The notes beneath the pieces are model-generated. The model had not been told where the DNA came from, ran no database searches, and was given only the letters and a program-made list of their open reading frames with translations. 64,000 bases of DNA from assembly GCA_913062555.1 (NCBI GenBank), contig CAJXVU010000012.1, forward strand, positions 1-64,000. Reading direction: 5' to 3'. Within the stretch, counting starts at the first letter, position 1; the number at the start of each line of letters is the position of its first letter. A program made the position numbers and the translations under genes. This DNA comes from an uncultured Bacteroidota bacterium. GTDB lineage: Bacteria; Bacteroidota; Bacteroidia; Flavobacteriales; Flavobacteriaceae. Positions 1 to 64,000 of this stretch are shown one piece after another.

Positions 1-1
1 T

Positions 2-91
2 TGCTATATTTTATACCATTGCATTGGTCTTGTTTTTGTCAAGAATTCCTTGGAATATTTGGCCAAACTAAAACAGTATCAAAAGAGGTGA
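2..91 (+). other. Possible 3' end of an upstream gene
   Basis: Frame 2 is open from the window edge to a TGA at 89-91 and would encode about 29 residues ending in a Lys/Gln/Arg-rich tail (LKQYQKR). It could be the C-terminus of a gene that begins outside the window. It is too short to identify and could be chance; frame 1 is also open across it into the ORF6N remnant. Confidence 0.2.
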
Positions 92-253
92 TAATTGATA
101 ATTCATATTATCCACAAACAAAGGCTAATGCTAGATAAGGATTTAGCCGTTTTATATGGGGTTGAAACCAAGCGGTTAAAAGAACAAGTGAGACCTAATA
201 TCCAAATATTATTTAATGAGAGTAATTTCATATTTAATTACAATTTGGAATAA
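84..253 (+). pseudogene. Broken ORF6N-domain gene remnant
   Basis: This is a damaged second copy of the start of the ORF6N gene found at 9254-9754. Bases 126-192 are identical to 9303-9369 (67 of 67), and similarity extends left to about 84. Left of the ATG at 128 the frame is broken relative to the other copy by small deletions. Right of position 193 the similarity stops abruptly, just as the tail-to-tail toxin-like fragment begins. An ORF from 128 to 253 would give 41 residues, of which only the first 22 or so are ORF6N-like. ORF6N domains are DNA-binding domains typical of phage and mobile-element proteins, so this looks like debris from a recombination event. It is unlikely to make a functional protein. 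Confidence 0.75.
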
Positions 254-381
254 TTTGATCAATAGATTCGTTACTAGTTAGTAATTCTTCAATTGTTACC
301 CTGTTTATTCTTACAGCAGTACTGGGAGCAACAGTTGCTTGTCCACCATATTCATTTACCCATTGTGCGATTTCATGTTTC
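234..381 (-). pseudogene. Orphan C-terminal fragment 1 of the Cys-rich lipoprotein family
   Basis: Read on the minus strand, this stretch encodes about 48 residues closely similar to the last 45 residues of the 692-residue lipoprotein at 1539-3617, ending in PNCN then TAA (234-236). It shares a 46-base identical block with the intact gene (329-374 against 1628-1673). There is no start codon of its own; the frame runs back without interruption into the stop of the 94-residue membrane protein upstream. It is best read as a displaced, non-expressed C-terminal cassette or a remnant of a former third copy. Confidence 0.75.
329..374. repeat. 46-bp direct repeat, copy 1 (copy 2 at 1628-1673)
   Basis: The two copies are identical over 46 bases, inside homologous C-terminal coding sequence. 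The flanking bases are clearly more diverged than the block, which suggests recent gene conversion or duplication between the orphan fragment and the intact lipoprotein gene. Confidence 0.8.
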
Positions 382-395
382 AAGAGTTCAAATCT

Positions 396-680
396 TCAAT
401 AATTCCAAACATAAAAGCGTAAATACCAAATTGATATTCCAAAAATTAAAGTAAATAGTTTCACTAAAAATAATTGTCGCCTTTTGCCCTTTATATCATA
501 GAAGATTGTTATTAAAAACGTAATAGGAATTAAAAATAATATCAATATTAAAAATAAATAACCCAGTAATGTCCAACTATAACCCGCATAGATATATTCT
601 TTTGGTAAAAGAACTATTATTATTAAAATTAATACACATACAAAGTATAAATTACTGATTTTACTTTTTATTTTCTTCAT
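396..680 (-). CDS. Small polytopic membrane protein (possible immunity protein)
   Basis: A 94-residue, very hydrophobic protein with about three predicted membrane helices (roughly residues 10-27, 37-60 and 70-88) separated by short basic loops (KGKRR near residue 65). I do not recognise the family. Its ATG lies 12 bases after the stop of orphan C-terminal fragment 2, the same relation that the 199-residue membrane protein has to the intact lipoprotein. That repeated arrangement suggests it is a cognate partner, for example an immunity protein protecting against a membrane- or periplasm-active effector. This role is inferred from layout only. The alternative is an unrelated small inner-membrane protein. 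Confidence 0.6.
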   Translation of the reverse strand: MKKIKSKISNLYFVCVLILIIIVLLPKEYIYAGYSWTLLGYLFLILILFLIPITFLITIFYDIKGKRRQLFLVKLFTLIFGISIWYLRFYVWNY

Positions 681-692
681 TTAATTTAAAAT

Positions 693-923
693 TTAATTAC
701 ACCCTAAAGCGCTTATTGGATCGACACCTAATAAAACATTTTTTACTTTTCGCCAATTAACCCGATTTTTTATTTCTTGGGGGACACTCGAAACTCCTCC
801 ATTACTATTTACAAAATTATTCATATTTTCTTGAACAGAATACCATAATACATCTGCGGCTAAAAAAGGATCCGTATTTGAGAACAGCTGTGCAATATCT
901 GATTGAATGTAAGAATTAAGCCA
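693..923 (-). pseudogene. Orphan C-terminal fragment 2 of the Cys-rich lipoprotein family
   Basis: The minus strand encodes about 73 residues that align without gaps over the last 59 residues to the C-terminus of the 692-residue lipoprotein. Shared features include a Trp ten residues into the alignment, VN..GG, RV and a terminal CN. Identity is only about a quarter, so it is a diverged relative and not a recent copy. The stop is at 693-695. There is no plausible start; the frame overlaps the end of the 199-residue membrane gene. It sits directly upstream (in transcription order) of the 94-residue membrane protein. It resembles the orphan C-terminal cassettes seen downstream of polymorphic toxin genes. 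Confidence 0.75.
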
Positions 924-1515
924 CTTTTTTAGATTTAAAAAAGGATTTCAGTTCTTCTTGATAAAGAATTAACTGTAAGGCTAATGCCATTATAAACTGC
1001 CAAATTTCAAATTTACCTAAGAATTTATAATCTTGAAATGAAATAATATAGTCCTTCGCTAAAAATTCAATGAATAATTTTAATCCTAATAATAAGCAAA
1101 TTGAAATAACAATTATCCAAATTGTTTTTCTAGTTTTTGGAACATTGAAAACAAACTTATAAAAATAGAATACCAATAATGGAGCAATAATATAAGGTGA
1201 TAATATATGAAAATAAATTCCTACATCATCTTCGCCGATTCTATAACTTGTGTTTTTATTTATAAGCTCAATTAAAAACAAAAAAACAAAAAAACTTAAT
1301 ATTCCTAATCCATAAGAGACATAAGACACCACAACGCTTAACACAGTACCGAGGTAAGGTTTGAATTTATGTATATTCCAATTAGAAAAACCAATAATCA
1401 AACCAAAAAGCAGCGGATAATAATCTATATCATCGATAAATTTTAAACCCAAAAGACATACAAAAGGAGGTATAAAAACCAATAAGACTCTTTTATACTT
1501 TTTTATTTTATTCAT
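916..1515 (-). CDS. Polytopic membrane protein downstream of the lipoprotein (possible immunity protein)
   Basis: A 199-residue protein with about five or six hydrophobic segments (near residues 8-24, 33-46, 55-85, 103-123, 130-152 and 168-185) and basic ends, so an integral inner-membrane protein. No family was recognised and no enzymatic motif is visible. It starts 23 bases after the stop of the 692-residue lipoprotein and is almost certainly co-transcribed with it. By analogy with effector/immunity pairs, and because a second membrane gene follows the orphan fragment in the same way, a protective or partner role is plausible. That is inference from context. Confidence 0.65.
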   Translation of the reverse strand: MNKIKKYKRVLLVFIPPFVCLLGLKFIDDIDYYPLLFGLIIGFSNWNIHKFKPYLGTVLSVVVSYVSYGLGILSFFVFLFLIELINKNTSYRIGEDDVGIYFHILSPYIIAPLLVFYFYKFVFNVPKTRKTIWIIVISICLLLGLKLFIEFLAKDYIISFQDYKFLGKFEIWQFIMALALQLILYQEELKSFFKSKKVA

Positions 1516-1538
1516 GAATATAATGTTTTAATAATTGG

Positions 1539-3617
1539 TTAATTACAAGGTATTTGGTTAATGGTTTCATTACTTTTCAATAATTCCTTTAGTTTCTCCT
1601 TATCCACTCGTACTGCTGTTTTTGGAACAACAGTTGCTTGTCCACCATATTCATTTACCCATTGTGCGATTTCTTGTTGCATATTATCCCAAGTAGCTTC
1701 TGCTATGTTATAATAGTCATTTTGTTGGCACTCTTCACTTCCTCTTGGGTCTTTTTTGATTATATCAGAAACCCTAGCTACATCTACTGCTCTGGTAAAC
1801 AATTCTAAATTATTGTTTTGGTTTATGTGCCAACCCCATTGCCTATTACCAGAAAAAGGTTGGGTGCTGTTTTCATCACTTGTTATGGTAGAGATCGTCC
1901 AATTATTATTGGTGAAATCCGATACTATTATTGTCCCTTCGTCTGCTGTTAATGTTAAGAAACCACTAGTTCCAGCTTCAATCAAAAAGATTGCTGTTAG
2001 TGGATTATCAGACACAAATAAATTACCATCATTTATTGTGAGAGGCTCAAACTCCCAATGTATATCTGTTGTATTAGAAAGATTAAAAGGAATGTTACAG
2101 CTAAACTGAAAGTTTTCTTTTTCACCACTTGCCAAATCTATAAATTTGTTTCTAAAGGTATCATATATTTCAGCTTCCGAATCAGGATACCCGTTATTAT
2201 CAAAGTCAGGATAGATTGTTATCTCTACTCCATAATAATCTATATTGGCCAAAGGCACATTGCCATCTGTAATAGGTTGATTGACATACTCTTCTCCTAA
2301 TGCATTTAGTCTATCACTGCACTCTTGTGGTATTGTATGATTATATAAATCTATATAGTTAGAAGTATTTAATCCGTTTTGTTCAGCACAATCCTGTATC
2401 AATGCCCAAGGATTATCTTCTAATAAATCTGTTAACTCTATATATCGTATATATTTTGCGTTTGGTAACTCACTAGTTATCTCTAAAAAATCACGTACTT
2501 CTTCCATAGCTTCTGCAGAACAATTATTAGTGCTAAGATAGCTATCTAAAGCAAAAGTTGAAGTATCATTATTTAAATCTAGTAACCAATTTTTTTGATC
2601 CTGAGTTAAGCTCATCCCCAAACAGGCATTAATATTTTTCATTGAAGCTACAACACTTGGAGAATTAACAGGAGTAATTGGATTTGAGATATAAGCACAT
2701 TCACAATTTTCATCAAAAGACTGTAATTCGTTTCTGCAAGGCGTCACACCTGGGCAATTATTTGTGTATGATCCACCACCAGAGCCAATGTTGTCACTAT
2801 CATCAGAATTATCTTCCCACGAACACGGACAATTATTAGTTGTGTTTATATCTGGATTAATCCCCGTATTTCCAACACAACCATCCGGCTGCACATATAC
2901 ATACTGCCCTCCACATTCACCAAAAGGACAAGTACAGTCGGCAGGTGAACTATGAAGACTACCCCTCCAATCACATTTCCATTTAATAACATCATTACAA
3001 TCATCATCGCCACCTCCTCCCGCTCCATCATCATCTCCACATTCACCATAAGGACAATTATCTTCTATTGTGCCATTAATGCTGTTTTGAGTCATTTTAT
3101 AATCACCTGTTTCACTATAATAATAAATCTTACCGGTAAAAGACGTTAAATCTTTGCCCCTCCAAGTAGAGGCTTTTACATACTTTATAAAATATATAAA
3201 AGGGGTGCCGTTATATTCTTTTACAATTAAGTTTAAAAAATAATCGGAAGATTTAACTTCCATGTCAAAGGCATAATTTGTGATATTATTTAGTGTAGAT
3301 GCTATTATTGCATTGGTCATTACTTTCGTTAGCCTTAGATTGGTGTCATGCTGTTTAGCAACAACAGATGAAGCTGCATAATTTTCTTGTCCACCAAAAT
3401 TAAACTCTAGTTTAGAATTACTTTTGGATTCAATAAAACGAATAATGTGAGGAATATCATTTCCAGATAAGGTTTGTGTAATGAGCTTATTGGTCTCGGT
3501 TAGAACTTCTTTATTTTGAAGATCATCTTCATTTTGACAATTAATTAAGCTAAGTGATAAAAAAAGTAGAATTACTTTAATGATCTTTTTTGATAATGTT
3601 TTCATAATCAATTTCAT
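1539..3617 (-). CDS. Cys-rich surface lipoprotein, putative toxin-like effector
   Basis: A 692-residue exported protein. The N-terminus has a basic region, a hydrophobic stretch and a lipobox-like LINC with Cys27. The second ATG at 3605 is an equally good start, giving MKTLSKK. Residues about 30-185 form an alpha/beta N-terminal region. Residues 188-310 are rich in Cys, Gly and Asp with CPxGECG-type motifs, like a spacer or metal-binding linker. Residues 330-450 are mainly helical. Residues 455-692 form the C-terminal domain with a GNRQWGW and FTRAVDV signature and a terminal PCN. I do not know its biochemical activity. Two further C-termini of the same family lie downstream without N-termini, and membrane proteins follow each of the first two C-termini. 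That pattern suggests a polymorphic toxin-like lipoprotein, but an ordinary surface protein with decayed paralogues is the alternative. Confidence 0.7.
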   Translation of the reverse strand: MKLIMKTLSKKIIKVILLFLSLSLINCQNEDDLQNKEVLTETNKLITQTLSGNDIPHIIRFIESKSNSKLEFNFGGQENYAASSVVAKQHDTNLRLTKVMTNAIIASTLNNITNYAFDMEVKSSDYFLNLIVKEYNGTPFIYFIKYVKASTWRGKDLTSFTGKIYYYSETGDYKMTQNSINGTIEDNCPYGECGDDDGAGGGGDDDCNDVIKWKCDWRGSLHSSPADCTCPFGECGGQYVYVQPDGCVGNTGINPDINTTNNCPCSWEDNSDDSDNIGSGGGSYTNNCPGVTPCRNELQSFDENCECAYISNPITPVNSPSVVASMKNINACLGMSLTQDQKNWLLDLNNDTSTFALDSYLSTNNCSAEAMEEVRDFLEITSELPNAKYIRYIELTDLLEDNPWALIQDCAEQNGLNTSNYIDLYNHTIPQECSDRLNALGEEYVNQPITDGNVPLANIDYYGVEITIYPDFDNNGYPDSEAEIYDTFRNKFIDLASGEKENFQFSCNIPFNLSNTTDIHWEFEPLTINDGNLFVSDNPLTAIFLIEAGTSGFLTLTADEGTIIVSDFTNNNWTISTITSDENSTQPFSGNRQWGWHINQNNNLELFTRAVDVARVSDIIKKDPRGSEECQQNDYYNIAEATWDNMQQEIAQWVNEYGGQATVVPKTAVRVDKEKLKELLKSNETINQIPCN
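1628..1673. repeat. 46-bp direct repeat, copy 2 (copy 1 at 329-374)
   Basis: This is the copy inside the intact lipoprotein gene. It encodes the stretch around IAQWVNEYGGQATV near residues 650-663 and is identical base for base to the block in orphan fragment 1. Confidence 0.8.
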
Positions 3618-3844
3618 GTATTTAGATTAAAACTTATGCTGTTCTAATTTTGAGACACATGAAATCTTAAAAAGTCACTATTTAAGAAAAAATATACGGC
3701 AGCCGCTTATTTTATTAATTTTTATATAACCTATTCTATGTGTAGTGCTTCCTTGAGATTTATACTCGAATTTGCTCAATAGGAGATTGAATTTTTATGG
3801 CGAAGAAGTAGAGACCATCATATTTTATTTGCAATTCATATTTT

Positions 3845-4909
3845 TTACTCAAGCGCTTTTATAATATGTACATAAACAGGGAAATGATCACTGTAGCCGT
3901 TTGTAAATTCACTATTTGCAAAACTCCTGAATGGATAGCCCTTATAACGACCTTTTTTAGTTGTTAAATATGTAGGATTAAAAATACCGGCTTTATAAAA
4001 CCGAAACGAAGAATAGTCATTTTCTAATAAGGGTTTTGTGATTAATATTTGATCAAATAAGCTCCATGAATCTCTAAAGGCATTAGTGCCTAGTCCTTTT
4101 CTGAATAAAGCTGCCATAGGGTTATAAATACCTTTTAATGATACATCGGCTTTATTTCTTTTTGCCTTTAATATATTTGTTAAACTCCCATTTGTTGGAT
4201 TGTCATTGAAATCGCCCATTGAGAATATTTTGGCATAAGGATTAATCGCTTGTAGTGAGTCTATAATTCTTTTGTTTAATCGTGCTGCTGCTAATCGTTT
4301 TGGTTGACTTTTAACAACACCACCTCTTCGGGAAGGCCAATGGTTAACAATGACATGGATCATTTCGCCGTCCAGCTTGCCACTAACCAATAATTGATCA
4401 CGTGTATATATCCGTTTGCTATTACTGTCATCATATATTTTAAGAGTATGCTTGCTAATATGTTGTGCTACAAAAAAAGCCTTTTGATAAAGCAAAGCCA
4501 CATCTATTCCCCTTATGTCTGGAGAGTTAAAATGGGCTATTCCGTAATCGTAATTTTTTAGAGCGGGGTCATTTGCTAAGTCTTCTAATACCTGTCTGTT
4601 TTCAATCTCGGCAAGACCAATAATTATGGGTGGGTTTTTGGAGCGTACAGCGCCAATTTCGGCAATTACTTTGGACATATTTTGAACCTTCTTTTTATAC
4701 ACGTGTCCACGATTATATTTAAGCGCCATGATGGGACTAGCCTCATCAAATTTCGCGGGGTCATTAATGCTGTCAAATAAATTTTCTACATTATAAAATG
4801 CGACCGTATGAATTTTAAAAACACGTGCTTTCTGGGCTGCTAATCTAAAGGCAGCAAGCAGGAACAGCATAACAAACCAATGTTTTTTTTTGAAGAGGCT
4901 TAGAACCAT
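3845..4909 (-). CDS. Exported endonuclease/exonuclease/phosphatase-family protein
   Basis: A 354-residue member of the DNase I-like metal-dependent phosphodiesterase fold. Visible motifs are NVENLFD (40-46), the metal-ligand Glu in AEIENR (E101), the catalytic NHWPSRRGG (189-197), GDFNDNP (232-238) and SDHFPVY near the C-terminus (340-346). Residues 1-26 are a signal peptide, so it probably acts in the periplasm or outside the cell on nucleic acid or a phosphodiester. It is divergent from the TonB-dependent receptor at 5031, and a second paralogue lies at 10155-11129 on the other side of the receptor/DUF5689 pair. The grouping suggests degradation and uptake of extracellular DNA or phosphate compounds. 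The substrate is inferred. Confidence 0.88.
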   Translation of the reverse strand: MVLSLFKKKHWFVMLFLLAAFRLAAQKARVFKIHTVAFYNVENLFDSINDPAKFDEASPIMALKYNRGHVYKKKVQNMSKVIAEIGAVRSKNPPIIIGLAEIENRQVLEDLANDPALKNYDYGIAHFNSPDIRGIDVALLYQKAFFVAQHISKHTLKIYDDSNSKRIYTRDQLLVSGKLDGEMIHVIVNHWPSRRGGVVKSQPKRLAAARLNKRIIDSLQAINPYAKIFSMGDFNDNPTNGSLTNILKAKRNKADVSLKGIYNPMAALFRKGLGTNAFRDSWSLFDQILITKPLLENDYSSFRFYKAGIFNPTYLTTKKGRYKGYPFRSFANSEFTNGYSDHFPVYVHIIKALE

Positions 4910-5030
4910 AAACCCAAAAATACAATAAAAATCCTACAAATACAGTAAGTAATTAAATATAATTATGTAATTTAGTAAAACCTATCTGCAGATAAAATTG
5001 TGAATGATCTAAATCAATTTTGAATCGCAG

Positions 5031-7784
5031 ATGAAGAAAATAATGTTCAGTTTAGTATGCATTTCTTTTGCCTTAGAGATGATGTTTGCACAACAAACAA
5101 TAATTAATGGAAGTGTTAAAGATGCGACTACTTTTCAAGTTATTCCTAATGTTACTATTACTATAGAAGGTTCTGCTTTAGTAACCAAGTCTGATGCTGA
5201 TGGTCAATTTAACTTTAGTGTTAATGTGCCATTGGGTGAACAGATTTTAAAGTTGGTTAAGCAGGGTTATTTATCGGCTAGATATCCAGTAGTTATTTAT
5301 AAAGCACGAACAATAGATATCACTGATATGTTTTTGAAAGTAGATGTGCTGGTTAGTACTGGTCTTTACACAGTAACCTTAACTGATGATGAATTAAGCA
5401 ACGACATCAGCGATGCCGATAATATCTCTGGGTTATTACAATCGTCTAAAGATGTGTTTTTAAAAACGGCTGCATTCCAGTTTGGGGCCTCATTTTTTAA
5501 GGTACGTGGTCTAGGGTCTCAATATGGGATCGTGCTTATTAATGGTGTGAAAATGAATAAAATATTGAATGGAAGGCCACAATGGGGTAATTGGGGAGGT
5601 TTGAACGATGTAATGAGGAATCAGAATTTTACAAATGGGACCTTACCTTCTGCCTCCAGTTTTGGAAGTATATTGGGAACTACAAATATTAGTATTAGGG
5701 CATCTCAACAGAAGCAAGGCGGGCGTATAACATATTCGTCTTCCAATAAAAGTTATACCAACCGTTTGATTGTTTCATATGCGTCTGGAGTAGTTAAAAA
5801 GGGATGGTCATACGCTCTAACAATAGGAAGACGTTGGGGAAATGAAGGCTATCAAAAAGCGACATTTTATGATGCCAATTCCTTTTTTACTTCCATAGAA
5901 AAAAAATTAACTGACAAACATAGTATTAATTTTATTGGGATGTATGCGCCTAACCGAAGAGGGAAATCTTCTGCGAACACTCAAGAGGTCTATGATTTAA
6001 AGGGTATAAAATACAATGAATATTGGGGCTATCATGATAAAAAAAAACGAAATTCAAGAGTAAAACGCGTTGTGGAACCAATACTCATGCTAAATCATTA
6101 TTGGGATGTAAGTGATAAAACAACATTAAATACAAATATAGCTTATCAATTTGGTGTACTAGGAAATAGCCGATTGGATTATGCTGGTGGTGCAAACCCA
6201 AGTCCAGCATATTATCAAAAATTACCAAGTTATTTTTTATCAGATAATGATAATCCTGACTACGAAAGTGCTTACCAGTCGGAGCAAGATTTTATAAACA
6301 ATGGTCAAATTAGTTGGAATAGAATTTATGATGCTAATATGACGAATAACAGCAATGAGATTACTAATGCCTATACATTATATGAAGATAGAAATGATGA
6401 TAAACAATTGACACTAAATACAATTTTAAATACTGAACTAGCAGATCATATTACACTCAATGGTTCCATCAATTATAAGACGTTAAATTCAGAAAATTTT
6501 GCTGAAATAATTGATGTTTTGGGGGGCTCTGGATATTTGAATATCGATGCTTTTGATGGCTATCAATATGATTTATTAAACCCCAATAGAACAATTCGTA
6601 AAGGCGAAAAATTTAGGTATCATTATAATTTAATTGCTCGAAAATTAAGTGTACACGCTCAGACCGTATTTAAATACAACAAAGTTGATTTTTATATCGC
6701 TGGAAATTTTACTAATTCCACTTATCAAAGAGAAGGGATTTATCAACATGAGGCCTATCCAGATAATTCTATGGGAAAGGGGAAAGAACTTAAATTTACC
6801 GGTATTGGTGCTAAGGCAGGGGTTACATTTAAACACTCTGGAAAGCATTTGTTTGATTTAAATACAGCTTATATAAGGAAGGCACCATCACTTCAAAACT
6901 CTTATTCCAACCCAAGAGAAAATCACAATGTGGTAGGGGATAAAAGTGGCAAGGCCATTACCGAAGAAAAAATAGCGGCAATCGATGCGAGTTATATCTA
7001 TCGATCTCCAATAGTTAAGGCTAGATTAACAGGGTACTACACCTCAACTGAAGCTACAAACGATATTTCATTTTATTTTGCGGATGGTCTAGGTGGAGAT
7101 CACAGAGCTTTTGTACAAGAAATATTGCAAGGGATAAACAAAAAAAACCTAGGAGTGGAGCTTGGTATAGAGGCAGAAGTAACTCCTTCAATTAAACTTA
7201 AAGCTGTAGGAGCAGTTGGGGAATTTACATATGAAAACAACCCAAATCTTATTTTAACTTCTGATGATTTTGTAAATGGGTTTCAAGATTTTGGAAGTGC
7301 TAATTTGAAAAATTACAAAATCGCTGGAGGGCCTCATCGAGCTTATTCAGTAGGGTTTGAATATCGAGATCCAGATTATTGGTGGTTTGGAGTGAATACT
7401 AATTGCTTTACAAATGCCTACTTAGATATAAGTCCGATCACAAGAACCAAAAATTTTTATTTAGATAATGATGACTTGCCTTTTAATGATTACGAACCAA
7501 ACACCGCCAAAACACTTCTTAAACAAGAAATTTTTGATAATTATATAGTTGTAAATGCGGTGGGTGGAAAATCATGGCGTATTGGAGCTTACTATGTTGG
7601 TTTTTTTGCGAGTGTAAATAATATCTTAGATCGGCAGTATAAAACTGGAGGGTTTGAGCAAGCTAGAAATGCTAATTATAGGGCTTTGAGAGACGATAAT
7701 ACAAGGCCTAAAAGGCTGTTTGGACCTAAGTATTGGTATGGCCGAGGAACGACTTATTTTGTGAACCTTTATTTAAGTTTTTAA
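5031..7784 (+). CDS. TonB-dependent outer-membrane receptor
   Basis: A 917-residue outer-membrane transporter. Residues 1-20 are a signal peptide ending in FAQ. Residues about 22-100 are a carboxypeptidase-regulatory-like beta-sandwich (NGSVKDATTFQVIPNVTITI). A plug domain follows at roughly 120-230 (FFKVRGLGSQYG, VLINGVKMN). The rest is a beta-barrel of alternating polar and aromatic strands that ends in a C-terminal Phe (NLYLSF), as outer-membrane barrels do. It is followed after 41 bases by a DUF5689 lipoprotein, its likely surface partner. Two flanking phosphodiesterase-fold proteins suggest nucleic acid or a phosphorylated ligand as cargo. The cargo is not visible from the receptor sequence itself. 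Confidence 0.9.
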   Translation: MKKIMFSLVCISFALEMMFAQQTIINGSVKDATTFQVIPNVTITIEGSALVTKSDADGQFNFSVNVPLGEQILKLVKQGYLSARYPVVIYKARTIDITDMFLKVDVLVSTGLYTVTLTDDELSNDISDADNISGLLQSSKDVFLKTAAFQFGASFFKVRGLGSQYGIVLINGVKMNKILNGRPQWGNWGGLNDVMRNQNFTNGTLPSASSFGSILGTTNISIRASQQKQGGRITYSSSNKSYTNRLIVSYASGVVKKGWSYALTIGRRWGNEGYQKATFYDANSFFTSIEKKLTDKHSINFIGMYAPNRRGKSSANTQEVYDLKGIKYNEYWGYHDKKKRNSRVKRVVEPILMLNHYWDVSDKTTLNTNIAYQFGVLGNSRLDYAGGANPSPAYYQKLPSYFLSDNDNPDYESAYQSEQDFINNGQISWNRIYDANMTNNSNEITNAYTLYEDRNDDKQLTLNTILNTELADHITLNGSINYKTLNSENFAEIIDVLGGSGYLNIDAFDGYQYDLLNPNRTIRKGEKFRYHYNLIARKLSVHAQTVFKYNKVDFYIAGNFTNSTYQREGIYQHEAYPDNSMGKGKELKFTGIGAKAGVTFKHSGKHLFDLNTAYIRKAPSLQNSYSNPRENHNVVGDKSGKAITEEKIAAIDASYIYRSPIVKARLTGYYTSTEATNDISFYFADGLGGDHRAFVQEILQGINKKNLGVELGIEAEVTPSIKLKAVGAVGEFTYENNPNLILTSDDFVNGFQDFGSANLKNYKIAGGPHRAYSVGFEYRDPDYWWFGVNTNCFTNAYLDISPITRTKNFYLDNDDLPFNDYEPNTAKTLLKQEIFDNYIVVNAVGGKSWRIGAYYVGFFASVNNILDRQYKTGGFEQARNANYRALRDDNTRPKRLFGPKYWYGRGTTYFVNLYLSF

Positions 7785-7825
7785 GACTAATTATTCGTGG
7801 TGTGTATTTGAGAATATATAATATT

Positions 7826-9238
7826 ATGATAAAAACAATTAAAATAACCGACTTAGTTTTGGGATGTCTGCTTTGCTTGGCTTTCACTTCTTGTGTGCAA
7901 GACAACGATTATAAAACTCCTGTTTCTTTAGGAGAAGAAAATAATAAACGACTTAGCGATTTATTATCTGGATCAGCGGCATCAATTTCAATTTCTGATT
8001 TAAAAAATCAATTTGTATATGGTGAAGCAACACAAATTATATCTGATCTTTATGTGAAAGGCTATGTGTCGTCTTCCGATGCTACAGGGAATTTTTATAA
8101 GGAATTTTTTATTCAAGACAATCCTTCAGGCCCAACAGCAGGACTTAAAGTGGTGCTGAATCAAACAGATACCTATAACCAGTTTAATATAGGACGAGAA
8201 GTCTATATTAAATTACAAGGATTATATATTGGAGAAACCCGTTCGGGAGATGGCGTATTTGCAATTGGAGGGAAAAAAAATAATGATGGGGACGAAGTAG
8301 AAGTTTTAACAAAACATCAAATATCAGAGCATATATTTCGATCGGAAATTACAGATATAATGACGCCACTAATTCTCAAACTTTCTCAAATTAATAGATA
8401 CCATGTTGGAATGTTTGTCGGCATTGAAGCGGTACAGTTCCCAGTTCATTTAACTGGTAAATCTTATGTTGATCCTCAGGATGACTATGATACTGTTAGG
8501 ATGCTCGAAAGCTGTGAGGGCTTTGGCTATGTGTCTTTCCCACTGGAAACCAGTGCTTTTGCGAAATTTAAAAATGAAATTATACCAACGGAGGGAGGAG
8601 GTGTAATTTCCGGAATAGTAAACAAAACCTATAATGGAAGCGCTTTTGTTTTAGTATTGAATAGTCTAGACGATGTTAATATTTCAGACTCAAAATGTAT
8701 ACCATTGGATCTTGCAGACTTTAATATAATTTTTGAAGAAGAGTTTAATTCTGCTACTGATAATACTCGTCTTGACATTAACGAATGGACCAACTTCGCC
8801 GAAGAGGGGTCGGAATTCTGGACAGAACAGATGTATGGAACAAATGGATATACAGAGTTTAGTGGATATAATACTGGAGATGCTATAAACGTGGCTTGGC
8901 TTATTTCTCCAGGAATAAATATAGATGCGGACTCCAACGTATTTTTAAACTTTAATACCGCACAACATCATTTGGAATCGGTTGAGAATACATTGGAGGT
9001 CTTGTTGTCTACTAATTATAATGGGATAGATGTTTTGGCCGCAAATTGGGAGCCTATTAATGCAAACTTGGTAACCCTGAGTGACTCCTGGTATTCCTTT
9101 GTTGATTCAGGCTTAATTGAAATTTCCAGTAATACCGGGGTTTTATATGTAGCATTTAAAGTAAAGGGATCAGGGGTAAATGCATTATTAGATGGCGCCT
9201 ATCATATTGATGACTTTAGAATTTTAAGTGTTGAATAA
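7826..9238 (+). CDS. DUF5689-type surface lipoprotein
   Basis: A 470-residue lipoprotein. I chose ATG 7826 because it gives a clean signal peptide with lipobox FTSC (Cys23); the frame is open further upstream but only overlaps the receptor gene. Residues about 30-290 resemble the DUF5689 domain of Bacteroidota, with a tandem OB-like arrangement (LYVKGYVSSSDATGNFYKEF). Residues about 315-470 form a jellyroll, choice-of-anchor-J-like module (AWLISPGI near its centre, DGAYHIDDFRI at the end). It directly follows the TonB receptor and likely forms a surface complex with it, in the manner of a SusD-type lid. Known neighbours of this family are endonuclease/exonuclease/phosphatase proteins, as here. 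Confidence 0.82.
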   Translation: MIKTIKITDLVLGCLLCLAFTSCVQDNDYKTPVSLGEENNKRLSDLLSGSAASISISDLKNQFVYGEATQIISDLYVKGYVSSSDATGNFYKEFFIQDNPSGPTAGLKVVLNQTDTYNQFNIGREVYIKLQGLYIGETRSGDGVFAIGGKKNNDGDEVEVLTKHQISEHIFRSEITDIMTPLILKLSQINRYHVGMFVGIEAVQFPVHLTGKSYVDPQDDYDTVRMLESCEGFGYVSFPLETSAFAKFKNEIIPTEGGGVISGIVNKTYNGSAFVLVLNSLDDVNISDSKCIPLDLADFNIIFEEEFNSATDNTRLDINEWTNFAEEGSEFWTEQMYGTNGYTEFSGYNTGDAINVAWLISPGINIDADSNVFLNFNTAQHHLESVENTLEVLLSTNYNGIDVLAANWEPINANLVTLSDSWYSFVDSGLIEISSNTGVLYVAFKVKGSGVNALLDGAYHIDDFRILSVE

Positions 9239-9253
9239 TGACTAATAAAAAAC

Positions 9254-9754
9254 TGTAAAGAGGTAATTATTGATAAAATTCATATTATCTGCAAACAAAA
9301 GGTAATGCTAGATAAGGATTTAGCCGTTTTATATGGGGTTGAAACCAAGCGGTTAAAAGAACAAGTGAGGCGTAATTTTCATCGTTTTCCAGAAGTCTTT
9401 ATGTTTGAACTTACAATAGAAGAGTATAATTCTTTAAGGTCGCAATTTGCGACCTTAAAGAAAGGCGGGCATTCCAAATATCTCCCATTTGTATTTACTG
9501 AGCATGGTATATTAATGCTATCAAGTGTTTTAAACAGTGACTTAGCTATAAAAATGAGTGTGCATATTATAGAAACTTTTGTTCAGCTTCGGAAAATGGC
9601 TAATAATTATGCCGGTTTAATGCAAAAAATACAAAAAATGGAATTGCAAAACAATGAACAATTTCAAGAGATTTATAAAGTCCTTCAACATTTATTGTCC
9701 AAACCTAAGCTAAAGGAGGGACAAGATATCGCTTTTAAAAAAGATAGGCGATAA
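9254..9754 (+). CDS. ORF6N-domain DNA-binding protein, possibly lacking a proper start
   Basis: From ATG 9305 the protein has 149 residues and carries the ORF6N core (MLDKDLAVLYGVETKRL, then RRNFHRFPEVFMFELT and FVFTEHGILMLSSVLNS), followed by a helical C-terminus. Family members normally begin 15-20 residues earlier with a motif of the type I..KI..I..QKVMLD. The same frame encodes exactly such residues (EVIIDKIHIICKQKV) from about 9260, but I see no ATG, GTG or TTG there after the in-frame TGA at 9239-9241. So either translation starts inside the domain at 9305 or the 5' end has been lost. ORF6N proteins are typical of phages and mobile elements; a broken duplicate lies at 84-193. Confidence 0.7.
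   Translation, partial: CKEVIIDKIHIICKQKVMLDKDLAVLYGVETKRLKEQVRRNFHRFPEVFMFELTIEEYNSLRSQFATLKKGGHSKYLPFVFTEHGILMLSSVLNSDLAIKMSVHIIETFVQLRKMANNYAGLMQKIQKMELQNNEQFQEIYKVLQHLLSKPKLKEGQDIAFKKDRR
9303..9369. repeat. 67-bp direct repeat, copy 2 (copy 1 at 126-192)
   Basis: Bases 9303-9369 are identical to 126-192 in the same orientation. The repeat encodes the start of the ORF6N domain. The two copies flank about 9.1 kb containing the lipoprotein array and the endonuclease/TonB cluster. Confidence 0.85.
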
Positions 9755-9768
9755 CCTATTTTTTTATA

Positions 9769-9776
9769 TACATTTG
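9769..9776 (+). promoter_or_regulatory. Bacteroidota -7 promoter element TACATTTG
   Basis: An exact match to TAnnTTTG. Its last base is four bases before ATG 9781, so the expected transcription start falls on or next to the start codon (leaderless or nearly so). No good -33 TTTG was seen. Confidence 0.55.
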
Positions 9777-9780
9777 CCGC

Positions 9781-10158
9781 ATGACCATATTTGATCAATT
9801 TGTTTTAAGTATATTTAATTACTACAAGGCTAGGTTTAAACGTAAGGCGAATGCTATTGCCGTATTTTACATATCGGTTTTGCAAATAGCATTACTATTA
9901 GTATTAGGGGTGTTTTTTGCCGTATTCTTTAAGCAAATGCATGTAGAAACAATGTCCTCTAGTAAAGCCTGGACTATATTTATAATAGTTTCGCTATTTG
10001 TTTACTTTAAAAACTGGATGAGTTATACCGGTAAAAAAAGGAATATATTAAATGCAAAAAACACCAAACGAAAGTCTCAGCAATATAGCGTATTGGTGCT
10101 CTGGTTATTACCACTAGGATGTATTGCACTTTCATGGTTATTGTATAAAATGCTTTAA
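9781..10158 (+). CDS. Small membrane protein of unknown function
   Basis: A 125-residue protein with predicted membrane helices near residues 28-50, 60-78 and 103-122 and a basic, probably cytoplasmic segment between the second and third (residues 83-98, rich in Lys and Asn). I do not recognise a family or catalytic motif. It overlaps the convergent endonuclease-family gene by four bases at the 3' end. A TAnnTTTG element sits just upstream of its ATG, so it is likely transcribed on its own with almost no leader. Confidence 0.65.
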   Translation: MTIFDQFVLSIFNYYKARFKRKANAIAVFYISVLQIALLLVLGVFFAVFFKQMHVETMSSSKAWTIFIIVSLFVYFKNWMSYTGKKRNILNAKNTKRKSQQYSVLVLWLLPLGCIALSWLLYKML

Positions 10159-11129
10159 GATTTTTTCTTGAGATGAATATAAACTGGGAAATGATCACTA
10201 AACCCACCTTTGTATTTTCGTCCAACATAAGTCCTAAACGGAAGCCCTTTATATTTTCCTTTAAATTGTTTTAAAAAGTCATTGTCAAAAATATTAGCTT
10301 TTGAGAAACTATGCCCCTTTGGGTTAAACGCGAAAAAGTTTGTCGTAAATAAAATTTGATCGAATATATTCCAGTCAAAGCGATAATTTAAAGTCCCTCT
10401 AGAATATGAAAGTAAGGTTTCCATGGGGTTATGTAAATCGTGAGATTGGGAAAGTTGTTTAATGCTTTTATCTGAAGGATTATCATTAAAATCGCCCATA
10501 ATAATAATTTTTGCATCGGCGTCTTTTTCCTTAATCAAATCCATTATTTCTATCACTTTTGATGATGCTGTTAGCCGTTTAGGTTCTGAAACTTCAACAC
10601 CTTCTCGCCGGGAAGGCCAATGATTAACAATCACATATATTTTTTCATCATTTAGAAATCCCTCAACCAATAAAATATCCCTGGTATAGTCGCGTTTATC
10701 ATTTTCATCAAATAGCTGTAATGGAAAAACCGTGGTGTCTTCTACTTTAAAATAGTCGGTATTATAAATAAGAGCTACATCAATACCCCGGTCATCTGGA
10801 GAATCAAAATGAACGAGATCTAAGGGTTTATCTTTTAGAGATTTAGAATGTATTAAATCGGAGACCACCAATCGATTTTCTACTTCGGCTAACCCAACAA
10901 TGACAGGAACATTTCCTGAAGTTTTTGTGCCTATTTGTGAAATGACACGTCCCAATTTTGTGAGCTTCTTTCTATAGCGTTTTTGAGTCCATTGTTTTTC
11001 TGATTTTGGTAAAAAATCATTGTCATAAGTAAATTTATCATCAAAAGTATCAAACAAATTTTCGAGGTTATAGAAGGCTATAGTATAATATGCAGTTGCT
11101 TGATCTTTTTTAAATTTTTGAAACGCCAT
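10155..11129 (-). CDS. Endonuclease/exonuclease/phosphatase-family protein, paralogue 2
   Basis: A 324-residue DNase I-like phosphodiesterase-fold protein from ATG 11129; the frame is open nine codons further to a TTG, which I consider less likely. Motifs: NLENLFDTF (21-29), AEVENR with the metal-ligand Glu (E82), NHWPSRREG (169-177), GDFNDNP (212-218) and SDHFPVY near the C-terminus. It is clearly paralogous to the protein at 3845-4909 but has no signal peptide from either start, so it may act inside the cell while its paralogue is exported. Substrate is unknown; family members cleave DNA, RNA, inositol phosphates or sphingomyelin. Confidence 0.87.
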   Translation of the reverse strand: MAFQKFKKDQATAYYTIAFYNLENLFDTFDDKFTYDNDFLPKSEKQWTQKRYRKKLTKLGRVISQIGTKTSGNVPVIVGLAEVENRLVVSDLIHSKSLKDKPLDLVHFDSPDDRGIDVALIYNTDYFKVEDTTVFPLQLFDENDKRDYTRDILLVEGFLNDEKIYVIVNHWPSRREGVEVSEPKRLTASSKVIEIMDLIKEKDADAKIIIMGDFNDNPSDKSIKQLSQSHDLHNPMETLLSYSRGTLNYRFDWNIFDQILFTTNFFAFNPKGHSFSKANIFDNDFLKQFKGKYKGLPFRTYVGRKYKGGFSDHFPVYIHLKKKS

Positions 11130-11293
11130 AAACTTACTTGATATAGCACAACTCAAGAAGAAGTTTTGCTATTGAGGTTCTAAATTACTAAAAACAAGCA
11201 ACTCGAAACAGTTTTAGTATAAATCTTTAATGTTTTTCATATAAAACATTAAATGTAATGCACTGTTTTTTAACAGATGAAATTTACTATTTG

Positions 11294-11301
11294 TACATTT
11301 G
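11294..11301 (+). promoter_or_regulatory. -7 promoter element TACATTTG for hflX
   Basis: An exact TAnnTTTG match 16 bases before the hflX ATG at 11318. Because it lies inside the in-frame upstream extension of hflX, it argues that translation starts at 11318 and not at the ATG at 11258. Confidence 0.6.
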
Positions 11302-11317
11302 CAGCTCAAATTATAGT

Positions 11318-12532
11318 ATGATTGAAAAGAAAGACATCGCTTTGGAAAAAGCCGTTTTAATAGGTGTAATAACTAGAGAACAAGATGAAGACTCCTCTAA
11401 GGAATATTTAGATGAGCTAGAGTTTTTAACTTACACAGCAGGAGGAGAAGTTATAAAACGATTTACTCAAAAAATAGACATGCCAAATCCTAAGACCTTT
11501 ATTGGAACAGGTAAAATAGAGGATGTGCGTCAATTTATTGTTGCCAATGATATTAGTACGGCTATATTTGATGATGAATTAACGCCAGCTCAGGAGCGTA
11601 ATATTAGTGCTATTCTTGAATGTAAAGTTCTGGATCGAACAAACTTGATTCTAGATATTTTTGCACAACGTGCTCAAACGAGTTATGCTAGAACTCAGGT
11701 GGAATTGGCGCAATGTCAATATTTGTTACCACGATTGAAAGGTATGTGGACCCACCTTGAGCGGCAAAAAGGGGGTATTGGAATGCGTGGTCCCGGTGAA
11801 ACAGAGATTGAAACGGACAGACGTATTGTACGTGATAAAATAGCATTATTAAAGGAAAAAATAAAAACCATCGATAAACAAATGTCGGTTCAGCGTGGTA
11901 ACAGAGGCAAAATGGTTAGAGTTGCCCTTGTTGGATATACTAACGTTGGTAAATCTACATTGATGAATGTTATTAGTAAATCAAAGGTTTTTGCCGAGAA
12001 TAAACTTTTTGCTACGTTGGATACAACTGTGAGGAAAGTAGTTATTAAAAACCTTCCATTTTTAATGAGTGATACAGTTGGATTTATTAGAAAACTACCG
12101 ACACAATTAGTAGATTCATTTAAAAGCACCCTAGATGAGGTAAGAGAGGCCGACCTGTTATTACACGTTGTTGATATTTCGCATCCTAGTTTTGAAGATC
12201 AAATAGAATCTGTAAATAAAATTCTAGGAGAAATACATAGCTCAGATAAACCTACGATAATGGTCTTTAATAAGATTGATGCCTATGAGCCGGAGCCTTT
12301 TGATGATGAAGATTTAATTGCTGTTAGAACAAAAGCAAACTATAGTCTTGAGGAATGGAGAAATACATGGATGAATAAAATAGGAAATAACACATTGTTT
12401 ATTTCGGCAATCAATAAAAGTAATTTAGAAGATTTTAAAAAGCGTATTTATGATGAAGTAAGAGAAATTCATATTACACGATTTCCTTATAATCATTTTC
12501 TGTATCCAGATTATGATGAAAATCACGCCTAA
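11318..12532 (+). CDS. hflX: GTPase HflX
   Basis: A 404-residue ribosome-associated GTPase. It has the HflX N-terminal domain with the glycine-rich loop GGIGMRGPGETE (152-163), a helical linker, and a G domain with GYTNVGKST (P-loop, 206-214), DTVGF (252-256) and NKID (318-321). The known role of the family is binding and splitting stalled 50S/70S ribosomes, notably after heat stress. The start at 11318 is preferred over an in-frame ATG at 11258 because a promoter -7 element lies between them. It is monocistronic, ending in a strong intrinsic terminator that overlaps its stop codon. Confidence 0.95.
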   Translation: MIEKKDIALEKAVLIGVITREQDEDSSKEYLDELEFLTYTAGGEVIKRFTQKIDMPNPKTFIGTGKIEDVRQFIVANDISTAIFDDELTPAQERNISAILECKVLDRTNLILDIFAQRAQTSYARTQVELAQCQYLLPRLKGMWTHLERQKGGIGMRGPGETEIETDRRIVRDKIALLKEKIKTIDKQMSVQRGNRGKMVRVALVGYTNVGKSTLMNVISKSKVFAENKLFATLDTTVRKVVIKNLPFLMSDTVGFIRKLPTQLVDSFKSTLDEVREADLLLHVVDISHPSFEDQIESVNKILGEIHSSDKPTIMVFNKIDAYEPEPFDDEDLIAVRTKANYSLEEWRNTWMNKIGNNTLFISAINKSNLEDFKKRIYDEVREIHITRFPYNHFLYPDYDENHA

Positions 12533-12562
12533 AAAAAGCGCCTGTTGGCGCTTTTTTTATTA
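12531..12562 (+). terminator. Intrinsic terminator of hflX
   Basis: A perfect 12-bp stem (12531-12542 with 12547-12558) with the four-base loop TGTT, GC-rich at the loop end (GCGCC/GGCGC) and followed by T's. The A-tract of the left arm starts inside the hflX stop codon, so it could work in both directions. Confidence 0.9.
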
Positions 12563-12750
12563 CTATTAAATTCTACTTTAGAAGCCGTAATTAATACCTA
12601 TTCCAAAAACTTCTCGCTTTGAATTTAGGAAAAATTAGCTTAAGTATGTGTAAATCAAAAACATAATAAATAGTATTTATGAATTGATTTAATTGTTAGA
12701 TACTATTATGAGGGCTAGGTCACAATTGTTCAAACACTATTTGAATCGTA

Positions 12751-13260
12751 TTATTTTGCTTTTTTATAAAGCGGAACCGAAGAACATGCTTCTCCGTACA
12801 TGATAGATTTTGCGATAGGCCTTAGTTTGCTCGTGAGCATTACATAGGCATTTGGAGGAATGGCTTTCTTAGAACAGCCTTTAATTATGATCGATGCATC
12901 ACTAAATTTTGAGACATCTAAAGTATTGATAATATCTTGGTATATAGAAGTTTCTAAGGACTCAAGATTGCCAATCACGATGTTGTTAGCAAAGGGTTCT
13001 AAATGTGTACTGAGTAACATGAAAGCCCAGGCAGGAATTATGGCGTCTGTAGAACAGAAAAGGGCGACAAAATCATCTTGGTGTTGCGACCAGTCATAAT
13101 TTTTTACTGATTGTCTGAACTCTTTTTCTCGAAGAATTAATCCTTCGTACAACCAGTCTTTAATATCAAACAATATACGCTTGCCTTCAGGATAATAATC
13201 TTCAAGGTCAATAGTAACTAATTTGCTATTAGAAACTCTATTGATAATTTCGTTGGCCAT
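12751..13260 (-). CDS. DUF2480 family protein
   Basis: A 169-residue cytoplasmic protein matching the Bacteroidota DUF2480 family as I know it, with an N-terminal ANEIINRVSNS start and a LEDYYPEGKR motif near residues 20-29. A Cys-containing C-terminal half (KGCSKKAIPPNAYVMLTSKL) precedes a GEACSSVPLYK tail. It has no signal peptide or membrane helix. It is the last gene of the SUF cluster, 28 bases after the sufT-like gene, so a link to Fe-S assembly or repair is suggested by position; the biochemical role is unknown. Confidence 0.8.
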   Translation of the reverse strand: MANEIINRVSNSKLVTIDLEDYYPEGKRILFDIKDWLYEGLILREKEFRQSVKNYDWSQHQDDFVALFCSTDAIIPAWAFMLLSTHLEPFANNIVIGNLESLETSIYQDIINTLDVSKFSDASIIIKGCSKKAIPPNAYVMLTSKLRPIAKSIMYGEACSSVPLYKKAK

Positions 13261-13288
13261 AGGATATTTTTACTTAAATAGTGCTGGG

Positions 13289-13615
13289 TTATAGCATTCC
13301 AAGTTCCAGTTTTGCTTCTTCACTCATTAATTCCTGAGTCCATGGTGGATCGAAAGTGATTTCAACTTCGGCACTTTTAACTTCGTCAATAGATCTAATT
13401 TTTTCTTCAACTTCCATTGGTAAAGTTTCTGCCACAGGACAGTTTGGAGTCGTTAAGGTCATTAAAACTTTGACATCAAAATCTTCATTTACAAAAACAT
13501 CATAAATCAACCCTAGTTCATAAATATCTACAGGGATTTCTGGATCAAATATTGTTTTTATTACACGAACTATTTTTTCTCCAAGCGCATTGGTGTCTAT
13601 TTCTGTTGTACTCAT
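13289..13615 (-). CDS. SUF-associated DUF59/MIP18-family protein (SufT-like)
   Basis: A 108-residue protein of the DUF59 (MIP18/PaaD) family, which helps assemble or deliver Fe-S clusters. The family motif DPEIPVDIYELGLIY starts at residue 24, and the reactive Cys lies in TTPNCPVAE (C59). The C-terminus has the conserved FDPPWT. Its ATG overlaps the stop codon of sufE by one base, so the two are translationally coupled. It lies inside the SUF operon. Confidence 0.88.
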   Translation of the reverse strand: MSTTEIDTNALGEKIVRVIKTIFDPEIPVDIYELGLIYDVFVNEDFDVKVLMTLTTPNCPVAETLPMEVEEKIRSIDEVKSAEVEITFDPPWTQELMSEEAKLELGML

Positions 13616-14037
13616 TAGTTTAATTGTGTTTGGTATGCTAGTGCATACATTTTTAATTGCTTAATCATGCTCACAAGTCCGTTTGCTCGTGTAGGCGATA
13701 AGTGTTCTTTTAATCCGATTTCATCAATAAAATCGGTATTGGCCTCAATAATAGATTTTGGATGCTGATTTGAAAACACTCTTATTAAAATAGCGATGAT
13801 TCCTTTGGTAATAATTGCATCACTATCGGCTGTGAAAATAACCAGATCATCTTTCATTTCTGCATGAACCCAAACTTTACTTTGACAGCCTTTTATAAGG
13901 TTGTCTTCAGTTTTGAATTGGTCGTTAATTAATGGCAAAGACTTACCGAGATCAATCATATATTCATAGCGTTCCATCCAGTCATCAAACAGAGCGAACT
14001 CATCAATAATTTCGTTTTGTATATCTTGAATAATCAC
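13615..14037 (-). CDS. sufE: SufE family sulfur acceptor
   Basis: A 140-residue SufE protein, which takes the persulfide from cysteine desulfurase SufS and passes it to the SufBCD scaffold. The acceptor cysteine is in IKGCQSKVW (C51). Length and the C-terminal SPTRANGL region fit the family. It overlaps the sufT-like gene by one base and follows a 153-residue hypothetical by 32 bases. Confidence 0.92.
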   Translation of the reverse strand: MIIQDIQNEIIDEFALFDDWMERYEYMIDLGKSLPLINDQFKTEDNLIKGCQSKVWVHAEMKDDLVIFTADSDAIITKGIIAILIRVFSNQHPKSIIEANTDFIDEIGLKEHLSPTRANGLVSMIKQLKMYALAYQTQLN

Positions 14038-14069
14038 AGGTGTTTATTTTGTACAAAAATACGATTCCT

Positions 14070-14531
14070 TTATTGTTTTGAACTGTTTTTTTTAAAAGAT
14101 AAGAGCTTTTCTACTAGTGTTTTAATTTCGGCAGGAGGGTATTCGTGATCAAAGATTCTAGATTTTATTTCTTTATTTTCTTCTTTGATAGTTAATGTAG
14201 CATGAGCTGCACCATCATAATCTCGCATTGCAGTTGGCGCTTTAATATTTGGTAATTTATTAATATCAATTTGTGCCAATAAGTCTAAATATTCATTCCA
14301 TATCTTGTTATTATTTTTGAAAGAATTAAGTTGCTGATTATCTCTGTCATTGCTAATAGTAATGTTATTCTCAGTCACTATAATTTCTTTAAAAAAACCT
14401 CTTGATGAAGCTTGGTAGATTATAGCAATAGTCTCTTGTTGCGTATTCGGAAGAGTTAATCCGGACACATCTTTGTTGTTGCAATCCCTTGTGAATAAAG
14501 CAATTGCTAATATGCTTATTATAAATTTCAC
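14070..14531 (-). CDS. Hypothetical exported protein within the SUF cluster
   Basis: A 153-residue protein with a short hydrophobic N-terminus and an atypical lipobox-like Cys at position 17 (LFTRDC), so possibly a lipoprotein, though the residue before Cys is unusual. The body is a small alpha/beta domain with YDGAAHATLTI near its middle. I do not recognise the family by function. It is separated from sufS by about 200 bases but only 32 bases from sufE, so it may belong to a sub-operon with sufE, the sufT-like gene and DUF2480. A role in metal or redox sensing would be speculation. Confidence 0.6.
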   Translation of the reverse strand: MKFIISILAIALFTRDCNNKDVSGLTLPNTQQETIAIIYQASSRGFFKEIIVTENNITISNDRDNQQLNSFKNNNKIWNEYLDLLAQIDINKLPNIKAPTAMRDYDGAAHATLTIKEENKEIKSRIFDHEYPPAEIKTLVEKLLSFKKNSSKQ

Positions 14532-14733
14532 AGTATTATGTTTTAGACTTATGATGTATAATATACAAAAATGAAGCCAAAATATATTTGACAGTTAATT
14601 TGTGCACTTTGTAATTGAGAGTCAATTTCACTTCATTTGTTTTGCTATCTTCTTCTGCATCCTTTTTTAAGAGTAAGGGGATTGAGAATTTAAAAAGAAA
14701 GCGATTTTATAAAAAGTGAATGTTTATTTTTCG

Positions 14734-15972
14734 CTATGTCAACATTTTTGCAGCTCTCTTAACCGCATTGACAAACGTATCTATTTCTTCTTTGGTATTG
14801 TAAAATGAAAATGAGGCTCTAACAGTTCCAGGGATATTATAAAAATCCATAATGGGTTGGGCGCAATGGTGTCCCGTTCTAACCGCAATTCCTAGTTTGT
14901 CAACTATGGTTCCAATATCATAAGGATGTATGTTCTCTATATTGAATGAAATCACTGAAGTTTTGTACTTAGAAGTACCGTAAATTTTTAAACCCTCAAT
15001 TTCAAGTAATTTATGAGTAGCATATACTAACAATTCCTCTTCATAAGTGGCTATGGTGTCAAACCCTATGGTGTTCATATAATCTATGGCAGTCCCAAAA
15101 GCGATACCTCCACAAATATTTGGTGTTCCTGCTTCAAATTTATGTGGCAGATTAGCGTATGTAGTTTTTTCGAAAGTAACTTCAGCAATCATTTCACCTC
15201 CTCCTTGGTAAGGGGGTAGTTTATTAAGCCATTCTTCTTTGCCATATAACATACCAACGCCGGTAGGGCCACACATTTTATGTGCTGAGGCAACATAAAA
15301 ATCGACATTTAATGCCTGAACGTCTGGTTTAATATGCGGACAAGCTTGTGCACCATCAATTAAGACGGCTGCTCCAACTTGATGTGCCATTTCAATAATG
15401 GTTTCAATAGGATTTATAGTTCCTAATGCATTGGAAATATGATTTACAAAAACGAGCTTCGTTTGGTTTGAAAGGATTGATTCAAAATCGGCCATAACTA
15501 ATTCTCCCGATTGATTCATTGGGATAACTTTAAGTTTGGCTCCTGTTTTTTCACAAAGCATTTGCCAAGGTACAATATTGCTATGGTGCTCTAATGCTGA
15601 AACAATAATCTCATCTTCTGGTTTTAAAATTGAAGCAAATCCATTTGCAACTAAATTAATACTATGCGTTGTTCCTGAAGTAAAAATAATTTCATGCCGT
15701 TCTTTAGCATTGAAATGCTCTTGAATTTTTTGTCGTGCAGTTTCGTATTTATCAGTTGCTTCCTGACTTAAGGTATGTACACCACGGTGTATGTTGGCAT
15801 TGTAGTTGGAGTAATAGTCTACAATAGCGTCTATAACCACTTGTGGTGTTTGTGATGTTGCAGCATTATCAAAATAAACGAGTTGTTTTTCGTTAACCTT
15901 ACGAGAAAGTATTGGAAAATCCTTCCGAATATTTTCAACATCAAATTTGCTATGTTCGATTTTGTTTTTCAT
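14734..15972 (-). CDS. sufS: Cysteine desulfurase SufS
   Basis: A 412-residue PLP enzyme that removes sulfur from L-cysteine to supply Fe-S assembly. Visible hallmarks: YFDNAATSQTP near residues 33-43, SALEHHSN with the PLP-stacking His, IDGAQA (205-210), the PLP lysine in SAHKMCGPTG (K232), and the persulfide Cys in RTGHHCAQP (C370), typical of group II desulfurases. Its ATG follows the sufD stop with no gap, so the two are coupled. Confidence 0.96.
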   Translation of the reverse strand: MKNKIEHSKFDVENIRKDFPILSRKVNEKQLVYFDNAATSQTPQVVIDAIVDYYSNYNANIHRGVHTLSQEATDKYETARQKIQEHFNAKERHEIIFTSGTTHSINLVANGFASILKPEDEIIVSALEHHSNIVPWQMLCEKTGAKLKVIPMNQSGELVMADFESILSNQTKLVFVNHISNALGTINPIETIIEMAHQVGAAVLIDGAQACPHIKPDVQALNVDFYVASAHKMCGPTGVGMLYGKEEWLNKLPPYQGGGEMIAEVTFEKTTYANLPHKFEAGTPNICGGIAFGTAIDYMNTIGFDTIATYEEELLVYATHKLLEIEGLKIYGTSKYKTSVISFNIENIHPYDIGTIVDKLGIAVRTGHHCAQPIMDFYNIPGTVRASFSFYNTKEEIDTFVNAVKRAAKMLT

Positions 15973-17286
15973 TTACAAATCAAAGCCAATATTTACGCCT
16001 AATTTATTGGCAATGAGCTTGTTAATGCGTTTTTTGAGTTCTGGAATCTTTACTGAGTCCAATACATTATTACTAAAGGCATACATTAGTAACGCCTTGG
16101 CTTCTTTTTCGGGAATCCCTCTTGAGCGTAAATAAAACATAGCGTCATCATCCAATTGCCCAATTGTACACCCATGTGAACATTTTACGTCATCAGCGAA
16201 AATTTCAAGCTGAGGCTTTGTGTTTATACTTGCTTTATCACTAATTAGAATATTATTATTGGCTTGAAAGGCATTGGTTTTTTGCGCTTCTTTTTCAACA
16301 ACAACTTTTCCATTAAAGACGCCAGTGGAGCTATCTCCAAAAACACCTTTGTAATCTTGATGACTTTCACAATTAGGTTCAATATGATGTACCAGTGTAT
16401 TGTGATCTACATGTTGTTTGTCTCCAATAATTGTAATGCCTTTAAGCGTAGAATCAATGCGCTCTCCATGTTGGTAAAAATTAAGATTGTTACGTGTTAA
16501 TTTACCTCCAAATGAAAAGGTATGTACAGAACAGTGACTTTCTTGTTTTTGTTTAATAAAGGTGTTGTCTATTAATGAAGCATTTTTATTATCATTTTGA
16601 ATTTTATAATAATCAACAATAGCCCTTTTCTTAGCAAAGACCTCAGTAACAGAGTTTGTTAAAACTGGGTTATTGGATAAACTTTGATGGCGCTCTATAA
16701 TTTGAACGTATGAGTTTTCTTCAACAACAATCATATTACGCGGGTGTAACATCACTGCGGATTCATTTCCTGTTGAAAAGTGTATAATTTGAATTGGTTT
16801 TTCTACCAATTTATTTTTTGGAATATGAATAAAGGCACCTTCGCTAGAAAAGGCAGTATTTAATGAGGACAGGCTATCGCCAGTTGCGGCTTTGTTAAAA
16901 TAGTTTTCAATAACCAAACGATATTTTGGTTTTGAAAGCGCAGCAGACATTAAACAAATATCCATTCCATCATGAGTAGTTTGCGATAGATGAGATGAAT
17001 ATGTACCATCAATAAAGATAATTTTAAAAGTATCGATGTCGTGAATAAAATATTTTTTTATATCGCGATATTCTAAGGCGTTTTCTTGTTTTGGGAATAC
17101 ACTGTAGTCATGTTTTAAGATTGCATTTAATGAGGTGTATTTCCAGGCTTCTTCTTTTTTGGATGGGAAGCCTTTGTTTTCAAATGTTTTTATAGCTTCA
17201 CTTCTAATGTCGTGTACATAAGCATCCACATCAACTTGATCTTCGAACGCAAGAAATGATGATATGAGTTTTTCTTTTAAATCCAT
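15973..17286 (-). CDS. sufD: Fe-S cluster assembly protein SufD
   Basis: A 437-residue scaffold subunit related to SufB, with the right-handed beta-helix core and the C-terminal motif CSHGCTIGQLDDDAMFYLRS typical of SufB/SufD. It forms the SufBC2D complex on which clusters are built. It lies directly upstream of sufS (no intergenic base) and 90 bases downstream of sufC. Confidence 0.94.
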   Translation of the reverse strand: MDLKEKLISSFLAFEDQVDVDAYVHDIRSEAIKTFENKGFPSKKEEAWKYTSLNAILKHDYSVFPKQENALEYRDIKKYFIHDIDTFKIIFIDGTYSSHLSQTTHDGMDICLMSAALSKPKYRLVIENYFNKAATGDSLSSLNTAFSSEGAFIHIPKNKLVEKPIQIIHFSTGNESAVMLHPRNMIVVEENSYVQIIERHQSLSNNPVLTNSVTEVFAKKRAIVDYYKIQNDNKNASLIDNTFIKQKQESHCSVHTFSFGGKLTRNNLNFYQHGERIDSTLKGITIIGDKQHVDHNTLVHHIEPNCESHQDYKGVFGDSSTGVFNGKVVVEKEAQKTNAFQANNNILISDKASINTKPQLEIFADDVKCSHGCTIGQLDDDAMFYLRSRGIPEKEAKALLMYAFSNNVLDSVKIPELKKRINKLIANKLGVNIGFDL

Positions 17287-17376
17287 GTTTTTTCAATGTT
17301 CAGTCGTTGGTACTCAGTTTTCAGGATTTCAATTATTTAAAGTGAAATCTTGTTTTCTTGTACTATAAACTAATTG

Positions 17377-18129
17377 CTATGCGTTGATTTCGTCTTTTAT
17401 CCAATCGTATCCTTTTTCTTCAAGTTCATGGGCTAATTCCTTAGTGCCAGACTTTACAATTTTACCATTGTAAATTACATGTACAAAATCAGGAACGATG
17501 TAGTCTAATAGGCGTTGATAATGTGTTATTACAATAACAGCATTGTCTTTGCTTTTTAATTTATTTACACCATTGGCAACAATACGAAGCGCATCAATAT
17601 CCAATCCTGAGTCCGTTTCGTCAAGTATAGCTAATTTGGGTTCAAGCATTGCCATTTGAAAAATTTCATTACGCTTTTTTTCACCTCCGGAAAAGCCTTG
17701 ATTTAATGATCGAGACAAAAACTTTCTGTCTATTTCCAAGAGTTCTGCTTTTTCACGAATTAATTTTAGCATTTGCCCTGCAGGCATATCTTCCAAACCT
17801 CTAGCTTTTCGTGTTTCATTTATCGCTGTTTTTATGAAGTTAGTTACCGACACTCCAGGAATTTCTACAGGATATTGAAAAGATAAAAAGATCCCTTTGT
17901 GAGCGCGTTCTTCAGCCGATAACTCTTCGATATTCTCTGTTTCAAGAAAAACATTTCCTTGACTAACCTCATATTCTTCTTTACCAGCAATAACCGAAGC
18001 TAGGGTGCTTTTTCCAGAACCATTTGGCCCCATAATAGCATGTACTTCCCCGGCTTTAATTTCTAGATTAATGCCTTTTAAAATGCTCTTGTCTTCAACA
18101 CTTGCGTGTAGGTTTTCTATTTTTAACAT
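17377..18129 (-). CDS. sufC: Fe-S assembly ATPase SufC
   Basis: A 250-residue ABC-type ATPase. Walker A GPNGSGKST (34-42), the ABC signature in GFSGGEKKR and Walker B LAILDETDSGLD are intact. SufC drives conformational change of the SufBD scaffold. Its ATG lies one base after the stop of the intervening lipoprotein gene. Confidence 0.96.
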   Translation of the reverse strand: MLKIENLHASVEDKSILKGINLEIKAGEVHAIMGPNGSGKSTLASVIAGKEEYEVSQGNVFLETENIEELSAEERAHKGIFLSFQYPVEIPGVSVTNFIKTAINETRKARGLEDMPAGQMLKLIREKAELLEIDRKFLSRSLNQGFSGGEKKRNEIFQMAMLEPKLAILDETDSGLDIDALRIVANGVNKLKSKDNAVIVITHYQRLLDYIVPDFVHVIYNGKIVKSGTKELAHELEEKGYDWIKDEINA

Positions 18130-18130
18130 A

Positions 18131-18547
18131 TTATTCCTTACCTATTGTTATCATTTCACCGTCAGCTGGATTTGGTTCGCTTACGGTTATTATTTCTTTA
18201 ATTTCTACACGAAAAGGCCAACCTTCTTCATTTTCAGGTCTAGGAATAATTTTTCCTTTTACCTCTACAGGAATCATATCAGTAGATTCAGTTTTATACT
18301 TTTGTACTTCTGCGTTTAGTTCGTGCATTTTAGCATCTACAATAACAGTATAAACTTCCTCTGTAGTTTGTAATACAGCGGCGTCGTCAATATAAATAAA
18401 CACCCCTTTTATAAGGGTTAACTCATTATTTTCAACCTCTATTTTTTCAGAGTTGTCAATAGTGTTATTTTTGTCTTCAGCCTTAGTTTCATTTTTGCAG
18501 CTGCCTAGTGCTATTAATGCAAATACTAATAAAAATGTTTTTTTCAT
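18131..18547 (-). CDS. Lipoprotein inserted between sufB and sufC
   Basis: A 138-residue protein with a clear lipoprotein signal (lipobox ALGSC, Cys17), an acidic low-complexity linker and a C-terminal part compatible with a small OB-like beta-barrel. I do not recognise its family. It is tightly packed, 14 bases after sufB and one base before sufC, so it is surely co-transcribed with the SUF genes even though it must act at the envelope. The function is unknown. Confidence 0.7.
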   Translation of the reverse strand: MKKTFLLVFALIALGSCKNETKAEDKNNTIDNSEKIEVENNELTLIKGVFIYIDDAAVLQTTEEVYTVIVDAKMHELNAEVQKYKTESTDMIPVEVKGKIIPRPENEEGWPFRVEIKEIITVSEPNPADGEMITIGKE

Positions 18548-18561
18548 ATTGATTATGTTTT

Positions 18562-20010
18562 TTAACCTACTGAGCCTTCCAAGCTTATTTCTAATAATTT
18601 TTGGGCTTCTACAGCAAACTCCATAGGAAGCTTGTTTAATACTTCCTTAGAAAAACCATTAACAATTAAGGCAATTGCTTTTTCGGTTTCTATACCCCTT
18701 TGGTTGCAATAAAATATTTGATCTTCACCAATTTTACTTGTGGTGGCTTCATGCTCTATTTGAGCCGATTTATTTTTAACTTCTATATATGGAAAGGTGT
18801 GTGCACCACATTCATTCCCCATTAATAAACTATCACATTGAGAAAAATTACGAGCATTATCTGCACGGGAATTAATTTGAACTAATCCGCGATAACTGTT
18901 TTGTGATTTTCCAGCTGAAATTCCTTTACTAATAATGGTTGATTTGGTGTTTTTACCTAAATGAATCATTTTTGTTCCAGTATCGGCTTGTTGGTAATTG
19001 TTTGTTACTGCAATAGAATAAAATTCACCGATTGAATTATCACCTTTCAAAATACAAGATGGGTATTTCCATGTCACTGCACTACCCGTTTCTACTTGTG
19101 TCCAGGAAATTTTAGCGTTAGTTTCACATAGGCCTCGTTTAGTAACAAAATTATATACGCCACCAATACCTTTGGCATTTCCAGGATACCAGTTTTGAAC
19201 GGTACTATACTTAATTTCAGCATCATCTAATGCAATCAATTCTACAACAGCGGCATGCAATTGATTCTCGTCTCTACTGGGAGCGGTACAACCTTCAAGA
19301 TAACTCACATAACTGCCTTGGTCGGCAATAACTAATGTGCGTTCAAATTGTCCAGTACCAGCTTGGTTGATTCGGAAATAAGTAGATAATTCCATTGGGC
19401 ATCTCACACCTTTTGGAATATAACAGAAACTACCATCACTAAATACAGCACTATTTAGAGCGGCATAAAAGTTGTCTTTTTGAGGGACTATGGTTCCAAG
19501 ATGTTTTTTTACTAACTCAGGATGCTCTCTAATAGCTTCACTTATTGAACAGAAAATAATTCCTTTTTCGGCTAGTGTTTTCTTAAAAGTAGTAGCGACA
19601 GAAACAGAGTCTACAACAATGTCTATTGCAACACCGGCTAATTTTTTTTGTTCGTCAAGAGAGATGCCTAGTTTTTCAAAAGTCGCCAATAATTCTGGAT
19701 CAACCTCATCAATACTATCGTATTTTGGCTTTTTATTTGGAGCTGAATAATATGAAATGGCTTGGAAATCTGGTTTTTTATAATTTACATTAGCCCACTC
19801 AGGTTCTTCCATTTTTTCCCATGCTCTATATGCTTCTAAGCGCCATTCAGTCATCCATTCTGGCTCTTCTTTCTTTTGAGATATTGCACGAACAATAGCT
19901 TCGTTTAAACCAACAGGAAATGTTTCAGATTCAATATCTGTGTAAAAACCATATTCATATTCCTTGGTTTTAAGCTCTTCTCTTAAATCGTCTTCAGTAT
20001 ATTTGTTCAT
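18562..20010 (-). CDS. sufB: Fe-S cluster assembly protein SufB
   Basis: A 482-residue central scaffold of the SUF system. It has the long SufB N-terminus and the beta-helix core. Cys residues include the CTAPS segment ([20 protein letters not shown] region) and the C-terminal [18 protein letters not shown] motif. It works with SufC and SufD as the site of cluster formation. It lies nine bases downstream of the sufA-like gene. Confidence 0.96.
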
Positions 20011-20019
20011 TGTAATAAA

Positions 20020-20358
20020 TTATAAAGAGAAACTTTCGCCACAACCGCAAGTACGATTGGCATTTGGATTATTAAAAACAAATCCTGTTCCGTTTAACCC
20101 TCCTGAATACTCCAGCGTTGTTCCAATGAGGTATAAAAAACTTTTTTTATCGACGATGATTTTTACACCATTATCTTCAAACATTTTATCACCATCTTGT
20201 TGCTGTTTGTCAAAATTAAGGTCATAGGACAGTCCAGAACAACCACCACTTTTTACACCAACTCTAACATAATCTGTTGCGGTGTTGTAGCCTTCGTCTT
20301 GCATAAGCTCAACGACTTTCTTCTTTGCTGTTTCAGATACTTTAATCATAGGCGTCAA
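20020..20358 (-). CDS. Fe-S carrier/assembly protein, HesB/IscA (SufA-like)
   Basis: A 112-residue A-type carrier. The three conserved cysteines are present: C40 in GGCSG and C104/C106 in the terminal CGCGESF. A-type carriers receive clusters from SufBCD and pass them to apoproteins. First gene of the SUF operon. Confidence 0.93.
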   Translation of the reverse strand: MTPMIKVSETAKKKVVELMQDEGYNTATDYVRVGVKSGGCSGLSYDLNFDKQQQDGDKMFEDNGVKIIVDKKSFLYLIGTTLEYSGGLNGTGFVFNNPNANRTCGCGESFSL

Positions 20359-20395
20359 TTCGATTTATTCAAGTGTTATTTTCTCTTTTTATTAA

Positions 20396-20406
20396 AGAGG
20401 TCCTCT
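20396..20406. promoter_or_regulatory. 11-bp palindrome in the suf leader
   Basis: The sequence AGAGG-T-CCTCT lies in the inferred 120-base leader between the suf promoter and the sufA-like gene. It could be a small hairpin or an operator. It is short, and chance is possible. Confidence 0.3.
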
Positions 20407-20483
20407 GAAACTTTTGTCTGTAATACCAGTATTCTTTCTTAATTTAAAAAATAATTTTATTAAGACGGTTTCTAAATAGGATA

Positions 20484-20491
20484 CAAATATA
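20484..20491 (-). promoter_or_regulatory. -7 promoter element TATATTTG for the suf operon
   Basis: An exact TAnnTTTG match on the minus strand, about 125 bases upstream of the first suf gene. This predicts a leader of about 120 bases, longer than at other promoters in this window. Confidence 0.5.
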
Positions 20492-20556
20492 CAACTTAAG
20501 TAGTGTTTAATGATTATACCTAACATTATATTAGTATATCGTTTTATAGGTTTTTC

Positions 20557-21621
20557 CTATGGGTTTTTAAAGTTTGGATTGTTTATAAAGGATTCATCAG
20601 AAAGCGATAATAAAAATGCCTTTAGGTTGGATTTATCTTGAGCTGAAAGATGTACACCACCTTGAGCCACTTTTTTCATTAAGGGGTCTATTGTGGTTGA
20701 ATTTTGAAGCCCTTCACTATAATGATTTATAACTTCATCTAGTGAATTAAACCTGCCGTCATGCATATAAGGCGCTGTAAAGGCCAGGTTTCTTAATGAT
20801 GGCGATTTAAATTTACCGTTATTGGCAGGGTCTCCTGAAATTTTCCCCAGTCCTAAATCGGTGATTATGGCGTCTAGCCCATTGTTGTGAAAGATATTAT
20901 CCGTCCATAAAGGATTATTCGCATTACCATGACAATGAAAGCAATCACCACGGGTTTCGTCCATAAAAACATTGAATCCTTCTAATTCTTCAGACGTGAG
21001 GTTTATTTGCCCTAATAAATATTGGTCAAATCTTGAATTGGCTGAAATTAAGGTGCGCTCAAACTGTGCAATGGCTTTTGTTACTAATATTGAATCAATG
21101 GTTGACGTTCCAAAGGCTTGATCAAAAAGGGATGGATAGTCCTGGTCTTGTTGTAATTTTGAGCTTACATCCACCCAAGTTGCTTTCATTTCAATTGGAT
21201 TAGTTACCGGCTGAAATGCTTGATGTTCCAAACTAAAAGCGCGGCCATCCCAAAAAAATCTTTCATTGTAATTCCAAGCTAAATTAAATAATGGCATAGA
21301 ATTCCGATTTCCTAAACGGCCATCAATTCCATCACTAAATCTTGAAGCATCTGAAAATGCATTTTCAGGAGTATGACAATCTGCGCAAGCCTGTGTATTA
21401 TCACCTGATAATATTGGATCAAAAAACAACTTCTTTCCCAGTGCAATTCCTTCAATGGTTTGAGGGTTGTCTAAAGGAATGACTGGAGCTATAATGTTAT
21501 CTTCAAATAACTGAGGAATTTCTAAAGCAATTGGGGTTGGTACATATTCGGTTACATTTTCATCTGTACATGATGTGCAAATGAAAACAATGGAAGCTAT
21601 ATATGGGAAGTATTTGTTCAT
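20557..21621 (-). CDS. MbnH-like diheme cytochrome c peroxidase-family lipoprotein
   Basis: A 354-residue lipoprotein (lipobox CTSC, Cys18) of the diheme cytochrome c peroxidase/MauG superfamily. Two heme-binding sites are visible: CADCH (79-83) and CFHCH (227-231). A characteristic TAPYMHDGRFNSLDEV stretch follows the second heme. It starts ten bases after the stop of an MbnP-family gene. In methanotrophs the diheme protein MbnH oxidises a Trp of MbnP to kynurenine as part of copper binding, so the tandem arrangement suggests the same enzyme/substrate pairing here. A plain H2O2-detoxifying peroxidase is the alternative. Confidence 0.85.
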   Translation of the reverse strand: MNKYFPYIASIVFICTSCTDENVTEYVPTPIALEIPQLFEDNIIAPVIPLDNPQTIEGIALGKKLFFDPILSGDNTQACADCHTPENAFSDASRFSDGIDGRLGNRNSMPLFNLAWNYNERFFWDGRAFSLEHQAFQPVTNPIEMKATWVDVSSKLQQDQDYPSLFDQAFGTSTIDSILVTKAIAQFERTLISANSRFDQYLLGQINLTSEELEGFNVFMDETRGDCFHCHGNANNPLWTDNIFHNNGLDAIITDLGLGKISGDPANNGKFKSPSLRNLAFTAPYMHDGRFNSLDEVINHYSEGLQNSTTIDPLMKKVAQGGVHLSAQDKSNLKAFLLSLSDESFINNPNFKNP

Positions 21622-21631
21622 AAAAACGTTC

Positions 21632-22390
21632 CTATGGAATTAATTCACCTAAGCTAAAAACATTTTGACCGTTATCATGCATCATAACTTGAGCATTGAA
21701 ATTTGGCATAAGCATGTTCCCTAATAGGTTTAAATCCCATTGATTAGGATTTTTAAACCACTCGGCAATATTCATATTAATGACAATAGAGGCGTTGTTT
21801 TTAAGCTCAACTTCACCCAAATCAACGGTAAAAAAAGTGTCTTGAAATACCTGTTGGGCTCCTGAATTGTCGACGGCTCTAATGCAGTGATATGCGTAGC
21901 CTGTTTGGGCAGATGCATTGTCAATAAATTTCCCTTCCAATTGCATAAAATGATAACCACCACCTAACTGTGCAGGAACATTCCATGAGGCAGAGTTTAA
22001 ATCGGTGTAATTTTGATAATTATCGTCATTATTAAATCCAAAAGTGAACGATACGTTAATATAATGCCCAGTTAGCATTTCATTTGGGAGTGTATAAATT
22101 AGGTTAGTGTTATTTGTAACATCAATTAAATTATACGCGTTAATTACCGTTGTTTCTCCATTAACTTTTCTAAATGTAATATTCGAAATTAAATACCTTA
22201 GTTTTTCAATGCTGAGCGCTTGGCCATTTGCATTGGTATATTGAATAGTGTTAAATTCTGAATTGGTAACATTTGTACCATCCCAGTTATGAGTAAAATT
22301 GAAAGAGACAGAGGTAGGTGGATCATCATTGTCTGAATTGCAAGACACAAATAACATGCAAATTAAAAATATTGACACTATTTTTTTCAT
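21632..22390 (-). CDS. MbnP-family periplasmic/surface lipoprotein
   Basis: A 252-residue lipoprotein (lipobox FVSC, Cys17) resembling the MbnP family: FNFTHNWDGT near the start, LSIEKLRYLISNITF (about residues 57-71), FTFGFNNDD, and a GGGYHFMQLEGKF motif followed by AYHCIRA. Conserved Trp and His residues are candidates for copper binding or for oxidation by the adjacent diheme protein. It is four bases downstream of the repeat lipoprotein gene and ten bases upstream of the MbnH-like gene, so the group is one operon. The copper role is inferred from the family. Confidence 0.8.
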   Translation of the reverse strand: MKKIVSIFLICMLFVSCNSDNDDPPTSVSFNFTHNWDGTNVTNSEFNTIQYTNANGQALSIEKLRYLISNITFRKVNGETTVINAYNLIDVTNNTNLIYTLPNEMLTGHYINVSFTFGFNNDDNYQNYTDLNSASWNVPAQLGGGYHFMQLEGKFIDNASAQTGYAYHCIRAVDNSGAQQVFQDTFFTVDLGEVELKNNASIVINMNIAEWFKNPNQWDLNLLGNMLMPNFNAQVMMHDNGQNVFSLGELIP

Positions 22391-22393
22391 GAG

Positions 22394-23725
22394 TTAATTT
22401 TCAATTAATTGAATTAACAATAGATCTGTAAACCCTTTGTTTATCATGATATTGTTATCAGAGCTGTTTGATTCGCCAGCGGCAACAATTGTACCGTTAT
22501 TAAGCTGGATAGCATCGTAAACAAAATCAATATCCGACCCTCCAATGGTTTTTTGCCACTGTATATTTGCCGCTCCGTCAACTTTTAATATCCAGGCATC
22601 ATTTTGTCCTTGGTTTGAAGAAACATCACCATCTGAGCTCCTAGAACTCCCGCCAATTATAAAACCATTATCTAAAGTTCTATCAATAGAACGACCTACA
22701 TCAAAACTGCTGCCACCGAATGATTTTTCCCAGATTAATTCTCCCGAGGGAGACATTTTAATAAGCCATAAATCGGCAGCTCCCATGTTTTTAGAGATAT
22801 CTAAATCGTTGCTTCTTGAGTCTCCAACAATAATATAGTTTCCATCACCAGAATTAACGATGGCACGAGCTTCATCAATTTCTGTGCCCCCAAATGATTT
22901 TTCCCAGATTAGTTCTCCTGTAAAAGCTATTTTTATGATCCAAAAATCATAAGATCCCCTATTGTTATTAATATCTACATCATTACTATCCGATGAACCA
23001 ACAATAAGATATCCATCATCTGTTTGTATACTATCATAAGGTGTATCTGTAAATGTTCCTCCATAAAATTTGCTCCATTGTTTTTCTCCATTGGCACTGA
23101 GTTTAATTACCCAATAATCACCACCAGCATGCTCGGTTGAACTCGTACGACTATTCCCTAATCCACCAGAGGCAGTAACATCCAAAACCCCAGTTAATAG
23201 ATAGCCGTTGTCGCTAGTTTGAAGCAAAGAAATGCCGTTATCCAAACCAGAAAAGCCAAATGATTTTTGCCAGGAGATATTTCCAGACACATCTAATTTA
23301 GCAATCCAATAATCTTGAGAGCCCGCATTATTATCGATATCTTCATTACTGCTTTGGCTGGAGCCTATTATTGCAAATCCGCCATCAGAGGTATTAATAA
23401 TATCACTGCCTCTATCATCATCACTCCCGCCATAGGTTTTTGACCACTGCAAGTCATGCTCTGAATCAAACTTAAGGACCCAAAAGTCAAATCCTATTTC
23501 GGCTTTATCAGTAATGTCTTGATCACTACTTTGTGTATAGCCAAGAATAGCATATCCGCCATCCATAGTTTTTGTTAGGGCTTGAGCACTTTCATTATTT
23601 GTCCCTCCATATGTTTTAATTGTCAAATCAATGTCCTTTACTGAGGAGGAATCATTATTTGAAGTGCAATTAAACAGAAACAAAAACAGGATTGCTATTA
23701 AAACAAAGTATTTATTTTTCTCCAT
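22394..23725 (-). CDS. Beta-propeller-like repeat lipoprotein
   Basis: A 443-residue lipoprotein (LFNC, Cys20) built from about seven repeats of some 55 residues, each with the pattern DGGY.I.G.S.S...D, then DFW..K and W.K..GG. The arrangement suggests a beta-propeller at the cell surface. No catalytic motif is visible. It lies in the middle of the minus-strand operon ending in the MbnP/MbnH-like pair. Its function is unknown; it may be a surface binding or scaffold protein. Confidence 0.75.
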   Translation of the reverse strand: MEKNKYFVLIAILFLFLFNCTSNNDSSSVKDIDLTIKTYGGTNNESAQALTKTMDGGYAILGYTQSSDQDITDKAEIGFDFWVLKFDSEHDLQWSKTYGGSDDDRGSDIINTSDGGFAIIGSSQSSNEDIDNNAGSQDYWIAKLDVSGNISWQKSFGFSGLDNGISLLQTSDNGYLLTGVLDVTASGGLGNSRTSSTEHAGGDYWVIKLSANGEKQWSKFYGGTFTDTPYDSIQTDDGYLIVGSSDSNDVDINNNRGSYDFWIIKIAFTGELIWEKSFGGTEIDEARAIVNSGDGNYIIVGDSRSNDLDISKNMGAADLWLIKMSPSGELIWEKSFGGSSFDVGRSIDRTLDNGFIIGGSSRSSDGDVSSNQGQNDAWILKVDGAANIQWQKTIGGSDIDFVYDAIQLNNGTIVAAGESNSSDNNIMINKGFTDLLLIQLIEN

Positions 23726-23735
23726 TGTTACTTAA

Positions 23736-25208
23736 TTATGTGCCACTTTTTCGGACAATAAATAACCCGCTTTGCATATCACTAATTATAATATTACCAC
23801 TTGGAAAATAGGGATAGACATTCCAAGCGCCACTAAAACCAACGGTGTCACTTGAAGGATAGGTGTCAAAATATCCAATTTCAGACATAGTGCTATCACC
23901 AATGTTTGTAATATCTATTATTCTTACCCCGGCCTTGTAGTTTGCCAGATAATATAGGTCCCCATTCACATACCCATTATGGTCTATCGCTGGCGAAGGT
24001 CCAGAATATTGCATGTGTTGTGCAGGGTTGTCTAAATCAGTAAAGTCAAGGACTATTGTTCTGGTATTATTACCAAAATTTATTTCGTCAAGTTCATCAC
24101 CAACTATAAAATATTTATGATCCTCAGTAAACCATCCTTGGTGTGTGTATTTTATATTACTATATGTAATCGTTGCTATTTGAACGGGGTTTGATTTGTT
24201 TGTAACATCAACGATTACAACTTCATCTTCATTACTTCCAACTAATATTTCTTTTCCGGTATAATCTGAATCAGGCCCATTATAGGTGATGACTTGTGCA
24301 TCATGAGCATAGCCTCCAAATCCACCTTCATCAACTGGACTTGTTGGATTTTGAATATTTATAAAAAGTGGGCCTCCGGCATAGGTTCCGGTTCTGCTTG
24401 TACCAACGATATAAGCATATCCCGTTGTTTCATTAATAACAATGTTGTGAGCGCTACCAAAGCCTGTAAAATGAGCATCAGGTGTAAAAGTCTCGGGTAC
24501 ATTTGTTACATTTCTTAATCGCCTTAAATCAAAGACTTGCATGCCATGATTAGAGGCTTCACTAACGATAAAAGCATGATCATTATATACTTTAATATCC
24601 CTCCACGAGCTATTATTAGTTGCCGTTGGAAGTTTGCCAACTAATATTGGGGCTAACGGATTTGAGATATCAACAAAAGCAACTCCGGAAGTCACGCCAA
24701 CTAAAGCAAATTCTTTGCCAGAAGTAGCATCGGTCCAGCCCCACGAGTCATTCCCTGATAAACCAGCAGCGCCTAAATCAGTCAAGCTCATATGTGCCAT
24801 TAAATCGTAATCATTACAAGGGTAAATACCAGCCATACCATTTTCACAGGGGGACAATACTCCAGTTGACAAATCATCGTCACAAACATCTCCTACTCCA
24901 TCATAATCTGCGTCTTCCTGGTTAGCGTTTGCGATCAATGGGCAGTTGTCGTCGGCGTTTAAAACACCATCATTGTCCAAATCGTCATCACAAACATCGC
25001 CGATGCCGTCTTGATCGAAGTCTACTTGATCACTATTAGGAGTTAAAGGACAATTATCTAAATCGTCAGCAATACCGTCAATATCTGTGTCAATTACAAC
25101 TATAGGCGCTAATGATGTGTCTTCATCAGAACAGCTTTGATAAACAGTCATTAAAAGTCCGCATATAATAATTAGGAATAGTTTTGGGGTTTTTCTTTTC
25201 TTTTTCAT
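23736..25208 (-). CDS. Choice-of-anchor B, LVIVD-repeat lipoprotein with thrombospondin type 3 repeats
   Basis: A 490-residue lipoprotein from ATG 25208 (lipobox YQSC, Cys26); the frame extends three codons up to a TTG that I reject. Residues about 40-110 contain acidic Ca-binding thrombospondin type 3 repeats ([20 protein letters not shown] and similar). The rest is a propeller of LVIVD-like repeats ([38 protein letters not shown]), as in choice-of-anchor B proteins. It is the first gene of the operon that ends with the MbnP/MbnH-like pair. Confidence 0.85.
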
Positions 25209-25400
25209 TATATACAATTTTAAAAGGGATACCTCATAGAATGCAGTTATTAGTAAAACGTATCCTTAAAGATAAATATTATAAGCTATAATTACGAAGG
25301 TTAAATATAAGAGAATACTAATGAGGTAAAGTAATTTTTGATAAAAGTTAACTCTATGTTAATTTTATTTATAATGTTTAGGTGCTAATCAACTAAAAAC

Positions 25401-25408
25401 TACATTTA
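25401..25408 (+). promoter_or_regulatory. Weak -7-like element TACATTTA
   Basis: It matches TAnnTTTG at all but the last base and lies about 37 bases before the M14 peptidase ATG. Only a tentative promoter. Confidence 0.3.
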
Positions 25409-25444
25409 TTCTTAGTTAGAAAACGTCCAACCAATAACCATTCA

Positions 25445-27070
25445 ATGAAATATATAATTAGAATAACTATCCTGTTTTTATGTGTACAGTTAAGTGCACA
25501 AAATATACCGTGGAGTGAAAATTTATTGACAACTCCAGAAAAATCGAATTACCAAAAAACATCAACTTATGCTGAGGTCATGAGTTTTATAAATACAATT
25601 CAGAGTAAGTCAGACTTGGTTCATTTAGAATATATGGCAACCAGTTTGGAGGGGAAAGGGATTCCTGTAGTTGTCATGGCAAACCCTAAAGTTTCTACGC
25701 CAGAAGAGGCAAAAGCTTCAGGGAAACCAGTAATGTATATTCAAGGGAATATACATTCGGGAGAGGTTGAAGGCAAAGAAATTTTGCAACAAATGATGCG
25801 TGATATCTTATTAGGCGATAAAAAACACTTATTAAAAAACCAAATTATAGTATTTGCACCTATTTATAATTCAGATTCGAATGACAAAATGGAAGCTGGC
25901 AGGCGCCCTTCGCAGGAAGATAGTCCTATAGAAGTCGGGATTAGAGCCAACTCTCAAGGTTTGGATTTAAACAGAGATGGGATCAAGATGGAAGGGTTGG
26001 AAACTCAAGGATTAATACAAAATGTGTTGTTGAAATGGGATCCGGAAATGTTGGTAGATTTGCACACAACCAATGGCACATGGCACGGTTATGGAGTTAC
26101 GTATGCGCCTAGTTATCATTATGCAGGAGAACAGGCACCATATGATTTTACATGGAATACAATGCTTCCAAGTATCGTAAAGTCTATCGATGAAAATTAT
26201 GGTGTTAAGCTAGGGCCTTATGGAGGCTATTCTTTGAGACAAGGTTGGCCGGCAAAAGCAATATATACCTATAACCATCATCCAAGATATATAGTAAATC
26301 AAATGGGATTACGAAATAAGGTAGGTATTTTAAGCGAAGCTTTTGCACATGATCGCTTTTATAAAAGGATGAATGGAACTTATGGATTTGTTGCTGAAAT
26401 ACTCGAATTTACCAATAAAAATGGTAGAAAAATGGCGGAAATTAATGCCAAGGCAACAGAGGATGCTATTGCTAATGTAAAACAAAATGCAGGCAAGGTT
26501 GAAAAAGGGGTGCGTTTTAAAAAGGTGGCTTTAGAAGAGAAATTTACGTTAAGAACTTATGACTATACGGCTTATGAAAATGAAGCTGGAGAAACAAAAC
26601 ATAGCCGTTCAGGGCGGATTATTGAAATTCCTAATGTAGAAAATTACTCAAAATTTGAAGCCCAAGTCAGTAGTACATTGCCAAGGGGTTATTTTTTACC
26701 AAAATCAATGAAGGATATTGTTGATCATCTAGAAAAGCAAGGAGTTGAAGTTGTTCAATTAAAAAAATCTAAAAGAGCTACAGGAGATGTATTTACTGCT
26801 AATGTCCTGAAAAATGCTCAACGAAAGTTTGAAGGACATTATATGGCAACTCTAGAAGGGGAGTTCACTTCAAAAACCAAAACTTTTAAAAAAGGAGATT
26901 ACTGGATCGACATGGCACAGCCATTATCTAACTTAATCTTTTATATGTTGGAACCACAATCTGATGATGGTTTAGTGACCTGGAACTTTTTTGATGCTTA
27001 TTTTAAGGTGCAGGGTATTGATAAAAAACCGGTTAATTACCCAGTCTTTAAGTATTATAAACTAAAATAA
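25445..27070 (+). CDS. Exported M14-family metallocarboxypeptidase
   Basis: A 541-residue zinc peptidase with a signal peptide (cleavage after LSAQ). Zinc ligands are visible as HxxE in NIHSGEVEGKE (H104, E107) and a downstream His in DLHTTNG (H207); DLNRD (174-178) matches the substrate-binding Arg motif of M14. Residues about 350-541 form an extra C-terminal domain of unknown role. It probably trims peptides in the periplasm. It is monocistronic, with a clear terminator downstream. Confidence 0.88.
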   Translation: MKYIIRITILFLCVQLSAQNIPWSENLLTTPEKSNYQKTSTYAEVMSFINTIQSKSDLVHLEYMATSLEGKGIPVVVMANPKVSTPEEAKASGKPVMYIQGNIHSGEVEGKEILQQMMRDILLGDKKHLLKNQIIVFAPIYNSDSNDKMEAGRRPSQEDSPIEVGIRANSQGLDLNRDGIKMEGLETQGLIQNVLLKWDPEMLVDLHTTNGTWHGYGVTYAPSYHYAGEQAPYDFTWNTMLPSIVKSIDENYGVKLGPYGGYSLRQGWPAKAIYTYNHHPRYIVNQMGLRNKVGILSEAFAHDRFYKRMNGTYGFVAEILEFTNKNGRKMAEINAKATEDAIANVKQNAGKVEKGVRFKKVALEEKFTLRTYDYTAYENEAGETKHSRSGRIIEIPNVENYSKFEAQVSSTLPRGYFLPKSMKDIVDHLEKQGVEVVQLKKSKRATGDVFTANVLKNAQRKFEGHYMATLEGEFTSKTKTFKKGDYWIDMAQPLSNLIFYMLEPQSDDGLVTWNFFDAYFKVQGIDKKPVNYPVFKYYKLK

Positions 27071-27092
27071 GACATTATAACCATAACAAAAG

Positions 27093-27126
27093 CCCCAATG
27101 TGTTTAACAAATTCATTGGGGTTTTT
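27093..27126 (+). terminator. Intrinsic terminator after the M14 peptidase gene
   Basis: An 8-bp perfect stem CCCCAATG (27093-27100) with CATTGGGG (27114-27121), a 13-base loop and five T's. It is preceded by A's, so some activity in the reverse direction is possible. Confidence 0.85.
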
Positions 27127-27190
27127 GTATTTAAAGGGTAACAAATTCCGCATTTCATTTATCTATTGTAAACGGTAAAACAATAATAAG

Positions 27191-28312
27191 ATGAAAAATT
27201 TGAAAACAATTTTAAAACATTCAATTGTACAAGTGGTAGTAATATTAATAATTACATCTTGTACACCCGACCCTATTACTGATATACAATCAGGAGCGCC
27301 CCAGTTCAATATCAATACGTTTGAAGAAAAATTAATTAATGAAATTGGAACCCTATCCGTAGGTTTTTCATATGTAATTTCTTTAAATGGACAATGGAAA
27401 CGAAAAGGAGGAATGGGAATGGCTCAGACTTCGGCAGACAGAAACATCCAAATGTCTGAAAACTCACGAATGAATATTGCCAGCATTAGCAAGTTTGTAA
27501 CAACTATTGCTGCTTTAAAAATTATTGAAGAAGACCCGCAAATAGATTTGGACGATCCAATTGGATCATACTTACCAAATGATTGGAATCCAACAAATGA
27601 TGTTCAGGAAATTACCTTTAGACAATTAATGAACCATACTAGTGGACTTCATATTAATGTAAACGACGGGGAGGATGGACAGTTATTTGATAATTTGAAA
27701 TCAGTAGTTCAAAACACTCCAGTGGGTTCTAAAAGTTATGATTATGTGAATATAAACTTTGCTTTTTTTAGAGTGTTAATTCCAAAAATGATCAATGCAG
27801 GTAATTTGAATGATGAAATGGACTATGCTATTGCATATGAAAATTATATTCAAAATCAAGTTCTCAATCCTATTGGGATATCTGGAGCTAGTGTGAAACA
27901 AGAAGATTTTGATGCTTTGTTATATCGATTTCCTTATGATAATAGTACAGGTAAAAATCCTGGTGACTGGACATTGATCTCTGGAGCTGGTGGTTGGTAT
28001 ATGTCTGCATTTCAATTGGCGAATTTAATTGCATATGTATGGCATAGTGAAGTTTTAATTTCAGAAGAAATGCGATACCAAATGAACAATTCCCTGTTAG
28101 GCCTGTCAGAATCAGTAGATAATGGTGAACATGGATTTTACCAAGCTAAGGGAGGCGGATTGCGATATGGTGGGGCTCCAAAAAAAGGGCTGGATTGTAT
28201 GTTTATGAATTACCCAAACGGGATTCAGGTTGTTGTCCTATTAAATTCAACAGATGCAGCCTTTCCATTGCATCCTAAATTAAGAGATACATTTGACGAA
28301 TCTTGGGAATAA
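27191..28312 (+). CDS. Serine hydrolase (class C beta-lactamase-like) lipoprotein
   Basis: A 373-residue lipoprotein (lipobox ITSC, Cys24) of the beta-lactamase/transpeptidase-like superfamily. The nucleophile motif SxxK is in ASISKF (S98, K101) and the second-box YxN is in YDYVNIN; NHTSGLH is the usual motif after helix 4. The third box is less clear (KGGGLRYGG near residue 320). Likely a D-amino-acid peptidase or esterase rather than an antibiotic-resistance enzyme; the substrate is not evident. Confidence 0.87.
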   Translation: MKNLKTILKHSIVQVVVILIITSCTPDPITDIQSGAPQFNINTFEEKLINEIGTLSVGFSYVISLNGQWKRKGGMGMAQTSADRNIQMSENSRMNIASISKFVTTIAALKIIEEDPQIDLDDPIGSYLPNDWNPTNDVQEITFRQLMNHTSGLHINVNDGEDGQLFDNLKSVVQNTPVGSKSYDYVNINFAFFRVLIPKMINAGNLNDEMDYAIAYENYIQNQVLNPIGISGASVKQEDFDALLYRFPYDNSTGKNPGDWTLISGAGGWYMSAFQLANLIAYVWHSEVLISEEMRYQMNNSLLGLSESVDNGEHGFYQAKGGGLRYGGAPKKGLDCMFMNYPNGIQVVVLLNSTDAAFPLHPKLRDTFDESWE

Positions 28313-28325
28313 ACATTGGTTAAAT

Positions 28326-28361
28326 AAAAAAAAGCATCTCTAATTACAGGTGCTTTTTTTT
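28326..28361 (+). terminator. Intrinsic terminator after the serine hydrolase gene
   Basis: An A-tract and AGCATC pair with GGTGCT and a T-tract (about 12 bp including one G-U pair, loop of about ten bases). It ends in eight T's, directly before the thiL promoter. Confidence 0.8.
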
Positions 28362-28398
28362 ACATTTAATTGGTGTGAAAAAATAAAAGGATTTGATA

Positions 28399-28406
28399 TA
28401 TCTTTG
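28399..28406 (+). promoter_or_regulatory. -7 promoter element TATCTTTG for thiL
   Basis: An exact TAnnTTTG match ending four bases before ATG 28411, so the expected transcription start coincides with the start codon. This suggests a leaderless thiL mRNA, and it lies inside the longer in-frame ORF that begins at 28393, favouring the 28411 start. Confidence 0.6.
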
Positions 28407-28410
28407 CAGT

Positions 28411-29457
28411 ATGATAGAAGATAAAAATCAACAGCGCACTCCATTGAGCGAATTAGGAGAATTTGGACTCATTGACCACCTCACTAAAAACTTTAAGATT
28501 AGTAAAAAAAGCACAATAAAGGGTATCGGTGATGATGCTGCGGTACTAAATTTTGGAAAAAAAAATGTTGTTGTTACAACAGACTTGTTGGTAGAAGGTG
28601 TTCATTTTGATTTAAGTTATATGCCTTTAAAACATCTGGGGTATAAGGCAGTTGTTGTTAATCTGTCTGATGTGTATGCAATGAATGCTCATGCAACACA
28701 AATAACCGTTTCAATAGCGGTATCAAATAGGTTTCCATTAGAAGCATTGGAAGAGTTGTACGCAGGAATTGAAACTGCGGCCAAAGTTTATGACATTGAT
28801 GTCGTTGGAGGAGATACGACCTCTTCAAAATCAGGACTTCTAATTTCGGTTACTGCTATTGGTGAGATAAACTCGGAGAATGCAGTGTATAGAAATGGTG
28901 CTAAACCTAATGATTTACTTGTAGTTTCAGGAGATATTGGTGGGGCATATATGGGGCTTCAGGTATTAGAAAGAGAGAAAGAGGTTTTTAAAGTCAACCC
29001 AAATAGTCAACCCGATCTAGATAAATATACCTATATCATAGAGCGTCAGTTAAAACCAGAAGCTCGTAAAGATATTATTAAGCTTTTGAATGATTTGGAA
29101 GTAAAACCAACCGCTATGATAGATATAAGCGATGGATTATCTTCAGAGATTATGCATTTGTGTACACAATCTAATGTGGGTTGTGATTTATATGAAAATA
29201 AAATTCCACTTGATCCTGAAGTGATTTCTACCTGTGAAGAGTTTAATATAGACAGCACAACAATTGCACTTAACGGAGGAGAGGACTATGAATTACTAAT
29301 GACTATTTCTCAAGAAGATTTTCCAAAGATAAAGGCCAATCCAAGTTTAACGGTAATCGGATTTATAACAGAAAAAGCTGCAGGGATGCATTTGGTTACT
29401 AGGGCCGAAACTAAAATACCGATACAGGCTCAAGGTTGGAATGCTCTTAATAAATAA
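28411..29457 (+). CDS. thiL: Thiamine-monophosphate kinase ThiL
   Basis: A 348-residue kinase of the PurM/ThiL fold that phosphorylates thiamine monophosphate to thiamine diphosphate. GIGDDAAVL (38-46), the Mg-binding DLLVEGVHF, NLSDVYAMNA, VVGGDTTSS and IDISDGLSSE motifs are all present. ATG 28411 is chosen over an in-frame ATG at 28393 because of promoter position and family length. No TPP riboswitch is seen upstream. The gene stands alone. Confidence 0.95.
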   Translation: MIEDKNQQRTPLSELGEFGLIDHLTKNFKISKKSTIKGIGDDAAVLNFGKKNVVVTTDLLVEGVHFDLSYMPLKHLGYKAVVVNLSDVYAMNAHATQITVSIAVSNRFPLEALEELYAGIETAAKVYDIDVVGGDTTSSKSGLLISVTAIGEINSENAVYRNGAKPNDLLVVSGDIGGAYMGLQVLEREKEVFKVNPNSQPDLDKYTYIIERQLKPEARKDIIKLLNDLEVKPTAMIDISDGLSSEIMHLCTQSNVGCDLYENKIPLDPEVISTCEEFNIDSTTIALNGGEDYELLMTISQEDFPKIKANPSLTVIGFITEKAAGMHLVTRAETKIPIQAQGWNALNK

Positions 29458-29580
29458 TACCAACTTAGATTTTGAAGTCAATTTTTATTCTAGATTTTGT
29501 GGTGTTAAAATTTGTAGAGAAAAAACCTTGAAAAAAAAGGGGAGGAGGTTAATCTGTAAATTGAAATGTAGATTTTTCTG

Positions 29581-29805
29581 TTAGACTATAGACACTTTTC
29601 TTTTTTTTCGAATACGTTTCGTGTGAATGTTTTCCAATTCAATATTTATTTCTTTATATTTAGAAGTAAGTCTAATTAAGTCGCCATTTCCATTTGTAGT
29701 AACTTGTTCTTTACACTGTTTACATCGATATTCTTTTACATGTAAAGTAACATGTTTTGTAATCGCGTAATCATGACCAAATATGGAGCAATAAATCTGT
29801 TTCAA
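29581..29805 (-). CDS. Mini zinc-ribbon-like protein, paralogue A
   Basis: A 74-residue basic protein with IFGHDY near the start, a CKQCK pair (CxxC) around residues 28-32, then TTNGNGDL and a Lys/Arg-rich C-terminus (KRIRKKRK). Together with Cys and His residues near the start (C6, H11) the CxxC could bind zinc. It shares its whole plan with the 95-residue protein at 30069-30356. I know similar short proteins only as uncharacterised in flavobacteria; a nucleic-acid-binding role would be a guess. Confidence 0.65.
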   Translation of the reverse strand: MKQIYCSIFGHDYAITKHVTLHVKEYRCKQCKEQVTTNGNGDLIRLTSKYKEINIELENIHTKRIRKKRKVSIV

Positions 29806-30068
29806 AATGTCAATATTTTTAATTAGTTAGTTAGAAGGACATTAAAGGTATGAAAATTGAAAGGAACACACTTATCGAACGTTGATAAAATCGATAAAAA
29901 CACCTATTTATCTGTATAAGTGGCCTTTTTTAGAAGTAACGCCGTGATTGTAGGTGCTTAAATTCAGAGAGGAGAACATTTGGAAGTATTAAAATTCTAT
30001 AAGTATTTGACTTTTAGTATCCTGATTGACCGAATTTCAAGTTTAATTTTAGCTGTAATTATTTAATA

Positions 30069-30356
30069 TTATCGGGTAATACTATCTAAGTTTAAAGATT
30101 GCATTTGATGCATTCGCTGTTCAAGGCGCAAGACTCTTTTTTTATAAATATGTTCTAAAATACGGTTTATCTCTTTATGACTAGGAGTAAGCTCAGTAAG
30201 CTCTCCATTGCTATTAGTTGTGAGTTGTTTTTTACAGCAGTCACAGGTGTATTCTTTAACAAATTTTGTAATTTTTTTACTGGTGTGATAACGATGTCCA
30301 AAGATATTGCAATATAATCTGGAACGAGCAGATTTAGTTGATGTAGAGGTTTTCAT
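30069..30356 (-). CDS. Mini zinc-ribbon-like protein, paralogue B
   Basis: A 95-residue basic protein paralogous to the 74-residue protein at 29581. Shared elements in order: CNIFGHRY, FVKEYTCDCCKKQ with a CxxC, TTNSNGEL, LT..HKEIN and a basic KKRVLRLEQR stretch. It has an extra Ser/Thr-rich N-terminus and a longer C-terminal tail. The two genes are in tandem on the minus strand, 263 bases apart, so each may have its own promoter. Function unknown. Confidence 0.65.
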   Translation of the reverse strand: MKTSTSTKSARSRLYCNIFGHRYHTSKKITKFVKEYTCDCCKKQLTTNSNGELTELTPSHKEINRILEHIYKKRVLRLEQRMHQMQSLNLDSITR

Positions 30357-30411
30357 ATTAAGTCAAATGTTAGGGTTTCACAATTTACTTAAAATTAATA
30401 AATCAAACCGA

Positions 30412-31203
30412 CTAAATGCCTTCTTTTTCGATGAATGACGCAATGCTGTAGGACAATAGCTCTTTGTTTTCGATATGACTCATATGTCCATCGGGTAGTT
30501 CTACCACATCTACCTCTGTATTAAGTGTTTGCTTTATTGTGGTATCAAAATCTAATACTGGATCTTTTTTACTTATTATCATCATTTTTTTGAAAGGTCC
30601 AAAATGTAAGATAGCTTCTCGATCTTGTCTAATTTTCATACCTTCTAAAGCTGCAATTATGCCCTGAAGGGGAGTATTTAGAGCTTCTTGTTTCACCATT
30701 TTAATTTCGTTTGCAAAACGATTTCTGTTTTTGGGGCGAAATAAATTAGAAATTGACAATTTAATAAAGCTTTTATGATTTTGTTTTACAGCTTTAATCG
30801 CACGATCTCTATTCTTTTTTCGTGCTTCACTATCTGCCAAAGCTGTTGAATTCATTAAACAAATTCCTTTAACTGTATCTGGGTAAAGTTCACAATATGC
30901 TAAAGCAACATACCCTCCCATGGAATGCCCAATTAATATCGAGCGCCTTATTTTTAAATGCTTAAGTACAGCATTTACTGTTTCAGCCATGAGTTCCATA
31001 CTATGCACATAACCCATACACTCTGTTTTACCATGTCCTAATAAATCTATGGTGATAATTCTGTGTCCTTTGGATAGTATCGGAATTAAAGAGGCCCACA
31101 TGGTTGAATTTTCTAAAAAACCATGTAAAAGCACTATAACTTTCCCTTTACCAAAATCCTTGAAATTTATTTTTGTGTTTTTATATATTATAAAGCTGCT
31201 CAT
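30412..31203 (-). CDS. Alpha/beta hydrolase
   Basis: A 263-residue alpha/beta-hydrolase-fold enzyme. The oxyanion-hole motif LHGFLENSTMW (26-36), nucleophile elbow GHSMGGY (S94), an acid in SKKDPVLDFD and the catalytic His in DGHMSHIEN are all visible. No signal peptide, so cytoplasmic. Family members are esterases, lipases or C-C hydrolases; the substrate cannot be told. It is divergent from brnQ. Confidence 0.9.
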   Translation of the reverse strand: MSSFIIYKNTKINFKDFGKGKVIVLLHGFLENSTMWASLIPILSKGHRIITIDLLGHGKTECMGYVHSMELMAETVNAVLKHLKIRRSILIGHSMGGYVALAYCELYPDTVKGICLMNSTALADSEARKKNRDRAIKAVKQNHKSFIKLSISNLFRPKNRNRFANEIKMVKQEALNTPLQGIIAALEGMKIRQDREAILHFGPFKKMMIISKKDPVLDFDTTIKQTLNTEVDVVELPDGHMSHIENKELLSYSIASFIEKEGI

Positions 31204-31232
31204 TAAAACTCATGTAAAATTACTATATTGGA

Positions 31233-31240
31233 CAAAGATA
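31233..31240 (-). promoter_or_regulatory. -7 promoter element TATCTTTG for the alpha/beta hydrolase gene
   Basis: An exact TAnnTTTG match on the minus strand, 29 bases before the ATG at 31203. It lies in the 47-base gap shared with the divergent brnQ start. Confidence 0.5.
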
Positions 31241-31250
31241 AATTCGATAT

Positions 31251-32534
31251 ATGAATAAAACTAAAGAATCCTTCATCTTTGGATTTGCAATATTTGCTGC
31301 TTTTTTTGGAGCAGGAAATTTAATTCTTCCCCCATTATTAGGATTTAATTCAGGACCAGATTGGTGGATTGTTGCGCTTGGTTTTATTGCTTCAGCTACT
31401 GTAATTCCGTTTTTTGCTCTCTTTGCTCATGCCAGATTACAGGGAACTATGCTCGATTTTGGGAATAAAGTATCCCCGGTATTTAGTTTAATATTTTGCC
31501 TCTGTGTTTATGCAATAGCAATTGCGCTTCCTTGTCCACGTACTGCAGCTGTGACACATGAATTGGCAATAGCGCCATATTTTGGAAGTAGTTCGTTACT
31601 AACAAGTGCAATTTACTTTGTTCTTGTGTTTGTGTTTGCAATGAATAGAAATAATGTGCTTCAAATTCTAGGGAAGTATTTAACACCGTTAATTGGTATT
31701 ATACTATTAGCAATTATTGGAGTAGGTATTTTTGCGACGGATAATGTTATGAATGCCTCTACTTTTGAGGCGCCATTAATTGGAGGGTTTCTGGAAGGTT
31801 ATCAAACCTATGATGCTATTGCAGGATTACTTACAGGTGGAATTGTAGTTATTTCTTTAAACTTAAGAGGCTATACCTCGTTTGAAGAGAAAAAGAGCAT
31901 TATTGCTAGATCTGGATTTATTGCCATGGCAGGATTGTTCATAATATATGCTGGACTTATCGCGGTTGGCGCCAATTTTAACACAGAATTTGAAGACAAT
32001 ATTTCTCGAACAGCGTTACTTTCTGGTTTAAGTATTAAAACCTTAGGAAATGTTGGTTCAACATTTTTGAGTGTATTGGTTGCTTTGGCTTGTTTTACTA
32101 CTGCAGTTGGAATTATTGTTGGTACGGCCGATTTTTTTAAAGGACTATTTAAGGATTCAAAAAGGGTATACCTAATTACTGTAATTGTATCTTGTGTTGT
32201 CGGTGTCTTTGTAGGTCAAATGAATGTGACCTATATTATTAATGTGGCTTTACCAGTATTAATGTTTATCTATCCAATAACTGTAGTGTTGATTTTTTTA
32301 AATGTGATTCCAGAAAGATTTGCGTCTAAACATGTTTTTAGAGCGGTAGTATTGGTAGCGTTTTTGTTTAGTATTCCTGATTTCCTTGGGTTTCTAATTT
32401 CTAACGAAGCTCTTGAAGGAGTGAAAAATGTAATCCCGTTGGCACAACATAATTTGGGTTGGGTATTACCTTCATTGCTGACTTTTGTTTTAGTAAACTT
32501 GACAAGAAAACAACGAATGAAAGTAGATAGTTAA
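31251..32534 (+). CDS. brnQ: Branched-chain amino acid transporter BrnQ
   Basis: A 427-residue inner-membrane carrier with about 12 membrane helices. The N-terminal AIFAAFFGAGNLILPPLLG is the hallmark of the LIVCS (BrnQ) family, which imports Leu, Ile and Val with Na+ or H+. It is convergent with the ACT-like gene, separated by only one base. The neighbourhood with aspartate kinase suggests an amino-acid theme. Confidence 0.93.
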   Translation: MNKTKESFIFGFAIFAAFFGAGNLILPPLLGFNSGPDWWIVALGFIASATVIPFFALFAHARLQGTMLDFGNKVSPVFSLIFCLCVYAIAIALPCPRTAAVTHELAIAPYFGSSSLLTSAIYFVLVFVFAMNRNNVLQILGKYLTPLIGIILLAIIGVGIFATDNVMNASTFEAPLIGGFLEGYQTYDAIAGLLTGGIVVISLNLRGYTSFEEKKSIIARSGFIAMAGLFIIYAGLIAVGANFNTEFEDNISRTALLSGLSIKTLGNVGSTFLSVLVALACFTTAVGIIVGTADFFKGLFKDSKRVYLITVIVSCVVGVFVGQMNVTYIINVALPVLMFIYPITVVLIFLNVIPERFASKHVFRAVVLVAFLFSIPDFLGFLISNEALEGVKNVIPLAQHNLGWVLPSLLTFVLVNLTRKQRMKVDS

Positions 32535-32535
32535 C

Positions 32536-33192
32536 TTATTCTTTAACTCTTTTAATTGCTGAAAATGCTTTGTCAACAAAATCTTCTTCAACGAGAATAG
32601 TAAATTCATTCGTAGTCGAAATGACTTCATATAATACAATACCTTCCCAAGCCAATCGTTTAAAAAAATGATAATATAATCCTGCTATTTTGGAGTTTTC
32701 TTCGGGTAAATTAATACTAATTGCAGATAGATTGTCTTGAATCGCAATAAAAATTTCGTCCTTAAAACACTCTACAATAAAAGGTTTAAGACTACTGGAA
32801 ATAATAATATTACTTTCATGAATTCCTCTAGTGAAGGTGTAAAATAATTTGGATTCACCTTTAACTTTTTCCAAAATCTTGGCATGATTAAGTATAAGGG
32901 AGTGTGAATTTTTTACAGTGAAATCAGTTAAGTTAGATCGCACCGTAATGTCTCCCAAATTTCGAATAATCTTTTTCATTTTTAAGGAATGCCCTGGAAT
33001 CATAGGAGAGCTATAACGCCTTAGTGCCATCATTATCGCTCCCGATTTTACTGGTTTTTTTAGCATATCACCAATAGGTTCTCTCAACTCATCTGCTAAA
33101 GCACTAAAATTGATAATGCCTCGAGACAAGGCCTCTTCTAAATAAGGTTGCGTTATTAATATGTCTTCTACACAACTGGTTATGGTCTTCAT
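32536..33192 (-). CDS. ACT-like regulatory protein next to aspartate kinase
   Basis: A 218-residue cytoplasmic protein. Residues 1-95 look like a winged-helix or helical domain (LITQPYLEEALSRGIINFSA; MLKKPVKSGAIMMALRR). Residues about 140-215 resemble an ACT-type fold (NLSAISINLPEENSKIAGLY; NEFTILVEEDFVDKAF). It is divergent from aspartate kinase with a 99-base gap that holds a promoter for each gene. It may sense an amino acid and regulate lysC or brnQ, but this rests on position and fold impression only. Confidence 0.7.
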   Translation of the reverse strand: MKTITSCVEDILITQPYLEEALSRGIINFSALADELREPIGDMLKKPVKSGAIMMALRRYSSPMIPGHSLKMKKIIRNLGDITVRSNLTDFTVKNSHSLILNHAKILEKVKGESKLFYTFTRGIHESNIIISSSLKPFIVECFKDEIFIAIQDNLSAISINLPEENSKIAGLYYHFFKRLAWEGIVLYEVISTTNEFTILVEEDFVDKAFSAIKRVKE

Positions 33193-33216
33193 CTGTTAAC
33201 TATTTAACAATCTGTA

Positions 33217-33224
33217 CAAAATTA
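33217..33224 (-). promoter_or_regulatory. -7 promoter element TAATTTTG for the ACT-like gene
   Basis: An exact TAnnTTTG match on the minus strand, about 24 bases before the ATG at 33192. Confidence 0.5.
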
Positions 33225-33266
33225 AACTAATTTTTTAAAAAATATCCTATTATGAAAAATCATCTT

Positions 33267-33274
33267 TAGTTTTG
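33267..33274 (+). promoter_or_regulatory. -7 promoter element TAGTTTTG for aspartate kinase
   Basis: An exact TAnnTTTG match 17 bases before the ATG at 33292, divergent from the ACT-like gene promoter 43 bases away. Confidence 0.5.
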
Positions 33275-33291
33275 AACTCATAATTAATAAT

Positions 33292-34611
33292 ATGAAAGTT
33301 TTAAAATTTGGAGGCACCTCGGTAGGATCGGTTGAAAATATTAATAATGTTAAGAATATTATTAATGACGGCGAACAGAAAATCATTGTATTATCAGCGA
33401 TGTCGGGGACTACAAATGCATTGGTGAAGATCACTAATTGTATTGTGAATAATGAACCAAATATAGCTATTGAACTTATTAATGATTTACATATTCAATA
33501 TTTTGAGACTGTAGACGCTCTAATTTCTAATAAAAAGCTCAATAAGGAAACAAAAGCCTATGTAAATAATGTTTTTGATGTACTGGTTCAATATACTTAT
33601 GGTTCCTATTCTACACAATTGGAGCGAAAAATAGTGTCCCAAGGGGAATTGCTTTCTACTTTTATTTTTGATATTTATTTAAGGCAAGAAGGAATTCGCT
33701 CAACACTATTGCCTGCGCTGAGTTTCATGAGAATTGATAAAACAAATGAGCCTGACTTTTTCTATATCAAACAAAATTTTAAAACGGTTATTAAGAATGC
33801 AGCGGAGGCTACTATATATATAACACAGGGATTTATTTGTATTGATGAACATGGAGAGGTTTCAAACTTACAAAGAGGAGGGAGTGATTATACGGCTACC
33901 TTAATTGGTGCTGCAATTAAAGCCGAAGAAGTTCAAATTTGGACGGATATTGATGGCATGCATAATAATGATCCGCGTTTTGTAGAACACACCAAACCAA
34001 TTTCAAATTTATCCTATGAAGAAGCTGCTGAGTTGGCTTATTTTGGAGCAAAAATATTACATCCACAAACCGTGACCCCAGTAAAAGCTGACGGAATACC
34101 AGTGCGTTTAAAGAATACAATGAATCCTGATGCTCACGGAACTTTAATTACCGGAAATTATACCGAAAATGGTATAAAAGCCATCGCGGCAAAGGATAAT
34201 ATAACGGCTATAAAAATAAAATCTGGACGGATGCTTCAGTCACATGGTTTCCTTAAAAAAGTTTTTGAAATATTTGAAGTATTTGAAACCCCTATTGATA
34301 TGATTACAACCTCTGAGGTCGCCATATCTCTTACGATAGATGATGATAGGAGTTTAGATAAAATAGTCACGGAATTAGAAAAATTTGCCTTAATAGATAT
34401 TGATAAAAATCAAAGCATTGTATGTTTGGTTGGTCATTCTATAGTGCATCATCAAGATACATTTAAGTTGTTTCAGATTTTACAAGATGTAAAAATTAGA
34501 ATGATTTCATATGGAGGAAGCAATAACAATATTTCATTGTTGGTGCCAACCTACGAAAAAAAGGCAACTTTAGAACGTTTACAAGATTACATTTTTAAAT
34601 GCCTTGCATAG
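33292..34611 (+). CDS. lysC: Aspartate kinase
   Basis: A 439-residue monofunctional aspartate kinase, the first step of the Lys/Thr/Met pathway. The amino-acid-kinase motifs KFGGTSVGS (4-12) and LQRGGSDYTATLIG are present, and the C-terminal third has two ACT domains (TSEVAISLTIDD; SIVCLVGHSI), the usual site of feedback control. It has no homoserine dehydrogenase fusion. It ends at a perfect bidirectional terminator. Confidence 0.93.
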   Translation: MKVLKFGGTSVGSVENINNVKNIINDGEQKIIVLSAMSGTTNALVKITNCIVNNEPNIAIELINDLHIQYFETVDALISNKKLNKETKAYVNNVFDVLVQYTYGSYSTQLERKIVSQGELLSTFIFDIYLRQEGIRSTLLPALSFMRIDKTNEPDFFYIKQNFKTVIKNAAEATIYITQGFICIDEHGEVSNLQRGGSDYTATLIGAAIKAEEVQIWTDIDGMHNNDPRFVEHTKPISNLSYEEAAELAYFGAKILHPQTVTPVKADGIPVRLKNTMNPDAHGTLITGNYTENGIKAIAAKDNITAIKIKSGRMLQSHGFLKKVFEIFEVFETPIDMITTSEVAISLTIDDDRSLDKIVTELEKFALIDIDKNQSIVCLVGHSIVHHQDTFKLFQILQDVKIRMISYGGSNNNISLLVPTYEKKATLERLQDYIFKCLA

Positions 34612-34632
34612 GTATTTGATTGTAGTTCACCG

Positions 34633-34664
34633 AAAGGCTCATAAATTATTATGAGCCTTTTCAT
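34633..34664. terminator. Bidirectional intrinsic terminator
   Basis: A perfect 12-bp stem AAAGGCTCATAA with TTATGAGCCTTT and the loop ATTA (34645-34648), flanked by A/T runs. It sits between the convergent aspartate kinase and aminopeptidase P genes and should serve both. Confidence 0.9.
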
Positions 34665-34676
34665 TTAAACTACAAT

Positions 34677-35966
34677 TTAATGCATCAAATCTTCTATCTC
34701 ATCAGCTTCAATAGGAATATTACGCATTAAGTTAAACGGCACTCCAGTCTCTTGAACTACAACATCATCTTCTAAACGAATTCCAAATCCTTCCTCTGGA
34801 ATATAAATCCCTGGCTCTACAGTAAATACCATATTCGCTTGCATCGGCTCTGTTAAGATGCCATAATCATGTGTATCTAACCCCATATGATGAGAGGTTC
34901 CATGCATGAAATATTTTTTATAAGCAGGCCAATCCACTTTTTCGTTTTGAACATCGGCTTTGTCAATAAGACCCAAGCCAAGTAATTCTGAAGTCATAAT
35001 TTTCCCAACTTCAACATGATAATCTGACCAAATAGTACCAGGAACCAGAAGTTTTGTCGCTTCATTTTTGACATGGTTCACAGCATTGTACACTGCTTTT
35101 TGACGATCTGAAAACTTACCTGAAACAGGGATCGTTCTAGTCATGTCTGAGGAATAATTAGCGTATTCAGAACCAACGTCTAAGAGAATTAAATCGCCAG
35201 ACTTGCATTCTAGATTATTTTCTATATAATGGAGGACATTGGCGTTGTTTCCTGATGCTACTATGGGTGTGTAAGCGAAACCTTTAGATCGATTATTTAA
35301 AAATTCATGCATGAATTCCGCTTCAATATTATATTCCCAAATCCCGGGTTTTACAAAATTTAAAATACGACGAAACCCTTTTTCAGTAATATCACATGCC
35401 TGTTGTATTAAATCTAACTCAATTGGATCTTTAACCGATCGAAGGCGCTGTAAAATTGGATTACTTTTTGCAACACTATGTGCGGGATATTTATCTTTGA
35501 TCCATTTGGTAAATCGGTCTTCACGTGTTTCTGTTTCAACATTAGCACGGTAGTGTTCGTTTGTGTTTATATAAACGGTATCACACTGAGACATGATTTC
35601 GGACATGATTTTCTCCAGGTCCTGCAACCAATATACGGTTTGAATACCACTGGTTTTTAGTGCCGCTTCCTTGGTGAGTTTTTCACCTTCCCATACCGCA
35701 ATATGTGCATTAGTTTCTTTTAAAAATAAAAGTTCGCGATGTTTTTGATTTGGACAATCAGGGAATAATACCAAAATACTTTCTTCTTGGTCTACACCAC
35801 TTAAATAAAAAATATCACGATGTTGTTCAAATGGAAGGGTGCTATCTGCACTTACTGGGTATATATCATTAGAATTAAACACAGCCAAACTATTAGGCTT
35901 CATTTGTGCGGTGAAATTCTTTCTGTTTTTTATAAATAAATTATTGTCAATACGATTGTATTTCAT
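34677..35966 (-). CDS. Aminopeptidase P family metallopeptidase
   Basis: A 429-residue Xaa-Pro aminopeptidase (M24B). It has the N-terminal creatinase-like domain and the pita-bread catalytic domain with the dinuclear metal ligands: Asp in LDVGSEYANYSSDMTR, His in HGTSHHMGLDTHDYG, and Glu in FTVEPGIYIPEEGFGIRLED. It removes N-terminal residues next to proline. No signal peptide, so cytoplasmic. Confidence 0.94.
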   Translation of the reverse strand: MKYNRIDNNLFIKNRKNFTAQMKPNSLAVFNSNDIYPVSADSTLPFEQHRDIFYLSGVDQEESILVLFPDCPNQKHRELLFLKETNAHIAVWEGEKLTKEAALKTSGIQTVYWLQDLEKIMSEIMSQCDTVYINTNEHYRANVETETREDRFTKWIKDKYPAHSVAKSNPILQRLRSVKDPIELDLIQQACDITEKGFRRILNFVKPGIWEYNIEAEFMHEFLNNRSKGFAYTPIVASGNNANVLHYIENNLECKSGDLILLDVGSEYANYSSDMTRTIPVSGKFSDRQKAVYNAVNHVKNEATKLLVPGTIWSDYHVEVGKIMTSELLGLGLIDKADVQNEKVDWPAYKKYFMHGTSHHMGLDTHDYGILTEPMQANMVFTVEPGIYIPEEGFGIRLEDDVVVQETGVPFNLMRNIPIEADEIEDLMH

Positions 35967-35988
35967 GTTCCTGGAATTTTATAGAAAA

Positions 35989-35996
35989 CAAATGTA
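35989..35996 (-). promoter_or_regulatory. -7 promoter element TACATTTG for aminopeptidase P
   Basis: An exact TAnnTTTG match on the minus strand, about 22 bases before the ATG at 35966. Confidence 0.5.
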
Positions 35997-36117
35997 ATAA
36001 TTAAGACAAAAAGAGTGAGTTTATTAGGTGAATAATTCACAGGAATCATCAAAGAGCGTATTTTTTAGTAATTAAATTATTGCTATTAATTTAAGGCTTG
36101 TATTGAAATAATAGCCA

Positions 36118-39100
36118 TTAACGCAATAAACTGAAATGTCCCTTTTTCGTAATTATGTCACCTTGAGAGCAGGGTAATTCGGCTTGAAACCAATAATCTG
36201 TAGCAGGAAGTCGTTTTCCTTGAAAAGTGCCATCCCATCCTTGGGAATTGGGACCAAGTTCAATAATTAATTTACCGAATCGATCAAAGATGTAAATTTT
36301 GGCACTCGAAAAATCTTGAATGTTTCTAATATGCCAAGTGTCATGATATGAATCTCCGTTGGGCGTAAAATAGTCTGGAGCATCAATGCCTATTATAATA
36401 ATATCGGATGGAGCTCTATCGTATCCACATCCATTTTTGTCTCGTACTACTATGGTGTGAGCCCCTGGACTCACGTTTTCAAACACATTGTCATCTTGAA
36501 AAGTAACGCCATCAATTGAATATTCAAAGTTAGTAGAATCATATAAAGAACCGCTATTAGCTCCCTCTGCATAGATAATTATAGAGTTTTCTTCAGCACA
36601 GTCGTTAACTTCAATATTTGTGATTATTGGTGCTTCATTAATTGAAACAGATAAGGTAGAAAAGGCATCTGCACAAATACAATCTCCAACGACCGTATAG
36701 ATATAGTCTCCAGCAAAATCAACTTTTGGGTCAAAAATATTCGTTCCAGATTCTAATTCTGGAAACCATGTTCCTCCAATATCAGGTGTTCCTTCTATAA
36801 GCGAAAATAAATCTATATATTCATCTGTATAGCACAATGTTGTTGCTGTGTCAATACCTGCATTTGGGGCTATAATGCTTTCTGCAGTTATAAGTTGGAT
36901 TAAGTCTGTAGTATTATTACAAGCGTCCCTTAGTGTATATGTACGGGTTATTATATAAGGATCACCATAACATCCCGAACCTCCGTTGTTGGTATCTGCG
37001 ACACTAATTTCGACTTGGTTACTGCAGTTGTCCGCTATATTAGTTACGGCGTTTATATCTGCATCAGGGATATCATCAAGACAGGACAAATCTAAAACAT
37101 CCAATGGTGCGATTCCTGTTGGAGCTGTTGTATCCTGAATGCTAATAATTTGAGTAAATACTGCTGAGATATTTCCACAGGTATCGGTACTGGTCCAAGT
37201 GTTGGTATAAGTTCCATTAGATGCGCAACTGACATCGGCAACAAAAGCGCCAGTTGTTTTAGAAAGGACGGGTGACCCATCACAGTTATCATTGGATACT
37301 GGAGAGAGAGCCATAGCCTCATTTAACCCAGTAGAGTCGTCACATTCTAAAGTGACATTTAAGTTATTGCTCGCAGTTGTCCAGCTTGGTGCTGAGGTAT
37401 CCTGAATACTGATGATTTGTGTAAATACCGCTGAGATATTCCCACAGGCATCACGACTGGTCCAAGTGTTGGTATAAGTACCATTGGATGCGCAACTGAC
37501 ATCGACAATAAAAGCGCCAGTTGTTTTAGAAATGACAGGTGTGCCATCACAACCATCATTTGAGACAGGAGCTAAAGCCATGGCATTATTCAAGCCATTA
37601 CTATCATCGCATTCCAGTGTGAAATTTAAGCTATTGCTAGCAGTGATCCAGTTTGGAGCTGTGGTATCTTGAATGCTGATAACTTGAGTAAATACCGTTG
37701 AGATATTTCCACAGGCATCTGTACTGGTCCAGGTGTTAGTATAAGATCCATTGGATGCGCAACTGACATCGGCAACAAAAGCGCCAGTTGTTTTTGTAAT
37801 CGTAGGTGCCCCGTCACAGTTATCATTGGAAACGGGTGCTAAAGCCATAGCGTTAGTTAATCCGATGGTATCATCGCATTCCAGTGTAACATTTAAGTTG
37901 TTGGTCGCAGTAGTCCAAGTTGGCGCTGTTGTATCCTGAATGCTAATGATTTGAGTAAATACCGTTGAGATATTTCCACAAGCATCTGTACTGATCCAGG
38001 TGTTGGTATAAGTTCCATTAGAAGCGCAACTGACATCGGCAACAAAAGCGCCAGTTGTTTTAGAAAGGACAGGTGACCCATCACAGTTATCATTGGATAC
38101 TGGAGAGAGAGTCATCGCATTATTCAATCCAGTGCTGTCATCGCATTCCAGAGTGAAATTTAAGTTATTGGTCGCTGTGGCCCATGTTGGCGCAGTTGTA
38201 TCTTGAATGCTGATAACTTGCGTAAATACTGCTGAGATATTTCCACAGATATCAGTACTGGTCCAGGTGTTGGTATAAGTTCCATTGGATGCGCAACTGA
38301 CATCGGCAACAAAAGTGCCAGTTGTTTTAGAAAGTACAGGCGTACCATCACAGTTATCATTAGAAATTGGGACTAGAGCCATAGCGTTGGATAATCCGGT
38401 AGTATCATCGCATTCCAATGTAATGTTGAAGCTATTGATTGCAGTAGTCCAAGTTGGTGCTGTGGTATCTTGAATGCTGATAACTTGAGTAAAGACTGCT
38501 GAGATATTCCCACAGGCATCAGTACTGGTCCAAGTGTTGGTATAAGTTCCATTAGAAGCGCAACTGACATCGGCAACAAAAGCGCCAGTTGTTTTTGTAA
38601 CCGTAGGTGCCCCGTCACAGTTATCATTGGAAACGGGTACTAAAGCCATAGCGTTAGTTAATTCGGTAGTATCATCGCATTCCAAAGTAATGTTTAAGCT
38701 ATTGATAGCAGTAGTCCAAGTTGGCGCCGTTGTATCCTGAATGCTGATAACTTGAGTAAATATTGCTGAGATATTCCCACAGGCATCACTACTGGTCCAA
38801 GTGTTGGTATAGGTGCCATTAGATGCGCAACTGACATCGGCAACAAAAGCGCCAGTTGTTTTAGAAAGTACAGGCGTACCATCACAGTTATCATTGGAAA
38901 CGGGCACTAAAGCCATCGCATTAGATAATCCGGTAGAATCATCACATTCCAATGTAACATTTAAGTTATTGCTCGCAGTGTCCCATGTTGGTGCTGTGGT
39001 ATCCTGAATGCTGATAACTTGAGTAAAGACTGCTGAGATATTTCCACAGGCATCAGTACTGGTCCAAGTGTTGGTATAGGTGCCATTAGATGCGCAACTG

Positions 39101-41559
39101 ACATCGGCAACAAAAGCGCCAGTTGTTTTTGTAATCGTAGGGGAGGCATCACAAATATCATTTGAGACAGGAGCTAAAGCCATCGCATTTGATAATCCAA
39201 TAGTATCATCGCATTCCAAAGTAATGTTTAAGCTATTGATGGCAGTAGTCCAAGTTGGCGCTGTTGTATCCTGAATGCTGATAACTTGCGTAAATACCGC
39301 TGAGATATTCCCACAGCCATCTGTACTGGTCCAGGTGTTGGTATAAGTTCCATTAGAAGCGCAACTGACATCGGCAACAAAAGCGCCAGTTGTTTTTGTG
39401 ACCGTAGGTGCCCCGTCACAGTTATCATTGGAAAAGGGTACTAAAGCCATAGCGTTAGTTAATCCGGTAATATCATCGCATTCCAAAGTAATGTTTAAGC
39501 TATTGATAGCAGTAGTCCAAGTTGGCGCTGTTGTATCCTGAATGCTAATGATTTGAGTAAATACTGCTGAGATATTTCCACAAGTATCTGTACTGGTCCA
39601 GGTGTTGGTATAAGTTCCATTGGATGCGCAACTGACATCGGCAACAAAAGCGCCAGTTGTTTTTGTAATCGTAGGGGAGGTATCACAAATATCATAAGAG
39701 ATTGGGGCTAAAGCCATCGCATTGGATAATCCGGTAGCATCATCACATTCCAGAGCAATGTTTAAGCTATTGATAGCAGTAGTCCAAGTTGGCGCTGTGG
39801 TATCCTGAATGCTGATAACTTGAGTAAATACCGCTGAGATATTTCCACAGGAATCGGTACTTGTCCAGGTGTTAGTATAAGTACCATTGGTAGTACAACT
39901 GACATCGGCATCAAAAGCACCTGTTGTTTTGGTGATAATAGGAGAAGTATCACAACCATCATTAGACACAGGAGCTAAAGCCATAGCGTTGGTTAATCCG
40001 TTTGAATCATCACAATCTAAAATTATGTCAAGATTACTAGCAGCGGTAGTCCACGTTGGTGCTGTGGTATCTTGAATGGTGATGACTTGAGTAAATACCA
40101 TTGAGATATTTCCACAGGAATCGGTACTTGTCCAGGTGTTAGTATAAGTACCATTGGAAGTACAACCGACATCGGCAACAAAAGCGCCAGTTGATTTGGC
40201 GATTGTAGGAGAAGCATCGCAGTTATCACTGGATACAGGAACAAATGCCATAGTATTTGTTAGCCCGAGAGTGTCATCGCATTCCAGCGTTACATTTAAA
40301 CTATTAATAGCAGTGGTCCATATTGGTACTTCTGTTTCAGTAACAGAAACTGTTTGTATTAAAATTGCTGGTTGACAAAGTCCTGCTCCATCTGGGTCAG
40401 TAACACGTAAAGCAACTTGATAGCTGCCACAACTTGGAAAAATATAATTTAAGGATGCTCCCGTGTCCTCTAAATTAAAAGTGACATTGTCGTAACTAAA
40501 ATCCCATTCAAATATTAAATTATTACCTCCTGTTGGATCAACGGTTGTACTACTATTAAAGTCAACACTGTAACAAGTGTTAAGGGGGTTATATGTAAAT
40601 AAAGGGGTTAAATTATCAAAAATGATTATCGTTTGTTGATCTATATTGGTGCATCCAAAAGAATCCGTAACTCTCAATGCAATGGTGTAATTCCCAGAAC
40701 TTATATATGTGTAACTTGGTGTAGAACCTGTTTGTTGAGTGTTAAAAGTGATTCCGTCATAATCAAAATCCCATTCATAAGAGACAATATTATCGTTTGA
40801 GTCTGGGGCGGTTAATATCGTATAGGAATTTGAGTCATAATAAGTAGAAGGTGAGCCATAAAATGTTATGTCTTCGCCAACACAGTGATTTATTGGGTGG
40901 GCAAATTGGGCAACAGGACTTGAATTGATACCTATTGGAATGCTTGCTGAAAAAGAATCAATGGTTGTAGAATTAATTGAAGGAGATGCAGATGAACTGA
41001 CGTTTTCGATACTAAAACTATTACAAACAGACTGGCAAGGATCAAAAAAGGAGTTCAACTCAATTCTAAGCTCTATAAATTCTCCTTCAGATGTAGGGTC
41101 TAAACAATTGGACTCCCCTATTTTTGCATTAAAATCCAGTAATGAATCAAAATAGGATCCACCGCTATAGTTATAGATATCGGTGTTTGTTACACTAAAA
41201 ACACCTCCTGTTTTTTTAATTCCGAATAGCAAAAGAATATCTGCTCCTTGATTTGAAGAATCTCCAGTATTAATGTCGCAATCGGTATTGATATAGAATG
41301 TAAAGCCAGCCGCTCCGGAACTTACACGACTAAAAGTTAAATATAAATAATCTATTCCACCGTCTCTTTGAGCTGAAGCCCAGAAGTTTAATAAATCGGA
41401 AGGATCGGAACTGACATCATCGCCATCAACAATTTGAGCGGCACCATAAGGTTCACAATTATCACCATCGAAAATGACTTGTCCATTTCCTAAAAGTGAA
41501 AACAAAAGAAATCCAAATGTTAAGACTAACGCCTTGCCATAAGTAGGTTTTGTGCTCAT
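36118..41559 (-). CDS. Giant T9SS-secreted (type B sorting) repeat protein
   Basis: A 1813-residue secreted protein from ATG 41559; the frame extends four codons to a TTG that I reject. A signal peptide (1-26, ending GNGQ) is followed by a ligand-binding-like domain, two PKD-type domains (about 215-405), twelve near-identical 89-residue HYR-like repeats (409-1476) each with four conserved Cys, a diverged thirteenth unit, and a Cys-containing region. The C-terminal domain of about 85 residues begins DYFTPNGDSYHDTW, the gliding-motility-associated/type B sorting signal of the type IX system. It is probably a surface or matrix adhesin. The repeat number likely varies between strains. Confidence 0.9.
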   Translation of the reverse strand: MSTKPTYGKALVLTFGFLLFSLLGNGQVIFDGDNCEPYGAAQIVDGDDVSSDPSDLLNFWASAQRDGGIDYLYLTFSRVSSGAAGFTFYINTDCDINTGDSSNQGADILLLFGIKKTGGVFSVTNTDIYNYSGGSYFDSLLDFNAKIGESNCLDPTSEGEFIELRIELNSFFDPCQSVCNSFSIENVSSSASPSINSTTIDSFSASIPIGINSSPVAQFAHPINHCVGEDITFYGSPSTYYDSNSYTILTAPDSNDNIVSYEWDFDYDGITFNTQQTGSTPSYTYISSGNYTIALRVTDSFGCTNIDQQTIIIFDNLTPLFTYNPLNTCYSVDFNSSTTVDPTGGNNLIFEWDFSYDNVTFNLEDTGASLNYIFPSCGSYQVALRVTDPDGAGLCQPAILIQTVSVTETEVPIWTTAINSLNVTLECDDTLGLTNTMAFVPVSSDNCDASPTIAKSTGAFVADVGCTSNGTYTNTWTSTDSCGNISMVFTQVITIQDTTAPTWTTAASNLDIILDCDDSNGLTNAMALAPVSNDGCDTSPIITKTTGAFDADVSCTTNGTYTNTWTSTDSCGNISAVFTQVISIQDTTAPTWTTAINSLNIALECDDATGLSNAMALAPISYDICDTSPTITKTTGAFVADVSCASNGTYTNTWTSTDTCGNISAVFTQIISIQDTTAPTWTTAINSLNITLECDDITGLTNAMALVPFSNDNCDGAPTVTKTTGAFVADVSCASNGTYTNTWTSTDGCGNISAVFTQVISIQDTTAPTWTTAINSLNITLECDDTIGLSNAMALAPVSNDICDASPTITKTTGAFVADVSCASNGTYTNTWTSTDACGNISAVFTQVISIQDTTAPTWDTASNNLNVTLECDDSTGLSNAMALVPVSNDNCDGTPVLSKTTGAFVADVSCASNGTYTNTWTSSDACGNISAIFTQVISIQDTTAPTWTTAINSLNITLECDDTTELTNAMALVPVSNDNCDGAPTVTKTTGAFVADVSCASNGTYTNTWTSTDACGNISAVFTQVISIQDTTAPTWTTAINSFNITLECDDTTGLSNAMALVPISNDNCDGTPVLSKTTGTFVADVSCASNGTYTNTWTSTDICGNISAVFTQVISIQDTTAPTWATATNNLNFTLECDDSTGLNNAMTLSPVSNDNCDGSPVLSKTTGAFVADVSCASNGTYTNTWISTDACGNISTVFTQIISIQDTTAPTWTTATNNLNVTLECDDTIGLTNAMALAPVSNDNCDGAPTITKTTGAFVADVSCASNGSYTNTWTSTDACGNISTVFTQVISIQDTTAPNWITASNSLNFTLECDDSNGLNNAMALAPVSNDGCDGTPVISKTTGAFIVDVSCASNGTYTNTWTSRDACGNISAVFTQIISIQDTSAPSWTTASNNLNVTLECDDSTGLNEAMALSPVSNDNCDGSPVLSKTTGAFVADVSCASNGTYTNTWTSTDTCGNISAVFTQIISIQDTTAPTGIAPLDVLDLSCLDDIPDADINAVTNIADNCSNQVEISVADTNNGGSGCYGDPYIITRTYTLRDACNNTTDLIQLITAESIIAPNAGIDTATTLCYTDEYIDLFSLIEGTPDIGGTWFPELESGTNIFDPKVDFAGDYIYTVVGDCICADAFSTLSVSINEAPIITNIEVNDCAEENSIIIYAEGANSGSLYDSTNFEYSIDGVTFQDDNVFENVSPGAHTIVVRDKNGCGYDRAPSDIIIIGIDAPDYFTPNGDSYHDTWHIRNIQDFSSAKIYIFDRFGKLIIELGPNSQGWDGTFQGKRLPATDYWFQAELPCSQGDIITKKGHFSLLR
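37132..40335 (-). repeat. Twelve tandem 267-bp coding repeats
   Basis: The array is exactly 3204 bases, 12 x 267, in frame inside the giant secreted protein. Each unit encodes 89 residues running from TTAPTWTTA to VFTQVISIQD with a conserved NGTYTNTWTS core. Many units are nearly identical, which accounts for the regularly spaced spurious ORFs on both strands. Confidence 0.95.
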
Positions 41560-41699
41560 TATTATTGCCAATTATATTCTAAAGAAGCTTGCAATTACGA
41601 TTTAACGTTGGGGCAATCTTGCTAAGCCTTTTTTAGACGATTGTAAATAAATCCCAGTATTACTTTTTCAAATTGTTGCTCTAACGGGAATTTATTTTA

Positions 41700-41707
41700 C
41701 AAATATA
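41700..41707 (-). promoter_or_regulatory. -7 promoter element TATATTTG for the giant T9SS protein
   Basis: An exact match to TAnnTTTG on the minus strand, about 140 bases upstream of ATG 41559. Confidence 0.45.
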
Positions 41708-41847
41708 TGCGTTTCATCTGAGAAAAACAACATTTCATCGATTATTCTTACGGCAATTCGATTTTAGAGTTAATAATTTACAAAAGATTTCAATTTAGAT
41801 TGTCAAAATATTAACGTTCTCGAATTTAATTAGATAAGTACTTTATC

Positions 41848-41855
41848 TATATTTG
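41848..41855 (+). promoter_or_regulatory. -7 promoter element TATATTTG for the BNR-propeller gene
   Basis: An exact match to TAnnTTTG about 56 bases upstream of ATG 41912. Confidence 0.5.
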
Positions 41856-41911
41856 AAACTGTTATTTTAAACACATAGAATTTTATTTGCTAACCAACTA
41901 ACCTCCAGTAC

Positions 41912-44900
41912 ATGAAATCGAAATTTTTCTTGTTGTGCTTTATATTAAGCATAGCTACTTCACAAACCATAGTGTCTCAAATTGACAACACTATTTTTAA
42001 AAACTTAAATTTTCGTTTTATTGGCCCAGAGGGAAACCGAGCAATTGCTATTGCTGGGGTCCCAGGAGATCCTATGATAAATTATATTGGAGCTGCATCT
42101 GGAGGTTTATGGAAAACAACTGATGGTGGGGTTTCTTGGAATTCAATTTTTGATAGTCAAGACGTATCTTCAGTGGGGTCTTTAGCGATAACACCTACTA
42201 ATCCAGACATTCTTTGGGTAGGTACAGGAGAAACTTTTGTTATTCGACCCGCACATGCGATGGGTGATGGCATCTATAAATCTGAAGATGCCGGGAAAAC
42301 CTGGAAGAATATGGGCTTGAAAAAAACGGGTAGAATAGGTCGTGTAATAGTACATCCAACAAATCCAGATATTGTTTATGTTGCTGCTTTAGGGCATACC
42401 CATGGACCACAACAAGAACGAGGGGTTTATAAAACAACTGATGGTGGAGTAAATTGGGAACGTATTTTGTTTGTCGACGAAAATACGGGCGCCGCTGACA
42501 TCGCGATTGACCCACAGCATCCTGATCATTTAATGGTTGGCATGTGGTCAATACATATTAATACATGGGGGCTCAATAGTGGTGGGGCCGGTGGGGGCAT
42601 TTATAGAACTAAAGATGGAGGCTCAACATGGGAAGCAATGAAAAATAAAGGACTTCCTGGAGGAGAAGATCATCAAGTTGGAAAAACAGGAGTTGCCATT
42701 TCAGCATCCAGTCCAAATATAGCCTATGCTTTATTTGAAATTGATAGTCCGGCGTTATATCGCACGGAAGATTTTGGGGAATCATGGACGCTAATGACAC
42801 GCAATCATGACATTAATGAACGTGCCCCATACTACACACGTATGGCCGTGTCTCCAACTGATCCTGATGAAATCTATTTTTTGAATGTTAAGTTTATCGT
42901 ATCTAAAGATGGTGGGAAAACAATAAAAGGAAGTTATAGTGCTGGTGGAGATAATCATGATATTTGGATAGATCCTACTAATGCAGATCGTATTTTGGTT
43001 GCTCATGATGGCTGTGCAAGTTTGAGTTTAAATCATGGAAAATCATTTCAACGTGTCGTACTTCCTATTGCCCAAATGTATCATGTGGCTGTAGATAATC
43101 AAATCCCATATAATGTATATGGAAATCGTCAGGATGGCTATTCATATAAAGGACCGAGTAATAGTTTGCAGGGTTATATTCCAATTGGCTTATGGGAAGG
43201 TGTTGGAGGCTGTGAAAGTGGTTTTGCACAACCCGATCCATTTGATAATAATATTGTGTGGTCTGGCTGTTATGATGGCGGTTTGGAGCGCTATGATGCA
43301 CGCACCGGTCATGCACAAGATGTTAGGGTTTGGCCAGAAGCTGGATATGGTTGGGCTCCCGCCGATATGAAATATCGCTGGTACTGGAATTTCCCTTTAG
43401 CCTTTTCAAATCACGTAAAACACAGAGTGTATGTGGGAAGCCAATTTGTGCATAAAAGTGACGATAATGGAAATAGCTGGCAAGTAATTAGTCCAGATTT
43501 AACATTAAATGACAAGTCACATCAACAAAACTCAGGAGGGATTGCCATAGATAATTTAATGACCTGGGATGGTGCTGTTTTGATTTCGATTCAAGAATCA
43601 AAACTGGAAGAAGGATTAATTTGGACAGGAAGTAATGATGGTCAAGTACATATAACAAGAGATGGTGGTGAAAATTGGTTAAATGTATCGCATAATATTC
43701 CTGAGCTTCCGGAATGGGGAACTATTTCAAATATAGAAGTGTCGAGACATAGTGAAGGATCAGCATATATTACCGTAGACTTGCATCATCAAGGTAATTT
43801 TGATCCTTATGTTTATAAAACAAAAGATTATGGTCAAACCTGGAAATTGATAAGTGCAACGGTACCAAAATCTGTTCATAGTTTTGCCCATGTTATCAAA
43901 GAAGACCCTAAAAAAGAAGGCATGCTTTACTTGGGTGTAGATAATGGAATATATATAAGTCATGATGATGGTGCACATTGGATGCGATTAAAAAATAATT
44001 TACCGCCATCGCCGGTTTATTGGTTAGAAATACAAGAACAGTTTGATGATTTGGTTGTTGGTACTTATGGAAGAGGCTATTATATTTTAGATAATATTTC
44101 ACCATTGCGTGAGTACGTCTTTGAAGCCCGAGATAAAGATGTGCATTTATTTAGTTTAAGACAAGCTTATCGATTTCAGAATGTTCAAAGTATTAAAACT
44201 GATGGTCCAAGTTTAAATTCTGGGAGAAACCCAGCTTATGGAGCTGAGATTAATTATTATCTCAAAGAAGAGACTAAGGAAAAAGTTGAAATTCAAATAT
44301 TATCTCAAGACGATGAACTCATTAGAACTTTAAGAGGAAAAAATAAGGCAGGAGTAAATAGAGTTATGTGGGATTTGCGTTATGAGCCTACCTATAGGCC
44401 AAAATTGCGATCAACACCACCAGGCAGACCATGGGTACAGTTAAATGGTGAGGGTTGGCGCCCATTAGTGACCTGGGATTTAGATTTATGGAGAGGTCAA
44501 TTCGGGCCAAAAGCAGTCCCTGATACTTATAAAGTAAAACTTATTGTTGGTGATCAAGAGTTTGTTCGAGAATTAAGGGTTTTAAAAGATCCAAAATCGG
44601 AAGGGAATATTAGTGATATTAAAGCACAAGTAGCCCTGTCTCTAGAACTTCGTGATGCCATGAATATTGCAGTGAACATGATTAATACTGTAGAAGTAAT
44701 TAGAAGTGAACTGAATTTGCTTATCCCAAAATTGAAACGAAAAAAAGATATAAAAAAGGCGAAGGAATTGTTAATTATGGCACAGTCAATTGCGGGTTCT
44801 TTGTATGATATTCATTTAACAGGGGCTAGAGAAGATGCATTCCGTTCACCAATGAAACTGTATGGACGATTAAGTGCTCTAGCGAGTGATATTAGTGCTC

Positions 44901-45079
44901 ATGGAGTAGATTTTAAACCATCTGTACAGCAACGAGAAGTTTCAGCTATTTTTAATGAGCGCTTGGAAAATGTGAATCAGAAATTTGAAGAGTTTATTGC
45001 ATCAGAAATTGACAAATTAAATAAACAGTTAGAAAAAAGTCAGTTAAAAATTGAGTTAGAGAAAAAAATAAAAATGTAA
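41912..45079 (+). CDS. Sortilin/BNR-type beta-propeller protein 1
   Basis: A 1055-residue exported protein (signal peptide to about residue 23). Most of it is a large double beta-propeller of VPS10/sortilin-like type with many BNR Asp-box motifs (S.D.G.TW, for example KTTDGGVSWNS, KSEDAGKTWKN, ITRDGGENWLN). After about residue 730 there is an Ig-like segment (IRTLRGKNKAGVNRVMWDLR) and a C-terminal helical region with coiled-coil character. No glycosidase active site is evident despite the common 'glycosyl hydrolase' label for this family. It begins a run with an M28 peptidase and a second propeller protein, so peptide or protein turnover at the envelope is possible. Confidence 0.85.
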   Translation: MKSKFFLLCFILSIATSQTIVSQIDNTIFKNLNFRFIGPEGNRAIAIAGVPGDPMINYIGAASGGLWKTTDGGVSWNSIFDSQDVSSVGSLAITPTNPDILWVGTGETFVIRPAHAMGDGIYKSEDAGKTWKNMGLKKTGRIGRVIVHPTNPDIVYVAALGHTHGPQQERGVYKTTDGGVNWERILFVDENTGAADIAIDPQHPDHLMVGMWSIHINTWGLNSGGAGGGIYRTKDGGSTWEAMKNKGLPGGEDHQVGKTGVAISASSPNIAYALFEIDSPALYRTEDFGESWTLMTRNHDINERAPYYTRMAVSPTDPDEIYFLNVKFIVSKDGGKTIKGSYSAGGDNHDIWIDPTNADRILVAHDGCASLSLNHGKSFQRVVLPIAQMYHVAVDNQIPYNVYGNRQDGYSYKGPSNSLQGYIPIGLWEGVGGCESGFAQPDPFDNNIVWSGCYDGGLERYDARTGHAQDVRVWPEAGYGWAPADMKYRWYWNFPLAFSNHVKHRVYVGSQFVHKSDDNGNSWQVISPDLTLNDKSHQQNSGGIAIDNLMTWDGAVLISIQESKLEEGLIWTGSNDGQVHITRDGGENWLNVSHNIPELPEWGTISNIEVSRHSEGSAYITVDLHHQGNFDPYVYKTKDYGQTWKLISATVPKSVHSFAHVIKEDPKKEGMLYLGVDNGIYISHDDGAHWMRLKNNLPPSPVYWLEIQEQFDDLVVGTYGRGYYILDNISPLREYVFEARDKDVHLFSLRQAYRFQNVQSIKTDGPSLNSGRNPAYGAEINYYLKEETKEKVEIQILSQDDELIRTLRGKNKAGVNRVMWDLRYEPTYRPKLRSTPPGRPWVQLNGEGWRPLVTWDLDLWRGQFGPKAVPDTYKVKLIVGDQEFVRELRVLKDPKSEGNISDIKAQVALSLELRDAMNIAVNMINTVEVIRSELNLLIPKLKRKKDIKKAKELLIMAQSIAGSLYDIHLTGAREDAFRSPMKLYGRLSALASDISAHGVDFKPSVQQREVSAIFNERLENVNQKFEEFIASEIDKLNKQLEKSQLKIELEKKIKM

Positions 45080-45099
45080 AAGTATGATCGCCATACTTT
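45079..45099 (+). terminator. Small stem-loop after propeller gene 1
   Basis: An 8-bp stem AAAGTATG/CATACTTT with the loop ATCGC, right after the stop codon. The T-tract is poor, so this may be an attenuating or mRNA-stabilising hairpin rather than a full terminator. Confidence 0.4.
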
Positions 45100-45144
45100 C
45101 AAATAAATAGAGATCAATAAATATTGTATTAAAAACCAACACTA

Positions 45145-46593
45145 ATGAAAAAAATAGCTTTCCTATTAATGACCATTCTTGTATTTGCCTCATGTACTGA
45201 GCAAAAAGAAGAGACAAATGCAGAATTATTTGCTAGAATCGATAAAGAAATTAAGGCAAATGCAAAAGCATACAGTACCTTAAAAGAAGCTTCTGAAACT
45301 ATAGGACATCGTTTAACAGGTTCTAATAATGGCGCAAAAGCTGAAACATATGTTTATGACAAATTAATGGACTATGGGTTTACTGATGTTGCTTATCAAA
45401 CTTTTGAAGTTGAGGCTTGGTCTAGAGGTGAAGTCTCTTTAGAGATTGATGGAAATAGTACCAAAGTAGTAACCTTGGGACATGCTCCTGTTGTGTCAAA
45501 TATTAATGGAACTATTGTCGATATGGGTAATGGTTTAGAAGCAGATTATTTAGCTAATCCAGAAGGAGTAAATGGGAATATAGCTTTGGTTTATATTGGA
45601 ATTCTTGAAGGAAGTGAAGAAGGTTTGAGTAATTTGCATCGTAGTGAGAAAACGTCTTTGGCCATTAAATATGGCGCCATTGGAATTATTATTATTAATC
45701 AAGTTCCGAACGGAGTGTTGTTAACTGGGACGGCTTCAGTTACAGGCGCATTGATTAGTATTCCAGCTGTATGTATTGGGAAAGAAGATGGTATGGCATT
45801 GAAAGAAAAATTAAAAAGCAGCCCCGCTTCAGCAGCAATTAATATGACTAATAATAGCGATATAATTAAGGCGAGAAACGTGGTAGCAACGATTAAAGGT
45901 TCTGAATTACCAGAAGAGGAAATTGTGATAGGAGGACATCTTGATTCTTGGGATTTAGCAACAGGAGCTATTGATAATGGGATTGGATCTTTTGCAGTTT
46001 TAGATATTGCACGTGCGTTTAAAGCAAATAACTTATCCCCTAAAAGAACAGTGAAATTTGTCTTGTTTATGGGAGAAGAACAAGGATTACTTGGGTCTAA
46101 GTACATGGTGGGACAAGCGATTAAGGAAGGAAACATTGATAAAATTAAGTATATGATGAACCTTGATATGTCAGGAAACCCAATTGGAATGAATGCCGGT
46201 GGTAAACTAGATGACGAAGACTTTTTTACGACTCTGGGTGCCGTTATACAACAACAGGACAGCATCTATCAGAATAAGTTTTCTAATAATTCAGGATTGC
46301 ATAGTGATCACCAACCTTTTATGTTAGAAGGCGTGCCTATTCTTTCGGTACACAGTAATTTAGACCGTGCTATTTATGGGTGCTACCATTCAGATTGTGA
46401 TGATTTTAATTTAGTAAATGAAGTTCATATTACAAACACCTCTCGTTTTGGTACCATGATGCTTTATGGTTTGGCAAATGCAAAAACACTTCCTGCAACA
46501 AAAATGGATAGTGAAACGACAAGAGACTTTATGATTAAAAATAATCTTAAAGAAAAACTTATTATTGGTGGCGATTGGAAATGGGAGGAATAA
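45145..46593 (+). CDS. M28-family zinc aminopeptidase lipoprotein
   Basis: A 482-residue lipoprotein (lipobox FASC, Cys17). A PA (protease-associated) domain spans about 120-235 and interrupts the N-terminal part. The M28 catalytic domain shows the metal ligands in GGHLDSWD (H265), GAIDNG (D277), GEEQG (E311/E312), NLDMSG and HSDHQPF. It likely releases N-terminal residues from peptides in the periplasm. It follows the propeller gene by 65 bases. Confidence 0.93.
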   Translation: MKKIAFLLMTILVFASCTEQKEETNAELFARIDKEIKANAKAYSTLKEASETIGHRLTGSNNGAKAETYVYDKLMDYGFTDVAYQTFEVEAWSRGEVSLEIDGNSTKVVTLGHAPVVSNINGTIVDMGNGLEADYLANPEGVNGNIALVYIGILEGSEEGLSNLHRSEKTSLAIKYGAIGIIIINQVPNGVLLTGTASVTGALISIPAVCIGKEDGMALKEKLKSSPASAAINMTNNSDIIKARNVVATIKGSELPEEEIVIGGHLDSWDLATGAIDNGIGSFAVLDIARAFKANNLSPKRTVKFVLFMGEEQGLLGSKYMVGQAIKEGNIDKIKYMMNLDMSGNPIGMNAGGKLDDEDFFTTLGAVIQQQDSIYQNKFSNNSGLHSDHQPFMLEGVPILSVHSNLDRAIYGCYHSDCDDFNLVNEVHITNTSRFGTMMLYGLANAKTLPATKMDSETTRDFMIKNNLKEKLIIGGDWKWEE

Positions 46594-46612
46594 CTCTCAT
46601 TTTCTTTCTCAT

Positions 46613-47188
46613 CTAATTGTACGCCTTGTATAGTTTTTGTAAATCAGATTCCTTCATCGAAATCATATTTACATCTAGGGTTATAGGCGTAAATGGTATG
46701 TCTGTTGAATCTCGTTTTACAGCAACGATGGTATCTATTAGTTCCATGCCCTTTATAACTTTGCCAAATATAGTATAGTCACCATCTAAGCGATGGAGGC
46801 CTTCTTTGTTCTGTACAATATAAAACTGACATCGCGCAGATAATTTATCTGGATTGCCATCTCTCCCAGCTCCTAATGCGCCATAGGTATGTAATAGAGA
46901 ATCGTTAAATTCCGGTTCTAATAAATATTCAGGATCATTAAATCCTTCAGGAGTATCCGGGCACCCTCCTTGTGCTACAAAATTTGGAATTACTCTATTA
47001 AAAGTTAAGCTGTCCCAATATCCTTTATCTGCGAGTTCAATAAAACTCTTTTTATGATTTGGTGTTTCATTATATAACCATACTAACACTTCGCCTTGAG
47101 GTGTTGCAATTTGACCAATCTGAAATGTTTTTTCTTGAGCACAGGATAGCAAAAGAATTATAACTAAGCATGGGATAATTTTTTTCAT
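46613..47188 (-). CDS. Cyclophilin-type peptidyl-prolyl isomerase lipoprotein
   Basis: A 191-residue lipoprotein (lipobox LLSC, Cys16) with the cyclophilin fold: FNRVIPNFVAQGGCP, then LGAGRDGNPDKLSARCQFYI and YTIFGKVIKGMELID. It would help fold proteins in the periplasm. It is convergent with the M28 gene and divergent from the second propeller gene. Confidence 0.92.
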   Translation of the reverse strand: MKKIIPCLVIILLLSCAQEKTFQIGQIATPQGEVLVWLYNETPNHKKSFIELADKGYWDSLTFNRVIPNFVAQGGCPDTPEGFNDPEYLLEPEFNDSLLHTYGALGAGRDGNPDKLSARCQFYIVQNKEGLHRLDGDYTIFGKVIKGMELIDTIVAVKRDSTDIPFTPITLDVNMISMKESDLQKLYKAYN

Positions 47189-47340
47189 ATAATTGGTTGG
47201 ATTAGTTAATAAAAATAGGAATTTAAAAATTAGCAGATAAAAATCAAAAAGGAATGTTAAAATTGGCGCTTTTTAAATGGGAATTTTGATGCTCTGCCCA
47301 AGATTAATTACTTTCAAACCTTAAACTAACAAACCAACAA

Positions 47341-50118
47341 ATGAAAACTTTTAAATTACTTTTAGCATTAAGTCTGCTCTTCATTTTTCAGACGAATGCA
47401 CAACAATCTTCGATTGTTAAAAATGTACCGTTTACAAATATTGGCCCAGCTATAATGAGTGGTCGTGTTGTAGATGTAGATGTTAATCCTAACAAAACTA
47501 GCGAATTTTATGTTGCCTATGCTTCTGGAGGATTATGGTATACTAATAATAATGGAACAACTTTTAAATCAGTAACTGATACTGCACCAACCCAAAATAT
47601 GGGAGATATTGCGATCAATTGGAAAAGTGGTGACATTTGGATTGGAACAGGAGAAAGTAACTCGTCACGTTCATCATATTCAGGAATTGGAATTTTAAAG
47701 AGCACAGATAAAGGAAAAACTTGGAAAAATGTGGGTCTTCCAGATTCACATCATGTTGGGAGAATTGTTATAAATAAAAATAATCCTGATGAAGTTGTAG
47801 TGGGTGTCATTGGGCATTTATACTCTTCAAATGCAGAACGGGGGATTTATAAAACAAATGATGGGGGTAAAACATGGAAGCGTGCATTATTTGTGAATAA
47901 CGATACAGGGGTAATTGATATTAGTGTATCACCTACAAATCCAAATGTATTATATGCAGCGACTTGGGAACGAGAAAGAAAAGCCTGGGATTTTAAAGGG
48001 AATGGTGAGAATTCGGCAGTATATAAAAGTACAGATGCAGGGGATACTTGGGTAAATGTAACTGCTAAAGGAAATGGATTTCCAACTGGTAGCGGTGTTG
48101 GACGAATTGGTTTAGCAACTTTTAATGATAATGTGGTTTATGCATTTTTAGATAATCAATTTAGAAGGCCTGAAGAAAAGAAAAAAGAATCCTCAGGATT
48201 AAAGAAGGATGATTTCAAAACCATGTCTAAAGCCGACTTTTTAAAATTAGAGGATAAAAGTTTAAATACATACCTAAGAAGTAACAGGTTTGAACGCAAG
48301 TATACATCAAAAAGCGTAAAAAAATCGGTGAGAAATGATCAGGTTAAACCAAGTGATTTGGCAAGCTATTTAGAGAATGCGAACTCAGTAATGTTTAACT
48401 CTCCAGTGATTGGTGCAGAAGTATATAAATCAACAAATGGAGGTAAGTCTTGGACAAAAACACATAAAGGATATTTGGATGGGGTGTATAGTTCATATGG
48501 ATACTACTTCGGGATTATAGCAGTGAACGCATCCGATGAAAATAATATATATATTGGTGGTGTGCCTTTATTAAAATCAAATGATAGCGGAAAAACATTT
48601 ACCTCTATAGGTCAAGAAAATGTACATTCCGATCATCAATCCATTTGGGTAAACCCTAATGTTAAAGGGCATGTGATTAATGGAAATGATGGTGGTGTTA
48701 ATATTACTTATGATGATGGTGAAAACTGGACAAAAAACAATCAACCCGCAGTTGGACAATATTATAATATTGCTGTAGATAATAAAAAACCATACAATGT
48801 TTTTGGAGGATTACAAGATAACGGAGTATGGTATGGTCCAAGTAACTATACTGCTTCTAAGCGTTGGGAAGGTAGTGGGAGCTATCCTTATAAACGTATT
48901 GGTGGTGGTGATGGTATGCAGGTCCAAATAGATAGTCGTGATAATAATATTGTGTATTCAGGGTCTCAATTCGGATTTTATTTCAGATTAAATTTAGAGA
49001 CTCAGGAACGGATCAGAATAAACCCTAAACATGAATTAGGGGATTCGCCATATCGTTACAATTGGCAGACACCAATTTTATTGTCTCCACATAATCAAGA
49101 TATCCTTTATATGGGTGCAAACAAATTATTGCGCTCAATGGATCAAGGGGAAACTTTCGATGTTATTTCTGGAGATTTAACAACTGGCGGTAAAAAAGGG
49201 AATGTGCCTTATGGAACTTTAGCTGCTATTTCCGAAAGTCCATTTCAGTTTGGTTTAATTTATACAGGAAGTGATGACGGATACATTAATGTGACTCATA
49301 ATGGTGGAAATACATGGGAAAAAATATCCAATGATTTGCCGCAAAATCTTTGGGTATCTCGTGTGATTGCTTCTCAGCATAAAAAAGAACGCGTATATAC
49401 AACATTGAATGGATATAGAACCGACGATTTTAAGACTTACGTGTTTATGAGTGATGATATGGGTAAAACATGGAAATCAATTAGTTCTAATTTACCGAAT
49501 TCACCAGCAAATGTGATTAAAGAAGACCCAAGTAATGAAAATATCATTTACGTTGGTACAGATAACGGAGCCTATGTTTCTTTTAATAATGGGAGTTCTT
49601 GGGAAACTTTTTCTAATGGTTTAACCAATGCTGCTGTACATGATCTTGTGATTCAAGCAGAGGCTAAGGATTTATTGATTGGAACCCATGGACGATCTAT
49701 TTATAAAGCTGATATTGCTGCCCTTCAACAATATAATAAAGTAAGTGATAAAACTGTTGCGCTGTTTAAGGTAGCATCTTTACGTTCGTCTTCAAGGTGG
49801 GGAAGCTCTTGGAGTCAATTTTCAGAAGTATTTGAACCGTCTACTGCAATTCAATTATATGTGAAAAATGCGGGGAAACAAGTTGTAAAAGTGGTTTCTG
49901 AAAGCGGTATAGAACTTAATACAATTACCGTTAATGCTGATAGGGGATTTAATTACTTGGAATATGATATTACCATGTCCAAAGCTGGAAAAAAAGCTAT
50001 GGAAAAAGCAGACAGTAAAACAAAAATTAATAAGGCTCAAAATGGTAAATATTATTTACCAAAAGGGAAGTACACCATACAATTGGGTGACGAAAAAACA
50101 GATTTAATAATAAAATAG
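47341..50118 (+). CDS. Sortilin/BNR-type beta-propeller protein 2
   Basis: A 925-residue exported protein (signal peptide ending TNAQ, residue 21) paralogous to the protein at 41912-45079. It carries repeated Asp-box/BNR motifs (YKTNDGGKTWKR, YKSTNGGKSWTK, VTHNGGNTWEK). A lysine-rich insertion of about 65 residues (near 280-345) interrupts the propeller, and a short beta-domain ends the protein (YLPKGKYTIQLGD). No catalytic site is recognised. It ends at a strong terminator. Confidence 0.85.
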   Translation: MKTFKLLLALSLLFIFQTNAQQSSIVKNVPFTNIGPAIMSGRVVDVDVNPNKTSEFYVAYASGGLWYTNNNGTTFKSVTDTAPTQNMGDIAINWKSGDIWIGTGESNSSRSSYSGIGILKSTDKGKTWKNVGLPDSHHVGRIVINKNNPDEVVVGVIGHLYSSNAERGIYKTNDGGKTWKRALFVNNDTGVIDISVSPTNPNVLYAATWERERKAWDFKGNGENSAVYKSTDAGDTWVNVTAKGNGFPTGSGVGRIGLATFNDNVVYAFLDNQFRRPEEKKKESSGLKKDDFKTMSKADFLKLEDKSLNTYLRSNRFERKYTSKSVKKSVRNDQVKPSDLASYLENANSVMFNSPVIGAEVYKSTNGGKSWTKTHKGYLDGVYSSYGYYFGIIAVNASDENNIYIGGVPLLKSNDSGKTFTSIGQENVHSDHQSIWVNPNVKGHVINGNDGGVNITYDDGENWTKNNQPAVGQYYNIAVDNKKPYNVFGGLQDNGVWYGPSNYTASKRWEGSGSYPYKRIGGGDGMQVQIDSRDNNIVYSGSQFGFYFRLNLETQERIRINPKHELGDSPYRYNWQTPILLSPHNQDILYMGANKLLRSMDQGETFDVISGDLTTGGKKGNVPYGTLAAISESPFQFGLIYTGSDDGYINVTHNGGNTWEKISNDLPQNLWVSRVIASQHKKERVYTTLNGYRTDDFKTYVFMSDDMGKTWKSISSNLPNSPANVIKEDPSNENIIYVGTDNGAYVSFNNGSSWETFSNGLTNAAVHDLVIQAEAKDLLIGTHGRSIYKADIAALQQYNKVSDKTVALFKVASLRSSSRWGSSWSQFSEVFEPSTAIQLYVKNAGKQVVKVVSESGIELNTITVNADRGFNYLEYDITMSKAGKKAMEKADSKTKINKAQNGKYYLPKGKYTIQLGDEKTDLIIK

Positions 50119-50151
50119 AACACATTATTATATTAGTGTATAATATTTTTG

Positions 50152-50195
50152 ACAAGCTATTTTGCATATTTATTGCAAAGTAGCTTGTTTGTTTT
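50152..50195 (+). terminator. Intrinsic terminator after propeller gene 2
   Basis: A 15-bp stem (50152-50166 with 50174-50188) with one G-U pair and a 7-base loop, followed by TTGTTTT. It separates the propeller gene from the fucose locus. Confidence 0.85.
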
Positions 50196-50315
50196 ATAAA
50201 GAAATATGGAATTTTAGTCAAAGAGGATTCCTCTAGATTCTACCCATATTTTAGGGTGTTTCAAAAAATTTCTTTGTTTTCTGAAGCTCGAGCGCTAATT
50301 TAGAAGCCTCATATT

Positions 50316-51188
50316 ATGAAGCCACTTTATTTAGATAGAAGTAATACACAAAACGAATCCTTTAGCGTAGCCTATAGAAAACATCCAAATTTTTTAAAAG
50401 TATGGCATTACCACAGCGAGTTAGAGCTCGTGGTATTGCTAAAAAGTGTGGGGACTCGATTTATTGGGGATCATATAGGTGCTTTTACCGAAGGTGAAAT
50501 TATTCTAATTGGTAAAAACTTGCCTCATATGTGGCTCAATGATCCCGTTTATTTTGAAGAAGACTCTAAACTCAAAGCCGAAGCGTTAGTTGTCCATTTT
50601 AAAGAAGATTTTGTGGGAGATTCTTTTCTAGAATTACCAGAAATGAAAGGCTTGTCTAAATTGCTTAATAATGCGGTTAGAGGGATTAGGTTTAAAGGTG
50701 AGCAAAACGATAGAATTATTAAGAAAGTAAAACGATTAATGCAGCTTAATGGATTTGAAAGAGTCATTTGTTTTCTTCAAATTTTACAAGATTTGTCCCT
50801 TGTTCCCAAATATGAATTGCTCTCTAGCGGGTCTTATAATGATGACTTTGAAAGTTCGGATAAACGAAAGTTAGAGCCCGTTTACAACTATGTTATTAAT
50901 AACTTTAAGAATGAATTTGCCCTAAAGGATGTAGCTCTGTTGGCTCACATGAATCCTTCGGCATTTAGTCGGTATTTTAAAAGGGTACACCGCAAAACAT
51001 TTACCAAATATGTCAATGAATTACGAGTTGGTTTTGCCTGTAAATTATTGCTGGAAGAAAAATATTCTAAAACCGATATTTGTTTCGAATGTGGTTTTAA
51101 TAACCTCTCCAATTTCAATAGACAGTTTAAAGTTATTACTTCCTATTCTCCTTCCGAATATTTAAAAATGCAGCGGGATATTGCCTAG
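50316..51188 (+). CDS. AraC-family transcriptional regulator
   Basis: A 290-residue regulator with an N-terminal cupin-like sugar-binding domain (WHYHSELELVVLLKSVGTRF; GEIILIGKNLPHMW) and a C-terminal double helix-turn-helix of about 95 residues (FALKDVALLAHMNPSAFSRY; TDICFECGFNNLSNFNRQFK). It lies directly upstream of, and in line with, the L-fuconate dehydratase operon, so it most likely controls the fucose genes in response to fucose or a pathway intermediate. The inverted repeat at the fucD promoter is a candidate binding site. Confidence 0.92.
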   Translation: MKPLYLDRSNTQNESFSVAYRKHPNFLKVWHYHSELELVVLLKSVGTRFIGDHIGAFTEGEIILIGKNLPHMWLNDPVYFEEDSKLKAEALVVHFKEDFVGDSFLELPEMKGLSKLLNNAVRGIRFKGEQNDRIIKKVKRLMQLNGFERVICFLQILQDLSLVPKYELLSSGSYNDDFESSDKRKLEPVYNYVINNFKNEFALKDVALLAHMNPSAFSRYFKRVHRKTFTKYVNELRVGFACKLLLEEKYSKTDICFECGFNNLSNFNRQFKVITSYSPSEYLKMQRDIA

Positions 51189-51304
51189 TTTTTTAGGCTA
51201 ACGATTAGCATTATTATAAAAAGATTTATGTTCTTTTATTTACAATAACAAATTTTAATTGATTAATTAAGCAAAAAAAGTATTAGTTTTTGCAAAATAC
51301 CTTC

Positions 51305-51335
51305 TTGGTAAAAAGAGAGTATCGTTATAATTTTG
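51305..51335 (+). promoter_or_regulatory. Promoter of the fucose operon
   Basis: A -33 element TTG (51305-51307), a 20-base spacer and an exact -7 element TAATTTTG (51328-51335). Spacing matches the Bacteroidota consensus (19-21). The predicted start is near 51340, giving a leader of about 27 bases before ATG 51367. Confidence 0.7.
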
Positions 51336-51361
51336 AACTATTGCAAAATCATATAACGATA
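51320..51361. promoter_or_regulatory. Inverted-repeat operator candidate over the fucose operon promoter
   Basis: Perfect 10-bp outer arms TATCGTTATA (51320-51329) and TATAACGATA (51352-51361), with inner arms ATTTTG (51330-51335) and CAAAAT (51344-51349). The right side carries two extra bases (CA), and the centre is eight bases. The left arm overlaps the -7 element and the right arm lies between the transcription and translation starts. A bound protein would block transcription, so a repressor site is plausible; an RNA hairpin is an alternative. Confidence 0.65.
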
Positions 51362-51366
51362 TAAAG

Positions 51367-52665
51367 ATGACAATTACTCATGTTGAGGTAAAAGATATTC
51401 GATTTCCAACAAGTAAATCTCTCGATGGCTCAGATGCCATGAATCCAGATCCAGACTATTCAGCGGCCTATGTGATATTAAAAACAGACGATGAAAATGG
51501 GCTTGAAGGCCATGGTTTAACATTTACAATTGGTAGAGGTAATGAATTATGTGTTGCCGCTATTAGCTCATTGTCCCATCTAATCATAGGGAAAACACTG
51601 GAGAGTTTTACTAGTGATATGGAGGCGTTTTGGAAAATGATTACGGGCGATAGTCAACTACGGTGGTTAGGACCAGAAAAAGGAGTGATTCATTTGGCGA
51701 CAGGAGCAATAGTAAATGCTGTTTGGGATTTATATGCAAAAGTAGAAAAGAAACCGCTTTGGCAATTATTAGCCGATATGTCACCAGAAGCATTGGTAAA
51801 ATGTATTGATTTCACATATATAACTGATGCCATTACCCCAACCGAAGCACTAGATTTATTAAAAGAAAAGCAGGCAGGAAAAAATGAACGTATCGCATAT
51901 TTAAAAACTAATGGTTATCCTGCTTATACAACTTCTGCGGGGTGGTTGGGTTATTCCGATGCTAAAATGAGACGGTTATGCCAGGAAGCAAAAGCCGATG
52001 GGTTTAAGCATATGAAAATAAAAGTGGGCTCCGATCTACAAGACGATATGCGTAGAGCCGCCATAATTCGTGAGGAAATTGGGGATGATTTACAATTAAT
52101 GATGGATGCCAATCAAAAATGGGATGTAGATGAAGCCATCTCTAATATGGCTGAATTGAAGAAATTTAATCCCTATTGGATTGAAGAACCAACCAGTCCA
52201 GATGATATTTTGGGCCATGCCAAAATTGCGAAAGCCATTGCTCCTATAAAAGTAGCTACTGGTGAACATTGCCAAAATAGAGTGATGTTTAAACAATTGA
52301 TGCAGGCTGGTGCCATAGATGTTTGTCAAATTGATAGTTGCCGTGTTGGTGGGGTCAATGAGATCTTAGCTATTTTGCTAATGGCTGCTAAATTTAATAT
52401 TCCTGTATGTCCACATGCAGGGGGTGTTGGACTTTGCGAATATGTTCAGCATCTGTCAATGATTGACTATATTGCTATTAGTGGTTCTCAAGAACATCGT
52501 ATTATAGAATATGTAGACCATTTACATGAGCACTTCCTAGATCCTGTAGTTATAAATAATGGGGCCTATATGCCACCAAATAAACCAGGATATAGTATTA
52601 CAATGAAGAGGCAATCGATAAATGATTATGAATTTCCAAATGGAAAAATTTGGGTAGATAACTAA
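51367..52665 (+). CDS. fucD: L-fuconate dehydratase
   Basis: A 432-residue enolase-superfamily enzyme that dehydrates L-fuconate to 2-keto-3-deoxy-L-fuconate. The catalytic KxK is in KHMKIKVG (K217, K219). Metal ligands are Asp in MMDANQKW (D247), Glu in WIEEPTSP (E273) and Glu in VATGEH (E300). The Asp-His dyad is D323 (CQIDSCRVGG) and H350 (CPHAGGVGL). Length and motifs match characterised L-fuconate dehydratases. First gene of the operon. Confidence 0.93.
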   Translation: MTITHVEVKDIRFPTSKSLDGSDAMNPDPDYSAAYVILKTDDENGLEGHGLTFTIGRGNELCVAAISSLSHLIIGKTLESFTSDMEAFWKMITGDSQLRWLGPEKGVIHLATGAIVNAVWDLYAKVEKKPLWQLLADMSPEALVKCIDFTYITDAITPTEALDLLKEKQAGKNERIAYLKTNGYPAYTTSAGWLGYSDAKMRRLCQEAKADGFKHMKIKVGSDLQDDMRRAAIIREEIGDDLQLMMDANQKWDVDEAISNMAELKKFNPYWIEEPTSPDDILGHAKIAKAIAPIKVATGEHCQNRVMFKQLMQAGAIDVCQIDSCRVGGVNEILAILLMAAKFNIPVCPHAGGVGLCEYVQHLSMIDYIAISGSQEHRIIEYVDHLHEHFLDPVVINNGAYMPPNKPGYSITMKRQSINDYEFPNGKIWVDN

Positions 52666-52730
52666 TTAATGATATCTGGCAAGGGTCGAGTGTCCTTGTT
52701 GGTCTTTATAAAAGATAATAAAAAGAACAC

Positions 52731-54062
52731 ATGAAAAAATGGATTAGTTTTTTAGGAGTAATTTTAGTCATGCAGTCGGCGATTGCTCAGCCTGATTATG
52801 TGCCATCACAGCAAAATTTGGAAGCCAGACAATGGTTTCAAGAGGCTAAATTTGGCTTGTTTATTCATTGGGGAGTATATAGCCAGTTGGGTGATGGTGA
52901 ATGGGTAATGAATAATCAGAATATTTCCATTGATGAATACGAAAAACTACCCTCATTTTTTAATCCTATTGCCTTTAATGCGCATCAATGGGTGAAAATG
53001 GCTAAAGATGCAGGAATGAAATACATTACCATTACCAGTAGGCATCATGATGGGTTTTCGATGTTCGACTCTAAAGTGACCGATTATACCATCGTAAAAA
53101 AGACGCCCTATAAAAAGGATGTTTTAAAAGCACTTGCCGAAGCTTGTAAAAAAGAAGGAATCAAATTGTTTTTTTACTATTCACTTTTGGATTGGCATGA
53201 CGATAATTATTTTCCTAGAGGGCGAACAGGAACAAATATTCCTGGGAGAGGTGAAGGCGATTGGGATACGTACATTACATTTATGAAGGCACAGCTAACA
53301 GAATTGTTAACCAATTATGGAGATATTGCGGGAATCTGGTTCGACGGTCATTGGGATCAAAAAGAATGGGATGGAAAGCATTTTGGAAAGTTGAAGGTGG
53401 ATTGGCATTATGATGAAATTTATAAGTTGATTCACGATTTACAACCACATTGTTTAGTTGGGAATAATCATCATATTGCCCCAATAGCTGGAGAAGATTT
53501 TCAAATGTTTGAAAAAGATTTACCTGGCCAAAACACTACAGGTTGGGGTACTGATGCATCCAACGTAGGGAAACTGCCTTTAGAAGTGTGTGAAACCATA
53601 AACGGTTCCTGGGGCTTTAATTTACAAGATCGTAAACATAAATCGGAAAAAGAGTTGATTCAATATGTAGTGAAGGCTGCTGGATATGGAAGTAATTTGT
53701 TATTAAATGTGGGGCCAATGCCAAATGGCGAAATACAAATAGAACATAAAGCATCTTTAAAGAAAATAGGCGCTTGGTTACGAGAAAACGGCCCAACAAT
53801 TTATAATACTACCGGAGGTCCATTTACACCAACAGATGAAATGGCTTCAACTAGAAAAGGAAAGACTGTGTATTTACATATTTTAGAGGCGGATAAAGAG
53901 TTGTTTTTTCTAAAAGATTTTGAAGGACGTGTGAAAAGCATGCGTTTTTATAAAAGTAATGCACCTGTAACCTATAATATAACAAAATATGGGATGTTTA
54001 TTGAAGTACCTCAAGTCAATAAAGAACCTATAGATACAATAATTGAAATTATTTTAAAATAG
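52731..54062 (+). CDS. GH29 alpha-L-fucosidase 1
   Basis: A 443-residue exported fucosidase (signal peptide ending AIAQ, residue 20). The GH29 barrel has FGLFIHWGVYS (41-51), TSRHHDGFSMF (102-112) and the likely nucleophile Asp in GIWFDGHWD (D205). It is short for GH29, with a small C-terminal beta-domain only. It removes terminal alpha-L-fucose, probably from fucoidan or other fucosylated glycans. It lies 65 bases after fucD. Confidence 0.92.
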   Translation: MKKWISFLGVILVMQSAIAQPDYVPSQQNLEARQWFQEAKFGLFIHWGVYSQLGDGEWVMNNQNISIDEYEKLPSFFNPIAFNAHQWVKMAKDAGMKYITITSRHHDGFSMFDSKVTDYTIVKKTPYKKDVLKALAEACKKEGIKLFFYYSLLDWHDDNYFPRGRTGTNIPGRGEGDWDTYITFMKAQLTELLTNYGDIAGIWFDGHWDQKEWDGKHFGKLKVDWHYDEIYKLIHDLQPHCLVGNNHHIAPIAGEDFQMFEKDLPGQNTTGWGTDASNVGKLPLEVCETINGSWGFNLQDRKHKSEKELIQYVVKAAGYGSNLLLNVGPMPNGEIQIEHKASLKKIGAWLRENGPTIYNTTGGPFTPTDEMASTRKGKTVYLHILEADKELFFLKDFEGRVKSMRFYKSNAPVTYNITKYGMFIEVPQVNKEPIDTIIEIILK

Positions 54063-54063
54063 A

Positions 54064-54843
54064 ATGATGTCAGATTTTAGTTTGGAAGGAAAAACAGCGG
54101 TAATCACTGGCGGGGCTAGTGGAATTGGAAAAGCAATTGCCCAAAAATTCGCGGAAAAAGGCGCACATGTTTGCATACTTGAAATTAATAAAGTTGCAGC
54201 TCAAGATGCCGTAGATGAAATAATTAATGGCGGAGGGAGAGCAAGTGCTTATCAATGTAATGTGGCTAATCAGGATGAAGTCCTGTCTGTAATTAATAGC
54301 ATTGCAGATCGTGATGCTATTAATATATTAGTGAATAATGCAGGCATTGCACACATTGGAAATATAGAAGCAACTACAAACGATGACTTGGACCGGCTGT
54401 ATCAGGTAAATATTAAGGGTGTGTATAATTGTATGTATGCTTGTATTAGTCATATGAAAACTAATGGTGGTGTGATTTTAAATATGGCTTCAATTGCTTC
54501 CTCAGTTGGGATTTCCGATCGTTTTGCCTATTCCATGACCAAAGGCGCAGTGTTAACTATGACCTATTCTGTAGCTAAAGATTATATAAACTCAGCAATT
54601 AGATGTAATAGTATTTCTCCAGCCCGAATTCATACACCTTTTGTGGATGGATTTATTGCTAACAACTATCCTGGGCAAGAGCAAGAAATGTTTGAAAAGT
54701 TATCAAAAACACAACCCATAGGACGTATGGGAAAACCAGAAGAAGTAGCGAGTTTGGCGCTTTATTTATGTAGTAATGAAGCGTCGTTTATTACAGGAAC
54801 CGATTTTCCAATCGATGGAGGGTTTATAAAATTAAATGGATAA
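54064..54843 (+). CDS. SDR dehydrogenase of L-fucose catabolism
   Basis: A 259-residue short-chain dehydrogenase. It has the NAD(P)-binding TGGASGIG (15-22), NNAG, and the catalytic YxxxK in FAYSMTKGA, with Asn and Ser ahead. Start ATG is one base after the GH29 stop (an ATG at 54067 is also possible). In this operon it should be either the L-fucose 1-dehydrogenase or the 2-keto-3-deoxy-L-fuconate 4-dehydrogenase. The C-terminal resemblance to the BDH2-like group favours the latter, but the sequence does not settle it. Only one SDR is in the window, so the other step is encoded elsewhere. Confidence 0.85.
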   Translation: MMSDFSLEGKTAVITGGASGIGKAIAQKFAEKGAHVCILEINKVAAQDAVDEIINGGGRASAYQCNVANQDEVLSVINSIADRDAINILVNNAGIAHIGNIEATTNDDLDRLYQVNIKGVYNCMYACISHMKTNGGVILNMASIASSVGISDRFAYSMTKGAVLTMTYSVAKDYINSAIRCNSISPARIHTPFVDGFIANNYPGQEQEMFEKLSKTQPIGRMGKPEEVASLALYLCSNEASFITGTDFPIDGGFIKLNG

Positions 54844-56642
54844 TGATTAAAAAAATCACACTGTGTATTTGTACTGTGTTTTTGTTGTCAACTGGGTTTG
54901 CACAGCAGAAAAACGAATTAGCGTTAAATAAAAAAATAGAAGAGAGATCCTACCCACAATGGTTTAAAGATGCTAAACTTGGTATTTTTATTCATTGGGG
55001 TTTGTACTCAGTCCCAGCTTATGGCGGGAAAGAATCTTATGGAGAATGGTTTTTAAGAGGCTTACAACTCGGGGAAACACTTCGAACAAAATTCATGAAA
55101 GACACCTACGGACAAAATTTTGCATATAAAGATTTTGCGCCTTTATTTAAAGCCGAGCTTTTCAATCCTGACGAATGGGCTGATTTGTTTAAGAAATCTG
55201 GATCGAAATATGTAATGCTGGTTTCTAAACATCACGATGGTTTTGCCTTATGGCCAAGTAAATATAATCGCAACTGGAATTCTGTCGATGTTGGGCCTAA
55301 ACGTGATATCGTTGGAGAATTAACAACAGCAGTTAGAAAAAAAGATCTTAAAATGGGATTGTATTATTCATTGGCCGAATGGAATAATCCTCTACATCGA
55401 TGGTACACCGATCCCCATGATAGTATTGGGAATTACGTCGACAACTATATGATTCCACAATTTAAGGAATTAGTAAGCAGCTATAAACCTTCATTGATTT
55501 TTGCCGATGGTGAATGGTTTAATACTGCCAAACAGTGGCATGCCGCCGAATTGATTGATTGGTATTATAATCTAGTAGGAGATGAAGCGATTGTAAATAA
55601 TAGATGGGGAAGTGGTATTGATACCGGTTTTTTAACTCCTGAATACAGTGCAGGCATAAAAGTAACGGATAGACCATGGGCAGAAGTAAGAGGTATTGGA
55701 AGATCCTTTGGCTTAAACCGGAATGAAAATTTGGAAGCTTATGGATCCTCCAAAGAACTCATACAGCGTTTTGTAAAAACCGTTGCCAATGGTGGTGGTA
55801 TGATCTTAAATGTGGGGCCTAAAGCCGATGGGCAAATTCCACTAATTCAACAAGAACGATTAATGCAATTGGGGAAATGGCTAAAAATTAATGGTGCTGC
55901 CATTTATGGGTCTACTCCATTTGAAATAAAAGAAGAAGAGAAAATTGTTGATATAACTCGTGTCGATAAACAGATTAATTTTAATTGGGTTCGTAATTCC
56001 CCAATGAAAGGAGTTAAAGAAGATAATTTCTCTATTGCCTGGGAAGGCTTTATAGTGGCTCCAGAAAGTGGGGCTTATACCTTTGAAACAAAAGCTGACG
56101 ATGAGGTGGCTGTTTATATCGATGGTAAATTGCTTATCAATCAGAATTATACTGCTGGAGGCAGCCAATCGGAAGTAATGGGAGCCAATACGGGGAAATC
56201 CACAAATGGAATCGCAAAACTTAAAGCAGATGTAGCCTATCCTATTATTATTAAGTATAACGAGAAAAAGCAAAATGCAGAAGTGACACTGTTTTGGAGT
56301 TCGAAAAAGATTGCTAAACAAATCGTTCCAGCATCTGGTTTCTTTCAAGATAAAGCGAAAACAAAACCAGGAATACAAGGGGTTTATACATCTTATCAAA
56401 CCTACATTTGCTATACACAAAATAATGAAAAGATCTATGCCATTAGTTTTGAATGGGCAGATGAGACCTTGATTTTAAATATTAAAAATCCCGGAAAAAG
56501 CGCAACAGTCAAATTACTTGGATTGAACCGTAACTTAAATTGGGAATATCGTGATGGTAAAATGTATATCAATACAAAACGTATAAATTATGCAGAAATG
56601 CCATCACACGATGCATGGACTTTTGAAATCACTAAAAATTAA
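54843..56642 (+). CDS. GH29 alpha-L-fucosidase 2 with PA14-like insert
   Basis: A 599-residue exported fucosidase (signal peptide ending GFAQ, residue 21). GH29 motifs: LGIFIHWGLYS (46-56), SKHHDGFALW (128-137) and the likely nucleophile Asp in IFADGEWF (D222). Between the catalytic barrel and the C-terminal beta-sandwich lies a PA14-like module at about 378-500 (GFIVAPESGAYTFETKADDE, VAVYIDGKLL), a likely carbohydrate-binding domain. The ATG overlaps the previous stop as TAATG. Confidence 0.92.
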   Translation: MIKKITLCICTVFLLSTGFAQQKNELALNKKIEERSYPQWFKDAKLGIFIHWGLYSVPAYGGKESYGEWFLRGLQLGETLRTKFMKDTYGQNFAYKDFAPLFKAELFNPDEWADLFKKSGSKYVMLVSKHHDGFALWPSKYNRNWNSVDVGPKRDIVGELTTAVRKKDLKMGLYYSLAEWNNPLHRWYTDPHDSIGNYVDNYMIPQFKELVSSYKPSLIFADGEWFNTAKQWHAAELIDWYYNLVGDEAIVNNRWGSGIDTGFLTPEYSAGIKVTDRPWAEVRGIGRSFGLNRNENLEAYGSSKELIQRFVKTVANGGGMILNVGPKADGQIPLIQQERLMQLGKWLKINGAAIYGSTPFEIKEEEKIVDITRVDKQINFNWVRNSPMKGVKEDNFSIAWEGFIVAPESGAYTFETKADDEVAVYIDGKLLINQNYTAGGSQSEVMGANTGKSTNGIAKLKADVAYPIIIKYNEKKQNAEVTLFWSSKKIAKQIVPASGFFQDKAKTKPGIQGVYTSYQTYICYTQNNEKIYAISFEWADETLILNIKNPGKSATVKLLGLNRNLNWEYRDGKMYINTKRINYAEMPSHDAWTFEITKN

Positions 56643-58889
56643 ATGAGAATGTCGCTTAACAAAACACTTTTTTATACGCTAATGACTCTTGTTTTAGTGT
56701 CTTGCGTAAAATCTAAGGGACAATTAATTCCAACGGCAAGTACGATTGCTATTAGTGACACAGATACTAATGATTCCAAAGTGATTAAAGCGGCTCACGT
56801 TGTACCAACTCCTAATCAATATGAGGCTTTAAAAAATGAGTTTATTGCTTTTATTCATTTTGGACCCAATACATTTACAAGAATGGAATGGGGTAATGGG
56901 ATGGAAGACCCCAAAATATTTAATCTTCAAAACCTGGATACCGATCAATGGTGTAAAGCCATGAAAGCAGCTGGAATGAAAATGGTGATCTTTACTGCCA
57001 AACATCATGACGGTTTTGTGCTTTGGCAAAGTCGGTATACAAAACATGGAGTCATGTCATCTCCCTTTAAAAATGGAAAAGGAGATGTGTTAAAAGAATT
57101 GTCGGAATCCTGTAAAAAATACGGCTTAAAACTGGGGGTGTATTTGTCGCCAGCCGATCTATTCCAAATAGAAAATGCAGAAGGATTATATGGGAACTTA
57201 AGTAAATATACCAAACGGACCATCCCAAGGCCTGTTGAAGGTAGACCCTTTGAAAATACGACGATTTTTAACTTTAAAGTTGATGATTATAACGAATATT
57301 TTTTGAATCAACTCTTTGAGTTGCTTACAGAATATGGGCCGATTGAAGAAGTGTGGTTTGATGGGGCACATCCAAAAAGAAAAGGAGATCAAAAATACAG
57401 CTACTTGGCTTGGAAAGAACTTATTTCGGCATTGGCACCTAAAGCTGTGATTTTTGGAAAACAAGATATTCGTTGGTGTGGGAATGAGTCCGGGGGAACT
57501 AGAGATACAGAATGGAATGTAATTCCTTATCAAGAGGATCCAAAAAACATGAACCATTTTGGAGATCTTACAGAGATAGATTTAGGGAGTAGATCAAAAT
57601 TACTAGCAGGGAATTATTTACATTATCAACAAGCAGAAACTAATACATCAATTAGAGAAGGTTGGTTTTATAGAGATGAAACGAACCAGAAAGTGCGTAG
57701 CTCAGATGATGTTTTTGATATGTATGAACGATCTGTTGGGGGTAATTCTACTTTTTTATTAAATATTCCTCCAAATAGAGAAGGCACTTTTTCTCCAGAA
57801 GATGTAAAAGTTTTGGAAGAAGTTGGGCAGCGATTAAGAGTGACCTATGATGTGAATTTGTTTGAAAAGGCCAGTGGATCGAATAATGTATTAGATCGCG
57901 ATTTGAAAAGTTTTGAATTGTTAGACAGCCAAAATGAGATCATTATTACAACGAAGCAGCCCGTAACTATTAATCGATTAGTGATACAAGAGGCCGTAGC
58001 TACCCATAGCGAACGGATAGAAAAACATGCTGCTGATGCTTGGATAGAAAATGCTTGGCAAGAAATTGCATCAGCCACTAATGTTGGTTATAAACGCATC
58101 CTTCGTTTTCCTGAGGTTAGCTCTAGTAAATTCAGAATTCGTGTTTTAGAATCTCGATTTACACCTGCAATTTCAAATGTAACCGCACATTATTATAAAA
58201 CGAGACCACCCCAACTTTCAATTACTAGAACCTTAGAAGGGGACTTAAAAATAAGGCCAAAAAAACACGATTTTGGATGGAAACCCCATGGTGAGGATAT
58301 TGCTGGGAATTTAAATTCAGAATATGAAATTAGATATACAACAGATGGATCTGACCCGACAAAATCCTCTGAATTATTAAGTCATTCTGTAATAGCCGTT
58401 TCAGTTGAACTAAAGGCCGTAGCAGTGGATAAAGGGGAATTTGGGAGTATTGCATCCAAGGGTTTTGGAATTCTTAAGAAAGATTGGAAAGTTATGGCTA
58501 CCGATAGTAATAAAGCTAAGCATCAAGCTGGATTTGCGATAGATGATGACCCAATGACGTATTGGCAATCTTCTGAAAAAGGAAAAACACATTATGTCGC
58601 TATTGATTTGGGAAAAGCATATCACCTTAAGGGATTTGCCTACACACCGCAAAAGGAGCATTCTGAAGGGATGCTGGAGAAAGGAGTTATGAAAGTAAGT
58701 GAAGACGGTAAGTCGTGGACAACGTTTGAACATTTTGAATTTGGAAATTTAATAAATGACCCAGAGGCAAGAACACACATGTTTAAATCTTCTCTAACAA
58801 CCAGATATGTGCGTATAGAATCAAAAATAATAGCTGGAGGAAAAAGTTCAGCGGCCATCGCAGAGATTGATTTTTTTGAGTCGGAATAA
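56643..58889 (+). CDS. GH29 alpha-L-fucosidase 3 with discoidin-like C-terminus
   Basis: A 748-residue lipoprotein (lipobox LVSC, Cys21). GH29 barrel with FIAFIHFGPNTFT (67-79), TAKHHDGFVLW (118-128) and the likely nucleophile Asp in VWFDGAHP (D240). The motif set resembles the alpha-1,3/4 subfamily. C-terminal modules: a chitobiase/hexosaminidase-C-like segment (about 555-605, YTTDGSDPTKSS) and an F5/8 type C (CBM32-like) domain (about 610-748). It starts immediately after the previous stop; a second ATG is at 56649. Confidence 0.92.
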   Translation: MRMSLNKTLFYTLMTLVLVSCVKSKGQLIPTASTIAISDTDTNDSKVIKAAHVVPTPNQYEALKNEFIAFIHFGPNTFTRMEWGNGMEDPKIFNLQNLDTDQWCKAMKAAGMKMVIFTAKHHDGFVLWQSRYTKHGVMSSPFKNGKGDVLKELSESCKKYGLKLGVYLSPADLFQIENAEGLYGNLSKYTKRTIPRPVEGRPFENTTIFNFKVDDYNEYFLNQLFELLTEYGPIEEVWFDGAHPKRKGDQKYSYLAWKELISALAPKAVIFGKQDIRWCGNESGGTRDTEWNVIPYQEDPKNMNHFGDLTEIDLGSRSKLLAGNYLHYQQAETNTSIREGWFYRDETNQKVRSSDDVFDMYERSVGGNSTFLLNIPPNREGTFSPEDVKVLEEVGQRLRVTYDVNLFEKASGSNNVLDRDLKSFELLDSQNEIIITTKQPVTINRLVIQEAVATHSERIEKHAADAWIENAWQEIASATNVGYKRILRFPEVSSSKFRIRVLESRFTPAISNVTAHYYKTRPPQLSITRTLEGDLKIRPKKHDFGWKPHGEDIAGNLNSEYEIRYTTDGSDPTKSSELLSHSVIAVSVELKAVAVDKGEFGSIASKGFGILKKDWKVMATDSNKAKHQAGFAIDDDPMTYWQSSEKGKTHYVAIDLGKAYHLKGFAYTPQKEHSEGMLEKGVMKVSEDGKSWTTFEHFEFGNLINDPEARTHMFKSSLTTRYVRIESKIIAGGKSSAAIAEIDFFESE

Positions 58890-58918
58890 AAAAAAGTTGT
58901 AAAAATAATAGATAGAAT

Positions 58919-59779
58919 ATGAAATTAATACGATTTGGAATAGAAGGAAATGAAAAACCAGGAGTGCAATTGCAAAGTGGCACGCGTATAGATGTTAGCG
59001 GTTTTGGTGAAGATTATACCGAAGCCTTTTTTGGAGGAGATAGTATTAATCGCTTAGAAGCCTGGTTAAAAACCAATATGGAAAGTTGTGAGGTTGTACC
59101 AAATACGGTGCGATTAGGCGCTCCTTTATGTCGGCCTTCAAAAATAGTTTGTGTAGGTTTAAATTATGCAAAACATGCTGCAGAGAGTGGTATGGCTGTC
59201 CCAAAAGAACCAGTTTTGTTTTTTAAAGCAACCTCGGCAATGGTAGGGCCTAATGATGATTTAATTATTCCTAAAAACAGTGAGAAAACAGACTGGGAAG
59301 TAGAATTGGCCGTGGTTATTGGGAAAAAAGCAAGTTATGTGTCTGAAGCAAATGCGCTTGACCATGTAGCTGGTTATGTGTTGCATAATGATTATAGTGA
59401 GCGTGAATTTCAGCTTGAAAAAGAAGGGCAATGGGTGAAAGGAAAAAGTTGTGACACCTTTGCGCCATTAGGACCATTTATTGCTACAGCTAATGAGATT
59501 AAAGACCCTAATAATTTGAATTTGTGGTTAACATTAAATGGTGAAGAAATGCAAAACAGTAATACGGACGATTTTGTATTTAATATACAGGAAGTTGTTA
59601 GCTATATCAGCCAATATATGACCTTATTACCAGGAGATATTATCTCGACAGGAACCCCTTTTGGGGTTGGACTAGGATTGAATCCTCCTAAATATTTAAA
59701 AGCAGGTGATGTCGTAGAATTGGGAATTGAAGGCTTAGGAACATCTAAGCAAGTCTGTAAAGCTTTCAACAGAGAATAA
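58919..59779 (+). CDS. FAH-family 2,4-diketo-3-deoxy-L-fuconate hydrolase
   Basis: A 286-residue fumarylacetoacetate-hydrolase-fold enzyme. Characteristic motifs are KIVCVGLNYAKHAAESG, the metal-binding DWEVELAVVIG and GYVLHNDYSEREFQ, and STGTPFGVGLG. In the non-phosphorylating L-fucose route this family cleaves 2,4-diketo-3-deoxy-L-fuconate to pyruvate and L-lactate, which fits the operon. The exact substrate is assigned from context. Confidence 0.88.
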   Translation: MKLIRFGIEGNEKPGVQLQSGTRIDVSGFGEDYTEAFFGGDSINRLEAWLKTNMESCEVVPNTVRLGAPLCRPSKIVCVGLNYAKHAAESGMAVPKEPVLFFKATSAMVGPNDDLIIPKNSEKTDWEVELAVVIGKKASYVSEANALDHVAGYVLHNDYSEREFQLEKEGQWVKGKSCDTFAPLGPFIATANEIKDPNNLNLWLTLNGEEMQNSNTDDFVFNIQEVVSYISQYMTLLPGDIISTGTPFGVGLGLNPPKYLKAGDVVELGIEGLGTSKQVCKAFNRE

Positions 59780-59792
59780 ACAGAGGCAGTAC

Positions 59793-60623
59793 ATGAAAAT
59801 AGATGCACATCAACATTTTTGGATTTTCGATCCAGTAAGGGACAGATGGATTGACGACAGTATGAACGTCATTCAAAAGGACTTTCTTCCGGAAATGTTA
59901 GCTCCTATTTTAAAAAAATATGATTTTGATGGTTGTATCGCAGTACAAGCTGACCAATCAGAAACAGAGACTCAGTTTTTACTGGATTTGGCTAGTAAAA
60001 ATACAATCGTAAAAGGCGTTGTAGGCTGGGTGGATTTATGTGCCGATAATGTGGAGGAACGCTTAGCGCATTTTTCCAAAAACAAAAAGTTTAAAGGCGT
60101 GCGACATATTGTACAGGCTGAGCCTAAGGATTTTATGCTTCGAACCAATTTCCAACATGGGATTTCGAAACTTGAACAGTTTGGATTAGCCTATGATATT
60201 TTAATTATTCCCGAACAACTCCCTGCAGCGATTGCTATAGTAAAAGCTTTTCCCAAACAACAATTTATTGTCGACCATATTGCTAAGCCCTTAATTCAAA
60301 AGAGGGAACTAGAGCCTTGGAAAACCAATATAGAAGCTTTGGCGGAATATTCAAATGTGTATTGTAAGATTTCTGGAATGCAAACGGAAGCCGATGCAAA
60401 GCGTTGGAAATATGACGATTTTGTTCCGTATTTGGATGTGATTTTTAATGCTTTTGGTGTGGATAAACTACTTTATGGTTCCGATTGGCCTGTATGTCTA
60501 TTAGCCGCTAATTATGGCGAACAGCTAAATGTTTTAGAGCGATATATGTCCCGTTTTTCTGAAGCACAGAAAGCGAAGGTTATGGGTGGGAATGCAATTA
60601 ATTTTTACAATTTAAATACCTGA
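59793..60623 (+). CDS. L-fuconolactonase (amidohydrolase family)
   Basis: A 276-residue TIM-barrel amidohydrolase. DAHQHFWIFDP at the N-terminus, VDHIAKP in the middle and LYGSDWPVCLL near the C-terminus are typical of the L-fuconolactone/L-rhamnonolactone hydrolase group (COG3618). It opens L-fuconolactone to L-fuconate, feeding FucD. It overlaps the GH95 ATG by three bases (ATGA). Confidence 0.9.
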   Translation: MKIDAHQHFWIFDPVRDRWIDDSMNVIQKDFLPEMLAPILKKYDFDGCIAVQADQSETETQFLLDLASKNTIVKGVVGWVDLCADNVEERLAHFSKNKKFKGVRHIVQAEPKDFMLRTNFQHGISKLEQFGLAYDILIIPEQLPAAIAIVKAFPKQQFIVDHIAKPLIQKRELEPWKTNIEALAEYSNVYCKISGMQTEADAKRWKYDDFVPYLDVIFNAFGVDKLLYGSDWPVCLLAANYGEQLNVLERYMSRFSEAQKAKVMGGNAINFYNLNT

Positions 60624-63013
60624 TGTTTATAATGAATTCGACTTTTGTAAAAGAATGGAGCAAGACTTTATCAATTGTGCTTTTTGTAGGATTTGGTTTT
60701 TCCTGCGAAGAAAAATCGGAAATGGCAGAATTAATTTGGTATAGTCAACCTGCTGAAAAATGGATGGAAGCTTTACCCGTTGGTAATGGTAGATTGGGAG
60801 CAATGGTTTTTGGAGACCCTCATAACGAACGTATTCAGCTTAATGAAGATTCAATGTGGGCTGGTGGACCCGATTGGGGAGATTCTAAAGGAACTCCTGA
60901 AGATTTGGAAGACATAAGAACACTTTTAAAAAAAGGAGAGCATCATAAAGTAGACCAACTCATTGTAGATAAATTCTCTTACAAATCTGTAAAAAGATCG
61001 CATCAAACCATGGGAGATCTATTTATCGATTTTAAGAACAAAGCGAAGATCGAAAACTATAAGAGATCCCTGAATTTGGATGATGCTTTGGTCACAGTAA
61101 GCTATACCGCCGATGGTAACTCTTACTCCGAAAAAGTGTTTTCCTCAGCAGCAGACGATGTATTGGTTATAGAGTTATCTACAACAGCCAAAGAAGGGAT
61201 GAATTTCAACTTAAAATTAGATAGACCTCAGGATCATGGAAATACAACAGTAAAATTATCCAATCCTTCTAATAATGAAATAAATATGTTGGGGATGGTG
61301 ACCCAATTTGGTGGAATGAAAGATTCAAAACCATTTCCAATAGATTATGGGGTAAAGTTTGAAACGCGGTTAAAAGTTAGAAATAATTCTGGAACGGTCG
61401 AAGCTAAAAACGGAGCGCTTGCTTTAAATGGCGTCCATAAGGCAACACTATTTATTGTGTGTAACACCTCATTCTATCATGAAGACTACAAGAAGAAAAA
61501 CACGGAAACTTTAAGGAGATTAGAAGATAAATCATTTGAAGATTTATTAATTCGGCATTCTCAAAATTATCAAGAATTATATCATCGTGTCGCATTAGAT
61601 TTGGGCGGTCACGAGTTAGATTCTATAGCTACTGATAATCGATTAAAACGAATTAAGGATGGTCATGACGACCCAGATTTGGCTGCTAAGTTATTTAAGT
61701 ATGGGCGCTATTTATTAATAGCTAGTTCCAGACCAGGAACGAACCCCGCAAATTTGCAAGGCTTATGGAATGAGCATATCGAAGCCCCTTGGAACGCCGA
61801 TTATCATTTAAATATTAATCTTCAAATGAACTATTGGCCTGCAGAGGTCACTAATTTAAGTGAGTTGCATCAACCATTTTTCGATTTAATAGACCGAGCA
61901 ATTATACGAGGGGAAGCCTTAGCTAAAAATCAATATGGTACAGAAAGAGGGGCTGTTTTGCATCATACAACAGATCTTTGGGCGACCCCTTGGATGCGTG
62001 CAGAACGAGCGTATTGGGGTTCTTGGATTCATGGTGGTGGATGGTCCTCACAACATTACTGGGAACATTATCAGTACACACAAAATCAAGATTTTTTAAA
62101 AAACAGAGCCTATCCTATTATGAAATCATTTGCCGAATTTTATCTAGACTGGTTGGTAAAAGATGAACAACAGCTAGCCTGGGTTTCAGCTCCGGAAACA
62201 TCCCCCGAAAATTCGTTTATGACAAAGGAAGGCAATCCAGCGTCAGTATCTTTTGGGAGTGCCATGGGGCACCAAATTATAGCTGAATTGTTTGATAATG
62301 TTTTGAGTGCTGCTGAAATTTTGAATTATAATGATGCCTTTATTAAGGAGGTGCAAGTAAAACGCCAATCATTATATCCAGGTGTGGTTATAGGTCAGGA
62401 TGGAAGAATTCTCGAGTGGAATGAGCCCTATCAAGAGCATGAAAAAGGACATCGTCACACGTCACATCTATATGCATTACATCCAGGCGATGACATTGTA
62501 GAAAGCAATACCGTAGCATTTGAAGCTGCTAAAAAAACAATAGCACATAGATTGCAATATGGAGGGGCAGGAACAGGCTGGAGTCGTGCATGGATGATAA
62601 ATCTTAATGCCCGATTATTAGACGAAAAATCTATTGAAGAAAATATTAAAAAGTTCATGCAAATATCAGTTGCCGATAATATGTTTGACGAGCATCCGCC
62701 TTTTCAAATTGATGGTAATTTTGGATTTACAGCTGGGGTTGCAGAGTTGTTGATGCAATCGCATGAAGATTTTATTAGAATTCTGCCAACACTTCCCCAG
62801 AATTGGAAGACTGGGCACATAAAGGGATTGAAGGCTAGAGGGAATATTGAAATCGATATAGAATGGAAAGATGGTAAATTGATTAATTTAGGGCTGTTGT
62901 CTAAAAAGACCCAAATAAGTAATATTAAATATGGATCTTTATTGATGGAAATTGAATTGCAAAGCAATAAAAAAATGTGGTTGGATGAAAAATTGAAACT
63001 GATAAAAAAATAA
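60623..63013 (+). CDS. GH95 alpha-L-fucosidase
   Basis: A 796-residue inverting fucosidase/galactosidase family GH95 enzyme with a lipoprotein-like signal (FSC, Cys27; a start at 60632 is also possible). Landmarks: WYSQPAEKWMEALPVGNGRL at the start of the N-terminal domain, NINLQMNYW with the activating Asn pair (N397, N399), the likely general acid in SPENS (E529), and DGNFG with its Asp (D697). It typically cleaves alpha-1,2-linked fucose, complementing the GH29 set. Confidence 0.93.
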   Translation: MFIMNSTFVKEWSKTLSIVLFVGFGFSCEEKSEMAELIWYSQPAEKWMEALPVGNGRLGAMVFGDPHNERIQLNEDSMWAGGPDWGDSKGTPEDLEDIRTLLKKGEHHKVDQLIVDKFSYKSVKRSHQTMGDLFIDFKNKAKIENYKRSLNLDDALVTVSYTADGNSYSEKVFSSAADDVLVIELSTTAKEGMNFNLKLDRPQDHGNTTVKLSNPSNNEINMLGMVTQFGGMKDSKPFPIDYGVKFETRLKVRNNSGTVEAKNGALALNGVHKATLFIVCNTSFYHEDYKKKNTETLRRLEDKSFEDLLIRHSQNYQELYHRVALDLGGHELDSIATDNRLKRIKDGHDDPDLAAKLFKYGRYLLIASSRPGTNPANLQGLWNEHIEAPWNADYHLNINLQMNYWPAEVTNLSELHQPFFDLIDRAIIRGEALAKNQYGTERGAVLHHTTDLWATPWMRAERAYWGSWIHGGGWSSQHYWEHYQYTQNQDFLKNRAYPIMKSFAEFYLDWLVKDEQQLAWVSAPETSPENSFMTKEGNPASVSFGSAMGHQIIAELFDNVLSAAEILNYNDAFIKEVQVKRQSLYPGVVIGQDGRILEWNEPYQEHEKGHRHTSHLYALHPGDDIVESNTVAFEAAKKTIAHRLQYGGAGTGWSRAWMINLNARLLDEKSIEENIKKFMQISVADNMFDEHPPFQIDGNFGFTAGVAELLMQSHEDFIRILPTLPQNWKTGHIKGLKARGNIEIDIEWKDGKLINLGLLSKKTQISNIKYGSLLMEIELQSNKKMWLDEKLKLIKK

Positions 63014-63017
63014 ATTT

Positions 63018-64000
63018 ATGAAATATGGACCTTTTGTTTTTGTAATGATTGTTGGGTTTTTTTTAGGCGGCTGCACTTCTAAAATGATGAAAGTAAAACA
63101 ACCAAATATTATTCTCTTTTTAGTTGATGATATGGGTTGGCAAGATACTTCAGTTCCGTTTTGGGATAAAAAGACAGCCTATAATTCACTTTATAAGACA
63201 CCAAATATGGAGCGTTTGGCAGCTGAAGGTATGAAGTTTACTGATGCATACGCTACAGCGGTTTGCTCTCCAACACGGGTGAGTCTAATGACAGGGATGA
63301 ATGCTGCGAAGCATCGGGTTACCAACTGGACCTTACGGAAAGATAATATCCAGCCAATGGAAAAAAACCACCCGCATTTAACCTTTCCTCAATGGAATGT
63401 CAATGGATTGAGTCCTGTCGCGGGAATAGATTATTCAGTACACGCAACAACATTACCAACAGCACTTAAAAATGCAGGTTATTTTACAATTCATAGTGGG
63501 AAATCACATTTGGGAGCCAATGATACTCCTGGCGAAAATCCACTTAATATTGGTTTTGATATCAATATAGGAGGACATGCTGCCGGTGCTCCTGGAAGTT
63601 ACTTAGGGATAGATAATTTCGGAAATGATAAAAAAGGAAGAGAAGTTTGGGCCGTACCGGGAATGGAGGATTATTATGGTGAGGATATATTTTTAACCGA
63701 AGCGTTAACGCTAGAAGCTATGAAAGCTATCGATACTGCAGTAGCCACCAAAAAGCCATTCTTTTTATTTATGGCACATTATGCAATCCATACGCCGCTA
63801 ATGGAAGATAAACGGTTCATACAAAAATATATTGATCTAGGATTAGATCTTAAAGAGGCAAAATATGCCGCTTTAATTGAAGGGATGGATAAAAGTTTAG
63901 GTGATCTTATGGATTATTTAGAAACTAATAATTTGGATGACAATACAATTATTATGTTCATGTCCGATAATGGCGGCTTAAGCGCTGTTGCCCGTGGCGG
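63018..64000 (+). CDS. Arylsulfatase-type sulfatase lipoprotein, cut by the window end
   Basis: Only the first 327 residues are visible. A lipoprotein signal (LGGC, Cys19) is followed by the S1-family sulfatase start NIILFLVDDMGW with metal-binding Asp37/Asp38. The formylglycine site CSPTR (C83) lies in VCSPTRVSLMTG, and a second metal motif SDNGG appears near the cut. It starts four bases after GH95. In this locus it most likely removes sulfate from sulfated fucose (fucoidan) so that the fucosidases can act; the specific position cannot be told. The C-terminus lies beyond base 64000. Confidence 0.92.
   Translation, partial: MKYGPFVFVMIVGFFLGGCTSKMMKVKQPNIILFLVDDMGWQDTSVPFWDKKTAYNSLYKTPNMERLAAEGMKFTDAYATAVCSPTRVSLMTGMNAAKHRVTNWTLRKDNIQPMEKNHPHLTFPQWNVNGLSPVAGIDYSVHATTLPTALKNAGYFTIHSGKSHLGANDTPGENPLNIGFDINIGGHAAGAPGSYLGIDNFGNDKKGREVWAVPGMEDYYGEDIFLTEALTLEAMKAIDTAVATKKPFFLFMAHYAIHTPLMEDKRFIQKYIDLGLDLKEAKYAALIEGMDKSLGDLMDYLETNNLDDNTIIMFMSDNGGLSAVARG

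Follow-up and report, generated by a model that had tools for sequence, protein, structure and literature searches.

In the Methylosinus trichosporium OB3b system, the MbnP protein is thought to require a kynurenine made by its partner MbnH for copper binding. The residue oxidized to kynurenine is reportedly the first Trp of a WxW motif, as Manesis et al. are said to have found in 2021, and that study, along with Kenney 2019, is reportedly the source for the His/Met ligation in this system. Surface Cu(I)-kynurenine sites accompanied by a diheme peroxidase-like partner are also found in MopE and CorA (PMC3912023). The MbnP/MbnH pair was recognized as being conserved far outside the methanobactin producers in a 2013 survey of methanobactin systems (PMC3621798). 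The presence of an MbnP/MbnH pair outside the methanotrophs is hence not new.

Here we present such a pair from a marine flavobacterium, encoded in a stretch of 64,000 nucleotides that we analyzed as a whole (the window). What appears to be new is that the conserved residues of this Flavobacteriaceae type of MbnP have been rebuilt, the Trp destined for kynurenine being apparently optional, whereas the diheme partner is not. With moderate confidence, we interpret the pair as a form of the MbnP/MbnH system specific to the Flavobacteriaceae, in which a surface copper-binding lipoprotein and its diheme maturase would be co-expressed with two further lipoproteins, SBBP and anchor-B. It shares with the OB3b proteins (PDB: 7l6g, 6e1c) the MbnP fold and the adjoining diheme MauG-like partner; however, it lacks a methanobactin operon, is a lipoprotein with propeller partners and has only ~15% identity. 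It would also resemble the CorA/CorB and MopE/SACCP pairs of methanotrophs in combining a surface Cu(I)-kynurenine protein with a diheme peroxidase-like partner, but their site comprises two His and kynurenine; neither MopE nor CorA was among the matches listed for the PDB sequence searches and the fold comparison of the MbnP model. MauG, likewise a Tyr-ligated diheme enzyme that oxidizes a Trp of its partner protein, differs in that this partner is methylamine dehydrogenase.

The MbnP and MbnH proteins of the window

Both genes are on the minus strand, with MbnP (22390-21632) followed, 10 bases on, by MbnH (21621-20557):

21632..22390, minus strand: MbnP-family lipoprotein of the GGGYH subclade, 252 aa (PF20243, AlphaFold2 model, 7l6g fold match)
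20557..21621, minus strand: MbnH/MauG-type diheme c-type cytochrome lipoprotein, 354 aa (PF03150, TIGR04039, 6e1c)
21373..21387, minus strand: first heme motif of MbnH, CADCH (C79-H83)
20929..20943, minus strand: second heme motif of MbnH, CFHCH (C227-H231)
21250..21252, minus strand: codon of the inter-heme W124 of MbnH, equivalent to MauG Trp93 via the FWDGRA motif
20719..20721, minus strand: codon of MbnH Y301, which takes the place of the sixth ligand in an alignment with 3o5c and 6e1c

The MbnP protein matches PF20243 (E 6.5e-27; 95.1 bits, exceeding the curated cut-off of 27), and its AlphaFold2 model (pLDDT 93.4, pTM 0.86) recovers the solved MbnP 7l6g far above any other fold in Foldseek (E 5e-8) and with VIA (Z 16.5, rmsd 3.4 over 210 residues; next fold Z 6.4), at a sequence identity of just 13-15%. 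In PDB searches, 7l6g was recovered with a profile of the canonical family but not with a subclade-dominated profile, and the single window sequence retrieved nothing. The WxW equivalog model TIGR04052 does not match the window protein, which lacks the complete motif; since the second Trp is replaced by V138, we file it under PF20243, apparently outside that equivalog. Similarly, the diheme protein belongs to PF03150 (CCP_MauG; E 8e-58, 196 bits), with MbnH 6e1c as its closest solved structure (E 3e-51) and TIGR04039, the MbnH family, as its best NCBIfam model. As its 255.8 bits fall short of the curated cut-off of 362.85, we class it as of the MbnH/MauG type rather than as a TIGR04039 equivalog, by its profile scores. 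The canonical Bacteroidota pairs tested also miss the cut-offs of both TIGR04039 and TIGR04052 (226 bits for their MbnH partners).

A first-pass annotation, made from the nucleotide sequence, had placed a diheme CxxCH lipoprotein directly after an MbnP-like lipoprotein at these very positions, and profiles, fold and lipoboxes all agree with it. Its view of the pair as surface lipoproteins of a flavobacterium, outside the methanotrophs, is likewise upheld: both signal peptides are of the lipobox type, and the acidic residues following the Cys (CNSDNDD in MbnP; CTDENVT in MbnH) resemble a surface-export signal, whereby both are predicted to be surface lipoproteins. So too is its remark that methanobactin genes are lacking, given that MbnB (PF05114) has 0 matches in the window's genome (assembly 89% complete). 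It overlooked that two further lipoprotein genes precede the pair in what appears to be one operon of four.

The adjacency of the two genes is not due to chance, as a diheme gene lies directly downstream on the same strand in 115 of the 118 MbnPs of our Bacteroidota collection. Among the three unpaired cases, one has a large inserted ORF and in another the sequence ends before the next gene. An ORF of 929 residues that splits MbnP from MbnH at L109:6959-11030 is one of the few such interruptions. PF20243 was found in 78 of 296 Bacteroidota genomes, and the window MbnP itself finds matches in 131 of the 299 genomes of its own family; its named relatives (Wocania, Flavivirga, Algibacter, Tamlana and Winogradskyella) identify this family as the Flavobacteriaceae.

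Membership in PF03150 raises the alternative of an ordinary bacterial cytochrome c peroxidase that scavenges H2O2 and neighbors MbnP by accident, a finding that the first-pass annotation had held would undo its proposal. The six-coordinate heme of such peroxidases has Met-His ligation, as against Tyr-His in MauG (PMC6405878). By alignment, the Met-His high-potential heme is absent here: Y301 corresponds to Met266 of the Shewanella CcpA (3o5c) and to the Tyr of 6e1c, and this sixth-ligand Tyr, as in MauG, is seen in 56/56 MbnHs of the subclade and 55/59 canonical partners, with the inter-heme W124 also present in all 56 of the former. In favor of the alternative, some diheme enzymes with heme properties like those of MauG, BthA among them, are true peroxidases (PMC6405878). 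Tyr ligation is no proof of protein oxidation, yet it argues against an ordinary peroxidase. Further, the MbnH model outscores the other models (187.6 bits for that of MauG), and the near-universal pairing with MbnP, along with the joint replacement of both genes, also weighs against accident. Hence, we regard this alternative as very unlikely. A second diheme lipoprotein (G000:C4:19187-19636; L283:6981-8153) shares the Tyr of this motif (NHYND) but lacks an adjoining MbnP; it is possibly a MauG-like enzyme with a different partner.

Probable operon and exchange of the pair at the suf locus

Upstream of the pair are two propeller lipoproteins, and downstream lies the Fe-S assembly operon:

23736..25217, minus strand: choice-of-anchor B lipoprotein (thrombospondin-3 repeats and LVIVD), first gene of the operon (TIGR04312, 551.5 bits)
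22394..23725, minus strand: SBBP beta-propeller lipoprotein, upstream operon partner (partial match to NF047494)
20484..20491, minus strand: TATATTTG, a -7 box of the Bacteroidota type in the gap from MbnH to hesB/sufA

The order anchor-B, SBBP, MbnP, MbnH holds in all 42 large subclade loci of the window's family (window included), with one to four copies of anchor-B, and in each of these 42 the MbnH gene is followed on the same strand by hesB-sufB-(x)-sufC-sufD-sufS. The same core order was recovered in 70 of 80 named relatives. With intergenic gaps of 3-10 bases and a lipobox in each of the four proteins, the window set looks like a single operon of surface lipoproteins. In contrast, the suf genes are probably transcribed as a separate unit from their own promoter, as a TAnnTTTG box is seen in nearly all loci irrespective of the pair: 116 of the 119 pair loci have it in the gap from MbnH to hesB (~15 expected), and the 38 pair-less loci all have it upstream of hesB (~4.5 expected). 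A functional coupling to suf through a common operon was accordingly set aside, given this box and the fact that the SBBP-hesB junction also holds unrelated genes; the adjacency looks merely positional.

The content of the slot between SBBP and hesB varies. In five Flavobacteriaceae loci (L104, L105, L107, L157 and L109) it is occupied by a canonical WxW pair, in 36 pair-less loci SBBP abuts hesB or unrelated genes, and in two loci without the cassette (L182, L183) thiL adjoins hesB. These alternative states at the same slot indicate that MbnP and MbnH are gained, lost and exchanged together, in place. In the tree of SBBP, pair loci of either type are split from the pair-less loci by one branch (support 99), with the five canonical-pair loci branching before the GGGYH loci. 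Unlike this, the sufB tree, which is weakly resolved owing to the high conservation of sufB, has at least seven changes between pair and no pair, and a single pair-less clade is rejected (AU p 0.004). Thus, by its phylogeny, this version of SBBP goes with the pair. We also observed that many genomes lacking MbnP/MbnH still have anchor-B and SBBP (22394-25217 in the window) next to suf, implying a role of their own for both propeller lipoproteins.

Residue 136 and the putatively rebuilt site of the GGGYH subclade

MbnPs fall into two clean groups, the GGGYH subclade, whose members in the window's family are 37-69% identical to the window protein, and the canonical MxWxW type (20-30%); the residue counts below are from 122 non-redundant MbnPs of the former and 62 of the latter. 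The relevant codons in the window are:

21983..21985, minus strand: W136 (TGG), aligned to the first Trp of WxW (family and 7l6g alignment)
21950..21952, minus strand: H147, invariant only within the GGGYH subclade (122/122)
21887..21889, minus strand: H168, the family-wide His (60/62 canonical, 122/122 subclade)
21737..21739, minus strand: W218, a subclade-specific Trp (121/122) and alternative oxidation candidate
21707..21709, minus strand: M228, a subclade-invariant Met (122/122)

The alignment of the target Trp had been proposed beforehand as a check, and the target is not absent: W136 aligns with the first WxW Trp of the canonical family and of 7l6g (GMAWNWQ). Together with the family His, this is what the window protein shares with OB3b MbnP. 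Against this, its motif (LNSASWNVPAQLGGGYHFM) has Val138 in place of the second Trp and Ala134 in place of the Met at W-2, and it has the additional subclade-conserved H147, M228 and W218. By alignment, and with Phe at 136 in 28/122 close relatives, the OB3b site is thus not preserved in its original form. Besides H147, H168 and M228, Q234 is invariant in the subclade, and W36 and W211 are each conserved in 116 of its 122 members. Outside the family, L127 and L264-L267 come from other Bacteroidota families; the outgroup GGGYH-type MbnP of L127, which adjoins a TonB receptor, retains the Met at W-2 (MEWPVAMGGGYHYM) and is apparently intermediate between the two types of site. The canonical Bacteroidota pairs come from the same phylum, are lipoproteins with the same gene order and can occupy the same locus, but retain MxWxW, lack GGGYH and have other neighbors outside the suf locus.

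The key variation in the subclade is at position 136 itself, which is Trp in 93 members and Phe in 28, with no third residue. That only these two are seen, although going from Trp to Phe takes two base changes, points to a requirement for an aromatic side chain. As canonical MbnPs have Trp here in 61/62, Phe is most likely the derived state. It is found in most of the Winogradskyella recovered, in Bizionia, Psychroserpens, Lacinutrix and Jejuia, and in two Hyunsoonleella species. Mapped on the MbnH tree, the Trp/Phe label changes eight times, with at least four changes forced by well-supported branches. A second, Trp-bearing MbnP in these genomes was ruled out, as each of the 13 Phe-type genomes checked has a single copy.

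The MbnHs of the Phe lineages nevertheless retain both CxxCH motifs, Y301, W124 and E144 in 27-28 of 28 cases, the sole gap being a partial contig. Their dN/dS is 0.081, based on only 7 pairs, as against 0.088 in the Trp lineages (20 pairs), and their rate relative to SBBP is 0.64 versus 0.70; relaxed selection was thus not seen. From these comparisons, MbnH is evidently not decaying in lineages without W136, and kynurenine at 136 cannot, on this evidence, be its only use in the subclade. The first-pass annotation had suggested a post-translationally made site. One part of this stands, in that W136 is present in the window, and we give its oxidation there about an even chance. The other does not: with Phe in 28/122 relatives whose MbnH is intact, the kynurenine is not a conserved requirement, and the Phe-type members contradict its being the mechanism of the subclade as a whole.

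These observations bring to the fore an alternative in which no kynurenine is needed. Here, H147, H168 and M228 would hold Cu(I), an unmodified Trp or Phe at 136 would cap the site as the Trp does in CusF/SilF, and MbnH would oxidize another residue, such as the nearly invariant W218. The strict Trp/Phe alternation, its repeated occurrence on the MbnH tree, the lone MbnP of the Phe-type genomes and their constrained MbnH are all in its favor, as is the precedent of SilF, which combines a Trp cap with a His/Met/Met site (PMC10656224). It has to contend with the retention of W136 in the window, the near-universal Trp of the canonical relatives and the small number of Phe pairs behind the dN/dS value. 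We consider it possible, if on the unlikely side.

Under the MbnP/MbnH variant that we favor, MbnP would be a surface-anchored lipoprotein binding Cu(I), matured by MbnH, a MauG-type diheme enzyme, through peroxide-driven oxidation, with the two genes co-transcribed with SBBP and anchor-B. In the window, W136 would most likely be the residue turned into kynurenine. In the subclade, the site would have been rebuilt around H147 and H168, probably with M228, such that Phe at 136 is tolerated, and MbnH would have some use independent of W136.

The probable copper link and its implications

Copper binding by the window MbnP is inferred from its family, its fold and its exchangeability with the canonical pair; there are no copper genes in its operon or the adjoining locus. 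This absence, a ligand set unlike that of OB3b and the adjoining Fe-S assembly operon might suggest that the MbnP fold was reused for another metal, heme or surface redox sensing. However, canonical pairs can take the place of this one at the locus, and suf has an apparent promoter of its own, which renders that neighborhood positional; both points speak against such a role, and we deem it very unlikely. Canonical pairs do have suggestive Cys-rich neighbors, mostly without Pfam or NCBIfam names: a small CxGKCxLxK protein is encoded upstream of MbnP in 17 Bacteroidota loci (including those around L115-L124), and a barrel protein starting with ACDxCxC is found downstream in 13 loci. We propose these as candidate metal proteins that go with such pairs. 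A few canonical loci also have a TonB receptor distantly matching the copper-receptor model TIGR01778.

In evolutionary terms, close relatives of the window bacterium have repeatedly swapped W136 for Phe and yet kept a fully constrained MbnH. These natural W- and F-type proteins make both the target of MbnH and the need of kynurenine for Cu(I) testable; if the site indeed functions without kynurenine, Winogradskyella and similar genera would represent natural cases that lack the Trp but have a functioning enzyme. Likewise, the in-place exchange of whole pairs furnishes matched sets for the study of partner specificity, and SBBP, whose tree tracks the pair, is a candidate partner of MbnP/MbnH. 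Thus, the textbook MbnP/MbnH mechanism may fail in this branch.
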